Assembly: GCA_003134555.1 (NCBI GenBank)
Contig: PLBO01000130.1
Coordinates: 1 to 49,881 of the forward strand
Source of the DNA: Actinomycetota bacterium
Lineage (GTDB): Bacteria > Actinomycetota > Acidimicrobiia > IMCC26256 > PALSA-610
Direction: 5' to 3'
DNA length: 49,881 bases
Shown piece after piece: positions 1-49,881 of this stretch. A program made the translations under genes and the position numbers. Within the stretch, counting starts at the first letter, position 1. Every line of letters begins with the position of its first letter. The notes below the pieces were generated by a model. That model did no database searches. It had not been told where the DNA came from and saw only the letters and a list, made by a program, of their open reading frames with translations.

Positions 1-2066
1 GATCCCGCGGTTACGGCGGCGGTTACACCCGTCGGTCGTGTCGGCGCACCGACTATCAGTCGGTCAGTGGGGTCACTCGAAGGGCCGGTTCCGCGTGCGT
101 TGGTCGCGGCGACGGTGAACCGGTACCCCCGCGCATTGGTGAGTCCCGTAATCGTTCGCGTGGTGGCCGACGGTCCGAACAGACGCGACGATTGGACGAC
201 CCCGTCGAGGAACGGAGTGACGACGTAGCCCGTGACAGCGGAACCACCGTTCGACGTCGGCGCCGACCAGGAGACGACTGCGGACGTATTGCCGGGCGCG
301 CCTGTCACCGACGTGGGTTCGGTGGGCGCACCAACGATGATCGGGCTCGACGGATTCGTTGAAACGCCCCGGCCCACGGCATTGCGCGCCGCGACCACGA
401 ACGTGCATGTGGCTCCGTTCGTCAAGCCGGTGACGGTCGCGTTGGTCGTAGTACCGGCCACGGTGATGGTTGGTCGAGTGACACCGTTTTGCGTCGGCGT
501 CACCTCATAGCTCGTGATCGCGGAGCCGCCATCGCTCAGTGGCTTGTCCCAGTCGACGATCGTTTGACTGTTCCCGGGTTCGGCGGATAGGGCGCTCGGG
601 CCGAATGGAACGCTGGTGGTCAAGGTCGTGGTCGGGTGGACCGGCAACAGGAAGGGTGGCCTCGGCGTCTGCGTGAAGTCGAACTCCGCCGAGAGATCGC
701 CCAGGATCGCGGCGTTCTCGCGCACATCCGGGCGCGGGTCGGTGCGTCCGTCGGTGGCGGGGTCGATGCGCTGACCGTTGAGGAAGTCGTCTTCGATGAA
801 CTTGAGGTAGGCGTCAGGGCTCAACGTCTGGTGATCGATCAGGCCGCGGCGCGCGTACGGACTCATCATGATTCCGGGAACGCGAAGTCCGTAGCCGTTC
901 TGGTCGACCGCCGGCGGGACCACGTGGTCGTAGAAGCCACCCCAGTCGTCCCAGTTGACGAAGATCGCAGTCGAGCTCCAATTCGGGCCGTTCATGACCG
1001 CGTTGACGACGCTCGTGACGAACGACTGCCCCGCGCTGACACTCGACGGCGCGTGCTCGCTGACATCGTCCGAGGGAACGACCCACGAGACGGCCGGCAA
1101 CGTTCCGTTCTTCGCTTGGCTGTAGAGGTTCGCGACGGACTGGATGTTGCCGAGCTGCCCATCGGCCTTGACCGTGTCGAAGTACGACATCGGGTTCCAG
1201 ATCCCGGGCGTGCGCGGGTGCTGGGGGACTGGAAGACAACTCAAAGCCTGGTCGTTGCTGCAGTCGGGCTCGGTGCCGGCCACGACGTAGTAACCCCACG
1301 AGACGCCGTACTTGTGCAGGAGATACGTCAGGTCGGTCCATGCATACACCGGTGCGTCCTGCGATCCAGGCGGAAATGTGCTGACATCGTTCGGCGGCGG
1401 CGGCCGCAAGATGTCGAGGGCGTTGACGCAGCTGCTCGGAACGTTGTGCTGCGTGCACTGTGCGGACCAGCCGGAAACGTTGTACAGGTGCGACGGCAGA
1501 CTCCACGACGCGTTCGACTCGAACATGCGGTCTTGCAGGACGAAGTTGCTGGCGTATTTCCAGTAGTTCGGAATGTCGGAGGCGGTGTGGTAGCCCATCA
1601 CGTCGACGGGACCGTTCGAGCAGCGCGGCTCGACCGGGTCCGCACACTTGTCTTTCACCGCGGCGAGGGCGTAGAGGAATCCGTCCATCTTGGCGCCGTC
1701 GATGTCGGTCGTCGCAGCCAGCGCACCGTGTGGACCGGCGCCTTGATCGTCGGCGTGGTTGACGAACGGCCGCTGACATCCACCATTGGGATCGGGGATG
1801 CAAGCCTTGGGGACACCGTTGACCATCTGGATCCCGTTCGCGCCGGGAAAGGTGCCGAAGTAGCTGTCGAACGAGCGGTTCTCCTGGTTGATCATCACGA
1901 TGTGCTTGATCTTGTGGATCCCGACCGGTGTCGCGGTCGTCGCGGCAATCTCCAACCGGGGTCCGTGGCTCTCCGAGGGCGCGGCCATCGCGACGAGCAG
2001 CGCGCACGCGAGCGCCACGGCTGACAACCGGGCTCTCGTCGGCTTGCCAAGAACATCCGTGCGCAC
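1..2066 (-). CDS. Secreted phosphoesterase (phospholipase C/acid phosphatase type) with FN3 tail, 3' end cut
   Basis: The product looks like an exported member of the phosphoesterase family (PF04185), which hydrolyses phospholipids or phosphomonoesters. After a signal peptide with the hydrophobic run ALACALLVAMAAP, it carries the family's N-terminal motif MINQENRSFDSYFGTFPGAN. Further family-like segments follow, including SWSLPSHLYNVSGW and NWDDWGGFYDHVVPP. The C-terminal part has at least two fibronectin type III repeats recognisable by VGAPTxPT and SWxxPxSxGGSxxTxYxVTP. The frame is still open at base 1, so the C-terminus is missing. The GTG start at 2066 is chosen because AAGGA lies a few bases upstream and it precedes the signal peptide. 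FN3 repeats are common in secreted actinobacterial enzymes. The exact substrate cannot be told from the sequence. Confidence 0.85.
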   Translation of the reverse strand, partial: MRTDVLGKPTRARLSAVALACALLVAMAAPSESHGPRLEIAATTATPVGIHKIKHIVMINQENRSFDSYFGTFPGANGIQMVNGVPKACIPDPNGGCQRPFVNHADDQGAGPHGALAATTDIDGAKMDGFLYALAAVKDKCADPVEPRCSNGPVDVMGYHTASDIPNYWKYASNFVLQDRMFESNASWSLPSHLYNVSGWSAQCTQHNVPSSCVNALDILRPPPPNDVSTFPPGSQDAPVYAWTDLTYLLHKYGVSWGYYVVAGTEPDCSNDQALSCLPVPQHPRTPGIWNPMSYFDTVKADGQLGNIQSVANLYSQAKNGTLPAVSWVVPSDDVSEHAPSSVSAGQSFVTSVVNAVMNGPNWSSTAIFVNWDDWGGFYDHVVPPAVDQNGYGLRVPGIMMSPYARRGLIDHQTLSPDAYLKFIEDDFLNGQRIDPATDGRTDPRPDVRENAAILGDLSAEFDFTQTPRPPFLLPVHPTTTLTTSVPFGPSALSAEPGNSQTIVDWDKPLSDGGSAITSYEVTPTQNGVTRPTITVAGTTTNATVTGLTNGATCTFVVAARNAVGRGVSTNPSSPIIVGAPTEPTSVTGAPGNTSAVVSWSAPTSNGGSAVTGYVVTPFLDGVVQSSRLFGPSATTRTITGLTNARGYRFTVAATNARGTGPSSDPTDRLIVGAPTRPTGVTAAVTAG

Positions 2067-2130
2067 GTCAATCCTTGGAGACGAAGACTCGGGTCCAACA
2101 GCCTGTCACCAGGATGACCGCGCGACAACC

Positions 2131-2156
2131 ACGGGTTCGAATCCCGTCGTGCGCTC
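2131..2156 (+). other. tRNA 3'-end-like fragment (T arm plus acceptor strand)
   Basis: A perfect 5-bp T stem (ACGGG/CCCGT) encloses the loop TTCGAAT and is followed by CGTGCGC, which resembles a 3' acceptor strand. No D arm or anticodon arm with correct geometry lies upstream, so this is not an intact tRNA. It sits in the short gap between two minus-strand secreted-protein genes. Such fragments can be left by integrative elements, or may arise by chance. Confidence 0.35.
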
Positions 2157-2170
2157 TCGGAACTGCGCGT

Positions 2171-4429
2171 TCAGAACGGGACGACGTTCGAGATGCCGGA
2201 GGTGTACTTCGCGGTCGCGCCATAGGCCGCTCGGACCTTTGCGGCGTAGCCGGGAATGGGCTTGGAGAAGGGCGCGATGCCGTTCGCTCCGGTGACCACA
2301 GGGAACGACGCGCCGAACACGTCGGAGTTGGTGAACCACTGCACCACGTCCGTTGCTGCCGGCAATGCAGCACCCGCGATCGACACCGTCGACGAGACGC
2401 CGTTCGAGACGATCGCGTAGGTGAGGTTCGCCTCTTTGAGGTTAGCGGTGCCGTTGAGGGTCGATCCGACCCGCGTGGCCGCCAGCGCGTTCGAGACGGC
2501 TCGTTTCACGATGAGACGACCTACGGTCGGGCTCTGCGAGGGCCCGAACGCCATGTCGGATGATCCGCTGTACTTCGCGGCGAACGCGAGCGTGCTCCCC
2601 GGCAGCGGCGGAAACGCCAGCGCATTCATCTTGTAAGCGATTGATGCGTTCCCGGAGCTCCCGGTGATCGCGGTCCCAATCAGGTGGCCCGCGCCGATGT
2701 TCGTGGAGCTCGGGCTCGGCATGAGATAGAAGGAAACGAGCTTGCCCGCAGTCGGGGCGTACTTCCCGAATAAGAACCCGAAGTCCATGTGCGCGGAGAC
2801 GACGATCGCACCCCGATACTGGCCACCAGAAGTCGTTGTGACGACCCGCGTCGCCCAGTTGACCGCCAGCATCGTCGACACCGACGACGTCGCGCCGTCA
2901 TAGCGCGGGTCAGTACTGCCGTCGAACGTCGCGCTGATCGAGTAACGGCCGACCGGATGAGCGAACGCCGACGAGACCGTCGAGAGTCCATTGGCATCGG
3001 TGAGGCTCCCGTTCAGCGTGAAGCACGAACCGGAAGGCTGCGGACACAGCACGAACGACACCGCGCGACCCACCACCGGTGCGCTCGAAGACGACGCATC
3101 GGTGACCACCGGAGTGGTCAACGTCGCGCTCAGGCTGAGCGCCGGCGAAACTGAGCTCGCGAAGAAGGCCGGAGGAGCGGTCAGCGCGAGTGATGTCGAC
3201 GCCTTCGACATCGACATCGTCGGATTCGTGGACGAACCGATGTACGTCGCATCGCCCGTGAACGACACCGACAGTGGAACCGTCCCCGCGTCCTGATGAG
3301 GCACCAACGCGGTCGTGGTCGCGATACCCGAAGCGTCTGTCGTCGCCGACACCGTCTGCGCCGACAGACCGGAGCCGAGGGTAAAGCTCACGAGCTGACC
3401 TTCGATCGGGACGACACCCGGAGATCCCGTCAACGATGCTGACAGCGTCGCGAAATGACCCTCGGTCGCGGACGTGTCGCCCGTGTAAGTCAACGAAGTG
3501 GGCGCAAGTCCGGAAGCCACCTCCACGTTGTCGATCAGGAACCCCGCGCCCGCGACACTCGGAACCCCGGAGCTGGAGTTGCTTCCGGTCCGGAACAACA
3601 AGGTGCGCACCGTCGTGCTCTGATCTGCGGCCTGGCAGTACCGGTCATAGTCCTCCCAGGTCGTGCCCGTCGCCACGACTTGGCCGTCCAACGAGATCGT
3701 CACGACATCGTTGTGAGGGCCGGGAAGGAGCGTCAGGTCGAATTGCAAGCTGTGGGGCACGGAACGGTCGAGCCCGGTGGCGAATTGCGTGTCCGTGAAG
3801 TGGTCGCCGCCGGAGCAGCCGTCCGCGAGGTTGCCGCTGGAGCCCAACGGCGCGACGTCGCGGTAGTCGTCGAAGAACATGTTCCAGCCGGCGGGCGAGT
3901 CTGCGATGCGCACGTAGCTCATGCGCGCGCCTTCGCCGCGATCGGGAGAGACCGACATGGAGAGACCCGGTTGCACCGTGGCCGGATCGACCGACGCGAG
4001 GTCGAACGACGCGCGGAAGTGGGGCTGTCGGGTACCGCTGGGGAACGTCCCGGCGGAAGCCGTCGCTTCACCTGCCGCGTCGACCGTTGGTTTCGAGAAC
4101 GTCTGATCGCTGAAACACCCCGTCATCACCGCGTTCGAGATTCGCAGGCTCTGCGCGCCGAAGCTCGCCGGGGCACCATTCGGAAGCGTGCTGTTGTCGA
4201 CGATCGTGTGGTCGTACACGCCGCAGCCGTGCCCGGCCGCGCCGAAGCTCGACCAACCGTCTTGGAGGTCGACGGTGCCGGTCGAGTAGGACTCGAAGTC
4301 GATCGGACCTTGCGTGTCGGCGCCGGCCCGCTCGGCCGCAGCTGCGACCAGGCCCGCGCTCAGCAATAGTCCACTGGCCGCGACCGCGATGTACCGGCGC
4401 GCGCTCGCGCTCCACACTGATGCAGACAT
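2171..4429 (-). CDS. Secreted protein with lectin-like N-domain and bacterial Ig-like repeats
   Basis: This is a predicted exported protein of about 752 residues. A signal peptide (hydrophobic run YIAVAASGLLLSAGLVAAAAERAGA) is followed by a region of about 280 residues rich in Gly and aromatic residues, including paired Cys and an FDLASVDP-type beta pattern, which resembles concanavalin-like jelly-roll domains. The rest consists of about four Ig-like repeats of the type LTYTGDTSATEGHFATLSA and LSVSFTGDATYIGS, typical of bacterial Big_3 cell-surface modules. No catalytic motif is visible. The start at 4429 has GGGGG 5 bases upstream; an ATG 8 codons earlier, at 4453, is also possible. It lies directly upstream of the phosphoesterase gene in the same direction. 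A role in adhesion or carbohydrate binding is an inference. Confidence 0.75.
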   Translation of the reverse strand: MSASVWSASARRYIAVAASGLLLSAGLVAAAAERAGADTQGPIDFESYSTGTVDLQDGWSSFGAAGHGCGVYDHTIVDNSTLPNGAPASFGAQSLRISNAVMTGCFSDQTFSKPTVDAAGEATASAGTFPSGTRQPHFRASFDLASVDPATVQPGLSMSVSPDRGEGARMSYVRIADSPAGWNMFFDDYRDVAPLGSSGNLADGCSGGDHFTDTQFATGLDRSVPHSLQFDLTLLPGPHNDVVTISLDGQVVATGTTWEDYDRYCQAADQSTTVRTLLFRTGSNSSSGVPSVAGAGFLIDNVEVASGLAPTSLTYTGDTSATEGHFATLSASLTGSPGVVPIEGQLVSFTLGSGLSAQTVSATTDASGIATTTALVPHQDAGTVPLSVSFTGDATYIGSSTNPTMSMSKASTSLALTAPPAFFASSVSPALSLSATLTTPVVTDASSSSAPVVGRAVSFVLCPQPSGSCFTLNGSLTDANGLSTVSSAFAHPVGRYSISATFDGSTDPRYDGATSSVSTMLAVNWATRVVTTTSGGQYRGAIVVSAHMDFGFLFGKYAPTAGKLVSFYLMPSPSSTNIGAGHLIGTAITGSSGNASIAYKMNALAFPPLPGSTLAFAAKYSGSSDMAFGPSQSPTVGRLIVKRAVSNALAATRVGSTLNGTANLKEANLTYAIVSNGVSSTVSIAGAALPAATDVVQWFTNSDVFGASFPVVTGANGIAPFSKPIPGYAAKVRAAYGATAKYTSGISNVVPF

Positions 4430-4539
4430 TGTGCCCCCGCGCTCTGCCGCCAAAAAAGACGTCCCAACGGCTCGTCCTAATCGGGCGCGCTTTCGTCGGG
4501 CTTTCGTCCGGGCGGGAGGTGACGCGGGTGGTTCAGCGA

Positions 4540-4818
4540 CTACTTCGCGTGGGAAAGCCAGGTCGACATCACGGCGAACGAATCCGCGAGGGTGACGCGG
4601 CGCGGAGCGTCGCCCGTGTCGACGCTCTGGTCGTCACCGGCGCGGCGAGGGACCTCCACGACGAGCCAGGCCCTTTCGAGTCCGGGTCCGCCTTCGACGA
4701 TGACGACATCGGTCGGGTCGAGCGCGATCTCGCGAAGTCGCTCGACCAGGCCGCGCTGCTCGAGGAGCGTCGGATCTCGGCGCAGGCCCTCAGTGTGCGA
4801 CGGCTCGTGTCCTGAGTG
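4540..4818 (-). pseudogene. Open 92-codon tail in frame behind the O-methyltransferase stop, no start codon
   Basis: Immediately after the TAA of the O-methyltransferase the same frame stays open for 92 codons to a TAG at 4540-4542. It encodes a protein-like sequence with segments such as DPTLLEQRGLVERLREIALD and VVIVEGGPGLERAWLVVEVP. Codon third positions are almost all G or C, as in the true genes around it. No ATG, GTG or TTG occurs in its first half, and the upstream TAA blocks any earlier start in this frame. It may be a decayed gene, a tail reached by readthrough of TAA, or a product of an uncommon start codon. I do not recognise the sequence. The stretch 4430-4539 beyond it shows no feature I can support. 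Confidence 0.45.
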
Positions 4819-5952
4819 TTATTGAGTGGTGTTTCGGAGCGCTTGCAGTTCGAACAATGTGCCGGCGGACGGCAATGCATGCCGGTTGATGCATCGCAAG
4901 CCGGCCCGCTGCCAGAGCGTGTCGTATTGAGCGCCGGTGCGTTCCCGGCCTCCGGGCGTGAAGGCGAGCATGAGCATGTCGGTGGCCTGCACGAACGAGC
5001 CGTACCGGCCGGGCTGCAGCGCCGTCTCCGCGACACAGATCGTGCCGCCCGGTGCGAGCGCGTCCGCGCAGTTCTGCAGGATGCGTACGCAGTCGTCGTC
5101 GGACCAGTCGTGGATGATCGCGGTGAGGATGTGCAGGTCGTGCCCCGTCGGCATCGCGACAAAGAAGTCGCACGCGTCGAATCTCGCTCGATCCGTAACC
5201 CCTGCTTCCGCGAACGTCGCCCGCGCTCCGGCGGATGCCTCGGGCAGATCACAGACCGCGCCGTGCAGTCGGGGATGGGCGGCGAGGAGGTTGCTCAAGA
5301 ACGTTCCGGTACCACCGCCGACGTCGAGGACCGAACGCACGCCCGAGAGTGGCAAGGCGTCGGCGCACATGATGGCCTGCAGGCGCGCGCCGGCGGCTTG
5401 GGCGTCGTGGAACGCCTGCGCCGCGTCGGGATGCGCAGCGATATACGAGAAGAAATTCGCTCCGTGCGCGACCGCGACCGGATCGTCGCCGTCGCGTACC
5501 GCGGCCAACACCTGCGCGTAGGCCGACATCGTCCACGGCGCACCCAGGAACCGGACCCAGCCGCACCAACCGCCGTCCTCGGTCAGGAGCTTCGTAACCC
5601 GGTTCGCCACGTAGCGGCCGTGCCGGTCGCGGCGGAGGCATCCGCGGGAAGCGAGGTATCCGAGCAGGCGGTCGAGCGCGTCCTCGGGAACACCGACGCG
5701 CGACGCGAGATCGTCAACGCGCCGGGGAGTGGCCAGATGCTCCGCCACGCCGAGTTCCACGAACGCGTACAACGCCGGCGCGTCGAGGGCGCCCGTCAAC
5801 CGCTCCAGCAAGACTTGGAACGGCAGGCCCATCCGGTCGTGCAAGCGACCGAGCGCACCGCGTGCCTTCGTCGCGAGGCCGGCGATGCTCGCCGGTGGAA
5901 CCACGGGAAAGCCGGCGACGTCCCGGACTCGCAACGGCCACCGACGCGCCAC
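4819..5952 (-). CDS. SAM-dependent O-methyltransferase (COMT/hydroxyneurosporene type)
   Basis: The 377-residue product matches the O-methyltransferase layout of PF00891. An N-terminal winged-helix dimerisation domain (ALYAFVELGVAEHLATP, then DLASRVGVPEDALDRLLGYL) is followed by a Rossmann fold with the SAM-binding motif VLDVGGGTGTFL. The family's acidic motif follows at DLPEASAGAR, then DFFVAMPTGHDLHILTAIIH, and the catalytic-type His-Asp is at IIHDWSDDD. Family members methylate hydroxyl groups of small secondary metabolites or carotenoids. The GTG start at 5952 abuts an inverted repeat, so an internal Met before GLPFQVLLERL is an alternative start. The acceptor substrate is unknown, and no biosynthetic cluster surrounds the gene. 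Confidence 0.85.
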   Translation of the reverse strand: MARRWPLRVRDVAGFPVVPPASIAGLATKARGALGRLHDRMGLPFQVLLERLTGALDAPALYAFVELGVAEHLATPRRVDDLASRVGVPEDALDRLLGYLASRGCLRRDRHGRYVANRVTKLLTEDGGWCGWVRFLGAPWTMSAYAQVLAAVRDGDDPVAVAHGANFFSYIAAHPDAAQAFHDAQAAGARLQAIMCADALPLSGVRSVLDVGGGTGTFLSNLLAAHPRLHGAVCDLPEASAGARATFAEAGVTDRARFDACDFFVAMPTGHDLHILTAIIHDWSDDDCVRILQNCADALAPGGTICVAETALQPGRYGSFVQATDMLMLAFTPGGRERTGAQYDTLWQRAGLRCINRHALPSAGTLFELQALRNTTQ

Positions 5953-5971
5953 AGTGTGAGCGTCTCACACT
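5953..5971. promoter_or_regulatory. Perfect inverted repeat directly before the O-methyltransferase start
   Basis: AGTGTGAGCGTCTCACACT has 8-bp perfect arms around a 3-base centre. It ends one base before the GTG at 5952 and lies 11 bases after the stop of the upstream secreted-protein gene. The size and symmetry suit a dimeric repressor operator of TetR or GntR type. A factor-dependent terminator hairpin is the alternative. Confidence 0.5.
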
Positions 5972-5982
5972 CGCCGCACGAC

Positions 5983-6441
5983 TTACGAAGCGGCTCGCGG
6001 GTGCCAGTCGTTGACGAACTTCGGGATCGCGACGTCGAACCGGTGCTGGAGTCGGACGGCCCGCTCGGCCGTGATCTTGCCGGCAGTCTTGGCCGCCTGG
6101 ATCTTCGCGGTCGCGGCGGCCTTCAGGGCGTCGATGACAGCCTGCGGCTGGACGCCGTGCGCGGTCGCCACGGCCGCAATCGTCTTGCCGGCCCGCAGCT
6201 CCTTCACGAGATCGGCGGGCAAGATGGCGATGGTCTTCGCCGCGAGCTTGACGCCGGCCCGACGCAGGCGGCGCCGCACCAATGCCGGCCGGGCCTTCTT
6301 CGTGGTGGCGGTTGCCGAGACGCCGGTGGCGGCGGTCGGCGCCGACGAGCCGCGGCTCGACGTGGCGCCGGCGACCGAGACGCCGGCGATGCCCAGGACG
6401 GCGGCGACACTGGCGGAAGCGATGGTCTTGGTGAATCTCAT
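5983..6441 (-). CDS. Small exported helical protein, function unknown
   Basis: The 152-residue product begins with a clear signal peptide (MRFTKTIASASVAAVLGIAGVSVAGA) and a Ser/Thr/Ala-rich linker. A mature helical domain follows. Its pattern LVKELRAGKTIAAVATAHGV, then QAVIDALKAAATAKI and AGKITAERA, is one I associate with small secreted actinobacterial proteins of unknown function. Two short helix-turn-helix-like units suggest a compact bundle. No catalytic residues or Cys pairs are visible. It ends just before the inverted repeat at 5953-5971 and is followed by the O-methyltransferase on the same strand. Confidence 0.75.
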   Translation of the reverse strand: MRFTKTIASASVAAVLGIAGVSVAGATSSRGSSAPTAATGVSATATTKKARPALVRRRLRRAGVKLAAKTIAILPADLVKELRAGKTIAAVATAHGVQPQAVIDALKAAATAKIQAAKTAGKITAERAVRLQHRFDVAIPKFVNDWHPRAAS

Positions 6442-6486
6442 GAGGTGATGATCGCCCTGAATTGTGATGGGGGCGTGAAGGAGCCG

Positions 6487-7281
6487 TCAGCGCTGCGAAA
6501 GGAGTTCGGTCACGACGTCGAGCACCCCGTCGATGCCCGAACCGTGCAATGTCATCCCGCCGTCGGCCACGAGGTTCTGGCCGGTCACGAACCGCGCGAG
6601 ATCCGAGCAGAGGAATACGACGACGTCGGCGATGTCAGCCGGCGTGCCGATCCGGTCGAGCGGTGTCTTGGCCCGCTGCTGCTCCTCCAGGCCGATGCCG
6701 CGTTGGTCGAGCAGCAGCTCGGTCAACGGTGTGCGGATCATGCCGGGGGAGACCGCGTTGACCCGGATGGTCGGCGCGTACTCGAGCGCGGCGCTCGCGG
6801 TCAGCGCCACCACCGCAGCCTTGGCGGCCGCGTACGGCGCCTCTCCGGCAGCCGGCCGGGTGCCCGAGATCGACGCGGTCGAGACGATTGCGCCGCCGCC
6901 GCTCGCGAGGATGATCGGGGCCGCCGCTTTGAAGCCGTGGAATACGCCCGTGAGGTTGAGCTCGACGATGCGGCGCCACTCGGAGACGTCGTAGTCGTGG
7001 ATGGGTGACAACGTGCTGCCGCCCGCGTTGTTGAAGAGCAGCGAGAGCCCGTGCATGCGATCCGAGGCGTCGAGCATCGCGGCGGAGAGCGCGTCGAAAT
7101 CGGTGACGTCGACCGTGTACGAGAGGCCGTCGATCTCCTTCGCGACCGCGTCGGCATGTTCGGCGTTCACATCGAGAACGGCGACCTGCGCGCCTTCGGC
7201 CGCCATCCGGCGACACGTCTCGGCGCCGATACCCGAGCCGCCTCCGGTCACCACGGCGCGATGCCCGTCCAGGAGTGCCAT
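6487..7281 (-). CDS. Short-chain dehydrogenase/reductase (SDR)
   Basis: This 264-residue NAD(P)-dependent oxidoreductase has the classical SDR layout. The cofactor motif GGGSGIGAE is near residue 13, LDVN at the end of strand 2 favours NAD(H), and NNAG is present. The catalytic Ser and Tyr-Lys are at STASISGT and YAAAK, followed by VNAVSPGMIRTPL. The C-terminal ADGGMTLHGSG resembles members acting on alcohols or steroids. TACCGT lies 7 bases before the ATG with no Shine-Dalgarno sequence, suggesting a leaderless transcript. The substrate is unknown. Confidence 0.92.
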   Translation of the reverse strand: MALLDGHRAVVTGGGSGIGAETCRRMAAEGAQVAVLDVNAEHADAVAKEIDGLSYTVDVTDFDALSAAMLDASDRMHGLSLLFNNAGGSTLSPIHDYDVSEWRRIVELNLTGVFHGFKAAAPIILASGGGAIVSTASISGTRPAAGEAPYAAAKAAVVALTASAALEYAPTIRVNAVSPGMIRTPLTELLLDQRGIGLEEQQRAKTPLDRIGTPADIADVVVFLCSDLARFVTGQNLVADGGMTLHGSGIDGVLDVVTELLSQR

Positions 7282-7323
7282 CGGGGGAACGGTAACCGTC
7301 GCGCTATCCTGCCGTGCTCACTC

Positions 7324-7397
7324 GGGCGCGTGGCTCAGTCTGGCAGAGCACCTGCATGACGCGCAGGGGGTCGGGGGTTCGAATCCCTCCGCGCCCA
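7324..7397 (+). tRNA. tRNA-Val(GAC)
   Basis: A full cloverleaf is visible. The acceptor is GGGCGCG/CGCGCCC, the D stem GCTC/GAGC, and the anticodon stem CCTGC/GCAGG with loop ATGACGC, giving anticodon GAC. The variable loop is GGGTC and the T arm has loop TTCGAAT. The discriminator base is A and CCA is not encoded. TATCCT about 15 bases upstream could be its -10 box. Confidence 0.97.
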
Positions 7398-7553
7398 CCC
7401 CAAAAGTCCTGGTCAGGGAAGGCGTCGTCGCCGACCGAGGGCGGGTAGGTGGTACCGGGAGCGCTCGCGACCGCCGTACTCTGAACGGAGTCCTCGCAGA
7501 CGGCTCACAAGCCCGGCCCGACCAGCCGATGAGCTGTCGAAGGACGGAGACGC
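7398..7553 (+). promoter_or_regulatory. Leader and candidate promoter of aceE
   Basis: This 156-base gap between tRNA-Val and aceE holds no gene. TACTCT at 7477-7482 is a candidate -10 box, which would give a leader of about 65 bases. The Shine-Dalgarno AGGACGGAG lies just before the ATG. A GGTGGTACCG sequence near 7449 recalls the T-box tRNA-binding motif, but there is no room for the specifier stem. Confidence 0.3.
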
Positions 7554-10241
7554 ATGTTCAGCGACGGTTCGATCCATCAGCTTCCTGATGTCGATCCCCA
7601 AGAGACGAACGAGTGGCTGGAGTCGCTCGACGGGGTGATCGACGTGAAGGGCAAGTCGCGCGCTCACTATCTGCTCGCGCGGCTCATGGAACGGGCGCGA
7701 GAGAAGGGCGCGTTCGTCCCCGCGATGGTGACGACCGACTACATCAACACGATCGCGCCCGAGCAGGAGCCGTGGTTTCCCGGCAACGAAGACATCGAGC
7801 GTCGTATCCGCGCGTTCATCCGCTGGAACGCGGTCGCGATGGTCGACCGCGCGAACCATCGTTTCGACGGGCTCGGCGGTCACCTCTCGACCTACGCGTC
7901 GGCGGCGTCGCTTTACGAAGTCGGCTTCAACCATTTCTTCCGCGGCAAGGGCGACGGCGGTTTCGGCGACCAGCTCTACTTCCAGGGACACGCGGCCCCC
8001 GGCATCTACGCGCGCGCCTTCCTGGAGGGACGCCTCACCGAGGACCAGCTCGACCACTTTCGCCGCGAGACGGGCGGCCGCGGGTTGCCTTCGTATCCGC
8101 ACCCGCGCCGGCTGCCGACCTTCTGGGAGTACCCGACCGTGTCGATGGGGCTCGGACCCCTCAACGCGGTGTACCAAGCGCGGTTCAACCGTTACCTCTA
8201 CAACCGCAAGCTCGTCGACACGTCGAACGCGCGCGTCTGGTGCTTCGTCGGCGACGGCGAGCTCGACGAGCCCGAGGCCACTGCGGCGCTCGACCTCGCC
8301 GCGCGCGAGCGGCTCGACAACCTGATCTTCGTCGTCAACTGCAATCTGCAACGGCTCGACGGTCCGGTCCGCGGCAACGGCAAGGTCATCCAGGAATTCG
8401 AATCGACGTTCCGCGGCATGGGGTGGAACGTCCTCAAGGTCGTCTGGGGCCGGCAGTGGGACGATCTCCTCGCCCGCGACGTCGACGGTGTGCTCGTGAA
8501 CAAGATGAACACGACCGTCGACGGCGAGTTCCAGAAGTACGCGGTCGAGTCGGGCGCGTACATCCGTGAGCATTTCTTCGGCCCCGACCCGCGCCTGCGC
8601 AAGATGGTCGAGCACCTTTCCGACGACGAGTTGCAGCGGTTGCCGCGCGGCGGTCACGACTACCGGAAGATCTTTGCCGCGTACAAGACCGCCGTGGAGC
8701 ACGAGGGCACCCCGACCGTCATCCTGGCGAAGACGGTGAAGGGCTGGACGCTCGGTCCCGACTTCGAAGCGCGCAACGCGACGCACCAGATCAAGAAGAT
8801 GTCGCCCGATCAGCTCAAAGCGTTGCGCGACCGCCTCTACATGGAGATCCCCGACCGCGAGCTCGAGACGGGCATGGCTCCGTACTTCCACCCCGGGCGG
8901 GAATCACCCGAGTACGAGTACATGATGGAGCGCCGGCGCGCGCTCGACGGTTTCCTGCCCGATCGCTCCGAACGTTCGAAGACCGTCGTGTTCCCGCGCG
9001 ACGGGATCATCGACCAGTTGACCGCGGGAACCGGCGAGAAGGTTCCCGCATCGACGACGATGGCGTTCGCGCGGCTGCTTCGCGTGCTGCTGAAGGAACC
9101 CGAGATCGGGCCGCGTGTCGTTCCGATCATCCCCGACGAGGCGCGGACGTTCGGTCTCGACGGGCTCTTCGCCGAGTTCAAGATCTACGCACCCTTCGGT
9201 CAGCAGTACGAGCCCGTCGACGCGGGACTGATGCTCTCGTACCGCGAAGCCTCCGACGGCCAGCTGCTCGAGGAGGGCATCACCGAGGCGGGCGCGATGG
9301 CGTCGTTCACCGCGGCCTCGACCGCGTACGCGTCGTGGGGTCAGCCGATGATCCCCTTCTACATCTTCTATTCGATGTTCGGCTTCCAGCGCGTCGGCGA
9401 CATGATCTGGTCGCTCGGCGACCAGAGGGGGCGCGGATTCCTGCTCGGCGCCACTGCGGGTCGCACGACCTTGTCGGGGGAGGGCCTGCAGCACTGCGAC
9501 GGACAGTCGTTGATGTATGCGCTCGCGTACCCGAACTGCCGCGCGTACGACCCCGCGTTCGCGTACGAGGTCGGTGTGCTGGTGCGCGACGGCATCCGGC
9601 GTATGTACGGGCCCGAGGCGGAGGACTGCTTCTACTACGTCACCCTCTACAACGAGAACTACGTGCAGCCGCCCATGCCCGAGGGCGTCGAGGACGGCAT
9701 CGTGCGCGGCATGTACCTGCTGCAGGCCGCGCCGGGGGAGCACACACATCGCGCGCAGATCCTCGCCAGCGGTCCGATGGTGTTGCAGGCACTCGAGGCC
9801 CAGCGCATGCTCGCCGAGCACTACGACGTCGGCGCCGACGTCTGGAGCGTCCCCGGCTGGAAGCAGCTCCGCGACGACGCGCTCGAATGCGAACGCTGGA
9901 ACCGGCTGCATCCGTCGGATCCCCCGCGTACGCCGTACGTCACCGAGTTGCTCGCCGAGTCGGCCGGGCCGGTCGTGGCGGTCTCCGACTGGGTGCGCTC
10001 GGTGCCCGACTGCATCGCCCGGTTCGTCCCGCAGCCCTACGTGGTGCTCGGCACCGACGGCTACGGCTTCTCCGACGTCCGATCGGCGTTGCGGCGCCAC
10101 TTCGAGGTCGACGCCGCCCACGTGGTGGTGGGGGTGCTCGACGGGCTCGCTCAGACGGGCGATCTGAAGGCCGAGACCGTGACCGAGGCGATCGAGCGCT
10201 ACGAGATCAACGCCGACGCACCGGATCCACGTACTGCCTGA
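7554..10241 (+). CDS. aceE: Pyruvate dehydrogenase E1 component, homodimeric type
   Basis: This thiamine-diphosphate enzyme decarboxylates pyruvate and reductively acetylates E2 in the pyruvate dehydrogenase complex. Its 895 residues fit the single-chain AceE family. Visible landmarks are the N-terminal IDVKGKSRAHYLLARLM, DGLGGHLSTYASAASLYEVG and the ThDP/Mg motif GDGELDEPE near residues 233-241, continued by NLIFVVNCNLQRLDGPVRGN. The transketolase-like central part includes EGITEAGAMASF and the C-terminal part YVVLGTDGYGFSD. The start has a good Shine-Dalgarno sequence. It is transcribed alone; the E2 and E3 partners are not in the window. Confidence 0.97.
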   Translation: MFSDGSIHQLPDVDPQETNEWLESLDGVIDVKGKSRAHYLLARLMERAREKGAFVPAMVTTDYINTIAPEQEPWFPGNEDIERRIRAFIRWNAVAMVDRANHRFDGLGGHLSTYASAASLYEVGFNHFFRGKGDGGFGDQLYFQGHAAPGIYARAFLEGRLTEDQLDHFRRETGGRGLPSYPHPRRLPTFWEYPTVSMGLGPLNAVYQARFNRYLYNRKLVDTSNARVWCFVGDGELDEPEATAALDLAARERLDNLIFVVNCNLQRLDGPVRGNGKVIQEFESTFRGMGWNVLKVVWGRQWDDLLARDVDGVLVNKMNTTVDGEFQKYAVESGAYIREHFFGPDPRLRKMVEHLSDDELQRLPRGGHDYRKIFAAYKTAVEHEGTPTVILAKTVKGWTLGPDFEARNATHQIKKMSPDQLKALRDRLYMEIPDRELETGMAPYFHPGRESPEYEYMMERRRALDGFLPDRSERSKTVVFPRDGIIDQLTAGTGEKVPASTTMAFARLLRVLLKEPEIGPRVVPIIPDEARTFGLDGLFAEFKIYAPFGQQYEPVDAGLMLSYREASDGQLLEEGITEAGAMASFTAASTAYASWGQPMIPFYIFYSMFGFQRVGDMIWSLGDQRGRGFLLGATAGRTTLSGEGLQHCDGQSLMYALAYPNCRAYDPAFAYEVGVLVRDGIRRMYGPEAEDCFYYVTLYNENYVQPPMPEGVEDGIVRGMYLLQAAPGEHTHRAQILASGPMVLQALEAQRMLAEHYDVGADVWSVPGWKQLRDDALECERWNRLHPSDPPRTPYVTELLAESAGPVVAVSDWVRSVPDCIARFVPQPYVVLGTDGYGFSDVRSALRRHFEVDAAHVVVGVLDGLAQTGDLKAETVTEAIERYEINADAPDPRTA

Positions 10242-10259
10242 AGCGCCGGCTCGGGGCTA

Positions 10260-10273
10260 CCGGCCGCGGCCGG
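10260..10273. terminator. GC palindrome between convergent genes, possible terminator
   Basis: CCGGCCGCGGCCGG is a perfect palindrome in the 35-base gap between the convergent stops of aceE and the small acidic-protein gene. It has no T tract, so it is at best a hairpin that could act in both directions. Confidence 0.3.
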
Positions 10274-10276
10274 AGG

Positions 10277-10483
10277 CTAAAGGTTGAGCTTGTGGTCGGG
10301 ATCCCAGTCGTCTTCTTCGTCTTCGATCTCGTCGTCGAACTCGTCGTCGGGCTCGTCGTCGCCTTCCGCGTTCTCGCTCAGATCCGCGAGGGTGCCCGAA
10401 CCTTCCCGGAACAACCCATCGTCGTACCCCTGCTTGAGCTTGCGCGCTTCACGGAAGCGGCGTGCTCGTCCTTTTCTGGGCAC
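10277..10483 (-). CDS. Small protein with basic head and acidic tail
   Basis: This 68-residue protein starts with a basic segment (MPRKGRARRFREARKLKQGY). It ends with a very acidic run of Asp and Glu (EGDDEPDDEFDDEIEDEEDD) before WDPDHKLNL. The charge split resembles small nucleic-acid- or ribosome-associated proteins of actinobacteria, but I cannot assign a family. It follows the nitroreductase gene on the same strand after 31 bases and may belong to that transcript. The acidic tail alone is low-complexity, so the call rests on intact frame, sensible start and position. Confidence 0.6.
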   Translation of the reverse strand: MPRKGRARRFREARKLKQGYDDGLFREGSGTLADLSENAEGDDEPDDEFDDEIEDEEDDWDPDHKLNL

Positions 10484-10514
10484 GTCGTCACCTGCCTCGA
10501 AGTCGTGACGCCCA

Positions 10515-11180
10515 TTATGCCGTGTCTTTCGCGTCCGAGCCGCGCCGGGCGCGAAATGGCTGGTGACCCCAGCGGTCGAGGTGGACGACGTTGCCGACCA
10601 ATGGCGACGGCGCGCCTGCTCCGGCGCGGTTGCCCGGTCCCCGCGGCCATCCCAGAGCCACTACCGAGACCGGCGTGACGCGCCGGGGCAATCCGAGCGT
10701 CCGGCGCGCCTCCCAAACCGACCACAGGGGCAAAGTCGTCGCCGAAGCACCGAGGCCCCGCGCCGCCGCGCCGAGGAGCAGGTTCTGGACGGCCGGAAAC
10801 GCGGCGCCGTAGAAGGCGGCGGCGCCGATGGCGGGGAACAGCGGCCTCCGGCCCGGCATACACGCCACCACCAGGACGGGGACGTCCTCGAAATGGTCGG
10901 ACTGCCACTGCCGGTCCTCGATCAGCGCGTCGTCGCTCCAGCGGCTCCGCAGGACGCGCTTGTATACGGACCAGCCCTGCCGGTAGGTGCGGGCGAGCTG
11001 GTGACGGACGTCGGGGTCGCGTACGACGACGAATGCGCAGCGCTGCGGCCGACCGGTCGTGGCGTGCGCGGCGAGGTCCAAGAGTGCGAGGACGGTGTCG
11101 TCGTCGATCGGGTCGTCGCGCAAGCGACGATTCGCCGCCTGCGCGCGCATCAGCTCGCCGATGTCGTCGAACGTGGTCAC
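10515..11180 (-). CDS. Nitroreductase-family flavoprotein
   Basis: The 221-residue product resembles FMN-dependent nitroreductases. The N-terminal RRLRDDPIDDDTVLALLDLAAHATTGRPQR includes the Arg-rich FMN phosphate site. GAAAFYGAAFPAVQNLLLGAAARGLGASATTLPL is the typical dimer and flavin segment, and LGLPRRVTPVSVVALGWPRG is the family's closing motif. Such enzymes reduce quinones or nitro compounds, or act in F420/FMN redox chemistry. The GTG start at 11180 overlaps the desaturase stop (GTGA), showing translational coupling. It may supply or accept electrons for the desaturase, which is an inference. Confidence 0.85.
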   Translation of the reverse strand: MTTFDDIGELMRAQAANRRLRDDPIDDDTVLALLDLAAHATTGRPQRCAFVVVRDPDVRHQLARTYRQGWSVYKRVLRSRWSDDALIEDRQWQSDHFEDVPVLVVACMPGRRPLFPAIGAAAFYGAAFPAVQNLLLGAAARGLGASATTLPLWSVWEARRTLGLPRRVTPVSVVALGWPRGPGNRAGAGAPSPLVGNVVHLDRWGHQPFRARRGSDAKDTA

Positions 11181-12142
11181 TCGTCGAGGCTTGCACCGCT
11201 CGCAAGCCTGCGCCACAGCGAGAGGTAGCTGCGGTACTCGAGCCCGTCGGTGACGTAGCCCGCGCGCTGCAGTTCGGCGTGCAACTTCGGCAGGTGCGCC
11301 ATCGGGACGCCGGCGTCGACGTGATGCGCGAGGTGCCAACCGATGTGGAACGGAACGACGAAGAAACGTGAGAACGGTGACTGCTTCACGGTGTGAGTAG
11401 TGAGCCGCCGGTCCTTCGAGCGTTGCATGCCGCCGTGCTCGGCGATCGATCGCAGCCGGTTGATCACGCGCCAAACGGTGAGGTAGGGCGCGAGCCAGAG
11501 AATGAAATAGACCCACGGGTGGTGCAGCGCGACACCGATTGCAATGAGGGCGAGCTGGGTCGCGACGATGGCGCGAGCCTGGAAGCGAATCGGCGCGTTC
11601 TCGGATCGAACCGCGCTCAGAAGGCCTTTGAACAACTTCCAACCGGTGCGGCCGCTCGCATCGCGCACGAGCTTGCGGCGCATCGAGTCCTTGGAGATCG
11701 GGTAGCCGCGGTACAAGGGGATGTCGGGCTCGTCGGGGCCGAACTCGTCGCGGTGGTGCGCCATGTGACCGCGCCGGTATGCGTCGATCGGCGTGAACGA
11801 CGGGAAGCCGAGCAACCAACGACCCACGAAGTCGTTGATCTTGCGGTTGCGGAACAACAGCCGGTGCGCGGCCTCGTGCATCAGCGCGGCGAACTGCGCG
11901 TGCGCGCGTCCCATGAGGACGAACGCGGCGATCCAGACGAACCAGTTGTCGAGCCGGACCGCGAGCACGACGATCGCGATCGTCTGCACGTACAGCGCGA
12001 GCACGCCCAGCGCGTTGCGCCCGTTCGGGATTCGGCGCAGGCGTTCCCGAAATTCCGGATTCGGCCGGCCCGCGGCGCTGATGTAGTCGGTCGGGTGCAC
12101 CGCGTCGAGGAGGACCGGGTCCGGGATCATCGTAGAGGCCAC
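11177..12142 (-). CDS. Membrane fatty acid desaturase/hydroxylase
   Basis: This 321-residue integral membrane di-iron enzyme carries the three histidine boxes of the family: HEAAHR, HMAHH and HLAHH, plus AEHGG. Hydrophobic stretches near residues 38-75 (LGVLALYVQTIAIVVLAV and WIAAFVLMG) and 200-230 suit the usual four-helix topology. Family members oxidise acyl lipids, carotenoids or related chains. I chose GTG at 12142 because TAATAT ends 7 bases upstream, fitting leaderless transcription; ATG at 12130 is the alternative. It is coupled to the nitroreductase gene and divergent from a PaaX-type regulator. Confidence 0.88.
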   Translation of the reverse strand: MASTMIPDPVLLDAVHPTDYISAAGRPNPEFRERLRRIPNGRNALGVLALYVQTIAIVVLAVRLDNWFVWIAAFVLMGRAHAQFAALMHEAAHRLLFRNRKINDFVGRWLLGFPSFTPIDAYRRGHMAHHRDEFGPDEPDIPLYRGYPISKDSMRRKLVRDASGRTGWKLFKGLLSAVRSENAPIRFQARAIVATQLALIAIGVALHHPWVYFILWLAPYLTVWRVINRLRSIAEHGGMQRSKDRRLTTHTVKQSPFSRFFVVPFHIGWHLAHHVDAGVPMAHLPKLHAELQRAGYVTDGLEYRSYLSLWRRLASGASLDE

Positions 12143-12148
12143 ATCCGG

Positions 12149-12155
12149 TATATTA
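12149..12155. promoter_or_regulatory. Overlapping divergent -10 boxes, desaturase and PaaX regulator
   Basis: Plus-strand TATATT (12149-12154) and minus-strand TAATAT (12155-12150) share bases in the only AT-rich patch of the gap. The minus box is 7 bases from GTG 12142 and the plus box 15 bases from ATG 12170. A regulator bound here would affect both directions. Confidence 0.55.
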
Positions 12156-12169
12156 CACTCGCTCGACAG

Positions 12170-12973
12170 ATGCTGCGAGAAGGTAATGCCACGGATCTCG
12201 AGCCCCTCCTGGAGCGGCCGCTCTCGGCCCGCTCGCTCGTCGCGAGCCTGCTGCTGCGCACCCGGCCGCCTCGCATGCGCGGGTCGCGGCTCGTGCAGTG
12301 GTGCGAGCTTTTCGGGGTGGCCGAGGGCACGACCCGGGTTGCGCTCAGCCGCATGGTCGAGCGGGGAGAGCTGCGCACCCGCGACGGGGTGTACGAGCTG
12401 GCCGGCCACGTCCAGAAACGGCAAGGTGCGCAGGACTGGAGCCTGGATCCGGTGTTGTCGCGTTGGCGAGGCGCGTGGCGGGTCGGGATAGTCGCGCCGG
12501 GACCACGCGAGGCGTCCGAGCGGGCCGCGCTGCGTGACGCCATGCGCCGCGTGCGGTGCGCGCCGCTGCGCGAAGGCGTGTGGACTCGCCCCGACAATCT
12601 CCCGCGGGCATCGGCACCGGCGGAGTCGTGGAAGATCGTCGACGCGCAGTGTCTTTGGTGGTCGGGCCGTCCCGACGACGATCCGGTGGCGCTCGCGGGG
12701 GAGTTGTTCGACAGCGCGCGCTGGTCGCCGCGCGCCGAGATGCTGACGAAGCGTTTGATCGTCGTCACGCGAGCGCTCGCCGATTCGGACGACGGCGCGC
12801 TTGCCGACGGGTTCGTCGCCGGCGCGGCCTCGCTGGCGCACATTCGCGCCGATCCGCTGCTGCCGCACGAGCTCTTGGTCGATGCCTCCGCCGGCGACGA
12901 GTTGCGCCGCATCTATCGCACGTACGAAGCGGCGTTTTCGAAGGCGCTGCGGGCCTGGTTCCTCCGGCACTGA
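12170..12973 (+). CDS. PaaX-family transcriptional regulator
   Basis: The 267-residue product resembles PaaX, the repressor of phenylacetate catabolism that responds to acyl-CoA ligands. The N-terminal winged helix is seen in SARSLVASLLLR, then WCELFGVAEGTTRVALSRMVERGEL, ending in the wing RDGVYEL. A central domain with WDPVL-like WSLDPVLSRWRGAWRVGIV and a C-terminal helical domain (DELRRIYRTYEAAF) follow the family plan. It is divergent from the desaturase pair through a shared promoter. No phenylacetate genes are present, so desaturase control by an acyl-CoA is the likelier role. Confidence 0.88.
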   Translation: MLREGNATDLEPLLERPLSARSLVASLLLRTRPPRMRGSRLVQWCELFGVAEGTTRVALSRMVERGELRTRDGVYELAGHVQKRQGAQDWSLDPVLSRWRGAWRVGIVAPGPREASERAALRDAMRRVRCAPLREGVWTRPDNLPRASAPAESWKIVDAQCLWWSGRPDDDPVALAGELFDSARWSPRAEMLTKRLIVVTRALADSDDGALADGFVAGAASLAHIRADPLLPHELLVDASAGDELRRIYRTYEAAFSKALRAWFLRH

Positions 12974-12988
12974 GTTAGTCTCGGAAAC

Positions 12989-14212
12989 GTGACGACGAAC
13001 GGGATTGCGGGGCTCCTCGAAGACGCGGAGCGGCTGCTCCCCGAGCTCGTCGAGCTCCGTCGGCGCATCCACCGCACGCCCGAGCTCGGCTTGGAATTGC
13101 CGCAGACCCAGGCGACGGTGCTCGACGCGATCGACGGCCTCGGATTCGACGTGCGCACCGGCGAGACGGTGTCGTCGGTCGTTGCCGACTTTGCAGTCGC
13201 CGAGGGGCCGGTCGTGTTGCTCCGGGGCGACATGGACGCGTTGCCGATGCCCGAAGACACCGGCCTCGAGTTCGCGAGCGTCGTCGACGGCTGTATGCAC
13301 GCGTGCGGTCACGACGCGCACACGGCGATGCTCATCGGCGCGGCGCGGCTGTTGCACACGAGGCGCGCAGATCTGCCCGGCACGGTGCGATTCATGTTCC
13401 AGCCGGGCGAAGAGGGCTACCACGGCGCGCGCTTCATGATTGAAGAAGGTGTGCTCGACGGTGACGAGCCGGTCGACGCCGCGTTCGCGCTCCATGTGTC
13501 GCCGAACCTGCCGTCGGGAACGATCTGGACGCGCGGCGGGTCGCTCATGGCCTCGGCCGACGTGGTCGAGATCAAGGTGACCGGCAAGGGGGGTCACGCG
13601 TCGACGCCGTACCTCGCGAACGACCCGATGCCGATCGCGGCCGAGATCGTGCAGGCGTTGCAGGTAATGGCGACGCGCCGCATCAACACCTTCGACCCGA
13701 TCGTCGTGACGATCACCAAGATTCGCGCGGGCACGACCGACAACGTGATCCCGGAGACGGTCGACATGCTGGGCACATTGCGGGCGGTATCGGAACACAG
13801 TCGATCGATCGCGATCGATGCCATCGGCCAGCTCGTCGAGGGCATCGCGGGCGCGCACGGTATGCGGGCCGAGTTGACCGTGAAGAAGGGGTATCCGGTC
13901 ACGATCAATCACGACGACAGTGCGACCTTCGCGTTGCAGGTCGCGTCCGACCTGCTCGGCGCCGAAGGCGCGGGCCGGATGCCGGCGCCGGTGATGGGCG
14001 CCGAGGACTTCTCGTACGTTCTGCAGCGGACGCAAGGCGCGATGTCGTTCCTCGGTGTGTGTCCGCCCGGCGAGCATCCGTCGCGCGCCCACGCCTGTCA
14101 CTCGAACCGCATGATGCTCGACGAAGAGGCGATGAGCGTCGGCGCCGCGATGTACGCGGCGATGGCGATCGAGTACCTCGCTCGCAGCGGGACCGACACT
14201 CCTACGCGCTAG
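12989..14212 (+). CDS. M20 metallopeptidase/amidohydrolase (hippurate hydrolase type)
   Basis: This 407-residue zinc hydrolase cleaves N-acyl amino acids or short amides. It shows LRRRIHRTPELGLEL, the metal ligands RGDMDALPMPED and HACGHDAHTAMLIGAARLL, and the catalytic Glu pair FQPGEEGYHGARFMIEEG. A dimerisation insert includes KVTGKGGHAS, and the terminal ligand region is GAEDFSY. The GTG start has TAGTCT 7 bases upstream and no Shine-Dalgarno sequence, suggesting its own leaderless promoter rather than readthrough from the PaaX gene 15 bases away. The substrate is undetermined. Confidence 0.92.
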   Translation: MTTNGIAGLLEDAERLLPELVELRRRIHRTPELGLELPQTQATVLDAIDGLGFDVRTGETVSSVVADFAVAEGPVVLLRGDMDALPMPEDTGLEFASVVDGCMHACGHDAHTAMLIGAARLLHTRRADLPGTVRFMFQPGEEGYHGARFMIEEGVLDGDEPVDAAFALHVSPNLPSGTIWTRGGSLMASADVVEIKVTGKGGHASTPYLANDPMPIAAEIVQALQVMATRRINTFDPIVVTITKIRAGTTDNVIPETVDMLGTLRAVSEHSRSIAIDAIGQLVEGIAGAHGMRAELTVKKGYPVTINHDDSATFALQVASDLLGAEGAGRMPAPVMGAEDFSYVLQRTQGAMSFLGVCPPGEHPSRAHACHSNRMMLDEEAMSVGAAMYAAMAIEYLARSGTDTPTR

Positions 14213-14228
14213 CCTCGTCGTCTCTCGG

Positions 14229-14305
14229 GGGCGGTTAGCTCAGTTGGCTAGAGCGCATCCTTCACACGGATGAGGTCGGAGGTTCGAGTCCTCTACCGCC
14301 CACCA
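14229..14305 (+). tRNA. tRNA-Val(CAC)
   Basis: A full cloverleaf is visible. The acceptor is GGGCGGT/ACCGCCC, the D stem GCTC/GAGC, and the anticodon stem CATCC/GGATG with loop TTCACAC, giving anticodon CAC. The variable loop is AGGTC and the T arm GGAGG/CCTCT with TTCGAGT. The 3' CCA is encoded, unlike in the other valine tRNA of this window. Confidence 0.97.
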
Positions 14306-14311
14306 CAACCT

Positions 14312-15286
14312 TCAGCGGGTGGCTACGCCGGGCCCGAGCCGGCGTCGTAAGTCGGCTTCGTACTCACGCACGAGCGGGCCCGCGTGTTGTTCCTTCAGCC
14401 GCTTGAGCGTGGGGTATCCGGCGTCTCGCTCGGCGTCCCACTCGTCGGCGAACCGGCCCGACTCGATGTCGTCGGCCAGGCCGCGCATCGTCGCGGCGAA
14501 ATCGAGGTGGTCGAAGCGGCCGCGGCGAGTGAGCTGGCCGTATTGGCTGGTCGGCGAGTGGAACTCGGACTGCACGGCGTAGCCCACCTCGCGCAACAAC
14601 CGATACGTGCGCTCGACCTCACCCGAAAGCACGAGTTCGACGACGATCGCCTCGATCGGGATGTCGTGCTCCAGCATCGTCTGCACGAACGCGTTGTTCA
14701 CGGCGGTCAACGCGGGTGAAAGCACCTGCTCGACACCGAGATCGAGCACCGCCTCCTGCATCGGTGTGAGCGCGAGCGCGCCCTGGCGCAGACCGCCGAT
14801 CGCGCCGGCAATCGCGAGGACGCGGGCGAGCGCGCGCCCGGTGGCGTCGTGATGGACGCCGACCGCGGTGATGAACCCGACGCCTTCCTCGTAGCAGCGG
14901 CGTACCTCGGGGCCGAGCATCCGGGGCGCGACCATCCCGCTGTCGCCGGGTGGATCCAAACGGCCGAATCCGAGCGTGTAACCGCTCGCGACGATCACGC
15001 ACGAGTCGGGGCGCGGCGCAAGTGGCAGGAGCGCGATCACGTCGTCGGGGACGAGGATGCAGATGACGTCGGCGTCGTTCGCGGCCTCCACGTCGTGCGC
15101 CTCGAAGCCGTCGGCCACGGCTTGCTCGCGCGTGTCGTCGCGGCGCACGCACACGACCGGGACGCACCCGCTGTCGCGCAAGTTGAGCGCCCACGAGCGT
15201 CCCTGGTTGCCGTACCCGACGACCGCGACCCGCTGCCCGTCCAGAACGCCGGGATCGGCGTCGCTCTCGTAATAGATCGTGGTCAC
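14312..15286 (-). CDS. Divergent ketol-acid reductoisomerase paralogue, likely altered activity
   Basis: The 324-residue protein aligns along its length with class I IlvC. It has the N-terminal YYESDAD, the NADP-binding GYGNQGRSWALNLRDSG, ADVICILVPDD and the helical knot domain, ending in EWDAERDAG and LKRLKEQHA. Key active-site residues differ. The family's FAHGF is VASGY (His lost) and PKGPGH is PRMLGP (Lys to Arg, His lost). Of the acidic metal ligands, DLxxEQ is kept (LDLGVEQ) but the second Glu pair is only partly kept (VVELVLSGE). True acetolactate isomerisation is therefore unlikely, and the protein may be a reductase for another 2-keto or imine substrate. No ilvB or ilvN lies nearby. 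The GTG start has GAGGAGG upstream. Confidence 0.8.
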   Translation of the reverse strand: MTTIYYESDADPGVLDGQRVAVVGYGNQGRSWALNLRDSGCVPVVCVRRDDTREQAVADGFEAHDVEAANDADVICILVPDDVIALLPLAPRPDSCVIVASGYTLGFGRLDPPGDSGMVAPRMLGPEVRRCYEEGVGFITAVGVHHDATGRALARVLAIAGAIGGLRQGALALTPMQEAVLDLGVEQVLSPALTAVNNAFVQTMLEHDIPIEAIVVELVLSGEVERTYRLLREVGYAVQSEFHSPTSQYGQLTRRGRFDHLDFAATMRGLADDIESGRFADEWDAERDAGYPTLKRLKEQHAGPLVREYEADLRRRLGPGVATR

Positions 15287-15335
15287 AGGGCCGACGCCTC
15301 CTCGATGAGTCGTATCTCGGGATGATGCCCTGCAA

Positions 15336-15377
15336 GTTCATATCCCGGAGGTCACCGGTTCAAATCCGACGGGCTAC
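15336..15377 (+). other. tRNA-Met(CAT)-like 3' half fragment
   Basis: From an anticodon-like loop TTCATAT (CAT in the right place) the spacing runs correctly. It continues through a 5-base stem strand CCCGG, variable loop AGGTC, T arm with TTCAAAT and 7 acceptor bases GGGCTAC. The T stem has two mismatches, and no matching 5' half or D arm exists. It looks like a decayed or transferred tRNA 3' end. It lies in the gap between the reductoisomerase-like gene and the MBL hydrolase gene. Confidence 0.45.
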
Positions 15378-15398
15378 GTTCGACCGTGTGAGGAGCAG

Positions 15399-16226
15399 AT
15401 GACGATCGAAGTCGTCCTGTTGGGCACGGGAAATCCGCTACCGGATCGCGACCGCGCGGGCGCGGCGACGCTCGTGCGCGCCGGTGGGCGGACGATGCTC
15501 TTCGACGCCGGCCGGGCGGTGTGCATGCGCCTCGCGGCCGCCGGCGTGTTGCCGGTCATGCTCGACGCGGTATTCCTCACGCATCTCCACAGCGATCACA
15601 TCTGTGATCTCAACGACGTCGTGACCACCCAATGGGTGATGAGCCCGATGCCGAAGACGTTGCGCGTGTTCGGTCCGCCCCGGACCAGTGAGGTCATGGA
15701 CGGATTGCGCGCGATGTTGGTTCCCGATGTCGAGTATCGCCTCGCACATCATGCCGATCTCACGTGGGGACCACAGGTCGAGGTGATCGAGGTGTCGCCG
15801 GGCGTCGTGTTCGACGACGACGGCCTACGCGTCATCGCGGCGCGGACCGATCACCGGCCCGTCGAACCCACACTCGGCTACCGGGTGGAGTTCGACGGCA
15901 AAGCCGTCGTGCTCGCGGGCGACACCGTGCCGTGCGCCGGACTCGACCACCTTTGTCGAGGCGCCGACGTGTACGTGCAGACGGTCCTGCGCGACGACCT
16001 CGTGCGCATGGTCCCGATGCAGCGGTTCGTCGACACGATCGACTACCACTCGACCGTCGAGCAAGCCGCGCAGACCGCCGCCCGCGGCGGAGTCGGCACC
16101 CTGATGCTCACCCATCAGATCCCCACACCGGGGCCCGGCACCGCAGACGAGTGGGTCGCCCTGGCGCGTCAGCACTTCGCCGGCGACATCATCTTCGGCG
16201 CAGACCTCGCCTCGATCTCGATCTGA
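15399..16226 (+). CDS. Metallo-beta-lactamase-fold hydrolase (RNase Z/arylsulfatase-like)
   Basis: This 275-residue protein has the start GTGNPLPDRDRAGAATLV typical of RNase Z-like and arylsulfatase-like MBL proteins. The zinc-binding HLHSDH is near residue 63, followed by Asp in AGDTVPCAG and a closing LTHQIPTPG with a His ligand. The length is slightly short for RNase Z, and the exosite arm is not evident, so a small-molecule hydrolase is likelier than a tRNA-processing enzyme. The ATG has GAGGAGC before it. TACGTT about 24 bases upstream may be the -10 box. Confidence 0.85.
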   Translation: MTIEVVLLGTGNPLPDRDRAGAATLVRAGGRTMLFDAGRAVCMRLAAAGVLPVMLDAVFLTHLHSDHICDLNDVVTTQWVMSPMPKTLRVFGPPRTSEVMDGLRAMLVPDVEYRLAHHADLTWGPQVEVIEVSPGVVFDDDGLRVIAARTDHRPVEPTLGYRVEFDGKAVVLAGDTVPCAGLDHLCRGADVYVQTVLRDDLVRMVPMQRFVDTIDYHSTVEQAAQTAARGGVGTLMLTHQIPTPGPGTADEWVALARQHFAGDIIFGADLASISI

Positions 16227-16299
16227 CCTCACGACGAGCGGCGGATCTTGACCCTTTTGTCCGCTTCAGGTGGGATGAAAGGCTACCGAAAACCACTAT

Positions 16300-17070
16300 G
16301 TGTGGTCGAGGCGAGGACTGGCGGTGGTCGGCGTGGTCACGATGCTGGCCGGTGCGGATGCGTTCCTCGCCGCCCGAGCCGGTGCCGCGCTCGCACCCAC
16401 AACGCCGCGAGCGGCGGCCGCCCCGACGACATTTCCGCGCGAACCGACGCTGACTCCTGCACAGAAGCGCCGCATTGTCATCGCGATGGCACTCATGGGT
16501 AAGGCACAGGAGCGGGCCGCGAAGCTGAAGCCCGCCGCCCCGAAGCCGAAGCTCGCACCCCCGATGCCGAAGCCCGCAGCCTCGAAGCCGAAGCTCGCGC
16601 CGCCGAAACCGCCGGTCGCGACTGTGGCGAGCATCCCGACGGGTTGCGCGGCCGTGGTGGCAAGCGTCGTGTGGCCGTCGGGGTGGCAGACGATCTGCGC
16701 CGGCGCGCGGTCGGGACTGCTCGGCCTCACCTCGCCGAAGGGAAATACCACGCTGTATGTCCGTGCCGGTGAAACCGACGCGTTCTTACGCAGCGTGGCG
16801 TTGCACGAAGCCGGACACGCGTGGGACTTCGCGCGCCTCGACGCCACGAAGATCGCGCAATGGTGCGCAGCGCGCGGTTGTGATGCGGCGCACTTCTTCT
16901 CCGGCGGCAAACAAGGCCCGGGATGGTCGGAACCCGGCGGCGCCGAAGACTGGGCCGCCTCCTGGGACGCGTGCCACGGAGGCGATTACCACCGGGCCTA
17001 CCTCGGGCTGTCGCCGCCGAGCCCCGAGCAGTGCAGGCTGCAAAACACGTTGGTCGGATACCCCGCCTGA
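16300..17070 (+). CDS. Putative secreted HExxH metallopeptidase with Pro/Lys-rich linker
   Basis: The 256-residue product has an N-terminal export signal (MWSRRGLAVVGVVTMLAGADAFLAARAGA). A Pro/Lys/Ala linker at about residues 75-105 (APKPKLAPPMPKPAASKPK) precedes a C-terminal domain of about 145 residues. This holds HEAGHAWDF at residues 169-177, a zinc-type HExxH helix, and GGAEDWAASW near residue 216, where the Glu could be the third ligand as in gluzincins. Six Cys in the domain suggest disulphides. No named family is recognised, so the peptidase call is inferred from motif and spacing. TTGACC at 16250 is a possible -35 box. Confidence 0.65.
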   Translation: MWSRRGLAVVGVVTMLAGADAFLAARAGAALAPTTPRAAAAPTTFPREPTLTPAQKRRIVIAMALMGKAQERAAKLKPAAPKPKLAPPMPKPAASKPKLAPPKPPVATVASIPTGCAAVVASVVWPSGWQTICAGARSGLLGLTSPKGNTTLYVRAGETDAFLRSVALHEAGHAWDFARLDATKIAQWCAARGCDAAHFFSGGKQGPGWSEPGGAEDWAASWDACHGGDYHRAYLGLSPPSPEQCRLQNTLVGYPA

Positions 17071-17102
17071 CGAACGGCTCGGATTCCGCTTAGGTTGAGC
17101 GC

Positions 17103-18665
17103 GTGACGCGAAGGCGCGGCGCTGACGATCCTGACGGCGACGCCCGCCTGCCCCTGGGTGTCTTGCCGGCAACGAACGGCGAGTACGTCCCCGATCGGCC
17201 GACGCAACATGACGTCGACGTCGAGGCCGCCGCACTCCTGCACGCCGACGAGGCGGCTCGACAGTCGGGGATGGACCGGCGGCGATTCTTGCAAACCGCG
17301 GGTGGAGTCGCGGCGGTCCTGGCCACGATCGATCTCGCCGCGTGCAGCTCATCGGCGCGGCGGAGTTCACCGGCGTCCACCTCGACCTCGGCGTCGACGA
17401 CGTCGCAGCCCGGGGGATCGTTCACGAGCACATTGCCGGCGGCGCGCGACATCCCGGCGTGCGAGCACGCGTTGGGTGGCAACGGGGAATTCGTTGTCGA
17501 CGTGCACACGCATCATGTGATGCCGCAAGGGTCGTGGACCAAGAACGCGCCCGAGACGGTGGGACTCGTTCTCGGGATGGTTCCGGCCTGTGGTGCGGCG
17601 AACCGGCTCGAATGCGCGAGCCGCGCCGCATACCTCCACGATCTGTTTTTGGGAAGCGACACGACCGTGGCGATGCTCTCGGACGTTCCCAACTCGGGCG
17701 CAGCCGACGCGCCGGTGCCGTTCCTCGATCAGTTGGGGACGCAGCAGCTCGCGGCGCAGCTCACGCACGGCGGCGCCGCACGGGTACTCGTGCACAACGT
17801 GATTGCACCCAACTTCGGTGATCTGAATGCCCGGCTCGACGAGATGGAAGCCACCGCGCGCACGGGCAAGGTCGCCGCGTTCAAGGTGTACACCGCGTGG
17901 GGGCCGAACGGGCAGGGCTTCGCGCTCGACGATCCGGCTATCGGGCTTCCGGTCATTCAGAAGGCACACGATCTCGGTGTGAAGATCCTCATCGCGCACA
18001 AAGGACTCCCGCTCGTGCGATTCGATGCCGCGCACAATCGTCCCGACGACATCGTCGCGGTGTCACGGCAATTCCCCGACATGCAGTTTGTGGTATTCCA
18101 CGGCGCGTGGGACAAGAACCACGTCGAAGGCGCGTACAACCCGAACGCGGGTATCGGCATCGACAGCTTCCTGCGCGCGCTCGACAATCACGCGGTCCCG
18201 CCGAACGACAATGTGTGGGTCGACGTCGGAACCGTCTGGCGCGAGGTACTGCGGAATCCGACCACCGCTGCGCACACGCTCGGCAAGCTGCTCAAGCGCG
18301 TCGGCGAGCACCGGGTGCTCTGGGGAACCGACGCAATCTGGTACGGCTCACCCCAAGCCCAGCTTCAAGCCTTTCGCGCGTTCGCGATCTCCAACGAGTT
18401 CCAGGATCTCTTCGGCTATCCCGCACTCACTGACGCGATCAAAGCCCAGATACTCGGGCTCAACGCCGCGCATCTTTTCCACCTCGACGTCCACGCGACC
18501 CGTTGCGCCCTCGCGTCCGACCCCATCACCGCTGCGCGGACCAGTGCCGCGCACCTGCGCGACGACGGCGCCCTGCCCGCGGCCTCGCGACCCAACGGTC
18601 CCACGACGCGGCGCGAGATGCTGCAATGGCTCGCATCCCCGGCCACCCGCTGGACACCCCTCTGA
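17103..18665 (+). CDS. Tat-exported lipoprotein amidohydrolase (amidohydrolase_2)
   Basis: The 520-residue product carries a twin-arginine signal MDRRRFLQTAGGVAAVLATI at residues 57-76, preceded by an unusual 56-residue extension. The lipobox LAAC places the lipidated Cys at about residue 81. The Ser/Thr linker leads to a TIM-barrel metal hydrolase with DVHTH at residues 133-137, KVYTAWGPNG, ILIAHKGLP (His ligand), VVFHGAWD and LWGTDAIWYG (catalytic Asp). Such enzymes act on small cyclic or carboxylated compounds. The substrate is unknown. TAGGTT 6 bases before the GTG suggests a leaderless start; a start at the Met before DRRRF would give a normal Tat signal and is also possible. Confidence 0.85.
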   Translation: MTRRRGADDPDGDARLPLGVLPATNGEYVPDRPTQHDVDVEAAALLHADEAARQSGMDRRRFLQTAGGVAAVLATIDLAACSSSARRSSPASTSTSASTTSQPGGSFTSTLPAARDIPACEHALGGNGEFVVDVHTHHVMPQGSWTKNAPETVGLVLGMVPACGAANRLECASRAAYLHDLFLGSDTTVAMLSDVPNSGAADAPVPFLDQLGTQQLAAQLTHGGAARVLVHNVIAPNFGDLNARLDEMEATARTGKVAAFKVYTAWGPNGQGFALDDPAIGLPVIQKAHDLGVKILIAHKGLPLVRFDAAHNRPDDIVAVSRQFPDMQFVVFHGAWDKNHVEGAYNPNAGIGIDSFLRALDNHAVPPNDNVWVDVGTVWREVLRNPTTAAHTLGKLLKRVGEHRVLWGTDAIWYGSPQAQLQAFRAFAISNEFQDLFGYPALTDAIKAQILGLNAAHLFHLDVHATRCALASDPITAARTSAAHLRDDGALPAASRPNGPTTRREMLQWLASPATRWTPL

Positions 18666-18766
18666 CTGCCGGATCAAACCCGCCGAATGCACCGAACCGG
18701 ACGAGATCCGTCTGCAGCCTGCAACTACACTCCACGACCTCCCCAGACGTCGGAGGGCGACGGCGC

Positions 18767-19333
18767 GTGAGTGATCTCGACGAAGCAAACGGAGCCCGGC
18801 GGAAATGGCATCTCCGCACCGGCGTGGTCGCGCTGGTCGCAATAGTGACGATGCTCGCTCTTGGTGCTCCCGCGTTCGCGCTCGTGGCCGGCGCGCCGGG
18901 CGCGACGACACCCACGACGATGGTGCGGCGACCGGTGGTCAGACGGCGCGTCGCGACCGTCGTGCGACATAGGTCGCGGAAGCGTCACGTCGTGAGGCGA
19001 GTGCGCCACCCCCGGGTCGCCGCGCACCCGCGCCCGACGGTGTCGACGACCGCACCGTCGAGCTCGACGACCACGACCACGACCGTCGCGACCGGTTCTG
19101 CCGCGCCGACGTTCGGTGGCGGGAACGCCGGCCTCGGTCTGCGCTTGCGCAAGCTGCGACCGAAGTCGATCTCGGCGAAGTCGAAATCATCGTCGTCTTC
19201 CTGGTTGAGCCCTCGGGTCGTCGCGGTGCTGGTGGCGATTCCGATCGTCCTGCTCGGACTCGGGCTAGTCGGCGGTGAGCTCGGTCTGGCGCGGCGCTTC
19301 CGGCGCCGGTCCTCGTCGGGTGCTCACCGGTAG
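18767..19333 (+). CDS. Membrane-anchored Arg/Ser/Thr-rich protein, function unknown
   Basis: The 188-residue protein has an N-terminal membrane segment (VVALVAIVTMLALGAPAFALVAG). A strongly basic stretch with repeated VVRRRV/RHRSRKRHVVRRVRHPRV follows. Next come a Ser/Thr-rich spacer and a C-terminal membrane helix (VVAVLVAIPIVLLGLGLVGGEL) with a basic end. No domain is recognised. The GTG start at 18767 has GGAGGG at good spacing, whereas the frame is open further upstream without a better start. It precedes the DUF2510 gene by 24 bases and they may be co-transcribed. Confidence 0.65.
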   Translation: MSDLDEANGARRKWHLRTGVVALVAIVTMLALGAPAFALVAGAPGATTPTTMVRRPVVRRRVATVVRHRSRKRHVVRRVRHPRVAAHPRPTVSTTAPSSSTTTTTTVATGSAAPTFGGGNAGLGLRLRKLRPKSISAKSKSSSSSWLSPRVVAVLVAIPIVLLGLGLVGGELGLARRFRRRSSSGAHR

Positions 19334-19357
19334 CGTCGCCCCGCACCACTCCCGCAG

Positions 19358-20053
19358 ATGAGCATCGCCGAGACACAAAAGGCGGCGCGGCCGCCGGGTC
19401 CGAGCCTGCGCGTCTCCATCGCGCTCCTCATTGCGGGTCTGGTGCTCGCGATCCCGACGTTCGTCGCCGGCATCGTCCCGATCGTGCGCACGATCACGAC
19501 CCTGGCGCGATTCGAAGCACCCGGCGCGGGGTCGGTGCACCTCGGGAAGGGCACGTACATGGTGTACGAGGACACCGGCTCGATCTCGTTCGGTTCCTCG
19601 TTCTCCTCCAACGACACCGTCACGATCACGCCCTCCGACGTGACGGTGAGGGGTGCCGACAACACGAACGTGGAGACGTTCCAGGGCGGCTCGATGCGAG
19701 AGTCGATCTCGAGCGGCGGTCACCGCTTCGTGGGCGCGGTCCGCTTCACGACGCCGGCCTCCGGTGATTACACGGTCAGCGTGCGCGGCACGACGCCGAA
19801 AGCCGTCCTCATCGCGCGTCCCGTCAGCGACACGATCAGGTCGGTGCTCGGCTGGTTCGCACTGACCGGCGTCGGCGCCCTCATGTTCGCGGTCGGCGTC
19901 CTGTTGCTCATTGTCGGTTCGGTGCGCCGCGGCCGAACGCGAAACGCGTTCGCGTACGCGGCCCCGCCTCCGCCCGGGTGGCATCCCGACCCGTGGGGGT
20001 CAGGGCGCTTGCGTTACTGGGACGGCTACCGCTGGACCGAGCACGTCCATTGA
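19358..20053 (+). CDS. Membrane protein with C-terminal DUF2510 domain
   Basis: The 231-residue protein has a membrane helix near residues 20-45 (IALLIAGLVLAIPTFVAGIVPIV). An extracytoplasmic beta-rich part of about 110 residues follows (ARFEAPGAGSVHLGKGTYMV and GGSMRESISSGGHRF). A second helix (ALTGVGALMFAVGVLLLIVGSV) leads to the short DUF2510 module PPGWHPDPWGSGRLRYWDGY, ending WTEHVH. DUF2510 is common in actinobacterial membrane proteins and has no settled function. The stop is 9 bases from the convergent alpha-galactosidase stop. Confidence 0.8.
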   Translation: MSIAETQKAARPPGPSLRVSIALLIAGLVLAIPTFVAGIVPIVRTITTLARFEAPGAGSVHLGKGTYMVYEDTGSISFGSSFSSNDTVTITPSDVTVRGADNTNVETFQGGSMRESISSGGHRFVGAVRFTTPASGDYTVSVRGTTPKAVLIARPVSDTIRSVLGWFALTGVGALMFAVGVLLLIVGSVRRGRTRNAFAYAAPPPPGWHPDPWGSGRLRYWDGYRWTEHVH

Positions 20054-20062
20054 ATCTCGTAT

Positions 20063-21760
20063 TCAGACGCCGCTGACGCCGCTGATCCCGCTGGGTCCTT
20101 CCGGGTCGAGGAGTCCCTGCGCGCGCGGGCTGCTTCCGGCTCGCGCCACCGCGTCAACCTCGCGAGCGCGGACCAGCACTTGGTCGAGAAGTTGCCGACC
20201 AGCGGTGTCGATCAGCGCCAGGTCGTCGGAGACGAGGACGAGGCCGCCCGACGCGCCGACCGTCTCCGCCCACCGCGCCACACTTTCCCGAGAGAGGCGG
20301 GTCTCGCGGTTGCGCAGCATGATGCAATCGGGATCGTTCGACCACAGCCGCCGGTGCATGAAGCTGCGAGTGCAGGTGTTCACGAACGCATGCTTCGTCG
20401 CCGGCGTCGTCTCCTCGTACGCGGGTTGACGCTCGGGGGCGTCGGCGGGGGCTTCCCACCACGGTGCGACGTCGGGCCCGATGCGCATGCCGTCGACCGA
20501 TCCGACCAGCGCGCCCAGCGGTGCGCCGCAACCGAGGATGAACACGTCGTCACCGGCACCTCGGCGGATCGCGTCGTAGCCGGCGCGCACGCGTTCGGCC
20601 GGGGTGAGGGTCGGGTCGGCGAAGCGGCCGGGCATCGACGCCGAGAACGTGAAGTCGAGCTTCAGATAGCGGTATCCGGCATCGACGAGCGCCGCCGCGG
20701 TTGCGCCAAGATGGTCCGCCACCTCCGGATTCGTCGTGTCGAGCTGCCACATCACACCGCCCCACACGTCGTGGTACATCCCGATGGCCGGGCTGTCGCC
20801 CTCGGGCGCGCGTGCCAGCCACTCGGGATGCGCGGTCGCGACGTCGGAGTCGGGTGCCGCCAGGAACGGCGCGATCCAGAGTCCTGCAGTCCGCCCACTC
20901 GCGCGGATCGCGCCGGCGACGCCTTCGATCCCCGACGGGAATCGATCGTTGGTCTGCATCCAGTCGCCGATTGCGCGTTGGAAGCCGTCGTCGAGCTGGA
21001 AGACGTCGAACGGCCAGTCGTCGGCGAGCGCAAGATTCGCGAGGATGTCGCGCTCGGTCACGTGTTCGAAGTAGTGGTACCAGGAGCACCACCCGGCGAG
21101 GAAGGGCGCGTCGACGCGCGCATGCTCCGCGCGTCCGGTGCGGTCGGCCCAGTGTTCGAGCAACACGGAGGGATCGTCGTGCTCCTCGATCACGATCGGG
21201 TGGAGTACGCGCCGTTCGCTCGATCGAAGTGTGGCTCCGCCGAACCACGCGGTCGCCGCGATCTCGAGTCGACCGTCGACGACCCGCACGCGGACCGTGC
21301 CCGCGTGCGCCGCGCCGCCGACGAACCCGATACCGAGCCGCGCCCGGTCTCCGTTCGCGAGCACCGCGACTTGTTCCGATCGCAGCTCGCCGGGCTCCGC
21401 GACGCCCGGATCGGCGTGGAATGCGGCGCGCACGAGCGGGATCGGCCGGAGGTCGCGCGAGGCGTCGACGTCGATGCCCAGCCGACGGGTCCGAGCCGGA
21501 GTCCACGACTGGTATCCGTTCGTGAACAGTCGGGGATCGTCACCCGCGGCGCCGGCGTCCCAGACGAGCGCGATCGCGTCCAGATCGAGATCGCGGTCGC
21601 CGGCGTTGGCGACCGACCAGCGCACCGCGCCGGCGTCGGCCGGATCGACGACGATCTCGAGGCCGGCGATCGACGTCGGCCGGCCGGGCTTCACCGGCAT
21701 CTCGACCGCGGAGGAGCCGGTGGGTCTGACCTGGACGCGAAGGCGGGCAAGCTCGGGCAC
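20063..21760 (-). CDS. GH36-family alpha-galactosidase
   Basis: This 565-residue glycosidase releases alpha-linked galactose. The N-terminal beta domain includes LFTNGYQSWTPARTRRLG. The barrel shows FLAGWCSWYHYFEHVTERDI, FDVFQLDDGFQRAIGDW near residue 255, the nucleophile Asp at about 369 in YLKLDF and the general acid Asp at about 430 in RIGPDV. It is shorter than long GH36 enzymes, and the cytoplasmic form is suggested by lack of a signal peptide. TACGAT ends 6 bases before GTG 21760, supporting that start over upstream in-frame ATGs lying inside the divergent PPK2 gene. The GISGVSGV tail derives from a short GC repeat. Confidence 0.9.
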   Translation of the reverse strand: MPELARLRVQVRPTGSSAVEMPVKPGRPTSIAGLEIVVDPADAGAVRWSVANAGDRDLDLDAIALVWDAGAAGDDPRLFTNGYQSWTPARTRRLGIDVDASRDLRPIPLVRAAFHADPGVAEPGELRSEQVAVLANGDRARLGIGFVGGAAHAGTVRVRVVDGRLEIAATAWFGGATLRSSERRVLHPIVIEEHDDPSVLLEHWADRTGRAEHARVDAPFLAGWCSWYHYFEHVTERDILANLALADDWPFDVFQLDDGFQRAIGDWMQTNDRFPSGIEGVAGAIRASGRTAGLWIAPFLAAPDSDVATAHPEWLARAPEGDSPAIGMYHDVWGGVMWQLDTTNPEVADHLGATAAALVDAGYRYLKLDFTFSASMPGRFADPTLTPAERVRAGYDAIRRGAGDDVFILGCGAPLGALVGSVDGMRIGPDVAPWWEAPADAPERQPAYEETTPATKHAFVNTCTRSFMHRRLWSNDPDCIMLRNRETRLSRESVARWAETVGASGGLVLVSDDLALIDTAGRQLLDQVLVRAREVDAVARAGSSPRAQGLLDPEGPSGISGVSGV

Positions 21761-21766
21761 GGCGTG

Positions 21767-21794
21767 ATCGTACGAGCTGTCGACGCAGTACCGT
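21767..21794. promoter_or_regulatory. Divergent -10 boxes for GH36 and PPK2 genes
   Basis: Minus-strand TACGAT (21772-21767) is 6 bases from GTG 21760. Plus-strand TACCGT (21789-21794) is 6 bases from ATG 21801. Neither gene has a Shine-Dalgarno sequence, so both transcripts are probably leaderless. Confidence 0.55.
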
Positions 21795-21800
21795 CCGGCC

Positions 21801-22601
21801 ATGCGCGACCCCTGCCGGATCGAACCGGGAACGAAAGCGAACCTTCCCGCTCGCTCAACCAACGATCGACTCGGCGTCGAGAAGGGCCGAGCGCAAGCCG
21901 TGTTGGCGACGCTCACCGACCGGTTGAGCATGTTGCACGGGCGGCTCCACGCCGAACGATCACGGTCGGTGTTGTTGGTATTGCAGGGGCTCGACGCGTC
22001 GGGCAAGGACGGCACGATCCGGCGTGTCTTCACCGGACTCAACCCGCAAGGCTGTGACGTCGAGTCGTTCAACGTGCCTACGACGACGGAAGCGGCGCAC
22101 GACTTCTTGTGGCGGATTCACCACGCGCTCCCGGCGCGCGGCGACATCGGGATCTTCAACCGCTCGCACTACGAGGACGTGACCGCCGCCTGTGTCATCG
22201 GTGCGATCGACGATCGTCAGCGCAAGGCACGTTACGAACACATCAATGCCTTCGAGAAGATGCTGCACGACGAGGGAACGTCGATCGTGAAGCTCTTCCT
22301 TCACGTCGGCAAGGACGAGCAGCGGGTCCGGCTCCAGGCGCGCCTCGACGATCCGGAAAAACGGTGGAAGTTCGACCGCTCCGATATCGCGACCCGCGCG
22401 AAGTGGGACGAGTACGCCGGTCTCTACGATGCGGCGATCACTGCGACGTCGACGAGGTGGGCGCCCTGGTACGTCGTGCCCGCCGATCACAAGTGGGTGT
22501 CGGGCGTGGCGGCGGCGAGCATCCTCGTGGACACCATCGAGGAGCTCGACCCCAAAGTCCCCGAGCCGAAAGAACCGCTCGACGGCATCGTGATCGCGTA
22601 G
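21801..22601 (+). CDS. ppk2: Polyphosphate kinase 2 family phosphotransferase
   Basis: This 266-residue enzyme transfers phosphate between polyphosphate and nucleotides. It has the Walker A motif GLDASGKDGTIRRVF, the substrate segment NVPTTTEAAHDFLWRIHHALP and the Walker B-like GDIGIFNRSHYEDV. LFLHVGKDEQRVRLQARLDDPEKRWKF is the lid module, and WYVVPADHKW closes the fold. The single-domain length and PEKRWKF fit AMP- or ADP-using PPK2 subclasses; which one cannot be decided here. It is divergent from the alpha-galactosidase gene and read in the same direction as the SnoaL-like gene. Confidence 0.93.
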   Translation: MRDPCRIEPGTKANLPARSTNDRLGVEKGRAQAVLATLTDRLSMLHGRLHAERSRSVLLVLQGLDASGKDGTIRRVFTGLNPQGCDVESFNVPTTTEAAHDFLWRIHHALPARGDIGIFNRSHYEDVTAACVIGAIDDRQRKARYEHINAFEKMLHDEGTSIVKLFLHVGKDEQRVRLQARLDDPEKRWKFDRSDIATRAKWDEYAGLYDAAITATSTRWAPWYVVPADHKWVSGVAAASILVDTIEELDPKVPEPKEPLDGIVIA

Positions 22602-22614
22602 ATATCGTCGCCTT

Positions 22615-22998
22615 ATGCCGACGCCGGAGCAGGTGAAAGCGATTGCGGAGGACTATGTCGCCGCGTCGAACGCCAACGACAAGCAAGCCGTTCTCTCGTG
22701 TTTCGCGCCGGACGCGGTGTGGTTTGACCCGGTGGGCCAGGCGCCGCACGTCGGTCACGTTGGGATCGGCGCCTTCTACGACCAGACCCGCGCGATGGCG
22801 GATCGCATCGAGATGAAGCTCATCGACGCGATCGTCTGCGGCGAGGAGGCCGCCATGGTGCTCGAGATCCACGTCACGATGGGCGAATCCGGGATGATCA
22901 TGGATTGCGTCGAGACCGTCGAGGTGAACGACGACGGGAAGATCGCTCGAATGAAGGCATACTGGGATATGTCGCGCGCACGTACGCGCGGAGCGTAG
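22615..22998 (+). CDS. SnoaL-like/NTF2-fold protein
   Basis: This 127-residue cone-fold protein has the pattern VAASNANDKQAVLSCFAPDAVWFDPVG and VGHVGIGAFYDQT, and later VVEVNDDGKIARMKAYWD-like YWDMSRA. These are typical of SnoaL and ketosteroid-isomerase-like proteins that bind hydrophobic small molecules. TATCGT lies 6 bases before ATG 22615, suggesting its own leaderless promoter even though the PPK2 stop is only 13 bases away. The ligand is unknown. Confidence 0.85.
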   Translation: MPTPEQVKAIAEDYVAASNANDKQAVLSCFAPDAVWFDPVGQAPHVGHVGIGAFYDQTRAMADRIEMKLIDAIVCGEEAAMVLEIHVTMGESGMIMDCVETVEVNDDGKIARMKAYWDMSRARTRGA

Positions 22999-23085
22999 GA
23001 TCTCACCGGACACAACGCCCGACGAAACGCCGGACGCGTTACTCGATTTTCCTCCGGGCGCGACTTCGGCCACAATGTATTGGCG

Positions 23086-23766
23086 ATGACCGTAGAGTCC
23101 CGTGATTCCGTCTCGCTGAAGCCCGCAGAGCTCGATGAGGTCAGTCAGATCTTCTCGTCGAACGGCCTCCCGATCTCCGATGAAGAGCTCGATCGCCAGG
23201 TGGAGTCGTTCCCGCTTGCCGTGCTCGCCCGGGCCGAAGGCGGCATCGACGGACTGATGCTGGGTTCGCTCGAGCGGATCGGCGGAACGCCTTCGATCCT
23301 GTGGGGGATGGGTGTAGTGCGCAAGGGAAAGGCCGCGCCCGTGGCGCTCAAGGCCATGACCGGCGAGCTCACCCGTCGCGCCGCCATCTCGTTCCCGGAC
23401 GAGGACGTGCTCGTGGCGGCGCGTCTCGCCCAGCCCAGCTGCTACGTCTTGCTGCAGAGCTATGCCAACGTCGTGCCGCGTCCGGGCTACACGCCCAACG
23501 GCGAGGACCGCGCCTGGGGCCGGCGTCTGGCCAAGCGCTACGGCAACGACGGGCACTTCGACGATCGGGAGTTCAAGGTCGCGGTCAAGGGTCGCAAGCC
23601 CCCGTGTCTCGCGGTCCTCGACACGAGTCCGGTGAAAGCCACGGGCGGCGCCAAGATCGCATCGCTCGTCGGCGCGCTCGACGCGGCCCGAGGTCAGGCG
23701 ATGATCGCCTTCGGCTGGGCGGTTGCCGAAGAGCTCGCCGCCGGCTCCTACCTCGCGGCCTGCTGA
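23086..23766 (+). CDS. Protein of unknown function, about 226 residues
   Basis: I do not recognise a named family. The predicted cytoplasmic protein has an alpha/beta look ([60 protein letters not shown]). This vaguely recalls acetyltransferase-like folds, and the C-terminal half is Ala-rich and helical ([19 protein letters not shown]). ATG 23086 is preferred, with TTG 23080 as alternative. Its last 19 bases overlap the end of the convergent YyaL-like gene, so the two transcripts meet tail to tail. Confidence 0.7.
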
Positions 23767-25805
23767 CCGGAGCTCCGACGCGTCGCGAGTACCGCGTCGA
23801 TCTGATCGCGTAGCTCACGCGCGTCGGTCACCGGCTGTTTGCACGTGTAGTGCTCGCAGACGTACGCGGTCGGAACGCCGCCGCGCATCTCGCGCCCGGC
23901 GAGCAGGGGTGACGGGTCGTTCGGTGAGCCGGTGAGCGTCACCGAAGCCGGCAAGAGCCGGGTGGCGACCTCGCGCCGCAACGCGCGGGTCTGCTCGTCG
24001 TTCGGATCGCCGATGATCGCGATCTCGGCGGGGCTGGTCACGTAGCGCTCGATCGCTCCGAGGAGATGCGCGAAGCCGTTCGGGTGCGACGCGCCTGCAT
24101 GCGCGAGCATCCGCAACACTTCGACGGCGTACTCCTCGAACTGGGTTTCGCCGGTCAGGGCCGCGAGCCGCAAGAGACTGTTCGCCGCGAGCGAATTCGC
24201 GGACGGCGTGGCGTCGTCGAAGAGATCCTTGAGCCGGACGACGAGCTGCTCGGCGTCGACTCCGGTCGTGAAGAAGCCTCCACCGTCGGCGTCGTGGAAG
24301 AGTCGGATGAGCTCGCCGGCGACGGTGCGCGCCTCGTCGAGCCACGAGACGTCGTCGAGCTCGGCGAGTGTGCACAACGCTTCGAGCAGGGCGGCGTAGT
24401 CCTCGGCGTACGCGAGGTAGGGCGCGCGCCACGAGCGCAGAAACCGCCCGTCGTCTCTGCGCAGTTCGGTCAGGAGGAAGCGCGCATTGGCCCGGGCCGC
24501 ATCCAACCAGTCGTCGCGATCGAGCGCGGCGGCCGCCTCGGTGAGCGCGCCGAGCATCAGCGCGTTCCACCCGAGCAGCACCTTGTCGTCGAGACCGGGT
24601 CGGACGCGCGTCGACCGGCGGACGAGGAGTCGAGGCTTCGAACGCTCGACCTCGACTGGAGGCTCAGCGTTGCGCTCGCTCACGTGCAGGATGTTGCCCT
24701 GGAACCCGGTATGCGGATCCACGAAGTTCCCGTCGTCGGTAACGCCGTAATACGCGACGACGGCGTCGGCGTCGGCGCCGCAGACCTCGCGGATCTCCTC
24801 GATCGACCAGCAGTAGAACTTCCCCTCGACGCCTTCGGAGTCGGCGTCCTCCGCGGAGTACCAGCCGTGGAGGGGATCGCGCATGTCGCGTAGCACGTAG
24901 CCGACGATGTCTTCCACAACGTGCCGGTAGCGCGCGTCGCCCGTCACGAGATACCCGTGCAGGTACGCGCGCGTGAGCAAGGCGTTGTCGTACAACATCT
25001 TCTCGAAGTGCGGCACGAGCCAGAAGTCGTCGGTCGAGTAACGCGCGAACCCGCCACCGAGCTGATCGTGGATACCGCCCGCGGCCATCGCGTCGAGCGT
25101 CGTCGTGATCATCGTGCGCGTCTCGTCGGAACTGTTGCGGAGGTACGCGCGGCACAGGAAGTCGATCGTCATTGCCTGCGGGAATTTTGGTGCGCGACCG
25201 AACCCGCCGTAGCGCGCCTCGAATTGCGATCGGATCCCGGCGTACGCGCGATCGAGGATGTCGGCATCGAGCTCGTTGTCGCGCTCGGTGCCCGACCTCA
25301 GCACATCTTCGGCCAGCGCGGCTGTGAGTTGCTCGCTCTGCGCCGTCACTTCGTCTCTTCGGTCGCGCCAAGCCTCCGACACCGCTTCGCACACGCGCCG
25401 GAACGACGGCATGCCGTGGCGATCGGAGTCGGGAAAGTACGTGCCCGCATAGAAGGGACGACCTTCCGGCGTGCACCAGACGCTCATGGGCCATCCACCC
25501 CGGCCGGTCAGCGCCTGCACCGACTGCATGTAGATCGCGTCGACGTCGGGGCGTTCCTCGCGGTCGACTTTGACGTTCACGAAGCGCGCGTTCATCAGAG
25601 CCGCCGTGGTGTCGTCCTCGAACGACTCGTGTGCCATCACGTGACACCAATGACATGACGAATAGCCGACCGACAAGAACACGGGAATGTCCCGCGAGCG
25701 GGCGAGCGCGAACGCCGCGTCGCCCCACGGCATCCACTCGACGGGATTTTCGGCGTGCTGGCGGAGGTACGGGCTCGTCTCGCCGGCCAGCCGATTCTTC
25801 GTCAC
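23748..25805 (-). CDS. Thioredoxin-domain protein of the YyaL/DUF255 family
   Basis: The 685-residue protein matches the YyaL/SSP411 family. It opens with [21 protein letters not shown] and has a thioredoxin-like domain with CHWC at residues 51-54, then [16 protein letters not shown] and GGWPMSVW. The larger C-terminal (alpha/alpha)6-barrel part has [44 protein letters not shown] and [18 protein letters not shown]. Its role is not settled. The GTG at 25805 overlaps the acyl-CoA synthetase stop (GTGA), showing coupling; the longer open frame upstream lies inside that gene. Confidence 0.92.
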
Positions 25806-27418
25806 GCCTCGACCGTACCGGGCGTGCGGGTTGCTACCGCCCGGGCCCACCGGTAGTCCGGCTTGCCCGACGGCGATCGTTCGATCGCGTCGACCAGGAC
25901 TACTTCGCGCGGCACCTTGTAGCCGGCGAGATGGACTCGGCTGTGCTGCTGGAGCGCGTCGAGCGCCGGCTCTGCGCCCGGGCGCGGCTGCACGATGGCG
26001 ACGACACGCTCACCGAAACGTTCGTCGGCGATACCGACCACTACCGCGTCGAACACGTCGGTGTGGCCTTTCAGGACGGACTCCACCTCTTCGGGGTACA
26101 CCTTCTCGCCCCCGGTGTTGATCGAGACCGCACCTCGGCCGAGCAACGTGATCGAACCGTCGGTCTCGACGACCGCGTGATCACCCGGCACCGCCCACCG
26201 CACACCGTCGACGACCGGAAACGTCGCCGCGGTCTTGGCGTCGTCCTTGTAGTAGCCCAGGGGGATGTGACCGCGCCGCGCGAGCCGGCCCACGACACCG
26301 ACGCCGACCGGACGGAGATCGGGTCCGAGCACTTCGGTGTCGTCACCGACCCGAAAGCGCAGTGCCTTGGGCACGTCGGCGCCGGCCACCACGACCGACT
26401 GCCCCTGTCCGCCGGTCTCGGATGCGCCGTAGCCGTCGACGACGAGCAGCGCGGGTAGGCGTTCGACGAACGCGCGCTTGAGGGAGGGCGAGAGGATCGC
26501 GCCGCCCGACAACACGACATGCAGGCACGAGACGTCGAGCGCACGCCCTTCGGAGGAGTTCAACGCGTCGAGCAACGGACGCGCGAACGCGTCGCCGACG
26601 ATGATGATGAAGTTCACCTGTTCGCGCGCGACGAGTCGCCACACCTTGATCGGATCGAGGTGATGCTCGGCCGGGATGATCACGGTCCCGCCCATGAACA
26701 GCGTGCTGAAGGCCATCCAGTGCGCCGTACCGTGCATGAACGGACAGATGGGAACGCAGCGCGTGCGCGCCTCGAGGCAGCGTTCCGCGATCTCCTCCGG
26801 GGTGCGGATCGGAGTGCCGCCGCCGCCGGCGCCCGCCATCGCGCCGAAGAAGAGGTCGACGTGGCGCCACATCACGCCTTTCGGCATGCCCGTGGTGCCG
26901 CCGGTGTAGAGGAGATACAGGTCGTCGGGGGAGCGCGGGGCGAAGTCGCGTTGGGGCGACGCAGCCGCCAGCGCGTCGTCGTAGTCGTCGGCGAGGAGCT
27001 CGGTGCCGGGAAAGGTGTTGCCGTCGTCGACGGCGATGAACGTGAGCAGCCGGGGCAGGGTCGGGCGGATCGCCGCGAGCTTGGGTGCGAACTCACGGTG
27101 GAAGATGACCGCTACCGCGTCGGCATCATCGAGGAGATAACGCAACTCGTCTTCGACGTAGCGGTAGTTCACGTTGATCGGAACCGCGCGCAGCTTGAAC
27201 GCGGCGAGCATGCCTTCGAGGTACTCGGTCGAGTTGTAGAGGTACAGCGCGACGTGATCGCCCGCGCCCACGCCGTGTGCCGCGAGTACGTGCGCGAGCC
27301 GGTTCGCGCGAGCGTCGAGCTCGGCGTAGGTCAGCCGGCGCTGCGCGCACACGAGCGCGAGATGGTCCGGCACCGTGTCGGCGACCCGCTCCAGCAGATC
27401 CGCCACGTTGAATTCCAC
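25802..27418 (-). CDS. Acyl-CoA synthetase (AMP-binding, fadD-like)
   Basis: This 538-residue ligase activates carboxylic acids to acyl-CoA via an acyl-AMP. The AMP motif [12 protein letters not shown] is at residues 170-181, [10 protein letters not shown] near 331, and [11 protein letters not shown] and the catalytic Lys region [12 protein letters not shown] near the end. GTG 27418 gives [21 protein letters not shown], the usual N-terminus of actinobacterial fatty acyl-CoA synthetases. ATG 27445 would add nine residues from a tandem repeat (MAQRGSHVA) and seems less likely. The gene is coupled to the YyaL-like gene. Chain length preference is unknown. Confidence 0.92.
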
Positions 27419-27520
27419 GGCTACATGGCTCCCTCGCTGCGCCATCCCTGGCTCCGCTGCGTCCGCACGGCTACATGGCTCCCTCGCTGCGCCATCCCTG
27501 GCTCTAGTGCATCGGCACGG
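27416..27520. repeat. 50-bp tandem repeat before the acyl-CoA synthetase gene
   Basis: A 39-base core starting CACGGCTACATGGCTCCC and ending CCATCCCTGGCTC is present without change at 27416-27454 and 27466-27504. A third truncated start follows at 27513-27520 (GGCACGG). The period is 50 bases. Within each unit ATGGC and GCCAT form short inverted arms. On the minus strand each unit contains GAGGGAG followed by ATG, like a ribosome-binding site. It reads [10 protein letters not shown] into the downstream gene. Confidence 0.85.
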
Positions 27521-27541
27521 TTTGTCGACCGTAGTGGGTGG

Positions 27542-28696
27542 CTAGACGCCGAGTCGATGTAGCGCCGCGTCAATCGGGGCGAACGCAGTCCGGGCGAAGG
27601 CATCGAGCCGCGACCGTTCGCACGAGACGAACGCGGCATCGGCTTCGGCCCACAGGTCGGCCTCGACGGGTGCCAGCACCACCTGCACCTCTGCCAGCTG
27701 ATCCGGTTCCGCCTCGACCCGATCGCGCAGCCGGGCGAAGCGCCGCCAATGCTCGGCGTCGCCGAGCTCGGGCGCGACCGCCGGGGGGAAGCACGGCACG
27801 TACACGCTCGTGCACGGATTGCCCAGACTCATCCACGAGCGCGGCGGTGCCGACGTGCTCAGCTCCGCGATCATCGATGCGGTTGTCTGGGAGTGTGATT
27901 CGCGGCGGTGCATACACACGCTGAAGCCGCTTCCGTCGGGACCGATCGCACCGGGCATCTCCTCCGCGCCTCGGTCGCGGCCGTGATCGCGCAAGGTACG
28001 CGCGAGATCGTCCACCGTCGTCTCGCAACCGCGAGCAATCGTCGCGCCCGTCAACGCGAGGCGGTCGTCGGCGATCGCCGTCGGCATGCGGGTCCAGCGA
28101 TACGTATCGAAGTCGGAATCGGGTGCGACGTCCGACGACGCGCACGTCCAGTTGGTGGAGAGGCTGATCCGATTCGAGATCGCGGCGCCGGCGCCGACGG
28201 GTCGCGCGGCCCACGTGCGATTGCTCGTTTCGACGACGAAACCACTGTCGGGATCCGCAACGAGGAACGACGAGTAGTAGGGCTCGTCGCGATGCGGCTC
28301 GCCCGATCCGCCTTGCCCGTAGCGCTCGATCAGCGACGTGAGAATGGCAAGCGCCTCATCGGCCGTTCGGGCTCGCTCCAATCCGAGCCGCACCAAGTCC
28401 ATGCCGAGGAGCGCGGCCGGCTGGTCATGCGGACGATCGACCGTCCAGATCTTCTCGTTTCCGATCGCGACGCCGTGCTCGTTCACACCGTGCTCGACGC
28501 CCCACAACCACGTGGGTCGAGAACCGAGGAACGCGTGCGCGCCGGGGTCGGCGATCGTCAGGTACTGCGTGTGCAGCTCCGTTCCGGGAGCACGCCGAGC
28601 GTGCCACTCGACGACCTGCGCCTCGTCGGGATGCCTGTCGGAGTTCTTCGCGAACAACATCGCGCCGTTCGTGCGGACACAGAGCGTGTCGCACAT
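27542..28696 (-). CDS. Secernin-like C69 family dipeptidase
   Basis: The 384-residue protein resembles secernins and C69 peptidases, N-terminal nucleophile hydrolases. MCDTLCV places Cys2 as the expected nucleophile after Met removal, and MLFAKNSDRHPDEAQVVEW and VNEHGVAIGNEKIWT are family segments. Others are GMDLVRLGLERARTADEAL, YYSSFLVADPDSGFVVETSNRTWAA and ISNRISL. It lies 12 bases behind the M2-like peptidase gene on the same strand, so the two probably share a transcript and act in peptide breakdown. No signal peptide is visible. Confidence 0.88.
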   Translation of the reverse strand: MCDTLCVRTNGAMLFAKNSDRHPDEAQVVEWHARRAPGTELHTQYLTIADPGAHAFLGSRPTWLWGVEHGVNEHGVAIGNEKIWTVDRPHDQPAALLGMDLVRLGLERARTADEALAILTSLIERYGQGGSGEPHRDEPYYSSFLVADPDSGFVVETSNRTWAARPVGAGAAISNRISLSTNWTCASSDVAPDSDFDTYRWTRMPTAIADDRLALTGATIARGCETTVDDLARTLRDHGRDRGAEEMPGAIGPDGSGFSVCMHRRESHSQTTASMIAELSTSAPPRSWMSLGNPCTSVYVPCFPPAVAPELGDAEHWRRFARLRDRVEAEPDQLAEVQVVLAPVEADLWAEADAAFVSCERSRLDAFARTAFAPIDAALHRLGV

Positions 28697-28708
28697 CGCG
28701 CGTGAACC

Positions 28709-30268
28709 TCAGCTCGCGAGCTCGCGAGCGAATACCGCGGGTGTGAGCGCAGAACCCGTCGCCTGCTCGACGAGGTGATCCCAGCGATGCGTCGCGCCCG
28801 GTGTGAAGACGCGCGTCTCGAGCGCGCGGCCCGCGTCGCCGCTTTCGACCAGCCCACCGAGGGACGCCGCGAGCTGCGACGCGATCATCTCGCCGAAGAG
28901 GTAGTTGTGGTAGTAGACGGGCGCGGCTGCGATGTGGATCTTCGCCGCCCAATCGGGCGCGTTCCGGCCGTCGGGCCGTTGGACGAGCTGGAAGCGCTCG
29001 ACCAGCTCCCACCAACGGTTGTCGTGGTCGGCGTCGGGTTGCGCGTACAAGCCGCGCTCGAAGTGGGTCATCACCAGGACCCAGCGGGCGAAGATGAGCA
29101 GTTGGGCGCGGCCGGCCGCGCGCAGTTGGGGCGCGAGATCGTCAACCGTGCCGGCCGGAACGCCGGCGATCCGTCGTAGCCACTCGGGATCGTTGACGAG
29201 GCGGCCGCAGCGCATCGCGACGCCTTCCGTGAGGCACAAGTGCATCGTCCGCAACAGCCACGGGAGGTCGCGGCCGACGCCGTCGAAGTACGCGGCGTGC
29301 CCGAACTCGTGCAGCATCGTCTCGGCCCACCGGGCGCCGGCCGTGTTGTTACTGAGGACGCGAACGTCGCCGGCGCGGTCGACATCGATGCAGAACGCGT
29401 GCTGCACCTTGCCCGCGCGCGGCGCGAGGTCGCTGCGGGCGACGACGCGGCGAATGTCGAGGCCCATCGCCTCGAACGTGCGGACGGTCAGCTCCTCGAG
29501 ATCGGCGTCGTGGAGGTGGGGATCGAGGTCGACGCCGATCGAGCTCGGAGCGTCCTGGAAGAACGGGTCGTCGTAGTGCCACGGCCGCAGGGCATCGACC
29601 GGCACCGCGAAGCGATGTGCGAGCTGCTCGTCGAGCTCGGCCTTCAGCGTGCGGAATGGCCGGGCGGTGATGTCGTCGACCTCGGCGAGGGTGGCGAAGA
29701 GGCGGTCTTCGTCGAAGTCGGTGGTGGCGAGCGTGAGGGCGAAGTGGTCGCGGTAGCCGAGGGAGTGGGCCGCCCGGTTGCGAAGCCCGACGAGTTTGCG
29801 CACGTCGGCGGCGACCTCGGCGCCCACGGTCTTGGACGCGAGCCAGGCCTCGGCGCGGCGCTCGGTGTCGTCGCTCGTGCGCAGCACGCGGAGAATCCCG
29901 TTGTCGTCGACCGACTCGCCGTCGATCGTGCCGCGGTGGCGTGCGAAGCGCGACTCGATGTCGCCCTGGAGCTCGACGATCTCGCGCCGCACGTCGGCGT
30001 CGACCTGGTTCGGCGCAAAGCTCTGTTCGAGCAAGTCGAGCTCGCGTGCGACCAGCGGATCGAGGCCGCTCTCCGACCGCGCGGCGCGGATCTCGCGGAA
30101 CGCTTCCGGATCGGCGAGCGCGTCCGACAGCGCGACCTCCGCTTCGGCGCGACGGTGCTGCGTCTCGTCGCTCGCGTCGACGTTCGCGTCCCACCACGAG
30201 GCGTTGGCGGCGGCTTCCAGTGGCTGCAGCGTCGCGCTGCAGTCGGCAACGAGGTCGGCGGGCGTCAC
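28709..30268 (-). CDS. M2/M3-type zinc metallopeptidase
   Basis: The 519-residue enzyme is mostly helical and carries MLHEFGHAAYFDGV (HExxH zinc helix) and LTEGVAMRCG, with the third ligand Glu, about 25 residues later. This is the gluzincin arrangement of peptidyl-dipeptidases. Substrate-binding elements include HYDDPFFQ and APVYYHNYLFGEMIASQL. The size and PVYYHNY segment resemble bacterial relatives of family M2 (ACE-like) more than oligopeptidase F. No signal peptide is seen, so action is likely cytoplasmic. The GTG at 30268 overlaps the stop of the membrane-protein gene (GTGA). Confidence 0.85.
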   Translation of the reverse strand: MTPADLVADCSATLQPLEAAANASWWDANVDASDETQHRRAEAEVALSDALADPEAFREIRAARSESGLDPLVARELDLLEQSFAPNQVDADVRREIVELQGDIESRFARHRGTIDGESVDDNGILRVLRTSDDTERRAEAWLASKTVGAEVAADVRKLVGLRNRAAHSLGYRDHFALTLATTDFDEDRLFATLAEVDDITARPFRTLKAELDEQLAHRFAVPVDALRPWHYDDPFFQDAPSSIGVDLDPHLHDADLEELTVRTFEAMGLDIRRVVARSDLAPRAGKVQHAFCIDVDRAGDVRVLSNNTAGARWAETMLHEFGHAAYFDGVGRDLPWLLRTMHLCLTEGVAMRCGRLVNDPEWLRRIAGVPAGTVDDLAPQLRAAGRAQLLIFARWVLVMTHFERGLYAQPDADHDNRWWELVERFQLVQRPDGRNAPDWAAKIHIAAAPVYYHNYLFGEMIASQLAASLGGLVESGDAGRALETRVFTPGATHRWDHLVEQATGSALTPAVFARELAS

Positions 30269-30624
30269 TTGAACCAGATGCGCTGGTAGCTGCGGCTCAT
30301 CGGGTGGACGAGCAGGACGACGAGCAGGACGTCGAAGCCGAAGCCGATCAGCACCCCGACGTTCCCGAGCGCGGGGAGGCCACCACCGCGCACCATGAAG
30401 ACGACGATCTGGAACACGGCCGTGGTGACGGCGAGCGCATAACCCCATTTCTTTTCGTTCGCGATGCCGAACCCGCCGAGGAGGAGGCCGACGAGGATCA
30501 GCAGCGCCGACGGGCCGAGGGCGGGATACGAAAGGAGTGCGAACACTCCCTGGACGTAACAGAGAATGACGCCCATGTACAAGGTCTGGGGCTGGTGGGG
30601 GTTGACCCAGCGAGTGTCTTCCAC
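30265..30624 (-). CDS. Small membrane protein, three to four helices
   Basis: The 119-residue protein has hydrophobic segments at about residues 16-33 (YMGVILCYVQGVFALLSY), 39-53 (ALLILVGLLLGGFGI), 62-78 (YALAVTTAVFQIVVFMV) and 86-106 (NVGVLIGFGFDVLLVVLLVHP). No family is recognised. Its stop overlaps the peptidase start, so it is co-translated with that gene. The GTG start at 30624 lies 50 bases after rlmN and has no strong Shine-Dalgarno sequence. A role in membrane handling of peptides is only a guess from position. Confidence 0.75.
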   Translation of the reverse strand: MEDTRWVNPHQPQTLYMGVILCYVQGVFALLSYPALGPSALLILVGLLLGGFGIANEKKWGYALAVTTAVFQIVVFMVRGGGLPALGNVGVLIGFGFDVLLVVLLVHPMSRSYQRIWFK

Positions 30625-30674
30625 CCACCCATTGTGTCGGATCGCAACGCGTGAACGCGCCCGCGACGCGTGGA

Positions 30675-31691
30675 TCAGGGAGTTCGCGACCGGAGCTGGC
30701 CGCATGCCGCGTCGATCGCGGTCCCGCGATTGCGCCGGACGGTAGCCTCCACGCCACCGGCCCTCAGCCGATCGGCGAACGCCGCGATCCGGCGCCCGTC
30801 GCTCGGCCGGCCCGGATATCCGGCGGTGTCGTTGAGCGGGATGAGATTGACGTGCGCGCCCCCGCGGAACCCGGTCAGCCGACCCGCGAGCGCGTCGGCC
30901 TGATGGGGGAGGTCGTTGACGCCGTCGATGCACGCGTACTCGAAGGAGACTCGTCGACCCTTGCGTTCCGCGTAGGCGCGCGCCGCGTCGAGCACGGCGG
31001 CGAGGGGGTAGCGGCGGTTCAGAGGCACGAGCTGCTCGCGCAGTGCGTCGTCGGGAGCGTGCAGCGACACTGCGAGCGTCACCGGCAGCTCGAATTCGGT
31101 GAGCCGCTCGATGCCGGGGACCATGCCCACCGTCGAGACCGTCAGGTGGCGCGCCGAGAGGCCGAGGTCGTCGTGGAGCCGGGTGCACGCATCGAGAACG
31201 GCTTCGGTGTTCGCGAGCGGTTCGCCCATCCCCATGAACACGACGTTGGAAACGCGCTGCGGCGACGCGTGCTGCGCGCGCAGAACCTGCTCCACGATCT
31301 CACCCGCCGACAGGTGACGTTCGAAGCCGGCTTGGCCCGTCGCGCAGAACGTGCATCCCATCGCGCATCCCGCCTGCGACGAGACGCAGACCGTCGCGCG
31401 CGCCGAATAGCGCATGAGGACGGTCTCGATCTGGGCACCGTCCGCGGCACGCCACAGCCACTTCGCGGTCGTGTCGTCGTCGGCGAGCTGCATCGTGTCG
31501 ACGGTGAACGCGAGCGGTAGCTCGTCGGCGAGCCGAGCGAGCAACACCCGGGGGATGTTCGTGAGCTCGTCGAGAGGTCGGCGCTGCCGGTAGAGACCCT
31601 CGTACAGCTGACGGGCCCGGTAGGCGGGCTCGCCGAGCGTCGTGATCAGTGACTCGAGCTGAGGTTGCCGAGCCGCGTATCGAGTCGTCAT
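30675..31691 (-). CDS. rlmN: 23S rRNA (adenine2503-C2)-methyltransferase, radical SAM
   Basis: The 338-residue enzyme methylates A2503 of 23S rRNA and A37 of some tRNAs. It has the N-terminal PAYRARQLYEGLY, the radical SAM cluster motif CAMGCTFCATGQAGF, VSNVVFMGMGEPL, TVSTVGMVPGI and SLHAPDD. The second catalytic Cys lies in DAACGQL. ATG 31691 overlaps the mshD stop as ATGA and is preferred to an ATG 6 codons upstream. The methyl-carrying Cys and the cluster Cys are all present, so it should be active. Confidence 0.95.
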   Translation of the reverse strand: MTTRYAARQPQLESLITTLGEPAYRARQLYEGLYRQRRPLDELTNIPRVLLARLADELPLAFTVDTMQLADDDTTAKWLWRAADGAQIETVLMRYSARATVCVSSQAGCAMGCTFCATGQAGFERHLSAGEIVEQVLRAQHASPQRVSNVVFMGMGEPLANTEAVLDACTRLHDDLGLSARHLTVSTVGMVPGIERLTEFELPVTLAVSLHAPDDALREQLVPLNRRYPLAAVLDAARAYAERKGRRVSFEYACIDGVNDLPHQADALAGRLTGFRGGAHVNLIPLNDTAGYPGRPSDGRRIAAFADRLRAGGVEATVRRNRGTAIDAACGQLRSRTP

Positions 31692-32626
31692 TGCGCCGCA
31701 ACCTCGCACTCGTACGCGCGGTCGACGCGGTGCACTTTGAAACCGAGCGACCGGTACAGCTCCAGCGCAGCCTCGTTGTCGGCCGCGGAGAACAACATCC
31801 CGGTATCGATCCCGCGTTCGTGCACGGCCTGGAGTCCGGCGATCGCGAGCGCACGGCCGAGACCGGTGCCCTGGGCCCGCGGATCGACGCCGACGACATA
31901 GATCTCACCGAGCGCAGGATCCGGGTCGTGCTTAGCGTGGACCTTCATCCAGATGAAACCCGCGAGTCCGTCGGGGTCGAAGGCGAGGAAGAACAGGGTC
32001 GGATCGAACCAAGGCTCCGCGATGCGACGCGCCAGCGTCGATGCTGTCCACCCGCCCTGTTCGGCGTGGCCTGCGAACGCTCGGTTGTTGACCTCGAGCC
32101 ACGCGGCCTCGTCGTGACCGACCTCGAACGGGCGTTCCCGTACGCCCGCCGGCCACTCGGGTTGCCGCGGCAGCGGCAGGGCGACGCGCATCTCGTAGAG
32201 GTCGCGAGCCGGTTGCAGTCCCGCAGCGACGAGCTCGGCGTCATCGTCGGGACCGGCGCCGAGCACCCAGAGCACGATGCGGCCGCCACCGTGCGCGGCA
32301 ACGTGAGCGGCGGCCGCGGCGACGAGCGCACGCGTGGTGCCGCCGATACGCGCCTCGGGCGCAATCGCGAGGCCGAGCGTCCAGTGCCGCGGCGCCCCGT
32401 TGTCGCTCGGAGCGCCGTTGTCGCTCGGGGCAATGTGCGCGTACGCCCGGTCGCCGAACAGGAAGCCGGCGGATTCGGTCGTCGGATGCTCGAGATCGAG
32501 CCAGACCGCGTCGCCGAGCGCCGGATGCCCGTCGACCGCGCGCGCGTCGTCGTCGATGCGCGCGATGCGCGCTTCGACCTCCGCGAAGCGCGCGGGAGTC
32601 ACCTCGGCAACGGACGGTTGGGCCAC
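31688..32626 (-). CDS. mshD: Mycothiol synthase
   Basis: This 312-residue protein with two GNAT domains acetylates Cys-GlcN-Ins to make mycothiol, the main thiol of actinobacteria. The C-terminal GNAT shows AWLEVNNRAFAGHAEQGGW, DPALGEIYVVGVDPRAQGTG with the acetyl-CoA loop, and YVVGVDP, as in known MshD. The N-terminal domain is more degenerate and carries a doubled GAPSDN near residue 75 caused by an 18-base duplication. TACCCT 6 bases before GTG 32626 suggests a leaderless transcript. It heads the run with rlmN. Confidence 0.93.
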   Translation of the reverse strand: MAQPSVAEVTPARFAEVEARIARIDDDARAVDGHPALGDAVWLDLEHPTTESAGFLFGDRAYAHIAPSDNGAPSDNGAPRHWTLGLAIAPEARIGGTTRALVAAAAAHVAAHGGGRIVLWVLGAGPDDDAELVAAGLQPARDLYEMRVALPLPRQPEWPAGVRERPFEVGHDEAAWLEVNNRAFAGHAEQGGWTASTLARRIAEPWFDPTLFFLAFDPDGLAGFIWMKVHAKHDPDPALGEIYVVGVDPRAQGTGLGRALAIAGLQAVHERGIDTGMLFSAADNEAALELYRSLGFKVHRVDRAYECEVAAQ

Positions 32627-32632
32627 GGAACG

Positions 32633-32642
32633 AGGGTACCGT
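32633..32642. promoter_or_regulatory. Overlapping divergent -10 boxes at a GGTACC site (mshD/nth)
   Basis: Minus-strand TACCCT (32638-32633) and plus-strand TACCGT (32637-32642) overlap at GGTACC. They lie 6 and 7 bases from the GTG starts at 32626 and 32650. Only 23 bases separate the two start codons, which leaves no room for untranslated leaders. Confidence 0.6.
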
Positions 32643-32649
32643 GACCGCA

Positions 32650-33306
32650 GTGGCACGACCCCGAGGTGCGAAGGCGCGTGCGGCGGCGGCCGTCGAACTG
32701 CTCCGAGAGCTGTATCCCGACGCGCATTGCGCCCTCGATCACGCGAACGCGTACGAATTGCTTGCGGCAACGATCTTGTCGGCGCAGACCACCGACGAGC
32801 GCGTCAACATGGTCACGCCGACACTGTTCGCGAAGTACCCGACACCTGCCGACCTTGCGGCCGCCGATCCGGCCGAGGTCGAGACGATCGTCCAGTCGAC
32901 GGGCTTCTTTCGCTCGAAGACGAAGAATCTCATCGGAATGGCGCAGGCCGTGGAGGCGCGCTTCGACGGTGAGGTCCCCGTCGCGCTCGAAGATCTGGTC
33001 ACGCTGCCGGGCGTGGGGCGCAAGACCGGGAACGTGGTGCGCTCGGTCTGGTTCCACGAACCCGGGTTGCCGGTCGACACGCACGTCACCCGGCTCTCGG
33101 CGCGTCTGAAGCTGACGGACGAGACCGACCCGGTGAAGATCGAGCACGATCTGGGTGCGATCGTGCCGCCCACGGAATGGGGCGACTTCTCACTGCGGCT
33201 GATCGAGCACGGTCGCCGCGTGTGTGACGCGCGACGCCCGCGCTGCAGCGCCTGCGAGCTCGCCGGCATCTGTCCGTCGGCGGGAAGAGTCGGCGGCGCG
33301 GTCTAA
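32650..33306 (+). CDS. nth: Endonuclease III (DNA glycosylase/AP lyase)
   Basis: This 218-residue base-excision-repair enzyme removes oxidised pyrimidines. It has LLAATILSAQTTDERVN, a helix-hairpin-helix LPGVGRKTGNVV with the catalytic Lys, the catalytic Asp in VDTHVTRLSARL and a C-terminal [4Fe-4S] site. The four Cys follow C-x6-C-x2-C-x5-C from CDARRPRC to GIC. GTG 32650 is preferred because TACCGT ends 7 bases before it; the GTG at 32641 would lie inside the promoter. Confidence 0.95.
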   Translation: MARPRGAKARAAAAVELLRELYPDAHCALDHANAYELLAATILSAQTTDERVNMVTPTLFAKYPTPADLAAADPAEVETIVQSTGFFRSKTKNLIGMAQAVEARFDGEVPVALEDLVTLPGVGRKTGNVVRSVWFHEPGLPVDTHVTRLSARLKLTDETDPVKIEHDLGAIVPPTEWGDFSLRLIEHGRRVCDARRPRCSACELAGICPSAGRVGGAV

Positions 33307-33316
33307 GAACTACTTC

Positions 33317-33529
33317 TCAGTCCGCGCTCATACGCGAGAGAAGGGTCGTCGCCCGATCGAGCGATCGGCGCGCGGTTGCGAACGCCCGCTCGGTCGAGAA
33401 CAGCTCGCTCGCCACGGCCGAGTCGGGGGTCTGGCCGTAGCGCTCCGCGAGGGCGGTGATCCGCCGGCTCAGCTCGTCGACCTGCGCGGCGATGCTCGAC
33501 AGCACGGCGAGGTCGCTCGAGGCGTTCAT
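33317..33529 (-). CDS. Small helical protein of unknown function
   Basis: The 70-residue protein is predicted all-helical (LAVLSSIAAQVDELSRRITAL, ASELFSTERAFATARRSLDR), with heptad-like spacing that could form a coiled coil. It is convergent with nth, with 10 bases between stops, and divergent from hisD. No motif is recognised. Good third-position GC content and a unique ATG support it as a gene. Confidence 0.65.
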   Translation of the reverse strand: MNASSDLAVLSSIAAQVDELSRRITALAERYGQTPDSAVASELFSTERAFATARRSLDRATTLLSRMSAD

Positions 33530-33554
33530 CGCGGGCAGTGTGCCATACCCCAAA

Positions 33555-33582
33555 ACCGGTCGGCCCGAGAGGGCCGGCCGGT
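33555..33582. promoter_or_regulatory. Long hairpin with GAGA loop in the hisD promoter region
   Basis: ACCGGTCGGCCC and GGGCCGGCCGGT form a 12-bp stem with one G-T wobble around a GAGA tetraloop. It ends at the first base of TACGAT (33582-33587), the candidate -10 box lying 11 bases before the hisD ATG. The position suits an operator covering the -35 region. Read on the minus strand it is followed by TTTTG, so it could also terminate minus-strand transcripts. Confidence 0.5.
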
Positions 33583-33598
33583 ACGATGAGCCGCTCCC

Positions 33599-34885
33599 AT
33601 GCTCGATCGCATCGACGTCCGCGGCATTTCCGGCGACCTGCGCGCCGTGCTCGCGCGCCCGCAGGCCGCGGGGCCCGGCGTCAGCGCGGCGGTGGCCGGG
33701 ATCATCGCCGACGTCCGGGCCGGCGGCGAGGCTGCGGTGCGGGCGCTGACCGCCCGGCTCGACCTCGCGGACGTGCCCGAGCCGCGGGTCGACGGGGTCG
33801 AGATCGCAGCTGCGCTCGAGCGCACGTCGCCCGGATTGCGCGCGGCGCTCGAGCTCGCTCGTGACCAGATCGTCGCGTGGCACGAGGCGCAGCGGGAGCG
33901 CGAGCCGCACCATGAACGCCTGGGCATCGAGGTGACCGAGCTCGTGGTGCCCGTCGATCGTGCGGGCTGTTACGTCCCGGGCGGCCGGGCGCCCCTCGCC
34001 TCGTCGGTGTTGATGACCGCGATCCCGGCGCGCGTCGCGGGCGTTCCCGAGGTGGTGTTGTGTTCGCCGCCCGAGGCGTCGGGGCGGCCGCACGACGCGA
34101 TCCTCGCCGCGGCCGCGATCGCCGAGGTCGACGAGGTGTACGCGATCGGCGGCGCGCAGGCGGTCGCGGCCATGGCGTTCGGTGCGGGTGCGCTGCGCCC
34201 GGTCGACGTCATCGTCGGACCGGGCAATGCCTACGTGGTGGAAGCCAAGCGCCAGGTATTCGGAACGGTCGGGATCGACGGCCTCGCGGGCGCGTCCGAG
34301 GTGGCGATCGTCGCGGACGACACGGTCGATGCCGCGTGGGTCGCGGTCGATCTCCTCGCGCAGGCCGAGCACGGGCCGGGCGGCGCGGTCGCGTTGATCG
34401 TGTGGGACGAAGCCGTAGCCGAACGTGTCGAGCTCGCACTCGACACGCTGCTCGTCACCGCAACCCGACGCGACGAAGCGGTGTCGACATTGGATGCGGC
34501 CGGACGGGTGATCCTCGTCGACGACGCGGCGCGCGCCCTCGATGCCGCGAACGCGATCGCGCCCGAGCACCTCGAGCTGATGTGCGCTTCCGCCGACCTG
34601 CTGGTGCCACTCGTGAGGAACGCCGGGGCGGTCTTCGTCGGCGCGCACGCGCCCGCGGTCATCGGTGACTACGTCGCCGGGACCAATCACGTGCTGCCGA
34701 CGGGCGGCACCGCGCGGTTTGCGAGCGCGCTCCGCGTCGCCGACTTCCAAAAGCACATTCACGTCGTGCGGGCCGACGCGCCGGCGCTGGCGCGAGTCGG
34801 ACCCGCGGCCCGGTCGATTGCCGAGGCCGAGGGGTTGTGGGCGCACGCCGATGCAATCCGCATGCGCGAGGAACCGCAGTCGTGA
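33599..34885 (+). CDS. hisD: Histidinol dehydrogenase
   Basis: This 428-residue zinc enzyme carries out the last two oxidations of histidine synthesis, from histidinol to histidine. It shows AGCYVPGGRAPLASSVLMTAIPARVAG, YAIGGAQAVAAMAFGAG, the NAD/zinc region VDVIVGPGNAYVVEAKRQVFG, and DLLAQAEHGPGG with metal ligand Gln/His. The final APEHLELM and GTNHVLPTGGTARF complete it. It is the first gene of the his operon, and its stop overlaps the hisC start by GTGA. Confidence 0.97.
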   Translation: MLDRIDVRGISGDLRAVLARPQAAGPGVSAAVAGIIADVRAGGEAAVRALTARLDLADVPEPRVDGVEIAAALERTSPGLRAALELARDQIVAWHEAQREREPHHERLGIEVTELVVPVDRAGCYVPGGRAPLASSVLMTAIPARVAGVPEVVLCSPPEASGRPHDAILAAAAIAEVDEVYAIGGAQAVAAMAFGAGALRPVDVIVGPGNAYVVEAKRQVFGTVGIDGLAGASEVAIVADDTVDAAWVAVDLLAQAEHGPGGAVALIVWDEAVAERVELALDTLLVTATRRDEAVSTLDAAGRVILVDDAARALDAANAIAPEHLELMCASADLLVPLVRNAGAVFVGAHAPAVIGDYVAGTNHVLPTGGTARFASALRVADFQKHIHVVRADAPALARVGPAARSIAEAEGLWAHADAIRMREEPQS

Positions 34886-35970
34886 CCCGTACGCGACCAC
34901 TCCCGCGCGACGACCTCCGGGCGCTCGACGGCTATCACTCGCCTCAGGTCGAGGTCGACACGCGCCTCAACACCAACGAGAGTCCCTACGCACCGCCCGC
35001 CGCGTTCGTGGAACGCTGGCTCGATGCGTTGCGCACCGTCGAGTGGAACCGGTATCCGGATCGCGCCGCAACCGATCTGCGGACCTCGCTCGGTGCGTTT
35101 CTCGGCCAACCGGCCGGTCGGCTGCTATGCGCAAACGGCAGCAACGAGGTCTTGCAGACGCTGTTGCTCACCTACGGTGGCGCCGGCCGCCGGGCGTTGA
35201 TGTTCGAGCCGACGTACGCGTTGCACGCGCAGATCGCGCGCGGAACCGGCACCGATGTCGTGGCGGGTGAGCGCCGAGCCGACTACGCCATCGACCCCGA
35301 CGACGCGATCGAGACCATGGAGCGGACCCGGCCGTCGGTCGTGTTCGTCTGCAGTCCCAACAATCCCACGGGTACGGTCGAGTCGCGCGACACCGTCGAG
35401 CGGTTGGCGGATGCGGCGGCGAATCTCGGCACGTTGCTCGTCGTCGACGAGGCCTACGGCGAGTTCGCGCAGTGGAGCGCGTTGGAGCTCGTCTCGGAAG
35501 ACCTGCCGCTCGCGGTCGTGCGTACCTACTCCAAGGTGTGGTCGCTCGCGGGTGTCCGACTCGGCTTCGCGGTCGCGCCGACGTGGATGATCGCCCAGCT
35601 CGAGAAGGTGTTGCTCCCGTACAATCTCTCCGTTCCGACCCAGGTGGCCGGCGCGATCGCACTCGACTTCAGTTCGGAGATGGAGCAGCGGGTGGCCGGA
35701 CTCGTCGAGGAGCGGGGCCGGTTGTTCGCCACACTCGCCGCGACCGATGGCATCGAGGTCTGCCCGTCGGGCGCCAACTTCCTCATGTTCCGGGTCGGGG
35801 GCGACGCGCACGAGCTGTGGAAACGACTCCTGGCGCGCAACGTGCTCGTGCGCGACTTCTCGTCGTGGCCGCGGATCGAGGGGTGCCTACGGGTGACGGT
35901 CGGCACGCCCGAAGAGAACGATGCCTTCCTCGCCGCGCTCGACGAGACCCTTCCGGAGGTCGTGACATGA
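34882..35970 (+). CDS. hisC: Histidinol-phosphate aminotransferase
   Basis: This 362-residue PLP enzyme converts imidazole-acetol phosphate to histidinol phosphate. It shows LNTNESPYAPP, NGSNEVLQTLLLTYGG, FVCSPNNPTGTVESRDTVERL, VVDEAYGEF and the PLP lysine in RTYSKVWSLAGVRLGF. The C-terminal LVRDFSSWPRIEGCLRVTVGTPEENDAF contains the substrate Arg. GTG 34882 overlaps the hisD stop, and the stop overlaps hisB as ATGA; the longer open frame upstream is inside hisD. Confidence 0.96.
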   Translation: MTRTRPLPRDDLRALDGYHSPQVEVDTRLNTNESPYAPPAAFVERWLDALRTVEWNRYPDRAATDLRTSLGAFLGQPAGRLLCANGSNEVLQTLLLTYGGAGRRALMFEPTYALHAQIARGTGTDVVAGERRADYAIDPDDAIETMERTRPSVVFVCSPNNPTGTVESRDTVERLADAAANLGTLLVVDEAYGEFAQWSALELVSEDLPLAVVRTYSKVWSLAGVRLGFAVAPTWMIAQLEKVLLPYNLSVPTQVAGAIALDFSSEMEQRVAGLVEERGRLFATLAATDGIEVCPSGANFLMFRVGGDAHELWKRLLARNVLVRDFSSWPRIEGCLRVTVGTPEENDAFLAALDETLPEVVT

Positions 35971-36563
35971 CGAACCCGACGCGCCAGGCCGAGTTGCGAC
36001 GGGAGACGAAGGAGACGACCGTCGCGTTGTCGCTGACGATCGACGGCTCGGGCGCGACCAGCATCTCGACCGGTATCGCGTTCTTCGATCACATGCTCGA
36101 ACAGCTCGGCAAGCACGCCGGCTTCGACCTGCGGATCGAGGCGAAGGGCGATCTCGACGTCGACCTGCACCACACGGTCGAAGACGTCGGGATCGTGCTG
36201 GGCAACGCGCTGCGCGAGGCACTCGGCGACAAGCGGGGAGTGCGCCGGTTCGCGAACGCCGTGGTTCCGCTCGACGAGGCGCTCGTGCAGGTCGCGCTCG
36301 ACCTCTCGGGCCGGCCCTTCCTCGTGTACGCGGTCGACCCGATCTCCGAGTGGATCGGCACCTTCGATCCTCAGCTCGCCGAGGAATTCTGGAAGGGTTT
36401 CGTCGACGGCGCGCGCGTCACGTTGCACCTCCGCAGCATCACGGGCAAGAACGGCCATCACGTGATCGAAGCATCGTTCAAGGGTGTCGCCCGGGCGTTG
36501 CGCGACGCGGTGAAGGTCGAGGGCGACACCGTGCCGTCGACGAAGGGCACGTTGTCGTCATGA
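35967..36563 (+). CDS. hisB: Imidazoleglycerol-phosphate dehydratase
   Basis: This 198-residue manganese enzyme dehydrates imidazole glycerol phosphate. The His-rich motifs FFDHMLEQLGKHAGFDL, DLHHTVEDVGIVLG and GKNGHHVIEASFKGVARAL supply the metal ligands. It is monofunctional, lacking the histidinol phosphatase domain of enterobacterial HisB; no separate phosphatase is seen in the window. ATG 35967 overlaps hisC, and the stop overlaps hisH, both as ATGA. Confidence 0.97.
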   Translation: MTNPTRQAELRRETKETTVALSLTIDGSGATSISTGIAFFDHMLEQLGKHAGFDLRIEAKGDLDVDLHHTVEDVGIVLGNALREALGDKRGVRRFANAVVPLDEALVQVALDLSGRPFLVYAVDPISEWIGTFDPQLAEEFWKGFVDGARVTLHLRSITGKNGHHVIEASFKGVARALRDAVKVEGDTVPSTKGTLSS

Positions 36564-37192
36564 GCAGACCGCGTATCGCGGTCGTCGACTACGGGATCGG
36601 CAATCTGCGATCGGCGGAGAAGGCGCTGCAACACGTCGGCGCCGACGCCGGCCTGACCTCCGACGTGGGCGAGATCGAAACGGCCGACGCGGTCGTGCTG
36701 CCGGGTGTGGGTGCGTTCGGAGCCTGCATGCAGGCGCTGCGCGTGTCAGGTCTGGAAGCGGCGACGAAGTCGGCCGCGACCGACGGGCGGCCCTTCCTCG
36801 GCATCTGCATCGGCATGCAGATGTTGTTCGACGGCAGCGACGAAACGCCCAGCGTCGCGGGCCTGGGCGTGATACCCGGTCGGGTGACGCTGCTGCCGAA
36901 GACCGTGCGGCTCCCGCAGATGGGTTGGAACACACTCGACGTCACCACCGGCTCGCGGTTGGGCGTCCACCTCCCCGATCCGGCGTGGCTGTACTTCGTC
37001 CACTCCTACGCACCGGAGCCGGAGGACGACGGCGTCGTGTCCGCATGGTGCGACTACGGCCGGCGGTTCGCGGCGGCCGTCGAGATCGGCCCGCTCTGGG
37101 CGACGCAGTTCCACCCGGAGAAATCGGGAGATGTCGGGATGCACATGCTGCGCAACTTCGTCGAGGCGGTCGCGAGCCCGAGAGTCGGTTGA
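36560..37192 (+). CDS. hisH: Imidazole glycerol phosphate synthase, glutaminase subunit
   Basis: This 210-residue class I glutamine amidotransferase supplies ammonia to HisF. The start is [16 protein letters not shown], followed by the oxyanion segment [11 protein letters not shown] and nucleophile Cys in [12 protein letters not shown]. The His-Glu pair is in [10 protein letters not shown]. The stop shares one base with the hisA ATG (TGATG), and the start overlaps hisB. It should form a complex with the hisF product encoded two genes on. Confidence 0.96.
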
Positions 37193-37929
37193 TGGACCTC
37201 TATCCCGCCATCGACCTGCGGTCCGGCAAGGTCGTCCGCCTGGCCCGCGGCGACTACGACGAGCAAACCGTCTACGACGACGACCCGGTCGCGGTCGCGC
37301 GCCGCTTCGACGCGGCCGACGCGCGCTGGATCCATGTTGTCGACCTCGACGCGGCACGCGACGGCGGCAACCCGAATCTCTCGGTGATCGAAGCGATCTG
37401 CGCGAACGTGCGCGCGAAGGTGCAGACAGGCGGCGGCGTCCGCACCATCGACGACGCCGGCGAGCGCTTCGCGGCCGGCGTTGCGCGTGTGGTCGTCGGC
37501 AGTGCGGCGGTCGAGCATCCCGAGATGGTCGGCGAGTTGAGCACGCTCCACCCCGGTCAGGTCGCGGTCGGGCTCGACGCCCGGGGTCGCGACGTCGCGA
37601 TCCACGGCTGGACCGATGCGACCGGTCTCGACCTCGTTGGCCTCGCCCGCCGCTTCGACGAGCCCGGCATCGGTGCGCTGATCGTCACCGACATCACGCG
37701 CGACGGAATGCTCTCCGGGCCCGCTCTCGACCAGCTCGAGGCCGTGGTCGCCGCCGTCGCGGTACCAGTGATCGCGAGCGGGGGCGTCGCGACGGCCGAC
37801 GACCTGCGGGCACTGGCCGCCTTCGAGGTCGCAGGGAAGCGCCTGGCCGGGGCGATCGTGGGTCGGGCCATCTACGAGAGCCGGTTCACGGTGGAGGAGG
37901 GGATCGCCGCGTGCTCGCCGTCCGCGTGA
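37192..37929 (+). CDS. hisA: ProFAR isomerase, apparently monofunctional HisA
   Basis: This 245-residue TIM barrel isomerises ProFAR to PRFAR. It shows [73 protein letters not shown] and [14 protein letters not shown], with the paired catalytic Asp at the starts of strands 1 and 5. Actinobacteria often use one enzyme, PriA, for HisA and TrpF reactions. This sequence keeps the HisA-type GDYDEQTVY loop and the window has a separate trpF, so a dual role is not needed. Confidence 0.93.
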
Positions 37930-38669
37930 TCCCGTGCCTCGACGTCGACGCCGGTCGCGTCGTCAAGGGCGTCAACTTCGTCGGCATTCGGGACGCCGGA
38001 GATCCCGTCGAGCTCGCGGCGCGTTACGACGCGGAGGGCGCCGACGAGCTCGTGTTCCTCGACATCACCGCGTCGAGCGACGCGCGCGACACGATGGTGC
38101 ACGTCGTCGAGCAGGTAGCGGATCAGGTGTTCATTCCGTTCACGGTCGGCGGGGGAGTCCGCAGCGTCGAGGACGCGCGTCGCCTCCTGCGCGCAGGTGC
38201 CGACAAGGTCTCGTTCAACACCGCGGCAGTCAACGATCCCGATCTCGTGCGCGCCGGTGCGGACGAGTACGGGGCGCAATGCATTGTGGTGGCGATCGAC
38301 GCCCGGCGCCGGACCGACGGCGGGTGGGAGGTCGTGACCCACGGCGGCCGCACACCGACGGGGCTCGACGCCCTCGCCTGGGCCGAACGGGTGTGCTCGC
38401 TCGGCGCGGGCGAGATCCTGCTCACGTCGATGGACCGTGACGGCACGAAGGCCGGCTACGACATCGCGCTGCTGCAGGCGATGAGCGGTGCGGTCGACGT
38501 CCCGATCATCGCGAGCGGCGGGGTCGGAACCCTCGAGCACCTCTACGAGGGGGCGGCTGCAGGCGGGGCCGGCGCCGTGCTGGCCGCCTCCATCTTCCAC
38601 TTCGGGCAGCACACCGTCCGCGAGGCGAAGGCATATCTGGCCGGGCGCGGGGTGGTGATCCGGCCCTGA
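37911..38669 (+). CDS. hisF: Imidazole glycerol phosphate synthase, cyclase subunit
   Basis: This 252-residue TIM barrel uses HisH-derived ammonia to convert PRFAR to imidazole glycerol phosphate and AICAR. Landmarks are [18 protein letters not shown] with catalytic Asp, [36 protein letters not shown] with the second Asp, [15 protein letters not shown] and [14 protein letters not shown] 37911 lies within the last 19 bases of hisA and follows GGAGGAGGGG. The operon ends here; the next gene has its own leader. Confidence 0.96.
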
Positions 38670-38823
38670 GCGGCACCGTTTCCCGGTCGAGGCGCCGTCA
38701 TATGACCGTCAATCGCAGGTGACGCAATGGTGACGCCGGGTAGTTCCGCGCGATGTCGGGGTGGAGTACCGTCTGGCTACCAAGTGCTCGGGCTCGGGCC
38801 CGGCACGTGCGTAGGAGGTGCCC

Positions 38824-39078
38824 ATGGCCGAACCTCACTACCTTTCGGGCGAAACGTTGCTCCCGGGAACCGTCGGCGCAGTCGACGACCACTTCTTCCG
38901 CCGATATCGAACTTTGCTCGATGCCGAAGACGCCGCGTTCGACGAGCTCGAGCACGCGTACGAGGACGGCGATCGTGCCTCGTACGAGTCGGATCTCGCG
39001 ATGTGGCACACCGCGATCGAACGACGTTCGAGTTTTCTCGCGACGCACGGCCTGTCGGCCGGCGCGTTGAACGTCTAG
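38824..39078 (+). CDS. Small conserved-looking acidic protein
   Basis: The 84-residue protein is helical and acidic (MAEPHYLSGETLLPGTVGAV, YRTLLDAEDAAFDELEHAY, SYESDLAMWHTAIERRSSFL). No family is recognised. TAGGAGGT lies 6 bases before ATG 38824, the strongest Shine-Dalgarno sequence in this part of the window. A leader of up to 154 bases after hisF contains TACCGT near 38768, a possible promoter. Strong translation signals suggest an abundant protein. Confidence 0.7.
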   Translation: MAEPHYLSGETLLPGTVGAVDDHFFRRYRTLLDAEDAAFDELEHAYEDGDRASYESDLAMWHTAIERRSSFLATHGLSAGALNV

Positions 39079-39105
39079 CCGTCGCGTTTTCCCGCGTCCC
39101 GTCCG

Positions 39106-39726
39106 TCAGGGCGACGCGGACAACCCGTCGACGAAGTCGCCGACGAGCGTGACCACGCGCTCGGTTCGCCCCACGAAGAAGTGGCTCGCGCCGGGGACCG
39201 TCTCGATTCGCGTCGAAGTCCACGCGCTCGTCTCCGCTTCGATCTCGGCGGGTGCGCGGAACTCGTCGTTCGCCGCGAGCACGAGCAGCTTCGGGCGCGG
39301 GTCGTCGCCCACCGCGGCGTAGGCGCGCTCCGGACGGAAACGCAGCGGGGGCGCGATCCCGACCCAGCCCGTGATGCGCGGGTCGTCGATCGCCAGCGCG
39401 ATGTCGGCGCCGAACGACCAGCCGATCAACGCGAGCGGGCCGGCGACCGCGGCTTCCACCGCGGCATCGAGCGCGGCCGCGACGTCGAGCGGCTCGTCCC
39501 GGCCTTCGGTATACGACCCGTCGCTGCCCTCGACGCCCCGAAAGTTGAATCGCAGACAGCCGACGGCGCGTTTGGGGAGCGCCTCGAACAGCGCGGAGAT
39601 GACGATGCTGCGCATCGTGCCGCCGTACTTCGGGTGCGGATGGCACAGCACCGCGGTCGCGAGGGCATCGGCAGGCCTTGCCCATTCCGCTTCCAGGCTC
39701 AGCCCGTCGGCGGTCTGCAACCTCAC
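39106..39726 (-). CDS. Alpha/beta hydrolase (dienelactone hydrolase-like)
   Basis: The 206-residue protein has the small alpha/beta-hydrolase plan. It shows AVLCHPHPKYGGTMRSIVISAL with an HPHP oxyanion segment, LRFNFRGVEGSDGSYTEG, the nucleophile elbow GWSFGAD, ANDEFRAP with the acid residue and GASHFFVG with the catalytic His. These features match the family of small predicted hydrolases without known substrate. The GTG at 39726 overlaps the ptrB stop (GTGA), so the two are translationally coupled. Confidence 0.87.
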   Translation of the reverse strand: MRLQTADGLSLEAEWARPADALATAVLCHPHPKYGGTMRSIVISALFEALPKRAVGCLRFNFRGVEGSDGSYTEGRDEPLDVAAALDAAVEAAVAGPLALIGWSFGADIALAIDDPRITGWVGIAPPLRFRPERAYAAVGDDPRPKLLVLAANDEFRAPAEIEAETSAWTSTRIETVPGASHFFVGRTERVVTLVGDFVDGLSASP

Positions 39727-41816
39727 TCGGTCGCGCCCACCGCGTCGCACAGGAAGGCGAGCACGATGGCTTCGTCCCGCCACGCGTCGTACCGGCCCGA
39801 CGGGCCGCCGTGACCCGCGCCCATCTCCGTGCGCAGGTAGATCGGCCGGCCCGAAGTCGACAAGCCGCGCAGCTTTGCGACCCACTTCGCGGGCTCCCAG
39901 TACTGGACGCGCGGATCGTTCAGGCCCGTGGTCACGAGCAACGCGGGGTAGTCGACAGCACGCACGTTGTCGTACGGCGAATACGCCTTCATGCGCGCGT
40001 ACGCCCTGGGCTCGCGGGGGTCGCCCCACTCCTCCCACTCGGTGACGGTCAGCGGCAGCGACGGATCGAGCATCGTCGTGACGACGTCGACGAACGGCAC
40101 CTCGGCGACGATCGCCGCGAAGAGGTCGGGCCGGAGATTGGCGACCGCGCCCATGAGCAGACCGCCTGCACTCCCACCGCGTGCCGCGAGCCGCGCGGCC
40201 GAGGTGTACCGCTTGGCGATCAGGTGCTCCGCGCACGCGACGAAGTCGGTGAACGTGTTGGCCTTGTGCTCGAGCCGGCCGTTCTCGTACCAGGCTCGGC
40301 CCATCTCGCCGCCGCCGCGCACGTGCGCGATCGCGAAGACGAACCCGCGGTCGAGGAGCGACAGGCGCGACGCGCGAAACGACGGGTCGGTGGAGATCTC
40401 GTACGAGCCATAGCCGTAGAGCAGCGCGGGCGCGGAGCCGTCGATCGGAGCGTCGCGCCGGTGTACGAGCGAGATGGGTATCTGCACACCGTCGGCCGCG
40501 GGTGCCCACAGGCGGGCCGACACGTACTCCGACGGGTCGTAGCCGCCCAGCACCGGCTGGGTCTTGACGATCTCCGCCCGGCGGGAGTTCATGTCGTAGT
40601 CGACGTCGGTCACGGGCGCGACGAGCGAGGTGTAGCCGTAGCGGACAGTGCTTCTCTCGAATTCGGGATTCGGACCGACCCAGACGCTATAGACCGGATC
40701 CGACATCTCGATCTCGTGGATCGCGCCGCTGTCGACGTGCAGGACGCGTAGCCGTTCCAGCCCGTTCGCACGTTCGCTCAGCACGAGGTGGTCGACGAAC
40801 GCGCTCACCGCGTCGATCTTGACGTCGTCGCGGTGAGGAACGAGGGGTGTCCAGTTGCGGCGCGCCGGATCTGCGGCGGGAGCGGCGACCAGCTCGAAGT
40901 TCCGAGCGCTTCCGCCTTGATTCGTGACGATCAGGAAACGGTCGCCCGCCGTCTCGCTCCCGTGGTGCTCGACGGCGTACTCGTGGCCGTGTTCGCGCGG
41001 GGCGATGACCCGCGGTTCCGTCTGCGGCGCTTGTGTGGGCACGAACCAGACTTCTGAGGTGAGCTTCGACGACGCGTCGATGAGCACGAAGCGACCACTG
41101 CGGGTGCGTTCGACTCCGACGTAGAAGCGCTCGTCGTCCTCGCGTAACACCAGCGCGTCGTCGGATGCAGGAGTGCCGAGCGTGTGGCGCCAGACCTCGT
41201 GCGGACGCATGGCGTCGTCGGGGCGGACGTAGAAGCAGGTGCGCGCGTCGTCGGCCCAGGCCAGGCCGTAGGTGACGTCCTCGACGACATCGTCGAGGTC
41301 GGCGCCGGTCGCGAGATCGCGAAATCGCAACGTGTACCGCTCGCCGCCGTTGAAGTCGACGGAGTACGCGAGCACCGCGTGATCGGGCGTGACCTCGAAG
41401 CCGCCGAGCGCGAAGTAGTCGTGGCCCTCGGCGAGAAGATTCTCGTCGAGCACGACGTGCGCCGCGTCGGTCCCGGTACCGCGCGGCCGGCGACAATGGA
41501 CTGCGTACTGCGAGCCTTCGTGTGTTCGCGACGTGTACTCCCACGCGCCGTCGGCGACCGGCGCCGACTCGTCGGTCTCCTGGACGCGGGCCTTGATCTC
41601 GTCGAAGATGCGATCACGCAGGGGAAGCAGCGGCGCAAGCATGGCGTCGGCGTACGCGTTCTCGGCCTCGAGGTACGCGATGACGTCGGGGTCGTCCCGG
41701 TTGCGGAGCCAGTACCAGTCGTCACCGCGCTCGTCGCCGTGCGCCTTCAGTACGTGAGGGACGCGGCGGGGCCGCGGAGGTGTCGCGCGAGCAGCAGGCG
41801 ATTCGGGTCCGGGCAT
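39723..41816 (-). CDS. ptrB: Oligopeptidase B (S9A serine peptidase)
   Basis: This 697-residue enzyme cleaves short peptides after basic residues. An N-terminal region RGDDWYWLRNRDDPDVIAYL leads to a beta-propeller and then the catalytic domain. That domain has PALLYGYGSYE, FAIAHVRGGGEMGRAWYENG and the nucleophile Ser near residue 549 in RGGSAGGLLMGAV. Asp lies in TTGLNDPRV, and His is in the GAGHGGPSGR loop. TAGGCT ends 9 bases before the ATG, suggesting a near-leaderless start. It is divergent from hisI. Confidence 0.95.
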   Translation of the reverse strand: MPGPESPAARATPPRPRRVPHVLKAHGDERGDDWYWLRNRDDPDVIAYLEAENAYADAMLAPLLPLRDRIFDEIKARVQETDESAPVADGAWEYTSRTHEGSQYAVHCRRPRGTGTDAAHVVLDENLLAEGHDYFALGGFEVTPDHAVLAYSVDFNGGERYTLRFRDLATGADLDDVVEDVTYGLAWADDARTCFYVRPDDAMRPHEVWRHTLGTPASDDALVLREDDERFYVGVERTRSGRFVLIDASSKLTSEVWFVPTQAPQTEPRVIAPREHGHEYAVEHHGSETAGDRFLIVTNQGGSARNFELVAAPAADPARRNWTPLVPHRDDVKIDAVSAFVDHLVLSERANGLERLRVLHVDSGAIHEIEMSDPVYSVWVGPNPEFERSTVRYGYTSLVAPVTDVDYDMNSRRAEIVKTQPVLGGYDPSEYVSARLWAPAADGVQIPISLVHRRDAPIDGSAPALLYGYGSYEISTDPSFRASRLSLLDRGFVFAIAHVRGGGEMGRAWYENGRLEHKANTFTDFVACAEHLIAKRYTSAARLAARGGSAGGLLMGAVANLRPDLFAAIVAEVPFVDVVTTMLDPSLPLTVTEWEEWGDPREPRAYARMKAYSPYDNVRAVDYPALLVTTGLNDPRVQYWEPAKWVAKLRGLSTSGRPIYLRTEMGAGHGGPSGRYDAWRDEAIVLAFLCDAVGATE

Positions 41817-41825
41817 CGGCGCGGG

Positions 41826-41866
41826 AGCCTAAACGGAGCCGGCCGCGCGAGCGCGACCGCTACGAT
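41826..41866. promoter_or_regulatory. Divergent -10 boxes for ptrB and hisI-trpE-ygfZ
   Basis: Minus-strand TAGGCT (41831-41826) lies 9 bases from ATG 41816. Plus-strand TACGAT (41861-41866) lies 9 bases from ATG 41876. The gap is only 59 bases, with no Shine-Dalgarno sequence and no space for an attenuator in front of hisI. Confidence 0.5.
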
Positions 41867-41875
41867 TTCGACCTC

Positions 41876-42256
41876 ATGCCGCCCGTGACGACGCCGATCC
41901 CGTTCACGGCGGAGGAGCTCGACGCAGTCGCCTTCGACGCGGACGGGCTCGTGCCCGCCATCGTCCAGGAGCAGGGCACCAACCAGGTACTGATGTTCGC
42001 CTGGATGAACCGCGGCGCGCTGGAGCGCACGCTCGAGACCGGGCGCACATGGTTCTGGAGCCGGAGCCGCCGGGAATTCTGGTGCAAGGGCGAGACCTCG
42101 GGCGATCGGCAGTACGTCCGCGCCGGTTACTACGACTGCGACATGGACGTGTTGTTGTTCGTCGTCGAGCAGGAGGGGCGCGGCGCCTGCCATACCGGCG
42201 AGCACAGTTGCTTCTTTCGGGCCTTCGGCGGTGGCGCCGCACCCGGGCCCTTGTGA
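41876..42256 (+). CDS. hisI: Phosphoribosyl-AMP cyclohydrolase, monofunctional
   Basis: This 126-residue enzyme performs the third step of histidine synthesis. It shows VPAIVQEQGTNQVLMFAWMN, TWFWSRSRREFWCKGETSG and the metal Cys/His cluster YYDCDMDVLLF followed by GACHTGEHSCFFR. There is no HisE domain. It lies apart from the main his operon and begins a coupled set with trpE and ygfZ. Its stop overlaps the trpE GTG. Confidence 0.96.
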   Translation: MPPVTTPIPFTAEELDAVAFDADGLVPAIVQEQGTNQVLMFAWMNRGALERTLETGRTWFWSRSRREFWCKGETSGDRQYVRAGYYDCDMDVLLFVVEQEGRGACHTGEHSCFFRAFGGGAAPGPL

Positions 42257-43770
42257 CGTCTCTTCCGGTTCGGCCCTCGCGCGACGAGTTCCGCGCGCTC
42301 GCGCGCGACTACACCGTCGTGCCGGTCTGGCGCGAGGTTCTCGCCGATCTCGAGACACCGCTGTCGGCGTTCGTGAAGCTCGTAGGTGACCGCGAAGGCT
42401 TCCTGCTCGAGTCGGTAGAGCACGCGGAACGCTGGGGCCGCTTCTCGTTCCTCGGCCGCAACCCGGCGCGCACCTTCGTCGCTCGCGGCCGGAACATCGA
42501 ATGGCTCGGAGGCGCGCCGCCCGACGGCGTTCCCGACGACCGTGGCACGCTCGCCCTGCTCGACGCGTTGCTCGCCCGGTACCGCGCGCCGTCGCTGCCC
42601 GACCTGCCACCGTTTCACGGCGGCATCGTCGGTTGGATGGGTTACGACACGGTGCGAGAGATCGAGCACCTGGGTGCTCCGCCGCCCGACGACATGGGGT
42701 TTCCCGACGCGGTGTGTTCGCTCGCCGGAAGTGTCGCGGCGTTCGACCACTACCGCCAGCGGATGTACCTCATCGAGAACGTGTACCCGCCGCCCGACGC
42801 CGACGCGGCGGCTGTCGACGCGATGTACGACGGTGCGATCGCGCGACTCGACAACGCGGTCGCCGATCTCGGCCGGCCGTTGGCCTACACGCCGGCCCTC
42901 CCGCCCGACGGCGAGCTCGACGAGCTTCCAGAGCTGCGCCGCAACTTCGAGGGAGCCGCGTGGGTGGAGGCCGTGAACGCCGCCAAGGAGCACATCCTCG
43001 ACGGCGACATCTTTCAAGTCGTGCTCGCGCAGCGCTTCGACCTCGTCGAGCCGGTCGGCCCGCTCGACGTCTACCGGGTGCTGCGTCTCGTGAACCCGTC
43101 TCCGTACATGTACTACCTGCACCATCCCGAAGCGACCGTCGTCGGATCTTCACCCGAGGCGTTGGTGCAGTTGCGCAACGGCCGGGTCATCAGCCGACCG
43201 ATCGCGGGAACTCGTCGTCGCGGTCGGACCCCGGAGGACGATCGCCGGCTCGAGGCCGAGCTGGTCGAGCATCCGAAGGAACGGGCCGAGCACGTCATGC
43301 TCGTCGACTTGGCGCGCAACGACGTGGGTCGTGTGGTTCGCTACGGCACGGAAAAGATCGAGGAGTTGATGACGCTCGAGCGCTACTCGCACGTCATGCA
43401 CATGACGAGTCAGGTCGCGGGTGATCTCGCCGAGGGTCTGGGTCCGATCGACGTCTTGCGCGCGACCTTCCCCGCCGGAACGGTGAGCGGGGCGCCCAAG
43501 GTGCGGGCGATGCAGATCATCGACGAGCTCGAACCCACCAAGCGCGGTCCCTACGCCGGAGTCGTCGGCTACGTCGATTTCTCGGGCAACCTCGACACCG
43601 CGATCGCGATCCGCACGATGTTCTGGCGGGACGGCCGGGCCACGCTGCAGGCCGGGGCCGGGATCGTGGCCGATTCGGTGCCCGAGGACGAAGACCTGGA
43701 ATGCCGGAACAAGGCGCGGGCGTTGCTTACGGCAGCGGCAGCCGCGCAGCGACTTCTCGGAGGGTCATGA
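42253..43770 (+). CDS. trpE: Anthranilate synthase component I
   Basis: This 505-residue enzyme makes anthranilate from chorismate, with ammonia from a glutaminase partner not present here. It has the N-terminal FLLESVEHAERWGRFSFLGRNPA, a Trp-feedback-type region, and FHGGIVGWMGYD. The catalytic half shows GDIFQVVLAQRF, NPSPYMYYLHHP, SRPIAGTRRRGRTPEDD, LVDLARNDVGRV and GTVSGAPKVRAMQII. GTG 42253 overlaps hisI and the stop overlaps ygfZ. Coupling to hisI links histidine and tryptophan synthesis. Confidence 0.96.
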   Translation: MTSLPVRPSRDEFRALARDYTVVPVWREVLADLETPLSAFVKLVGDREGFLLESVEHAERWGRFSFLGRNPARTFVARGRNIEWLGGAPPDGVPDDRGTLALLDALLARYRAPSLPDLPPFHGGIVGWMGYDTVREIEHLGAPPPDDMGFPDAVCSLAGSVAAFDHYRQRMYLIENVYPPPDADAAAVDAMYDGAIARLDNAVADLGRPLAYTPALPPDGELDELPELRRNFEGAAWVEAVNAAKEHILDGDIFQVVLAQRFDLVEPVGPLDVYRVLRLVNPSPYMYYLHHPEATVVGSSPEALVQLRNGRVISRPIAGTRRRGRTPEDDRRLEAELVEHPKERAEHVMLVDLARNDVGRVVRYGTEKIEELMTLERYSHVMHMTSQVAGDLAEGLGPIDVLRATFPAGTVSGAPKVRAMQIIDELEPTKRGPYAGVVGYVDFSGNLDTAIAIRTMFWRDGRATLQAGAGIVADSVPEDEDLECRNKARALLTAAAAAQRLLGGS

Positions 43771-44585
43771 CCGATCCGTTCCAAGCTCCTATCGCACGAG
43801 ATCTCGTCGTCGTAGAGGGCCCCGACGCGACATCCTTCCTGCAGAGCCTTGTTTCGCAAGACCTGGATGCGCTCGCCGTCGGCGCCAGTGGGCATTCATT
43901 GTTCCTCCAGCCCCAAGGCAAGCTGCTCGTCGACTTCTACGCCGTGCACGTCGAACCCGATACGTGGTGGTGCGTGTGCGAAGGCGGATTCGGCGAAGCG
44001 CTCGCGAGCGGACTGAGCCGATTCAAGATCCGTGTCAAAGCGGAGGTGCGACAGGTCTCCGTCGCCGCGCTCGCGCTGCGCGGGGTGCAGCCGGAAGCCG
44101 CGCCCGATGTGCAGCTTGTCGCGGTCGACTGGACCGAGCGGCCCGCATTCGACGCCGTCGGGACCGAGACTGCGATCGCGGCGTTGAGCAACAATGTCGA
44201 TGCACCGCTGGTCGACGCCGACGCCTACGAGCGCGCGCGCATCGAAGCGGGTATTCCGCGGCAGGGTTTCGACACGGACGAGAAAACGATTCCGCAGGAG
44301 GTGGGTCTCGAGCTCGTCGCGGTTTCGTTCACGAAGGGCTGCTTCGTCGGCCAGGAGCTCGTGTGCCGGATCGACAGCCGCGGTCGCGTCAACCGGCACT
44401 TGCGTCGGCTGCGCGCATCGGCCGGCGGCGTCGCGCGGGGAATGAAGGTGGTGTTCGAAGGCCGCGAGGTCGGTGAGGTCACAAGCGCCGCGGGGTCGGT
44501 CGCGTTGGCGATGGTCCGACGCGAGGTCGAGCCGGGCGCACGGGTCGATGCCGGCGCGGTCGAGGCGGTCGTCGAAGCGCTCTGA
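43767..44585 (+). CDS. ygfZ: Folate-binding YgfZ-like protein (iron-sulfur/tRNA maintenance)
   Basis: The 272-residue protein resembles YgfZ, a tetrahydrofolate-binding protein of the GcvT fold that supports iron-sulfur enzymes. The signature KGCFVGQE is at about residues 191-198, and SFLQSLVSQDLDAL and SLFLQPQGKLLVDF are the typical N-terminal segments. ATG 43767 overlaps the trpE stop (ATGA). It is convergent with the histidine kinase gene, with 13 bases between stops. Its co-translation with trpE has no known metabolic reason. Confidence 0.93.
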   Translation: MTDPFQAPIARDLVVVEGPDATSFLQSLVSQDLDALAVGASGHSLFLQPQGKLLVDFYAVHVEPDTWWCVCEGGFGEALASGLSRFKIRVKAEVRQVSVAALALRGVQPEAAPDVQLVAVDWTERPAFDAVGTETAIAALSNNVDAPLVDADAYERARIEAGIPRQGFDTDEKTIPQEVGLELVAVSFTKGCFVGQELVCRIDSRGRVNRHLRRLRASAGGVARGMKVVFEGREVGEVTSAAGSVALAMVRREVEPGARVDAGAVEAVVEAL

Positions 44586-44598
44586 ATCCGTGGGCGCG

Positions 44599-46002
44599 TC
44601 ATCCCGTGACGGATGGCGCGTATGCCGGCAACGAGACGACGAAGCGGGTTCCGCCGCCGGGCGCGACTTCGACCCGTGCGCTTCCTCCCATCGCTGCCGC
44701 CAGCTCCCGGACGATCGCGAGACCGAGGCCGGTTCCGACCACTCTCCCGGGCGTCTCCCTCACGGTGTAGAGCCGCTCGAACACCCGGCGGACCTGATCG
44801 GCGGGGATGCCCGGACCGTCGTCGACGACGACGATCGCGACCTGGCCGTCGTCCTGGGGCGCGGCGTACACCTCTACCTGCGCGGTGGCGTACTTCAGGG
44901 CGTTCTCGATGAGGTTCGCCACGACCTGGGCGAGGCGTTCGGGATCGAGGTCGACCGCGAGGGGACCGCCGCTGACGACGTTCAATCCGATGCCGAGCTC
45001 GCGCGCTTGCGGCGCGAAGGCTTCGGCCGCGTCCCGCACGATCTCCGTCGCGTCGCAGGGCCGCGCCTTCAACGAGAATTGGTGACTGTCGAGACGCGAA
45101 AGGTCGAGCAGGTCTCGTACCAGTCGCTCGAGGCGTCGGCCCTCGGCGCCGATGATCGTCGCCGCCCGCTTGCGTTCGTTCGGGTCGGCGTCGTCGAGCG
45201 TGCCGTCGGCGAGTGCCTCCGCGTAACCGCGTATCGACGTGAGTGGCGTTCTGAGATCGTGGGAGATGGACAGCAGGAACGCATGCTCACTGCCGCGCGC
45301 CTGCTCGAGCTGCGACGCCATGGTGTTGAGCGCGTTGGCAAGGGCCGCGAGCTCGTCGTCGGTGACGGGAGACACGTCGGCGCGCGCGGAGAGGTCGCCG
45401 GTCGCGAGTTGTGCCGCGGTCCGTTCGATCGCGCGGATCGGGCGAGTGAGGCGTCTCGCGAGCCAGATCGACAGAAGCCCGACGCCGGCCAAAACGATCA
45501 CGCCGACGAGCAGCATCAGGGGAAGCGCGTCGTGGAGGACCGTGAGGTCGACGCGTTCGGTCGCGACGACGACGAGCGTGCTCTGGCGGACGCGCGTCGC
45601 GGTGGGGATCGCCAGGAAGACGGTGTCGTCGCGGCGCCCGCTCACCTCCTGGTTGGCGAGCAACGCCGAGGGCTGGATGTCGGCGGAGCTGAGCGTGGGC
45701 GGAAGCTGGTAGTTCGGAAGATCGAGCACGTCGCCGGCAGGCGTGACGAGCACCGCTTGCATGTTGGCCGCGCGCAGCCCGATGCGGAACCGCTGGGCCG
45801 GACGGGCGGTGAAGTCGTTCGACCGGATGAGCGCGGCGAGGTCGGCCGACCGCGAGCGCATGTCCTGGAGCGCGTGTTGTTGGAGGGAGCGGCGCACGAG
45901 CTCGTACGTCGCGAGGCCCGAGAGCAAGAGAACGACGAGCGCGACGCCCGTGAAGGCCGCGACCAGGCGGGTGCGGAGCGAGATACGGGCGTGTCGTCTC
46001 AC
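44599..46002 (-). CDS. Sensor histidine kinase
   Basis: The 467-residue membrane kinase has helix 1 at about 14-34 and an extracytoplasmic sensor of about 120 residues. Helix 2 is near 160-182 (LPLMLLVGVIVLAGVGLLSIW), with HAMP to about 235. The phosphoacceptor His248 is in SISHDLRTPL, and the ATPase domain has NLIENALKY at about 364, DDGPGIP and GTGLGLAIV. All catalytic boxes are intact. GTG 46002 overlaps the regulator stop. The signal sensed is unknown. Confidence 0.95.
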   Translation of the reverse strand: MRRHARISLRTRLVAAFTGVALVVLLLSGLATYELVRRSLQQHALQDMRSRSADLAALIRSNDFTARPAQRFRIGLRAANMQAVLVTPAGDVLDLPNYQLPPTLSSADIQPSALLANQEVSGRRDDTVFLAIPTATRVRQSTLVVVATERVDLTVLHDALPLMLLVGVIVLAGVGLLSIWLARRLTRPIRAIERTAAQLATGDLSARADVSPVTDDELAALANALNTMASQLEQARGSEHAFLLSISHDLRTPLTSIRGYAEALADGTLDDADPNERKRAATIIGAEGRRLERLVRDLLDLSRLDSHQFSLKARPCDATEIVRDAAEAFAPQARELGIGLNVVSGGPLAVDLDPERLAQVVANLIENALKYATAQVEVYAAPQDDGQVAIVVVDDGPGIPADQVRRVFERLYTVRETPGRVVGTGLGLAIVRELAAAMGGSARVEVAPGGGTRFVVSLPAYAPSVTG

Positions 46003-46670
46003 GAGTCGAGTCGGTAGCCGACGCCGCGCACCGTGTCGATACGGACCGCGGTGCCGACCTTCTTACGCACCTGCGCGATGTGGACGTCGACGGTGCGCGC
46101 GTCGCCGAACCAGTCGAAGCCCCATACGCCGTCGAGGATCTGCTGGCGCGAGAGCGCGAGCCCCGGGCGCTCGGCGAGGAACTTCAGGAGGTCGAATTCC
46201 TTTCCCGTGAACGCGACTGGTACCTCGCCGACGCGGACCTCGCGTCGCCCCGCATCGATCGTGACCCCGCCAACCTGCAGGACCTCGGAGGGCGTCGCCG
46301 CACCGTCGGCGCGCCGCAGCACGGCCTTGACGCGCGCCACCAGCTCGGGCGGTGAAAAGGGCTTCGTGACGTAGTCGTCGGCGCCGAGCTCGAGGCCGAG
46401 CACGCGGTCGATTTCGGTGTCACGCGCGGTCAGGAAGATGACGGGGATCGCGGAGGTCTGGCGCAGCCGGCGGCATACCTCGAGGCCGTCGATGTCGGGG
46501 AGGCCGACGTCGAGCACGACGAGCCGGGGGCGGTGCGTGCCGACCGCCGCCACGACCTCCTCGCCGGCGGAGGCCTTCACCACCCGGTACCCGTCGCGGC
46601 GAAGGTAGAGCTCGACCAGGTCGGCGATATTCGCCTCGTCGTCGACGACGAGAATCGTCCCTCGCTCCAT
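45999..46670 (-). CDS. OmpR/PhoB-family response regulator
   Basis: The 223-residue protein has a receiver domain with acidic pair at residues 10-11 (VVDDE), phosphoacceptor Asp54 (VVLDVGLPD) and Lys103 (VTKPFSP). The C-terminal winged helix shows FTGKEFDLLKFLAERPG, WGFDWFGDARTVDVHIAQVRKK and VRGVGYRLD. It is first in the pair with the kinase. The Shine-Dalgarno GGAGA precedes ATG 46670. The 120-base gap upstream of its start shows no clear box I can defend. Confidence 0.96.
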   Translation of the reverse strand: MERGTILVVDDEANIADLVELYLRRDGYRVVKASAGEEVVAAVGTHRPRLVVLDVGLPDIDGLEVCRRLRQTSAIPVIFLTARDTEIDRVLGLELGADDYVTKPFSPPELVARVKAVLRRADGAATPSEVLQVGGVTIDAGRREVRVGEVPVAFTGKEFDLLKFLAERPGLALSRQQILDGVWGFDWFGDARTVDVHIAQVRKKVGTAVRIDTVRGVGYRLDS

Positions 46671-46790
46671 GCGTTCTCCATCGTCTCATTCACCATCGGC
46701 GAAGAGTGTGAGGGGCGTGTAAGGCCCCCGTCAGGATTTCGATCGATCCACCCCGTTCCGAAGAATCTTCCGAAGAATCGCCGACCCGGA

Positions 46791-47969
46791 TCAGTCGAGG
46801 CGGTTGGCGCGGGCGACGCCGCCCAGCCAGGCCGCCGACGGCTTCGGAGTGCGCACGAACGTGTCGCGGGTCACCGAGACGAGTCCGAACCGGGGGCCGT
46901 AGCCGAGTGTCCACTCGAAGTTGTCGAGCAGGGACCAATAGAAATAGCCGCGCACGTCGAGCCCGTCGGCCAGGCACCGGCCCACACCCTCGAGGGCGTC
47001 CCGCACGTAGGCGATCCGGCGGGTGTCGTCGTCGTGACCGAGCCCGCTCTCGGTGACGTAGAGCGGCGTCTGCGCGGTCTCGGCCGCGAACCGCAACGCG
47101 ACCTCGAGGGACTGCGGCCAGTACTCGTAGCCCATCGACGTCACGACCTCGACGCCCTCCTCCGGCCCGAGCTGGCGGCCGCGCTCGTCGAGTCGCGTGC
47201 GCGAATACGCCTGGACACCCACGAAGTCGTCGCCACGCGCGGCCTCGAGGAACTGTCCCTCGTGGGAGTGCCGGGCCCGGGCGAGCATCTCCTCGGCTCC
47301 GGCGGGTGCCGACCAGTCGCCCATCGCCACGCAGATGCCGACCGGGAAATCTCCACGACCTCCCTTCAGCTCGTCGTACGCGCGGCGGTGAGCGCGCACG
47401 AAGTTGTCGTTCACCGTCTTGTACGCGTCGAGGTCGCGCCGCTTGCCGGGCGGGAAGGCGCCTCCCACGTAGCCCATCTGGGCGACGATGTTCGGTTCGT
47501 TGATCGTGCAGCCGATCGAGATGAGATCGCCGATGTGCGCGACGGTGCGTCCGCAATAGCGCGTGAAGCGGTCGACGACCTCGGGCGATTCCCATCCACC
47601 GAGCGCGGCGATCCAGCGCGGGTTCGAGAAGTGATGGAACGTCACCACCGGCTGGACGCCTTGCTCGTGACACTCCGCGAGGACCCGCCGGTAGTAGTCG
47701 AGGGCGGCAATCGAGAACTCGCCGTCCTCGGGCTCGATCCGCGACCACTCGATCGAGAACCGATAGGAGCCGAAGTCGTGGTCGCGCACGAGCGCGATGT
47801 CGTCGCGGTAGCGGTGATAGCTGTCGGTGCAATCACCCGACGGCTCGACGCAAGGGGTGTCGGGCCGGTGCTCGAACATCCACCAATCGTTGTTCCAATT
47901 GCCGCCTTCGATTTGATGCGCGGCGGCGGCGACGCCCCACACGAACCCTTCGGGGAAAGTCACGCTCAT
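46791..47969 (-). CDS. bglB: GH1 beta-glucosidase
   Basis: This 392-residue retaining glycosidase hydrolyses beta-linked glucose or galactose. The N-terminal signature FPEGFVWGVAAAAHQIEGG is followed by the acid/base Glu158 in TINEPN, a nucleophile Glu at about 307 in YVTESG, and YFYWSLLDNFEWTLGYGPRFGLV. The usual TENG is TESG here, a mild change. It is shorter than typical (about 450 residues), with some loops missing. TACGCT ends 7 bases before the ATG, and the gene is divergent from trpC. Confidence 0.94.
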   Translation of the reverse strand: MSVTFPEGFVWGVAAAAHQIEGGNWNNDWWMFEHRPDTPCVEPSGDCTDSYHRYRDDIALVRDHDFGSYRFSIEWSRIEPEDGEFSIAALDYYRRVLAECHEQGVQPVVTFHHFSNPRWIAALGGWESPEVVDRFTRYCGRTVAHIGDLISIGCTINEPNIVAQMGYVGGAFPPGKRRDLDAYKTVNDNFVRAHRRAYDELKGGRGDFPVGICVAMGDWSAPAGAEEMLARARHSHEGQFLEAARGDDFVGVQAYSRTRLDERGRQLGPEEGVEVVTSMGYEYWPQSLEVALRFAAETAQTPLYVTESGLGHDDDTRRIAYVRDALEGVGRCLADGLDVRGYFYWSLLDNFEWTLGYGPRFGLVSVTRDTFVRTPKPSAAWLGGVARANRLD

Positions 47970-47976
47970 GGGCCGG

Positions 47977-47986
47977 AGCGTAGACT
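47977..47986. promoter_or_regulatory. Overlapping divergent -10 boxes, bglB and trpC
   Basis: Minus-strand TACGCT (47982-47977) lies 7 bases from ATG 47969. Plus-strand TAGACT (47981-47986) lies 9 bases from TTG 47996. The boxes share two bases, so the two genes should compete for polymerase. Confidence 0.55.
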
Positions 47987-47995
47987 GCGGGCCGC

Positions 47996-48805
47996 TTGAC
48001 CATCCTCGATGACATCCTCGCGACCAAGCGCGACGAGGTCACGGTGCTGCGTTACCCGCAAACGCGAGACCTGCTCCGGAAGACCGCGCTCGACGCTCCG
48101 CCGACCCGCGAATTCGCCGCGGCGCTCCGGCGACCCGACGGCCGGGTCGCGGTGATCGGCGAGTTGAAGCGCCGGTCACCGTCGAAAGGCGACCTCGCGC
48201 CCGACCTCGATGCCGGTCCGGCCGCGAAGGCCTACGAAGCCGGTGGCGCGGTAGCCCTTTCGGTCCTGACCGATCAGCCCTATTTCGGCGGAACGGTCGC
48301 CGATCTGCAGGCCGCACGCGATGCCACGACCCTGCCGTGCTTGCGCAAGGACTTCATCATCGACGAGGTCCAGGTCTACGAGGCGCGGGCGATCGGCGCC
48401 GACGCCATCTTGTTGATCGTCGCCGCGATCCACGACGATTCCCTCCTCGCCGAACTGCACGCCCTCGCGATCGCCCTTGGTCTGGGTGTGCTCGTCGAGG
48501 CGCACGACGCCGGCGAGGTCGAACGCGCGCTCCATGCCGGCGCGGCCGTCGTCGGCGTCAACAGCCGTGATCTCTCGACGTTCGTCGAAGACCTCGGCGT
48601 TGCGACCGGGCTCTCGACCACGATCCCGCCCGAAGTGATCGCGGTTGCCGAGTCGGCCATCCGCTCGGCCGACGACGCCCGACTCGCGGCGGCCGCGGGG
48701 TTCGACGCGATTCTCGTCGGCGAGGCGCTCGCGCGCGCCGACGACCCGACTGCGCTCGTGCGCGAGCTCGCGGCGGTGCCGGTCACCCGGAGAAGCCGCG
48801 CATGA
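47996..48805 (+). CDS. trpC: Indole-3-glycerol phosphate synthase
   Basis: This 269-residue TIM barrel closes the indole ring in tryptophan synthesis. It shows ILDDILATKRDEV, VIGELKRRSPSKGDL with catalytic Lys/Glu, ALSVLTDQPYFGG, LRKDFIIDEVQVYEARAIGAD, GVNSRDL and AESAIRSADDARL. The start is TTG at 47996; the next start-like codon would cut the conserved N-terminal helix. It is monofunctional, with trpF as a separate gene 22 bases downstream. Confidence 0.95.
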   Translation: MTILDDILATKRDEVTVLRYPQTRDLLRKTALDAPPTREFAAALRRPDGRVAVIGELKRRSPSKGDLAPDLDAGPAAKAYEAGGAVALSVLTDQPYFGGTVADLQAARDATTLPCLRKDFIIDEVQVYEARAIGADAILLIVAAIHDDSLLAELHALAIALGLGVLVEAHDAGEVERALHAGAAVVGVNSRDLSTFVEDLGVATGLSTTIPPEVIAVAESAIRSADDARLAAAAGFDAILVGEALARADDPTALVRELAAVPVTRRSRA

Positions 48806-48827
48806 CCTCGAATGCACGCTCGCTGTG

Positions 48828-49514
48828 ATGTTCGTGAAGATCTGCGGAATCGCCAACGAGGACGACGCGCTGCTCGCGACCGCGCTCGACGCCGACGCGC
48901 TCGGGTTCGTGTTCGCGCCGAGCCCGCGTCAGGTCCATCCCGAGACCGTGCGCGACATCGTGCGGCGACTCCCGCGCGAGGTGCACACGATCGGAGTGTT
49001 TCGCGACGAACGGCCGGAGCGGATCGTCGAGATCGTCGGTCGTGCCGGCTTGCGGGGCGTGCAGCTGCACGGTCACGAGCCCGCGTCGGAGGTGAAGTGG
49101 ATACGCGAGCGCGTGCAGTTCGTGATCCAGGCGTTCGCAGCTGGTGATCCGGCGCTCGCCACCGCGGGCGCGAGCGCAGCCGACATCGTCCTCATCGATT
49201 CGCCCGATCCCGGGTCGGGCAGGGTGTTCGATTGGCGGCTCGCCGAAGGCGCGCCGCGCGGGAAGCGCATCCTGCTGGCCGGCGGCCTGACCCCGGACAA
49301 CGTCGGCGAAGCGATCCGTCTCGTGCGGCCGTGGGGAGTCGACGTTTCGAGTGGTGTCGAGCGAGAGCCGGGACGCAAGGATCCGGGCAAGTTGCGGCGG
49401 TTCGTCGTCGCGGCGCGTGAGGCCGCGGCCGACATCGCAGACCGCCCCGTCGATCTCACCGTCGACGAGGTCGGCGGCGTCACCCGGCCCTGGGACTGGC
49501 AGATCGACGCTTAA
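48828..49514 (+). CDS. trpF: Phosphoribosylanthranilate isomerase with C-terminal extension
   Basis: This 228-residue TIM barrel performs the Amadori step before TrpC. It has FVKICGIANEDDALLA with catalytic Cys, GFVFAPSPRQV, TIGVFRDE, GVQLHGHE, VLIDSPDPGSGRVFDW with the catalytic Asp, LAGGLTPDNV and GVDVSSGVE. It ends with about 25 extra residues (DLTVDEVGGVTRPWDWQIDA) beyond the usual KD helix. ATG 48828 is chosen; a GTG directly before it is in frame. A separate trpF is notable in an actinobacterium. Confidence 0.94.
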   Translation: MFVKICGIANEDDALLATALDADALGFVFAPSPRQVHPETVRDIVRRLPREVHTIGVFRDERPERIVEIVGRAGLRGVQLHGHEPASEVKWIRERVQFVIQAFAAGDPALATAGASAADIVLIDSPDPGSGRVFDWRLAEGAPRGKRILLAGGLTPDNVGEAIRLVRPWGVDVSSGVEREPGRKDPGKLRRFVVAAREAAADIADRPVDLTVDEVGGVTRPWDWQIDA

Positions 49515-49542
49515 GCCCGCGCCCTGATCGGCGTCGGCCCCG

Positions 49543-49548
49543 TACACT
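49543..49548 (+). promoter_or_regulatory. Candidate -10 box of trpB
   Basis: TACACT lies 7 bases before the trpB ATG, which has no Shine-Dalgarno sequence. This suggests an own leaderless start in addition to readthrough from trpF, which ends 41 bases upstream. Confidence 0.45.
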
Positions 49549-49555
49549 CCGCCGG

Positions 49556-49881
49556 ATGCCTGCTCCGCAGCGCGGCGCGCGCGTGCACCTCGAGCCGCCG
49601 GGACCCGAGCCGATCGGGCTCGGTCGCTTCGGCGAGTTCGGCGGTCGCTACGCACCCGAGACCCTCGTCCCCGCGCTCGCGCAACTCGAACGCGAATTCC
49701 GGGCGGCGTGGTTCGACGACGACTTCCGCGACGAGTACGCGTCGTTGCTGGCGAGCTACGCGGGACGACCGACCCCGGTCACCGAGTGTCATCGCCTCTC
49801 GGAACGGTTGGGCATACGGCTGTTGTTGAAGCGCGAAGACCTGACCCACACGGGCTCGCACAAGATCAACAACGTGCTCGG
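49556..49881 (+). CDS. trpB: Tryptophan synthase beta chain, 3' end cut
   Basis: The first 108 residues of TrpB, which joins indole and serine in a PLP reaction, are present. Landmarks are GRFGEFGGRYAPETLVPALAQLE, YAGRPTPVTECHRLSERLG and LLLKREDLTHTGSHKINN, whose Lys binds PLP. The frame runs off the window. A short N-terminal extension (MPAPQRGARVHLEPPGPEPI) precedes the conserved start. Presumably trpA follows outside the window. Confidence 0.95.
   Translation, partial: MPAPQRGARVHLEPPGPEPIGLGRFGEFGGRYAPETLVPALAQLEREFRAAWFDDDFRDEYASLLASYAGRPTPVTECHRLSERLGIRLLLKREDLTHTGSHKINNVL

Follow-up and report, generated by a model that had tools for sequence, protein, structure and literature searches.

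The window analysed here, a stretch of 49,881 nucleotides, contains a gene that resembles ilvC, the gene of ketol-acid reductoisomerase (KARI), and the question raised by this locus is whether its product performs the KARI reaction of branched-chain synthesis or a different one. The gene is located as follows:

14312..15286, minus strand: open reading frame of the KARI-fold paralogue, 324 aa, GTG start, GAGGAGG 10 nt upstream

The GC content at the three codon positions of this frame is 75/46/88%, which fits a genuine gene of a GC-rich genome. The protein matches the Pfam families KARI_N, the N-terminal Rossmann domain (5.4e-34; 117.6 bits, gathering score 20.6), and KARI_C, the C-terminal knotted domain (6e-16; 59.5 bits, gathering score 29.1), which together span its full length. 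Scores with the two NCBIfam equivalog models of IlvC are far below the respective cut-offs (175.4 vs 336 and 149.9 vs 226.15). The AlphaFold model (mean pLDDT 90.5) aligns over 320 residues with the domain-duplicated KARI 5e4r (Z 32.3, rmsd 2.4), and the PDB matches listed for it are exclusively KARIs or the KARI-fold enzyme BurG. Domain matches and structural alignment thus confirm the original prediction of a protein of class I IlvC type over its whole length. The window protein is a real, conserved member of a non-canonical class I KARI subfamily.

A tRNA-Val gene (CAC, 14229-14305) converges on the KARI-like gene and ends 7 bases from its 3′ end; a second tRNA-Val gene (GAC) is found at 7324-7399. 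The divergent neighbour at 15399-16226 encodes an MBL-fold hydrolase, for which the nearest models, ribonuclease Z and GntH, both score below cut-off, and which was not seen beside the paralogue in congeners. As had been predicted, no branched-chain gene was seen among the window genes scanned.

The residues expected in the active site fall into five segments:

14978..14989, minus strand: ASGY, residues 100-103; canonical IlvC has AHGF, the catalytic His being replaced by Ser101
14909..14926, minus strand: PRMLGP, residues 121-126; canonical PKGPGH, with Lys replaced by Arg122 and His by Pro126
14726..14755, minus strand: EAVLDLGVEQ, residues 178-187; predicted metal ligands Asp182 and Glu186 kept
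14618..14638, minus strand: ELVLSGE, residues 217-223; predicted metal ligands Glu217 and Glu223 kept; the canonical ETLHE lacks the 2-residue insertion
14537..14560, minus strand: HSPTSQYG, residues 243-250; substrate-side Ser244 kept, preceded directly by His243

The protein was aligned with 44 orthologues of 63-82% identity from at least five phyla (Actinomycetota, Myxococcota, Binatota, Acidobacteriota and Gammaproteobacteria). S101, R122, M123, D182, E186, E217, S221, G222, E223, H243 and S244 are identical in all of them and P126 in 43. The His of AHGF and the Lys of PKGPGH, which characterise IlvC (EC 1.1.1.86), are thus absent from all 44 sequences. His243 is likewise distinctive, as the canonical IlvC of the same genome reads ISDTAEYG at this site and lacks that His. 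These results agree with the original prediction in that both segments are altered, with loss of two His and the Lys, and that the DLxxEQ motif is retained. It was mistaken in stating that one Glu of the second metal pair is not clearly kept: the insertion (ELVLSGE instead of ETLHE) hides the match in the alignment, and all four predicted Mg ligands of a KARI (D182, E186, E217, E223) are present in 44/44 orthologues.

The gene is widely distributed. A scan of species genomes yielded 435 related loci, and the best 80 of these include Acidimicrobiia, Myxococcota, Binatota, Acidobacteriota, Spongiibacteraceae, Halioglobus, Mycobacterium shimoidei and M. fragae. Comparison with near relatives gave dN/dS values of about 0.1-0.2 (0.10-0.18), indicating strong purifying selection. 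The loss of two residues held catalytic in IlvC might suggest that the protein is a remnant of that enzyme, either dead in catalysis or regulatory, but the metal ligands and even the replacing residues are fully conserved across phyla. Based on this invariance and on the dN/dS values, the paralogue is not a decayed ilvC, and a dead or regulatory remnant is highly improbable.

The true ilvC, which was to be sought elsewhere in the genome, was found at G000:C83:178266-179237, directly downstream of ilvN and with AHGF and PKGPGH intact. Of 61 related genomes, 28 have the paralogue, and a canonical ilvC accompanies it in 25. In the other three carriers (G024, G001 and G019) neither canonical ilvC nor ilvN was found. 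We rejected the possibility that the paralogue is the sole KARI of these three, since with ilvN missing as well an assembly gap that comprises the operon is the simpler reading.

A tree of IlvC-like proteins (41 rows) also separates the two types. The window clade is supported by 100/99, and the canonical-type rows are set apart by a long branch (length 1.34, support 100/100). Together with the ilvC found elsewhere and the lack of ilv linkage, this upholds the proposal that the paralogue is distinct from the housekeeping gene. Sso-KARI of Saccharolobus solfataricus and the protein of locus L147 form long rows in this tree, the exact placement of which is unsure. Intermediates with 40-46% identity exist in other actinobacterial lineages, and further members of the branch were found on plasmids of haloarchaea and Sulfitobacter. 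All wider-branch members compared have APRM and a 2-residue insertion preceding the last metal Glu. The HSxTSQYG motif is likewise present, except in L147 and, at one position, in the Sulfitobacter copy, while the members from Halomarina and Haladaptatus sp. YSMS36 retain the His at the AHGF position. Judged by its sequence, with APRM, an SGE-type insertion and HSxTSQYG, the window protein is part of this wider non-canonical KARI branch, which includes Sso-KARI (6jcv). Our literature search found no paper that describes such a KARI-like family. In Sulfitobacter sp. DSM 110093 (L159:8001-8855), a gene that is annotated as hypothetical and lies among IS elements is nearly identical to that of S. 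dubius but shorter.

For the window clade itself, no conserved partner gene was found in the loci compared, even within the genus. The largest common neighbourhood (P450, SDR, TauD, EF-G-like) is confined to one lineage with 12-13 loci. In five loci of one Acidimicrobiia lineage (L101, L120, L121, L124 and L139), the gene is divergent from a P450 gene, with an SDR and a TauD dioxygenase gene further out. Some Acidimicrobiia have genes for a Fur-family regulator and a rubrerythrin-like protein after the KARI-like gene (L069:8020-8904, judged by eye). Two candidate partnerships were rejected. LarA was found in 4 of the 61 genomes and the mycofactocin protein MftC above cut-off in 5, and none of these genomes carries the paralogue.

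Three gammaproteobacterial loci are the only ones in which a transporter of the SBF (bile-acid-symporter) family was seen beside or near the gene. It follows on the same strand (L104:10630-11583, L134:7986-8930, L141:5276-6214), directly adjoins the gene in two of the three loci and is a possible clue to the substrate. It would also suit a ketopantoate reductase that replaces PanE, as does the fact that most of these genomes have PanB and no PanE domain; in Corynebacterium glutamicum, IlvC substitutes for PanE (PMC4353338). The phylogenetic profile shows no association of the paralogue with the absence of PanE, which is present in 10/28 carriers vs 11/33 non-carriers (Fisher p = 1.0, 61 genomes), and 22 genomes lack both. 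We therefore rejected this function, which we consider very unlikely.

Clearer contexts come from sister clades, which share 36-46% identity with the window protein. In Halomarina and Haladaptatus sp. YSMS36, the gene follows that of a mandelate-racemase-family (MR/MLE) dehydratase, among SDR genes and a sugar ABC transporter. Sulfitobacter dubius has it between a GntR regulator with a TRAP transporter and an aldehyde dehydrogenase (ALDH), with a glycerate kinase near. In a Rubrobacteria-like lineage, a name guessed from gene content, it occurs with DeoR, a LarA-like protein, a cyclase-family hydrolase, an MFS transporter, a KdgT permease and a PdxA-like dehydrogenase. Two other Haladaptatus plasmids showed no catabolic context around the gene. 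The sister-clade loci point to catabolism of hydroxy acids or sugar acids and hence to a branch that is in part catabolic; by analogy, such a role may be carried over to the window clade.

The chief alternative is that the protein works as a second acetolactate KARI, in which Ser and Arg together with His243 would stand in for the lost His and Lys. This view draws its weight from Sso-KARI, the nearest solved relative, in which the same residues are replaced and which has been both deposited and described as a KARI. It shares ASGY, APRM[LV]G, the 2-residue insertion (ASGE, of the SGE type) and HSxTSQYG with the window protein, and its structure contains Mg2+, NADPH and CPD, an inhibitor of KARI. 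Reportedly, it is active, with dual specificity for NADH and NADPH. The original argument that loss of His and Lys precludes acetolactate isomerisation is therefore unsafe, and acetolactate activity of the window protein is conceivable, the more so as all KARI metal ligands are kept. However, the canonical ilvC adjoins ilvN in the same genome, the paralogue shows no linkage to ilv or leu genes in the inspected loci and the sister clades sit within catabolic clusters. On balance, a second acetolactate KARI appears unlikely.

The loop that binds the cofactor bears on the type of redox chemistry:

15128..15154, minus strand: cofactor loop VCVRRDDTR, residues 45-53; Arg48 in 43/44 and Asp50 in 44/44 orthologues

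An Arg at the position of Arg48 is often a phosphate ligand and is usual in NADP-binding KARIs. Asp50 occupies the phosphate-binding position, at which canonical KARIs have Ser, and aligns with Asp51 of BurG. Together with Asn48, Asp51 of BurG is reported to keep out the phosphate of NADP (PMC9359912), and acidic residues at this position serve to pick NADH-preferring KARIs (PMC5940873). Invariant Asp50 and the precedent of BurG make it likely that the window clade prefers NAD(H) over plain NADP(H), although the Arg48 kept in 43/44 leaves this choice short of certain. That this is an NADP site, as originally described, is doubtful.

BurG also provides the model for a related possibility, in which NAD would take part in a transient redox step that rearranges the substrate and leaves its net oxidation state unchanged. 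BurG is a KARI-fold enzyme with an NAD-type loop and two Mg2+ (PMC9359912), the model of the window protein fits its structures with Z of about 30 and the acidic residue at the phosphate position is common to both. Since BurG retains the AHG histidine and acts in a biosynthetic cluster, none of which was seen around the window gene, we regard this reaction as improbable.

In KARIs, two Mg2+ hold the substrate oxygens during exchange of a hydride between the nicotinamide and C2, and isomerisation is the more demanding step. Active-site mutants of E. coli IlvC are said to have kept reductase and lost isomerase activity. Canonical KARIs are promiscuous and reduce several 2-keto acids (PMC4353338). 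With the metal ligands intact and the His/Lys pair changed, the simplest reading of the window protein is a dehydrogenase or reductase, to whose reaction a rearrangement may be coupled. We infer its metal use, cofactor use, reaction, direction and substrate class. Our favoured explanation, held with modest confidence, is a dehydrogenase or oxido-isomerase of 2-hydroxy/2-keto acids that uses two Mg, is probably linked to NAD and acts outside branched-chain synthesis. The two-Mg2+ site of the KARI fold would chelate a small 2-hydroxy or 2-keto acid by its carboxylate and C2 oxygen, and hydride would be exchanged between C2 and the nicotinamide of a cofactor that is most likely NAD(H). The pocket would be remodelled by the changes from His to Ser and from Lys to Arg, the longer loop of the second-pair Glu and the new His beside the substrate Ser. 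Given this remodelling, acetolactate is most likely not the substrate. The enzyme would then serve as a dehydrogenase, reductase or oxido-isomerase in a step of catabolism or salvage, alongside a separate housekeeping IlvC. The suggestion of a reductase or dehydrogenase for another substrate, made from the sequence at the outset, thus remains the best reading and gains indirect support from the sister-clade loci, with Sso-KARI as the strongest counter-evidence.

A wider reading extends this to the whole branch as a cross-phylum, catabolic and largely unrecognised group of KARIs. These would use NAD for oxidative KARI chemistry on branched or sugar-derived hydroxy acids, with Ser, Arg and the new His replacing the His/Lys pair; we put this joint reading forward as speculative. 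Public plasmid records label branch members ilvC, with terms for valine and isoleucine biosynthesis, even though the surroundings of several suggest catabolism. An erroneous label would introduce a wrong reaction into metabolic reconstructions. If the reaction of the branch differs, its members form a natural series in which to ask what KARI residues the alkyl shift requires and what residues hydride transfer does; if it is the same, the accepted requirement for His and Lys needs revision.

Compared to known systems, the window protein is most similar in its motifs to archaeal Sso-KARI, the S. solfataricus ‘putative ketol-acid reductoisomerase 2’ (6jcv, 6jcz, 6jd2). Besides the motifs named above, both have Asp at the phosphate-binding position and all four metal ligands. 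They differ in that identity is 36%, Sso-KARI is on a separate long branch and has a loop Asn in place of Val47, and the window clade has LGPEVR after PRM. The genome's own class I IlvC (C83 copy; EC 1.1.1.86) shares the fold, the GYGNQG/GYGSQG motif, Asp plus three Glu and the knotted-domain Ser. At about 36% identity to it, the window protein lacks the His of AHGF and both Lys and His of PKGPGH, and has Asp50, the SGE insertion and the HS motif. D-apionate oxidoisomerase ApnO (EC 1.1.1.421) performs the KARI reaction in reverse on a sugar acid and is a chemical analogy only. The cyclopropanol synthase BurG (7pcc and others; PMC9359912) is a further case of the KARI fold redirected to another reaction while a separate ilvC is kept, with two Mg2+ (predicted in the window protein) and the acidic residue. 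It differs in its AHG, its Asn48 and its polyketide cluster. As the window protein has ASGY and V47 and shares only the Asp of the Asn48/Asp51 loop, it is not of the BurG type. A BurG-like KARI that looks broken, as tblastn matched it in two pieces, was seen on a Rhizobium lusitanum plasmid (L157:7001-8541), beside genes for a methyltransferase, a diaminopimelate decarboxylase-like protein and polyketide synthases. The IlvC2 paralogues of Streptomyces (PMC4353338) are likewise extra ilvC copies with a shifted substrate range, but they are recent and 97% identical to IlvC1, whereas the window protein has about 36% identity to IlvC.
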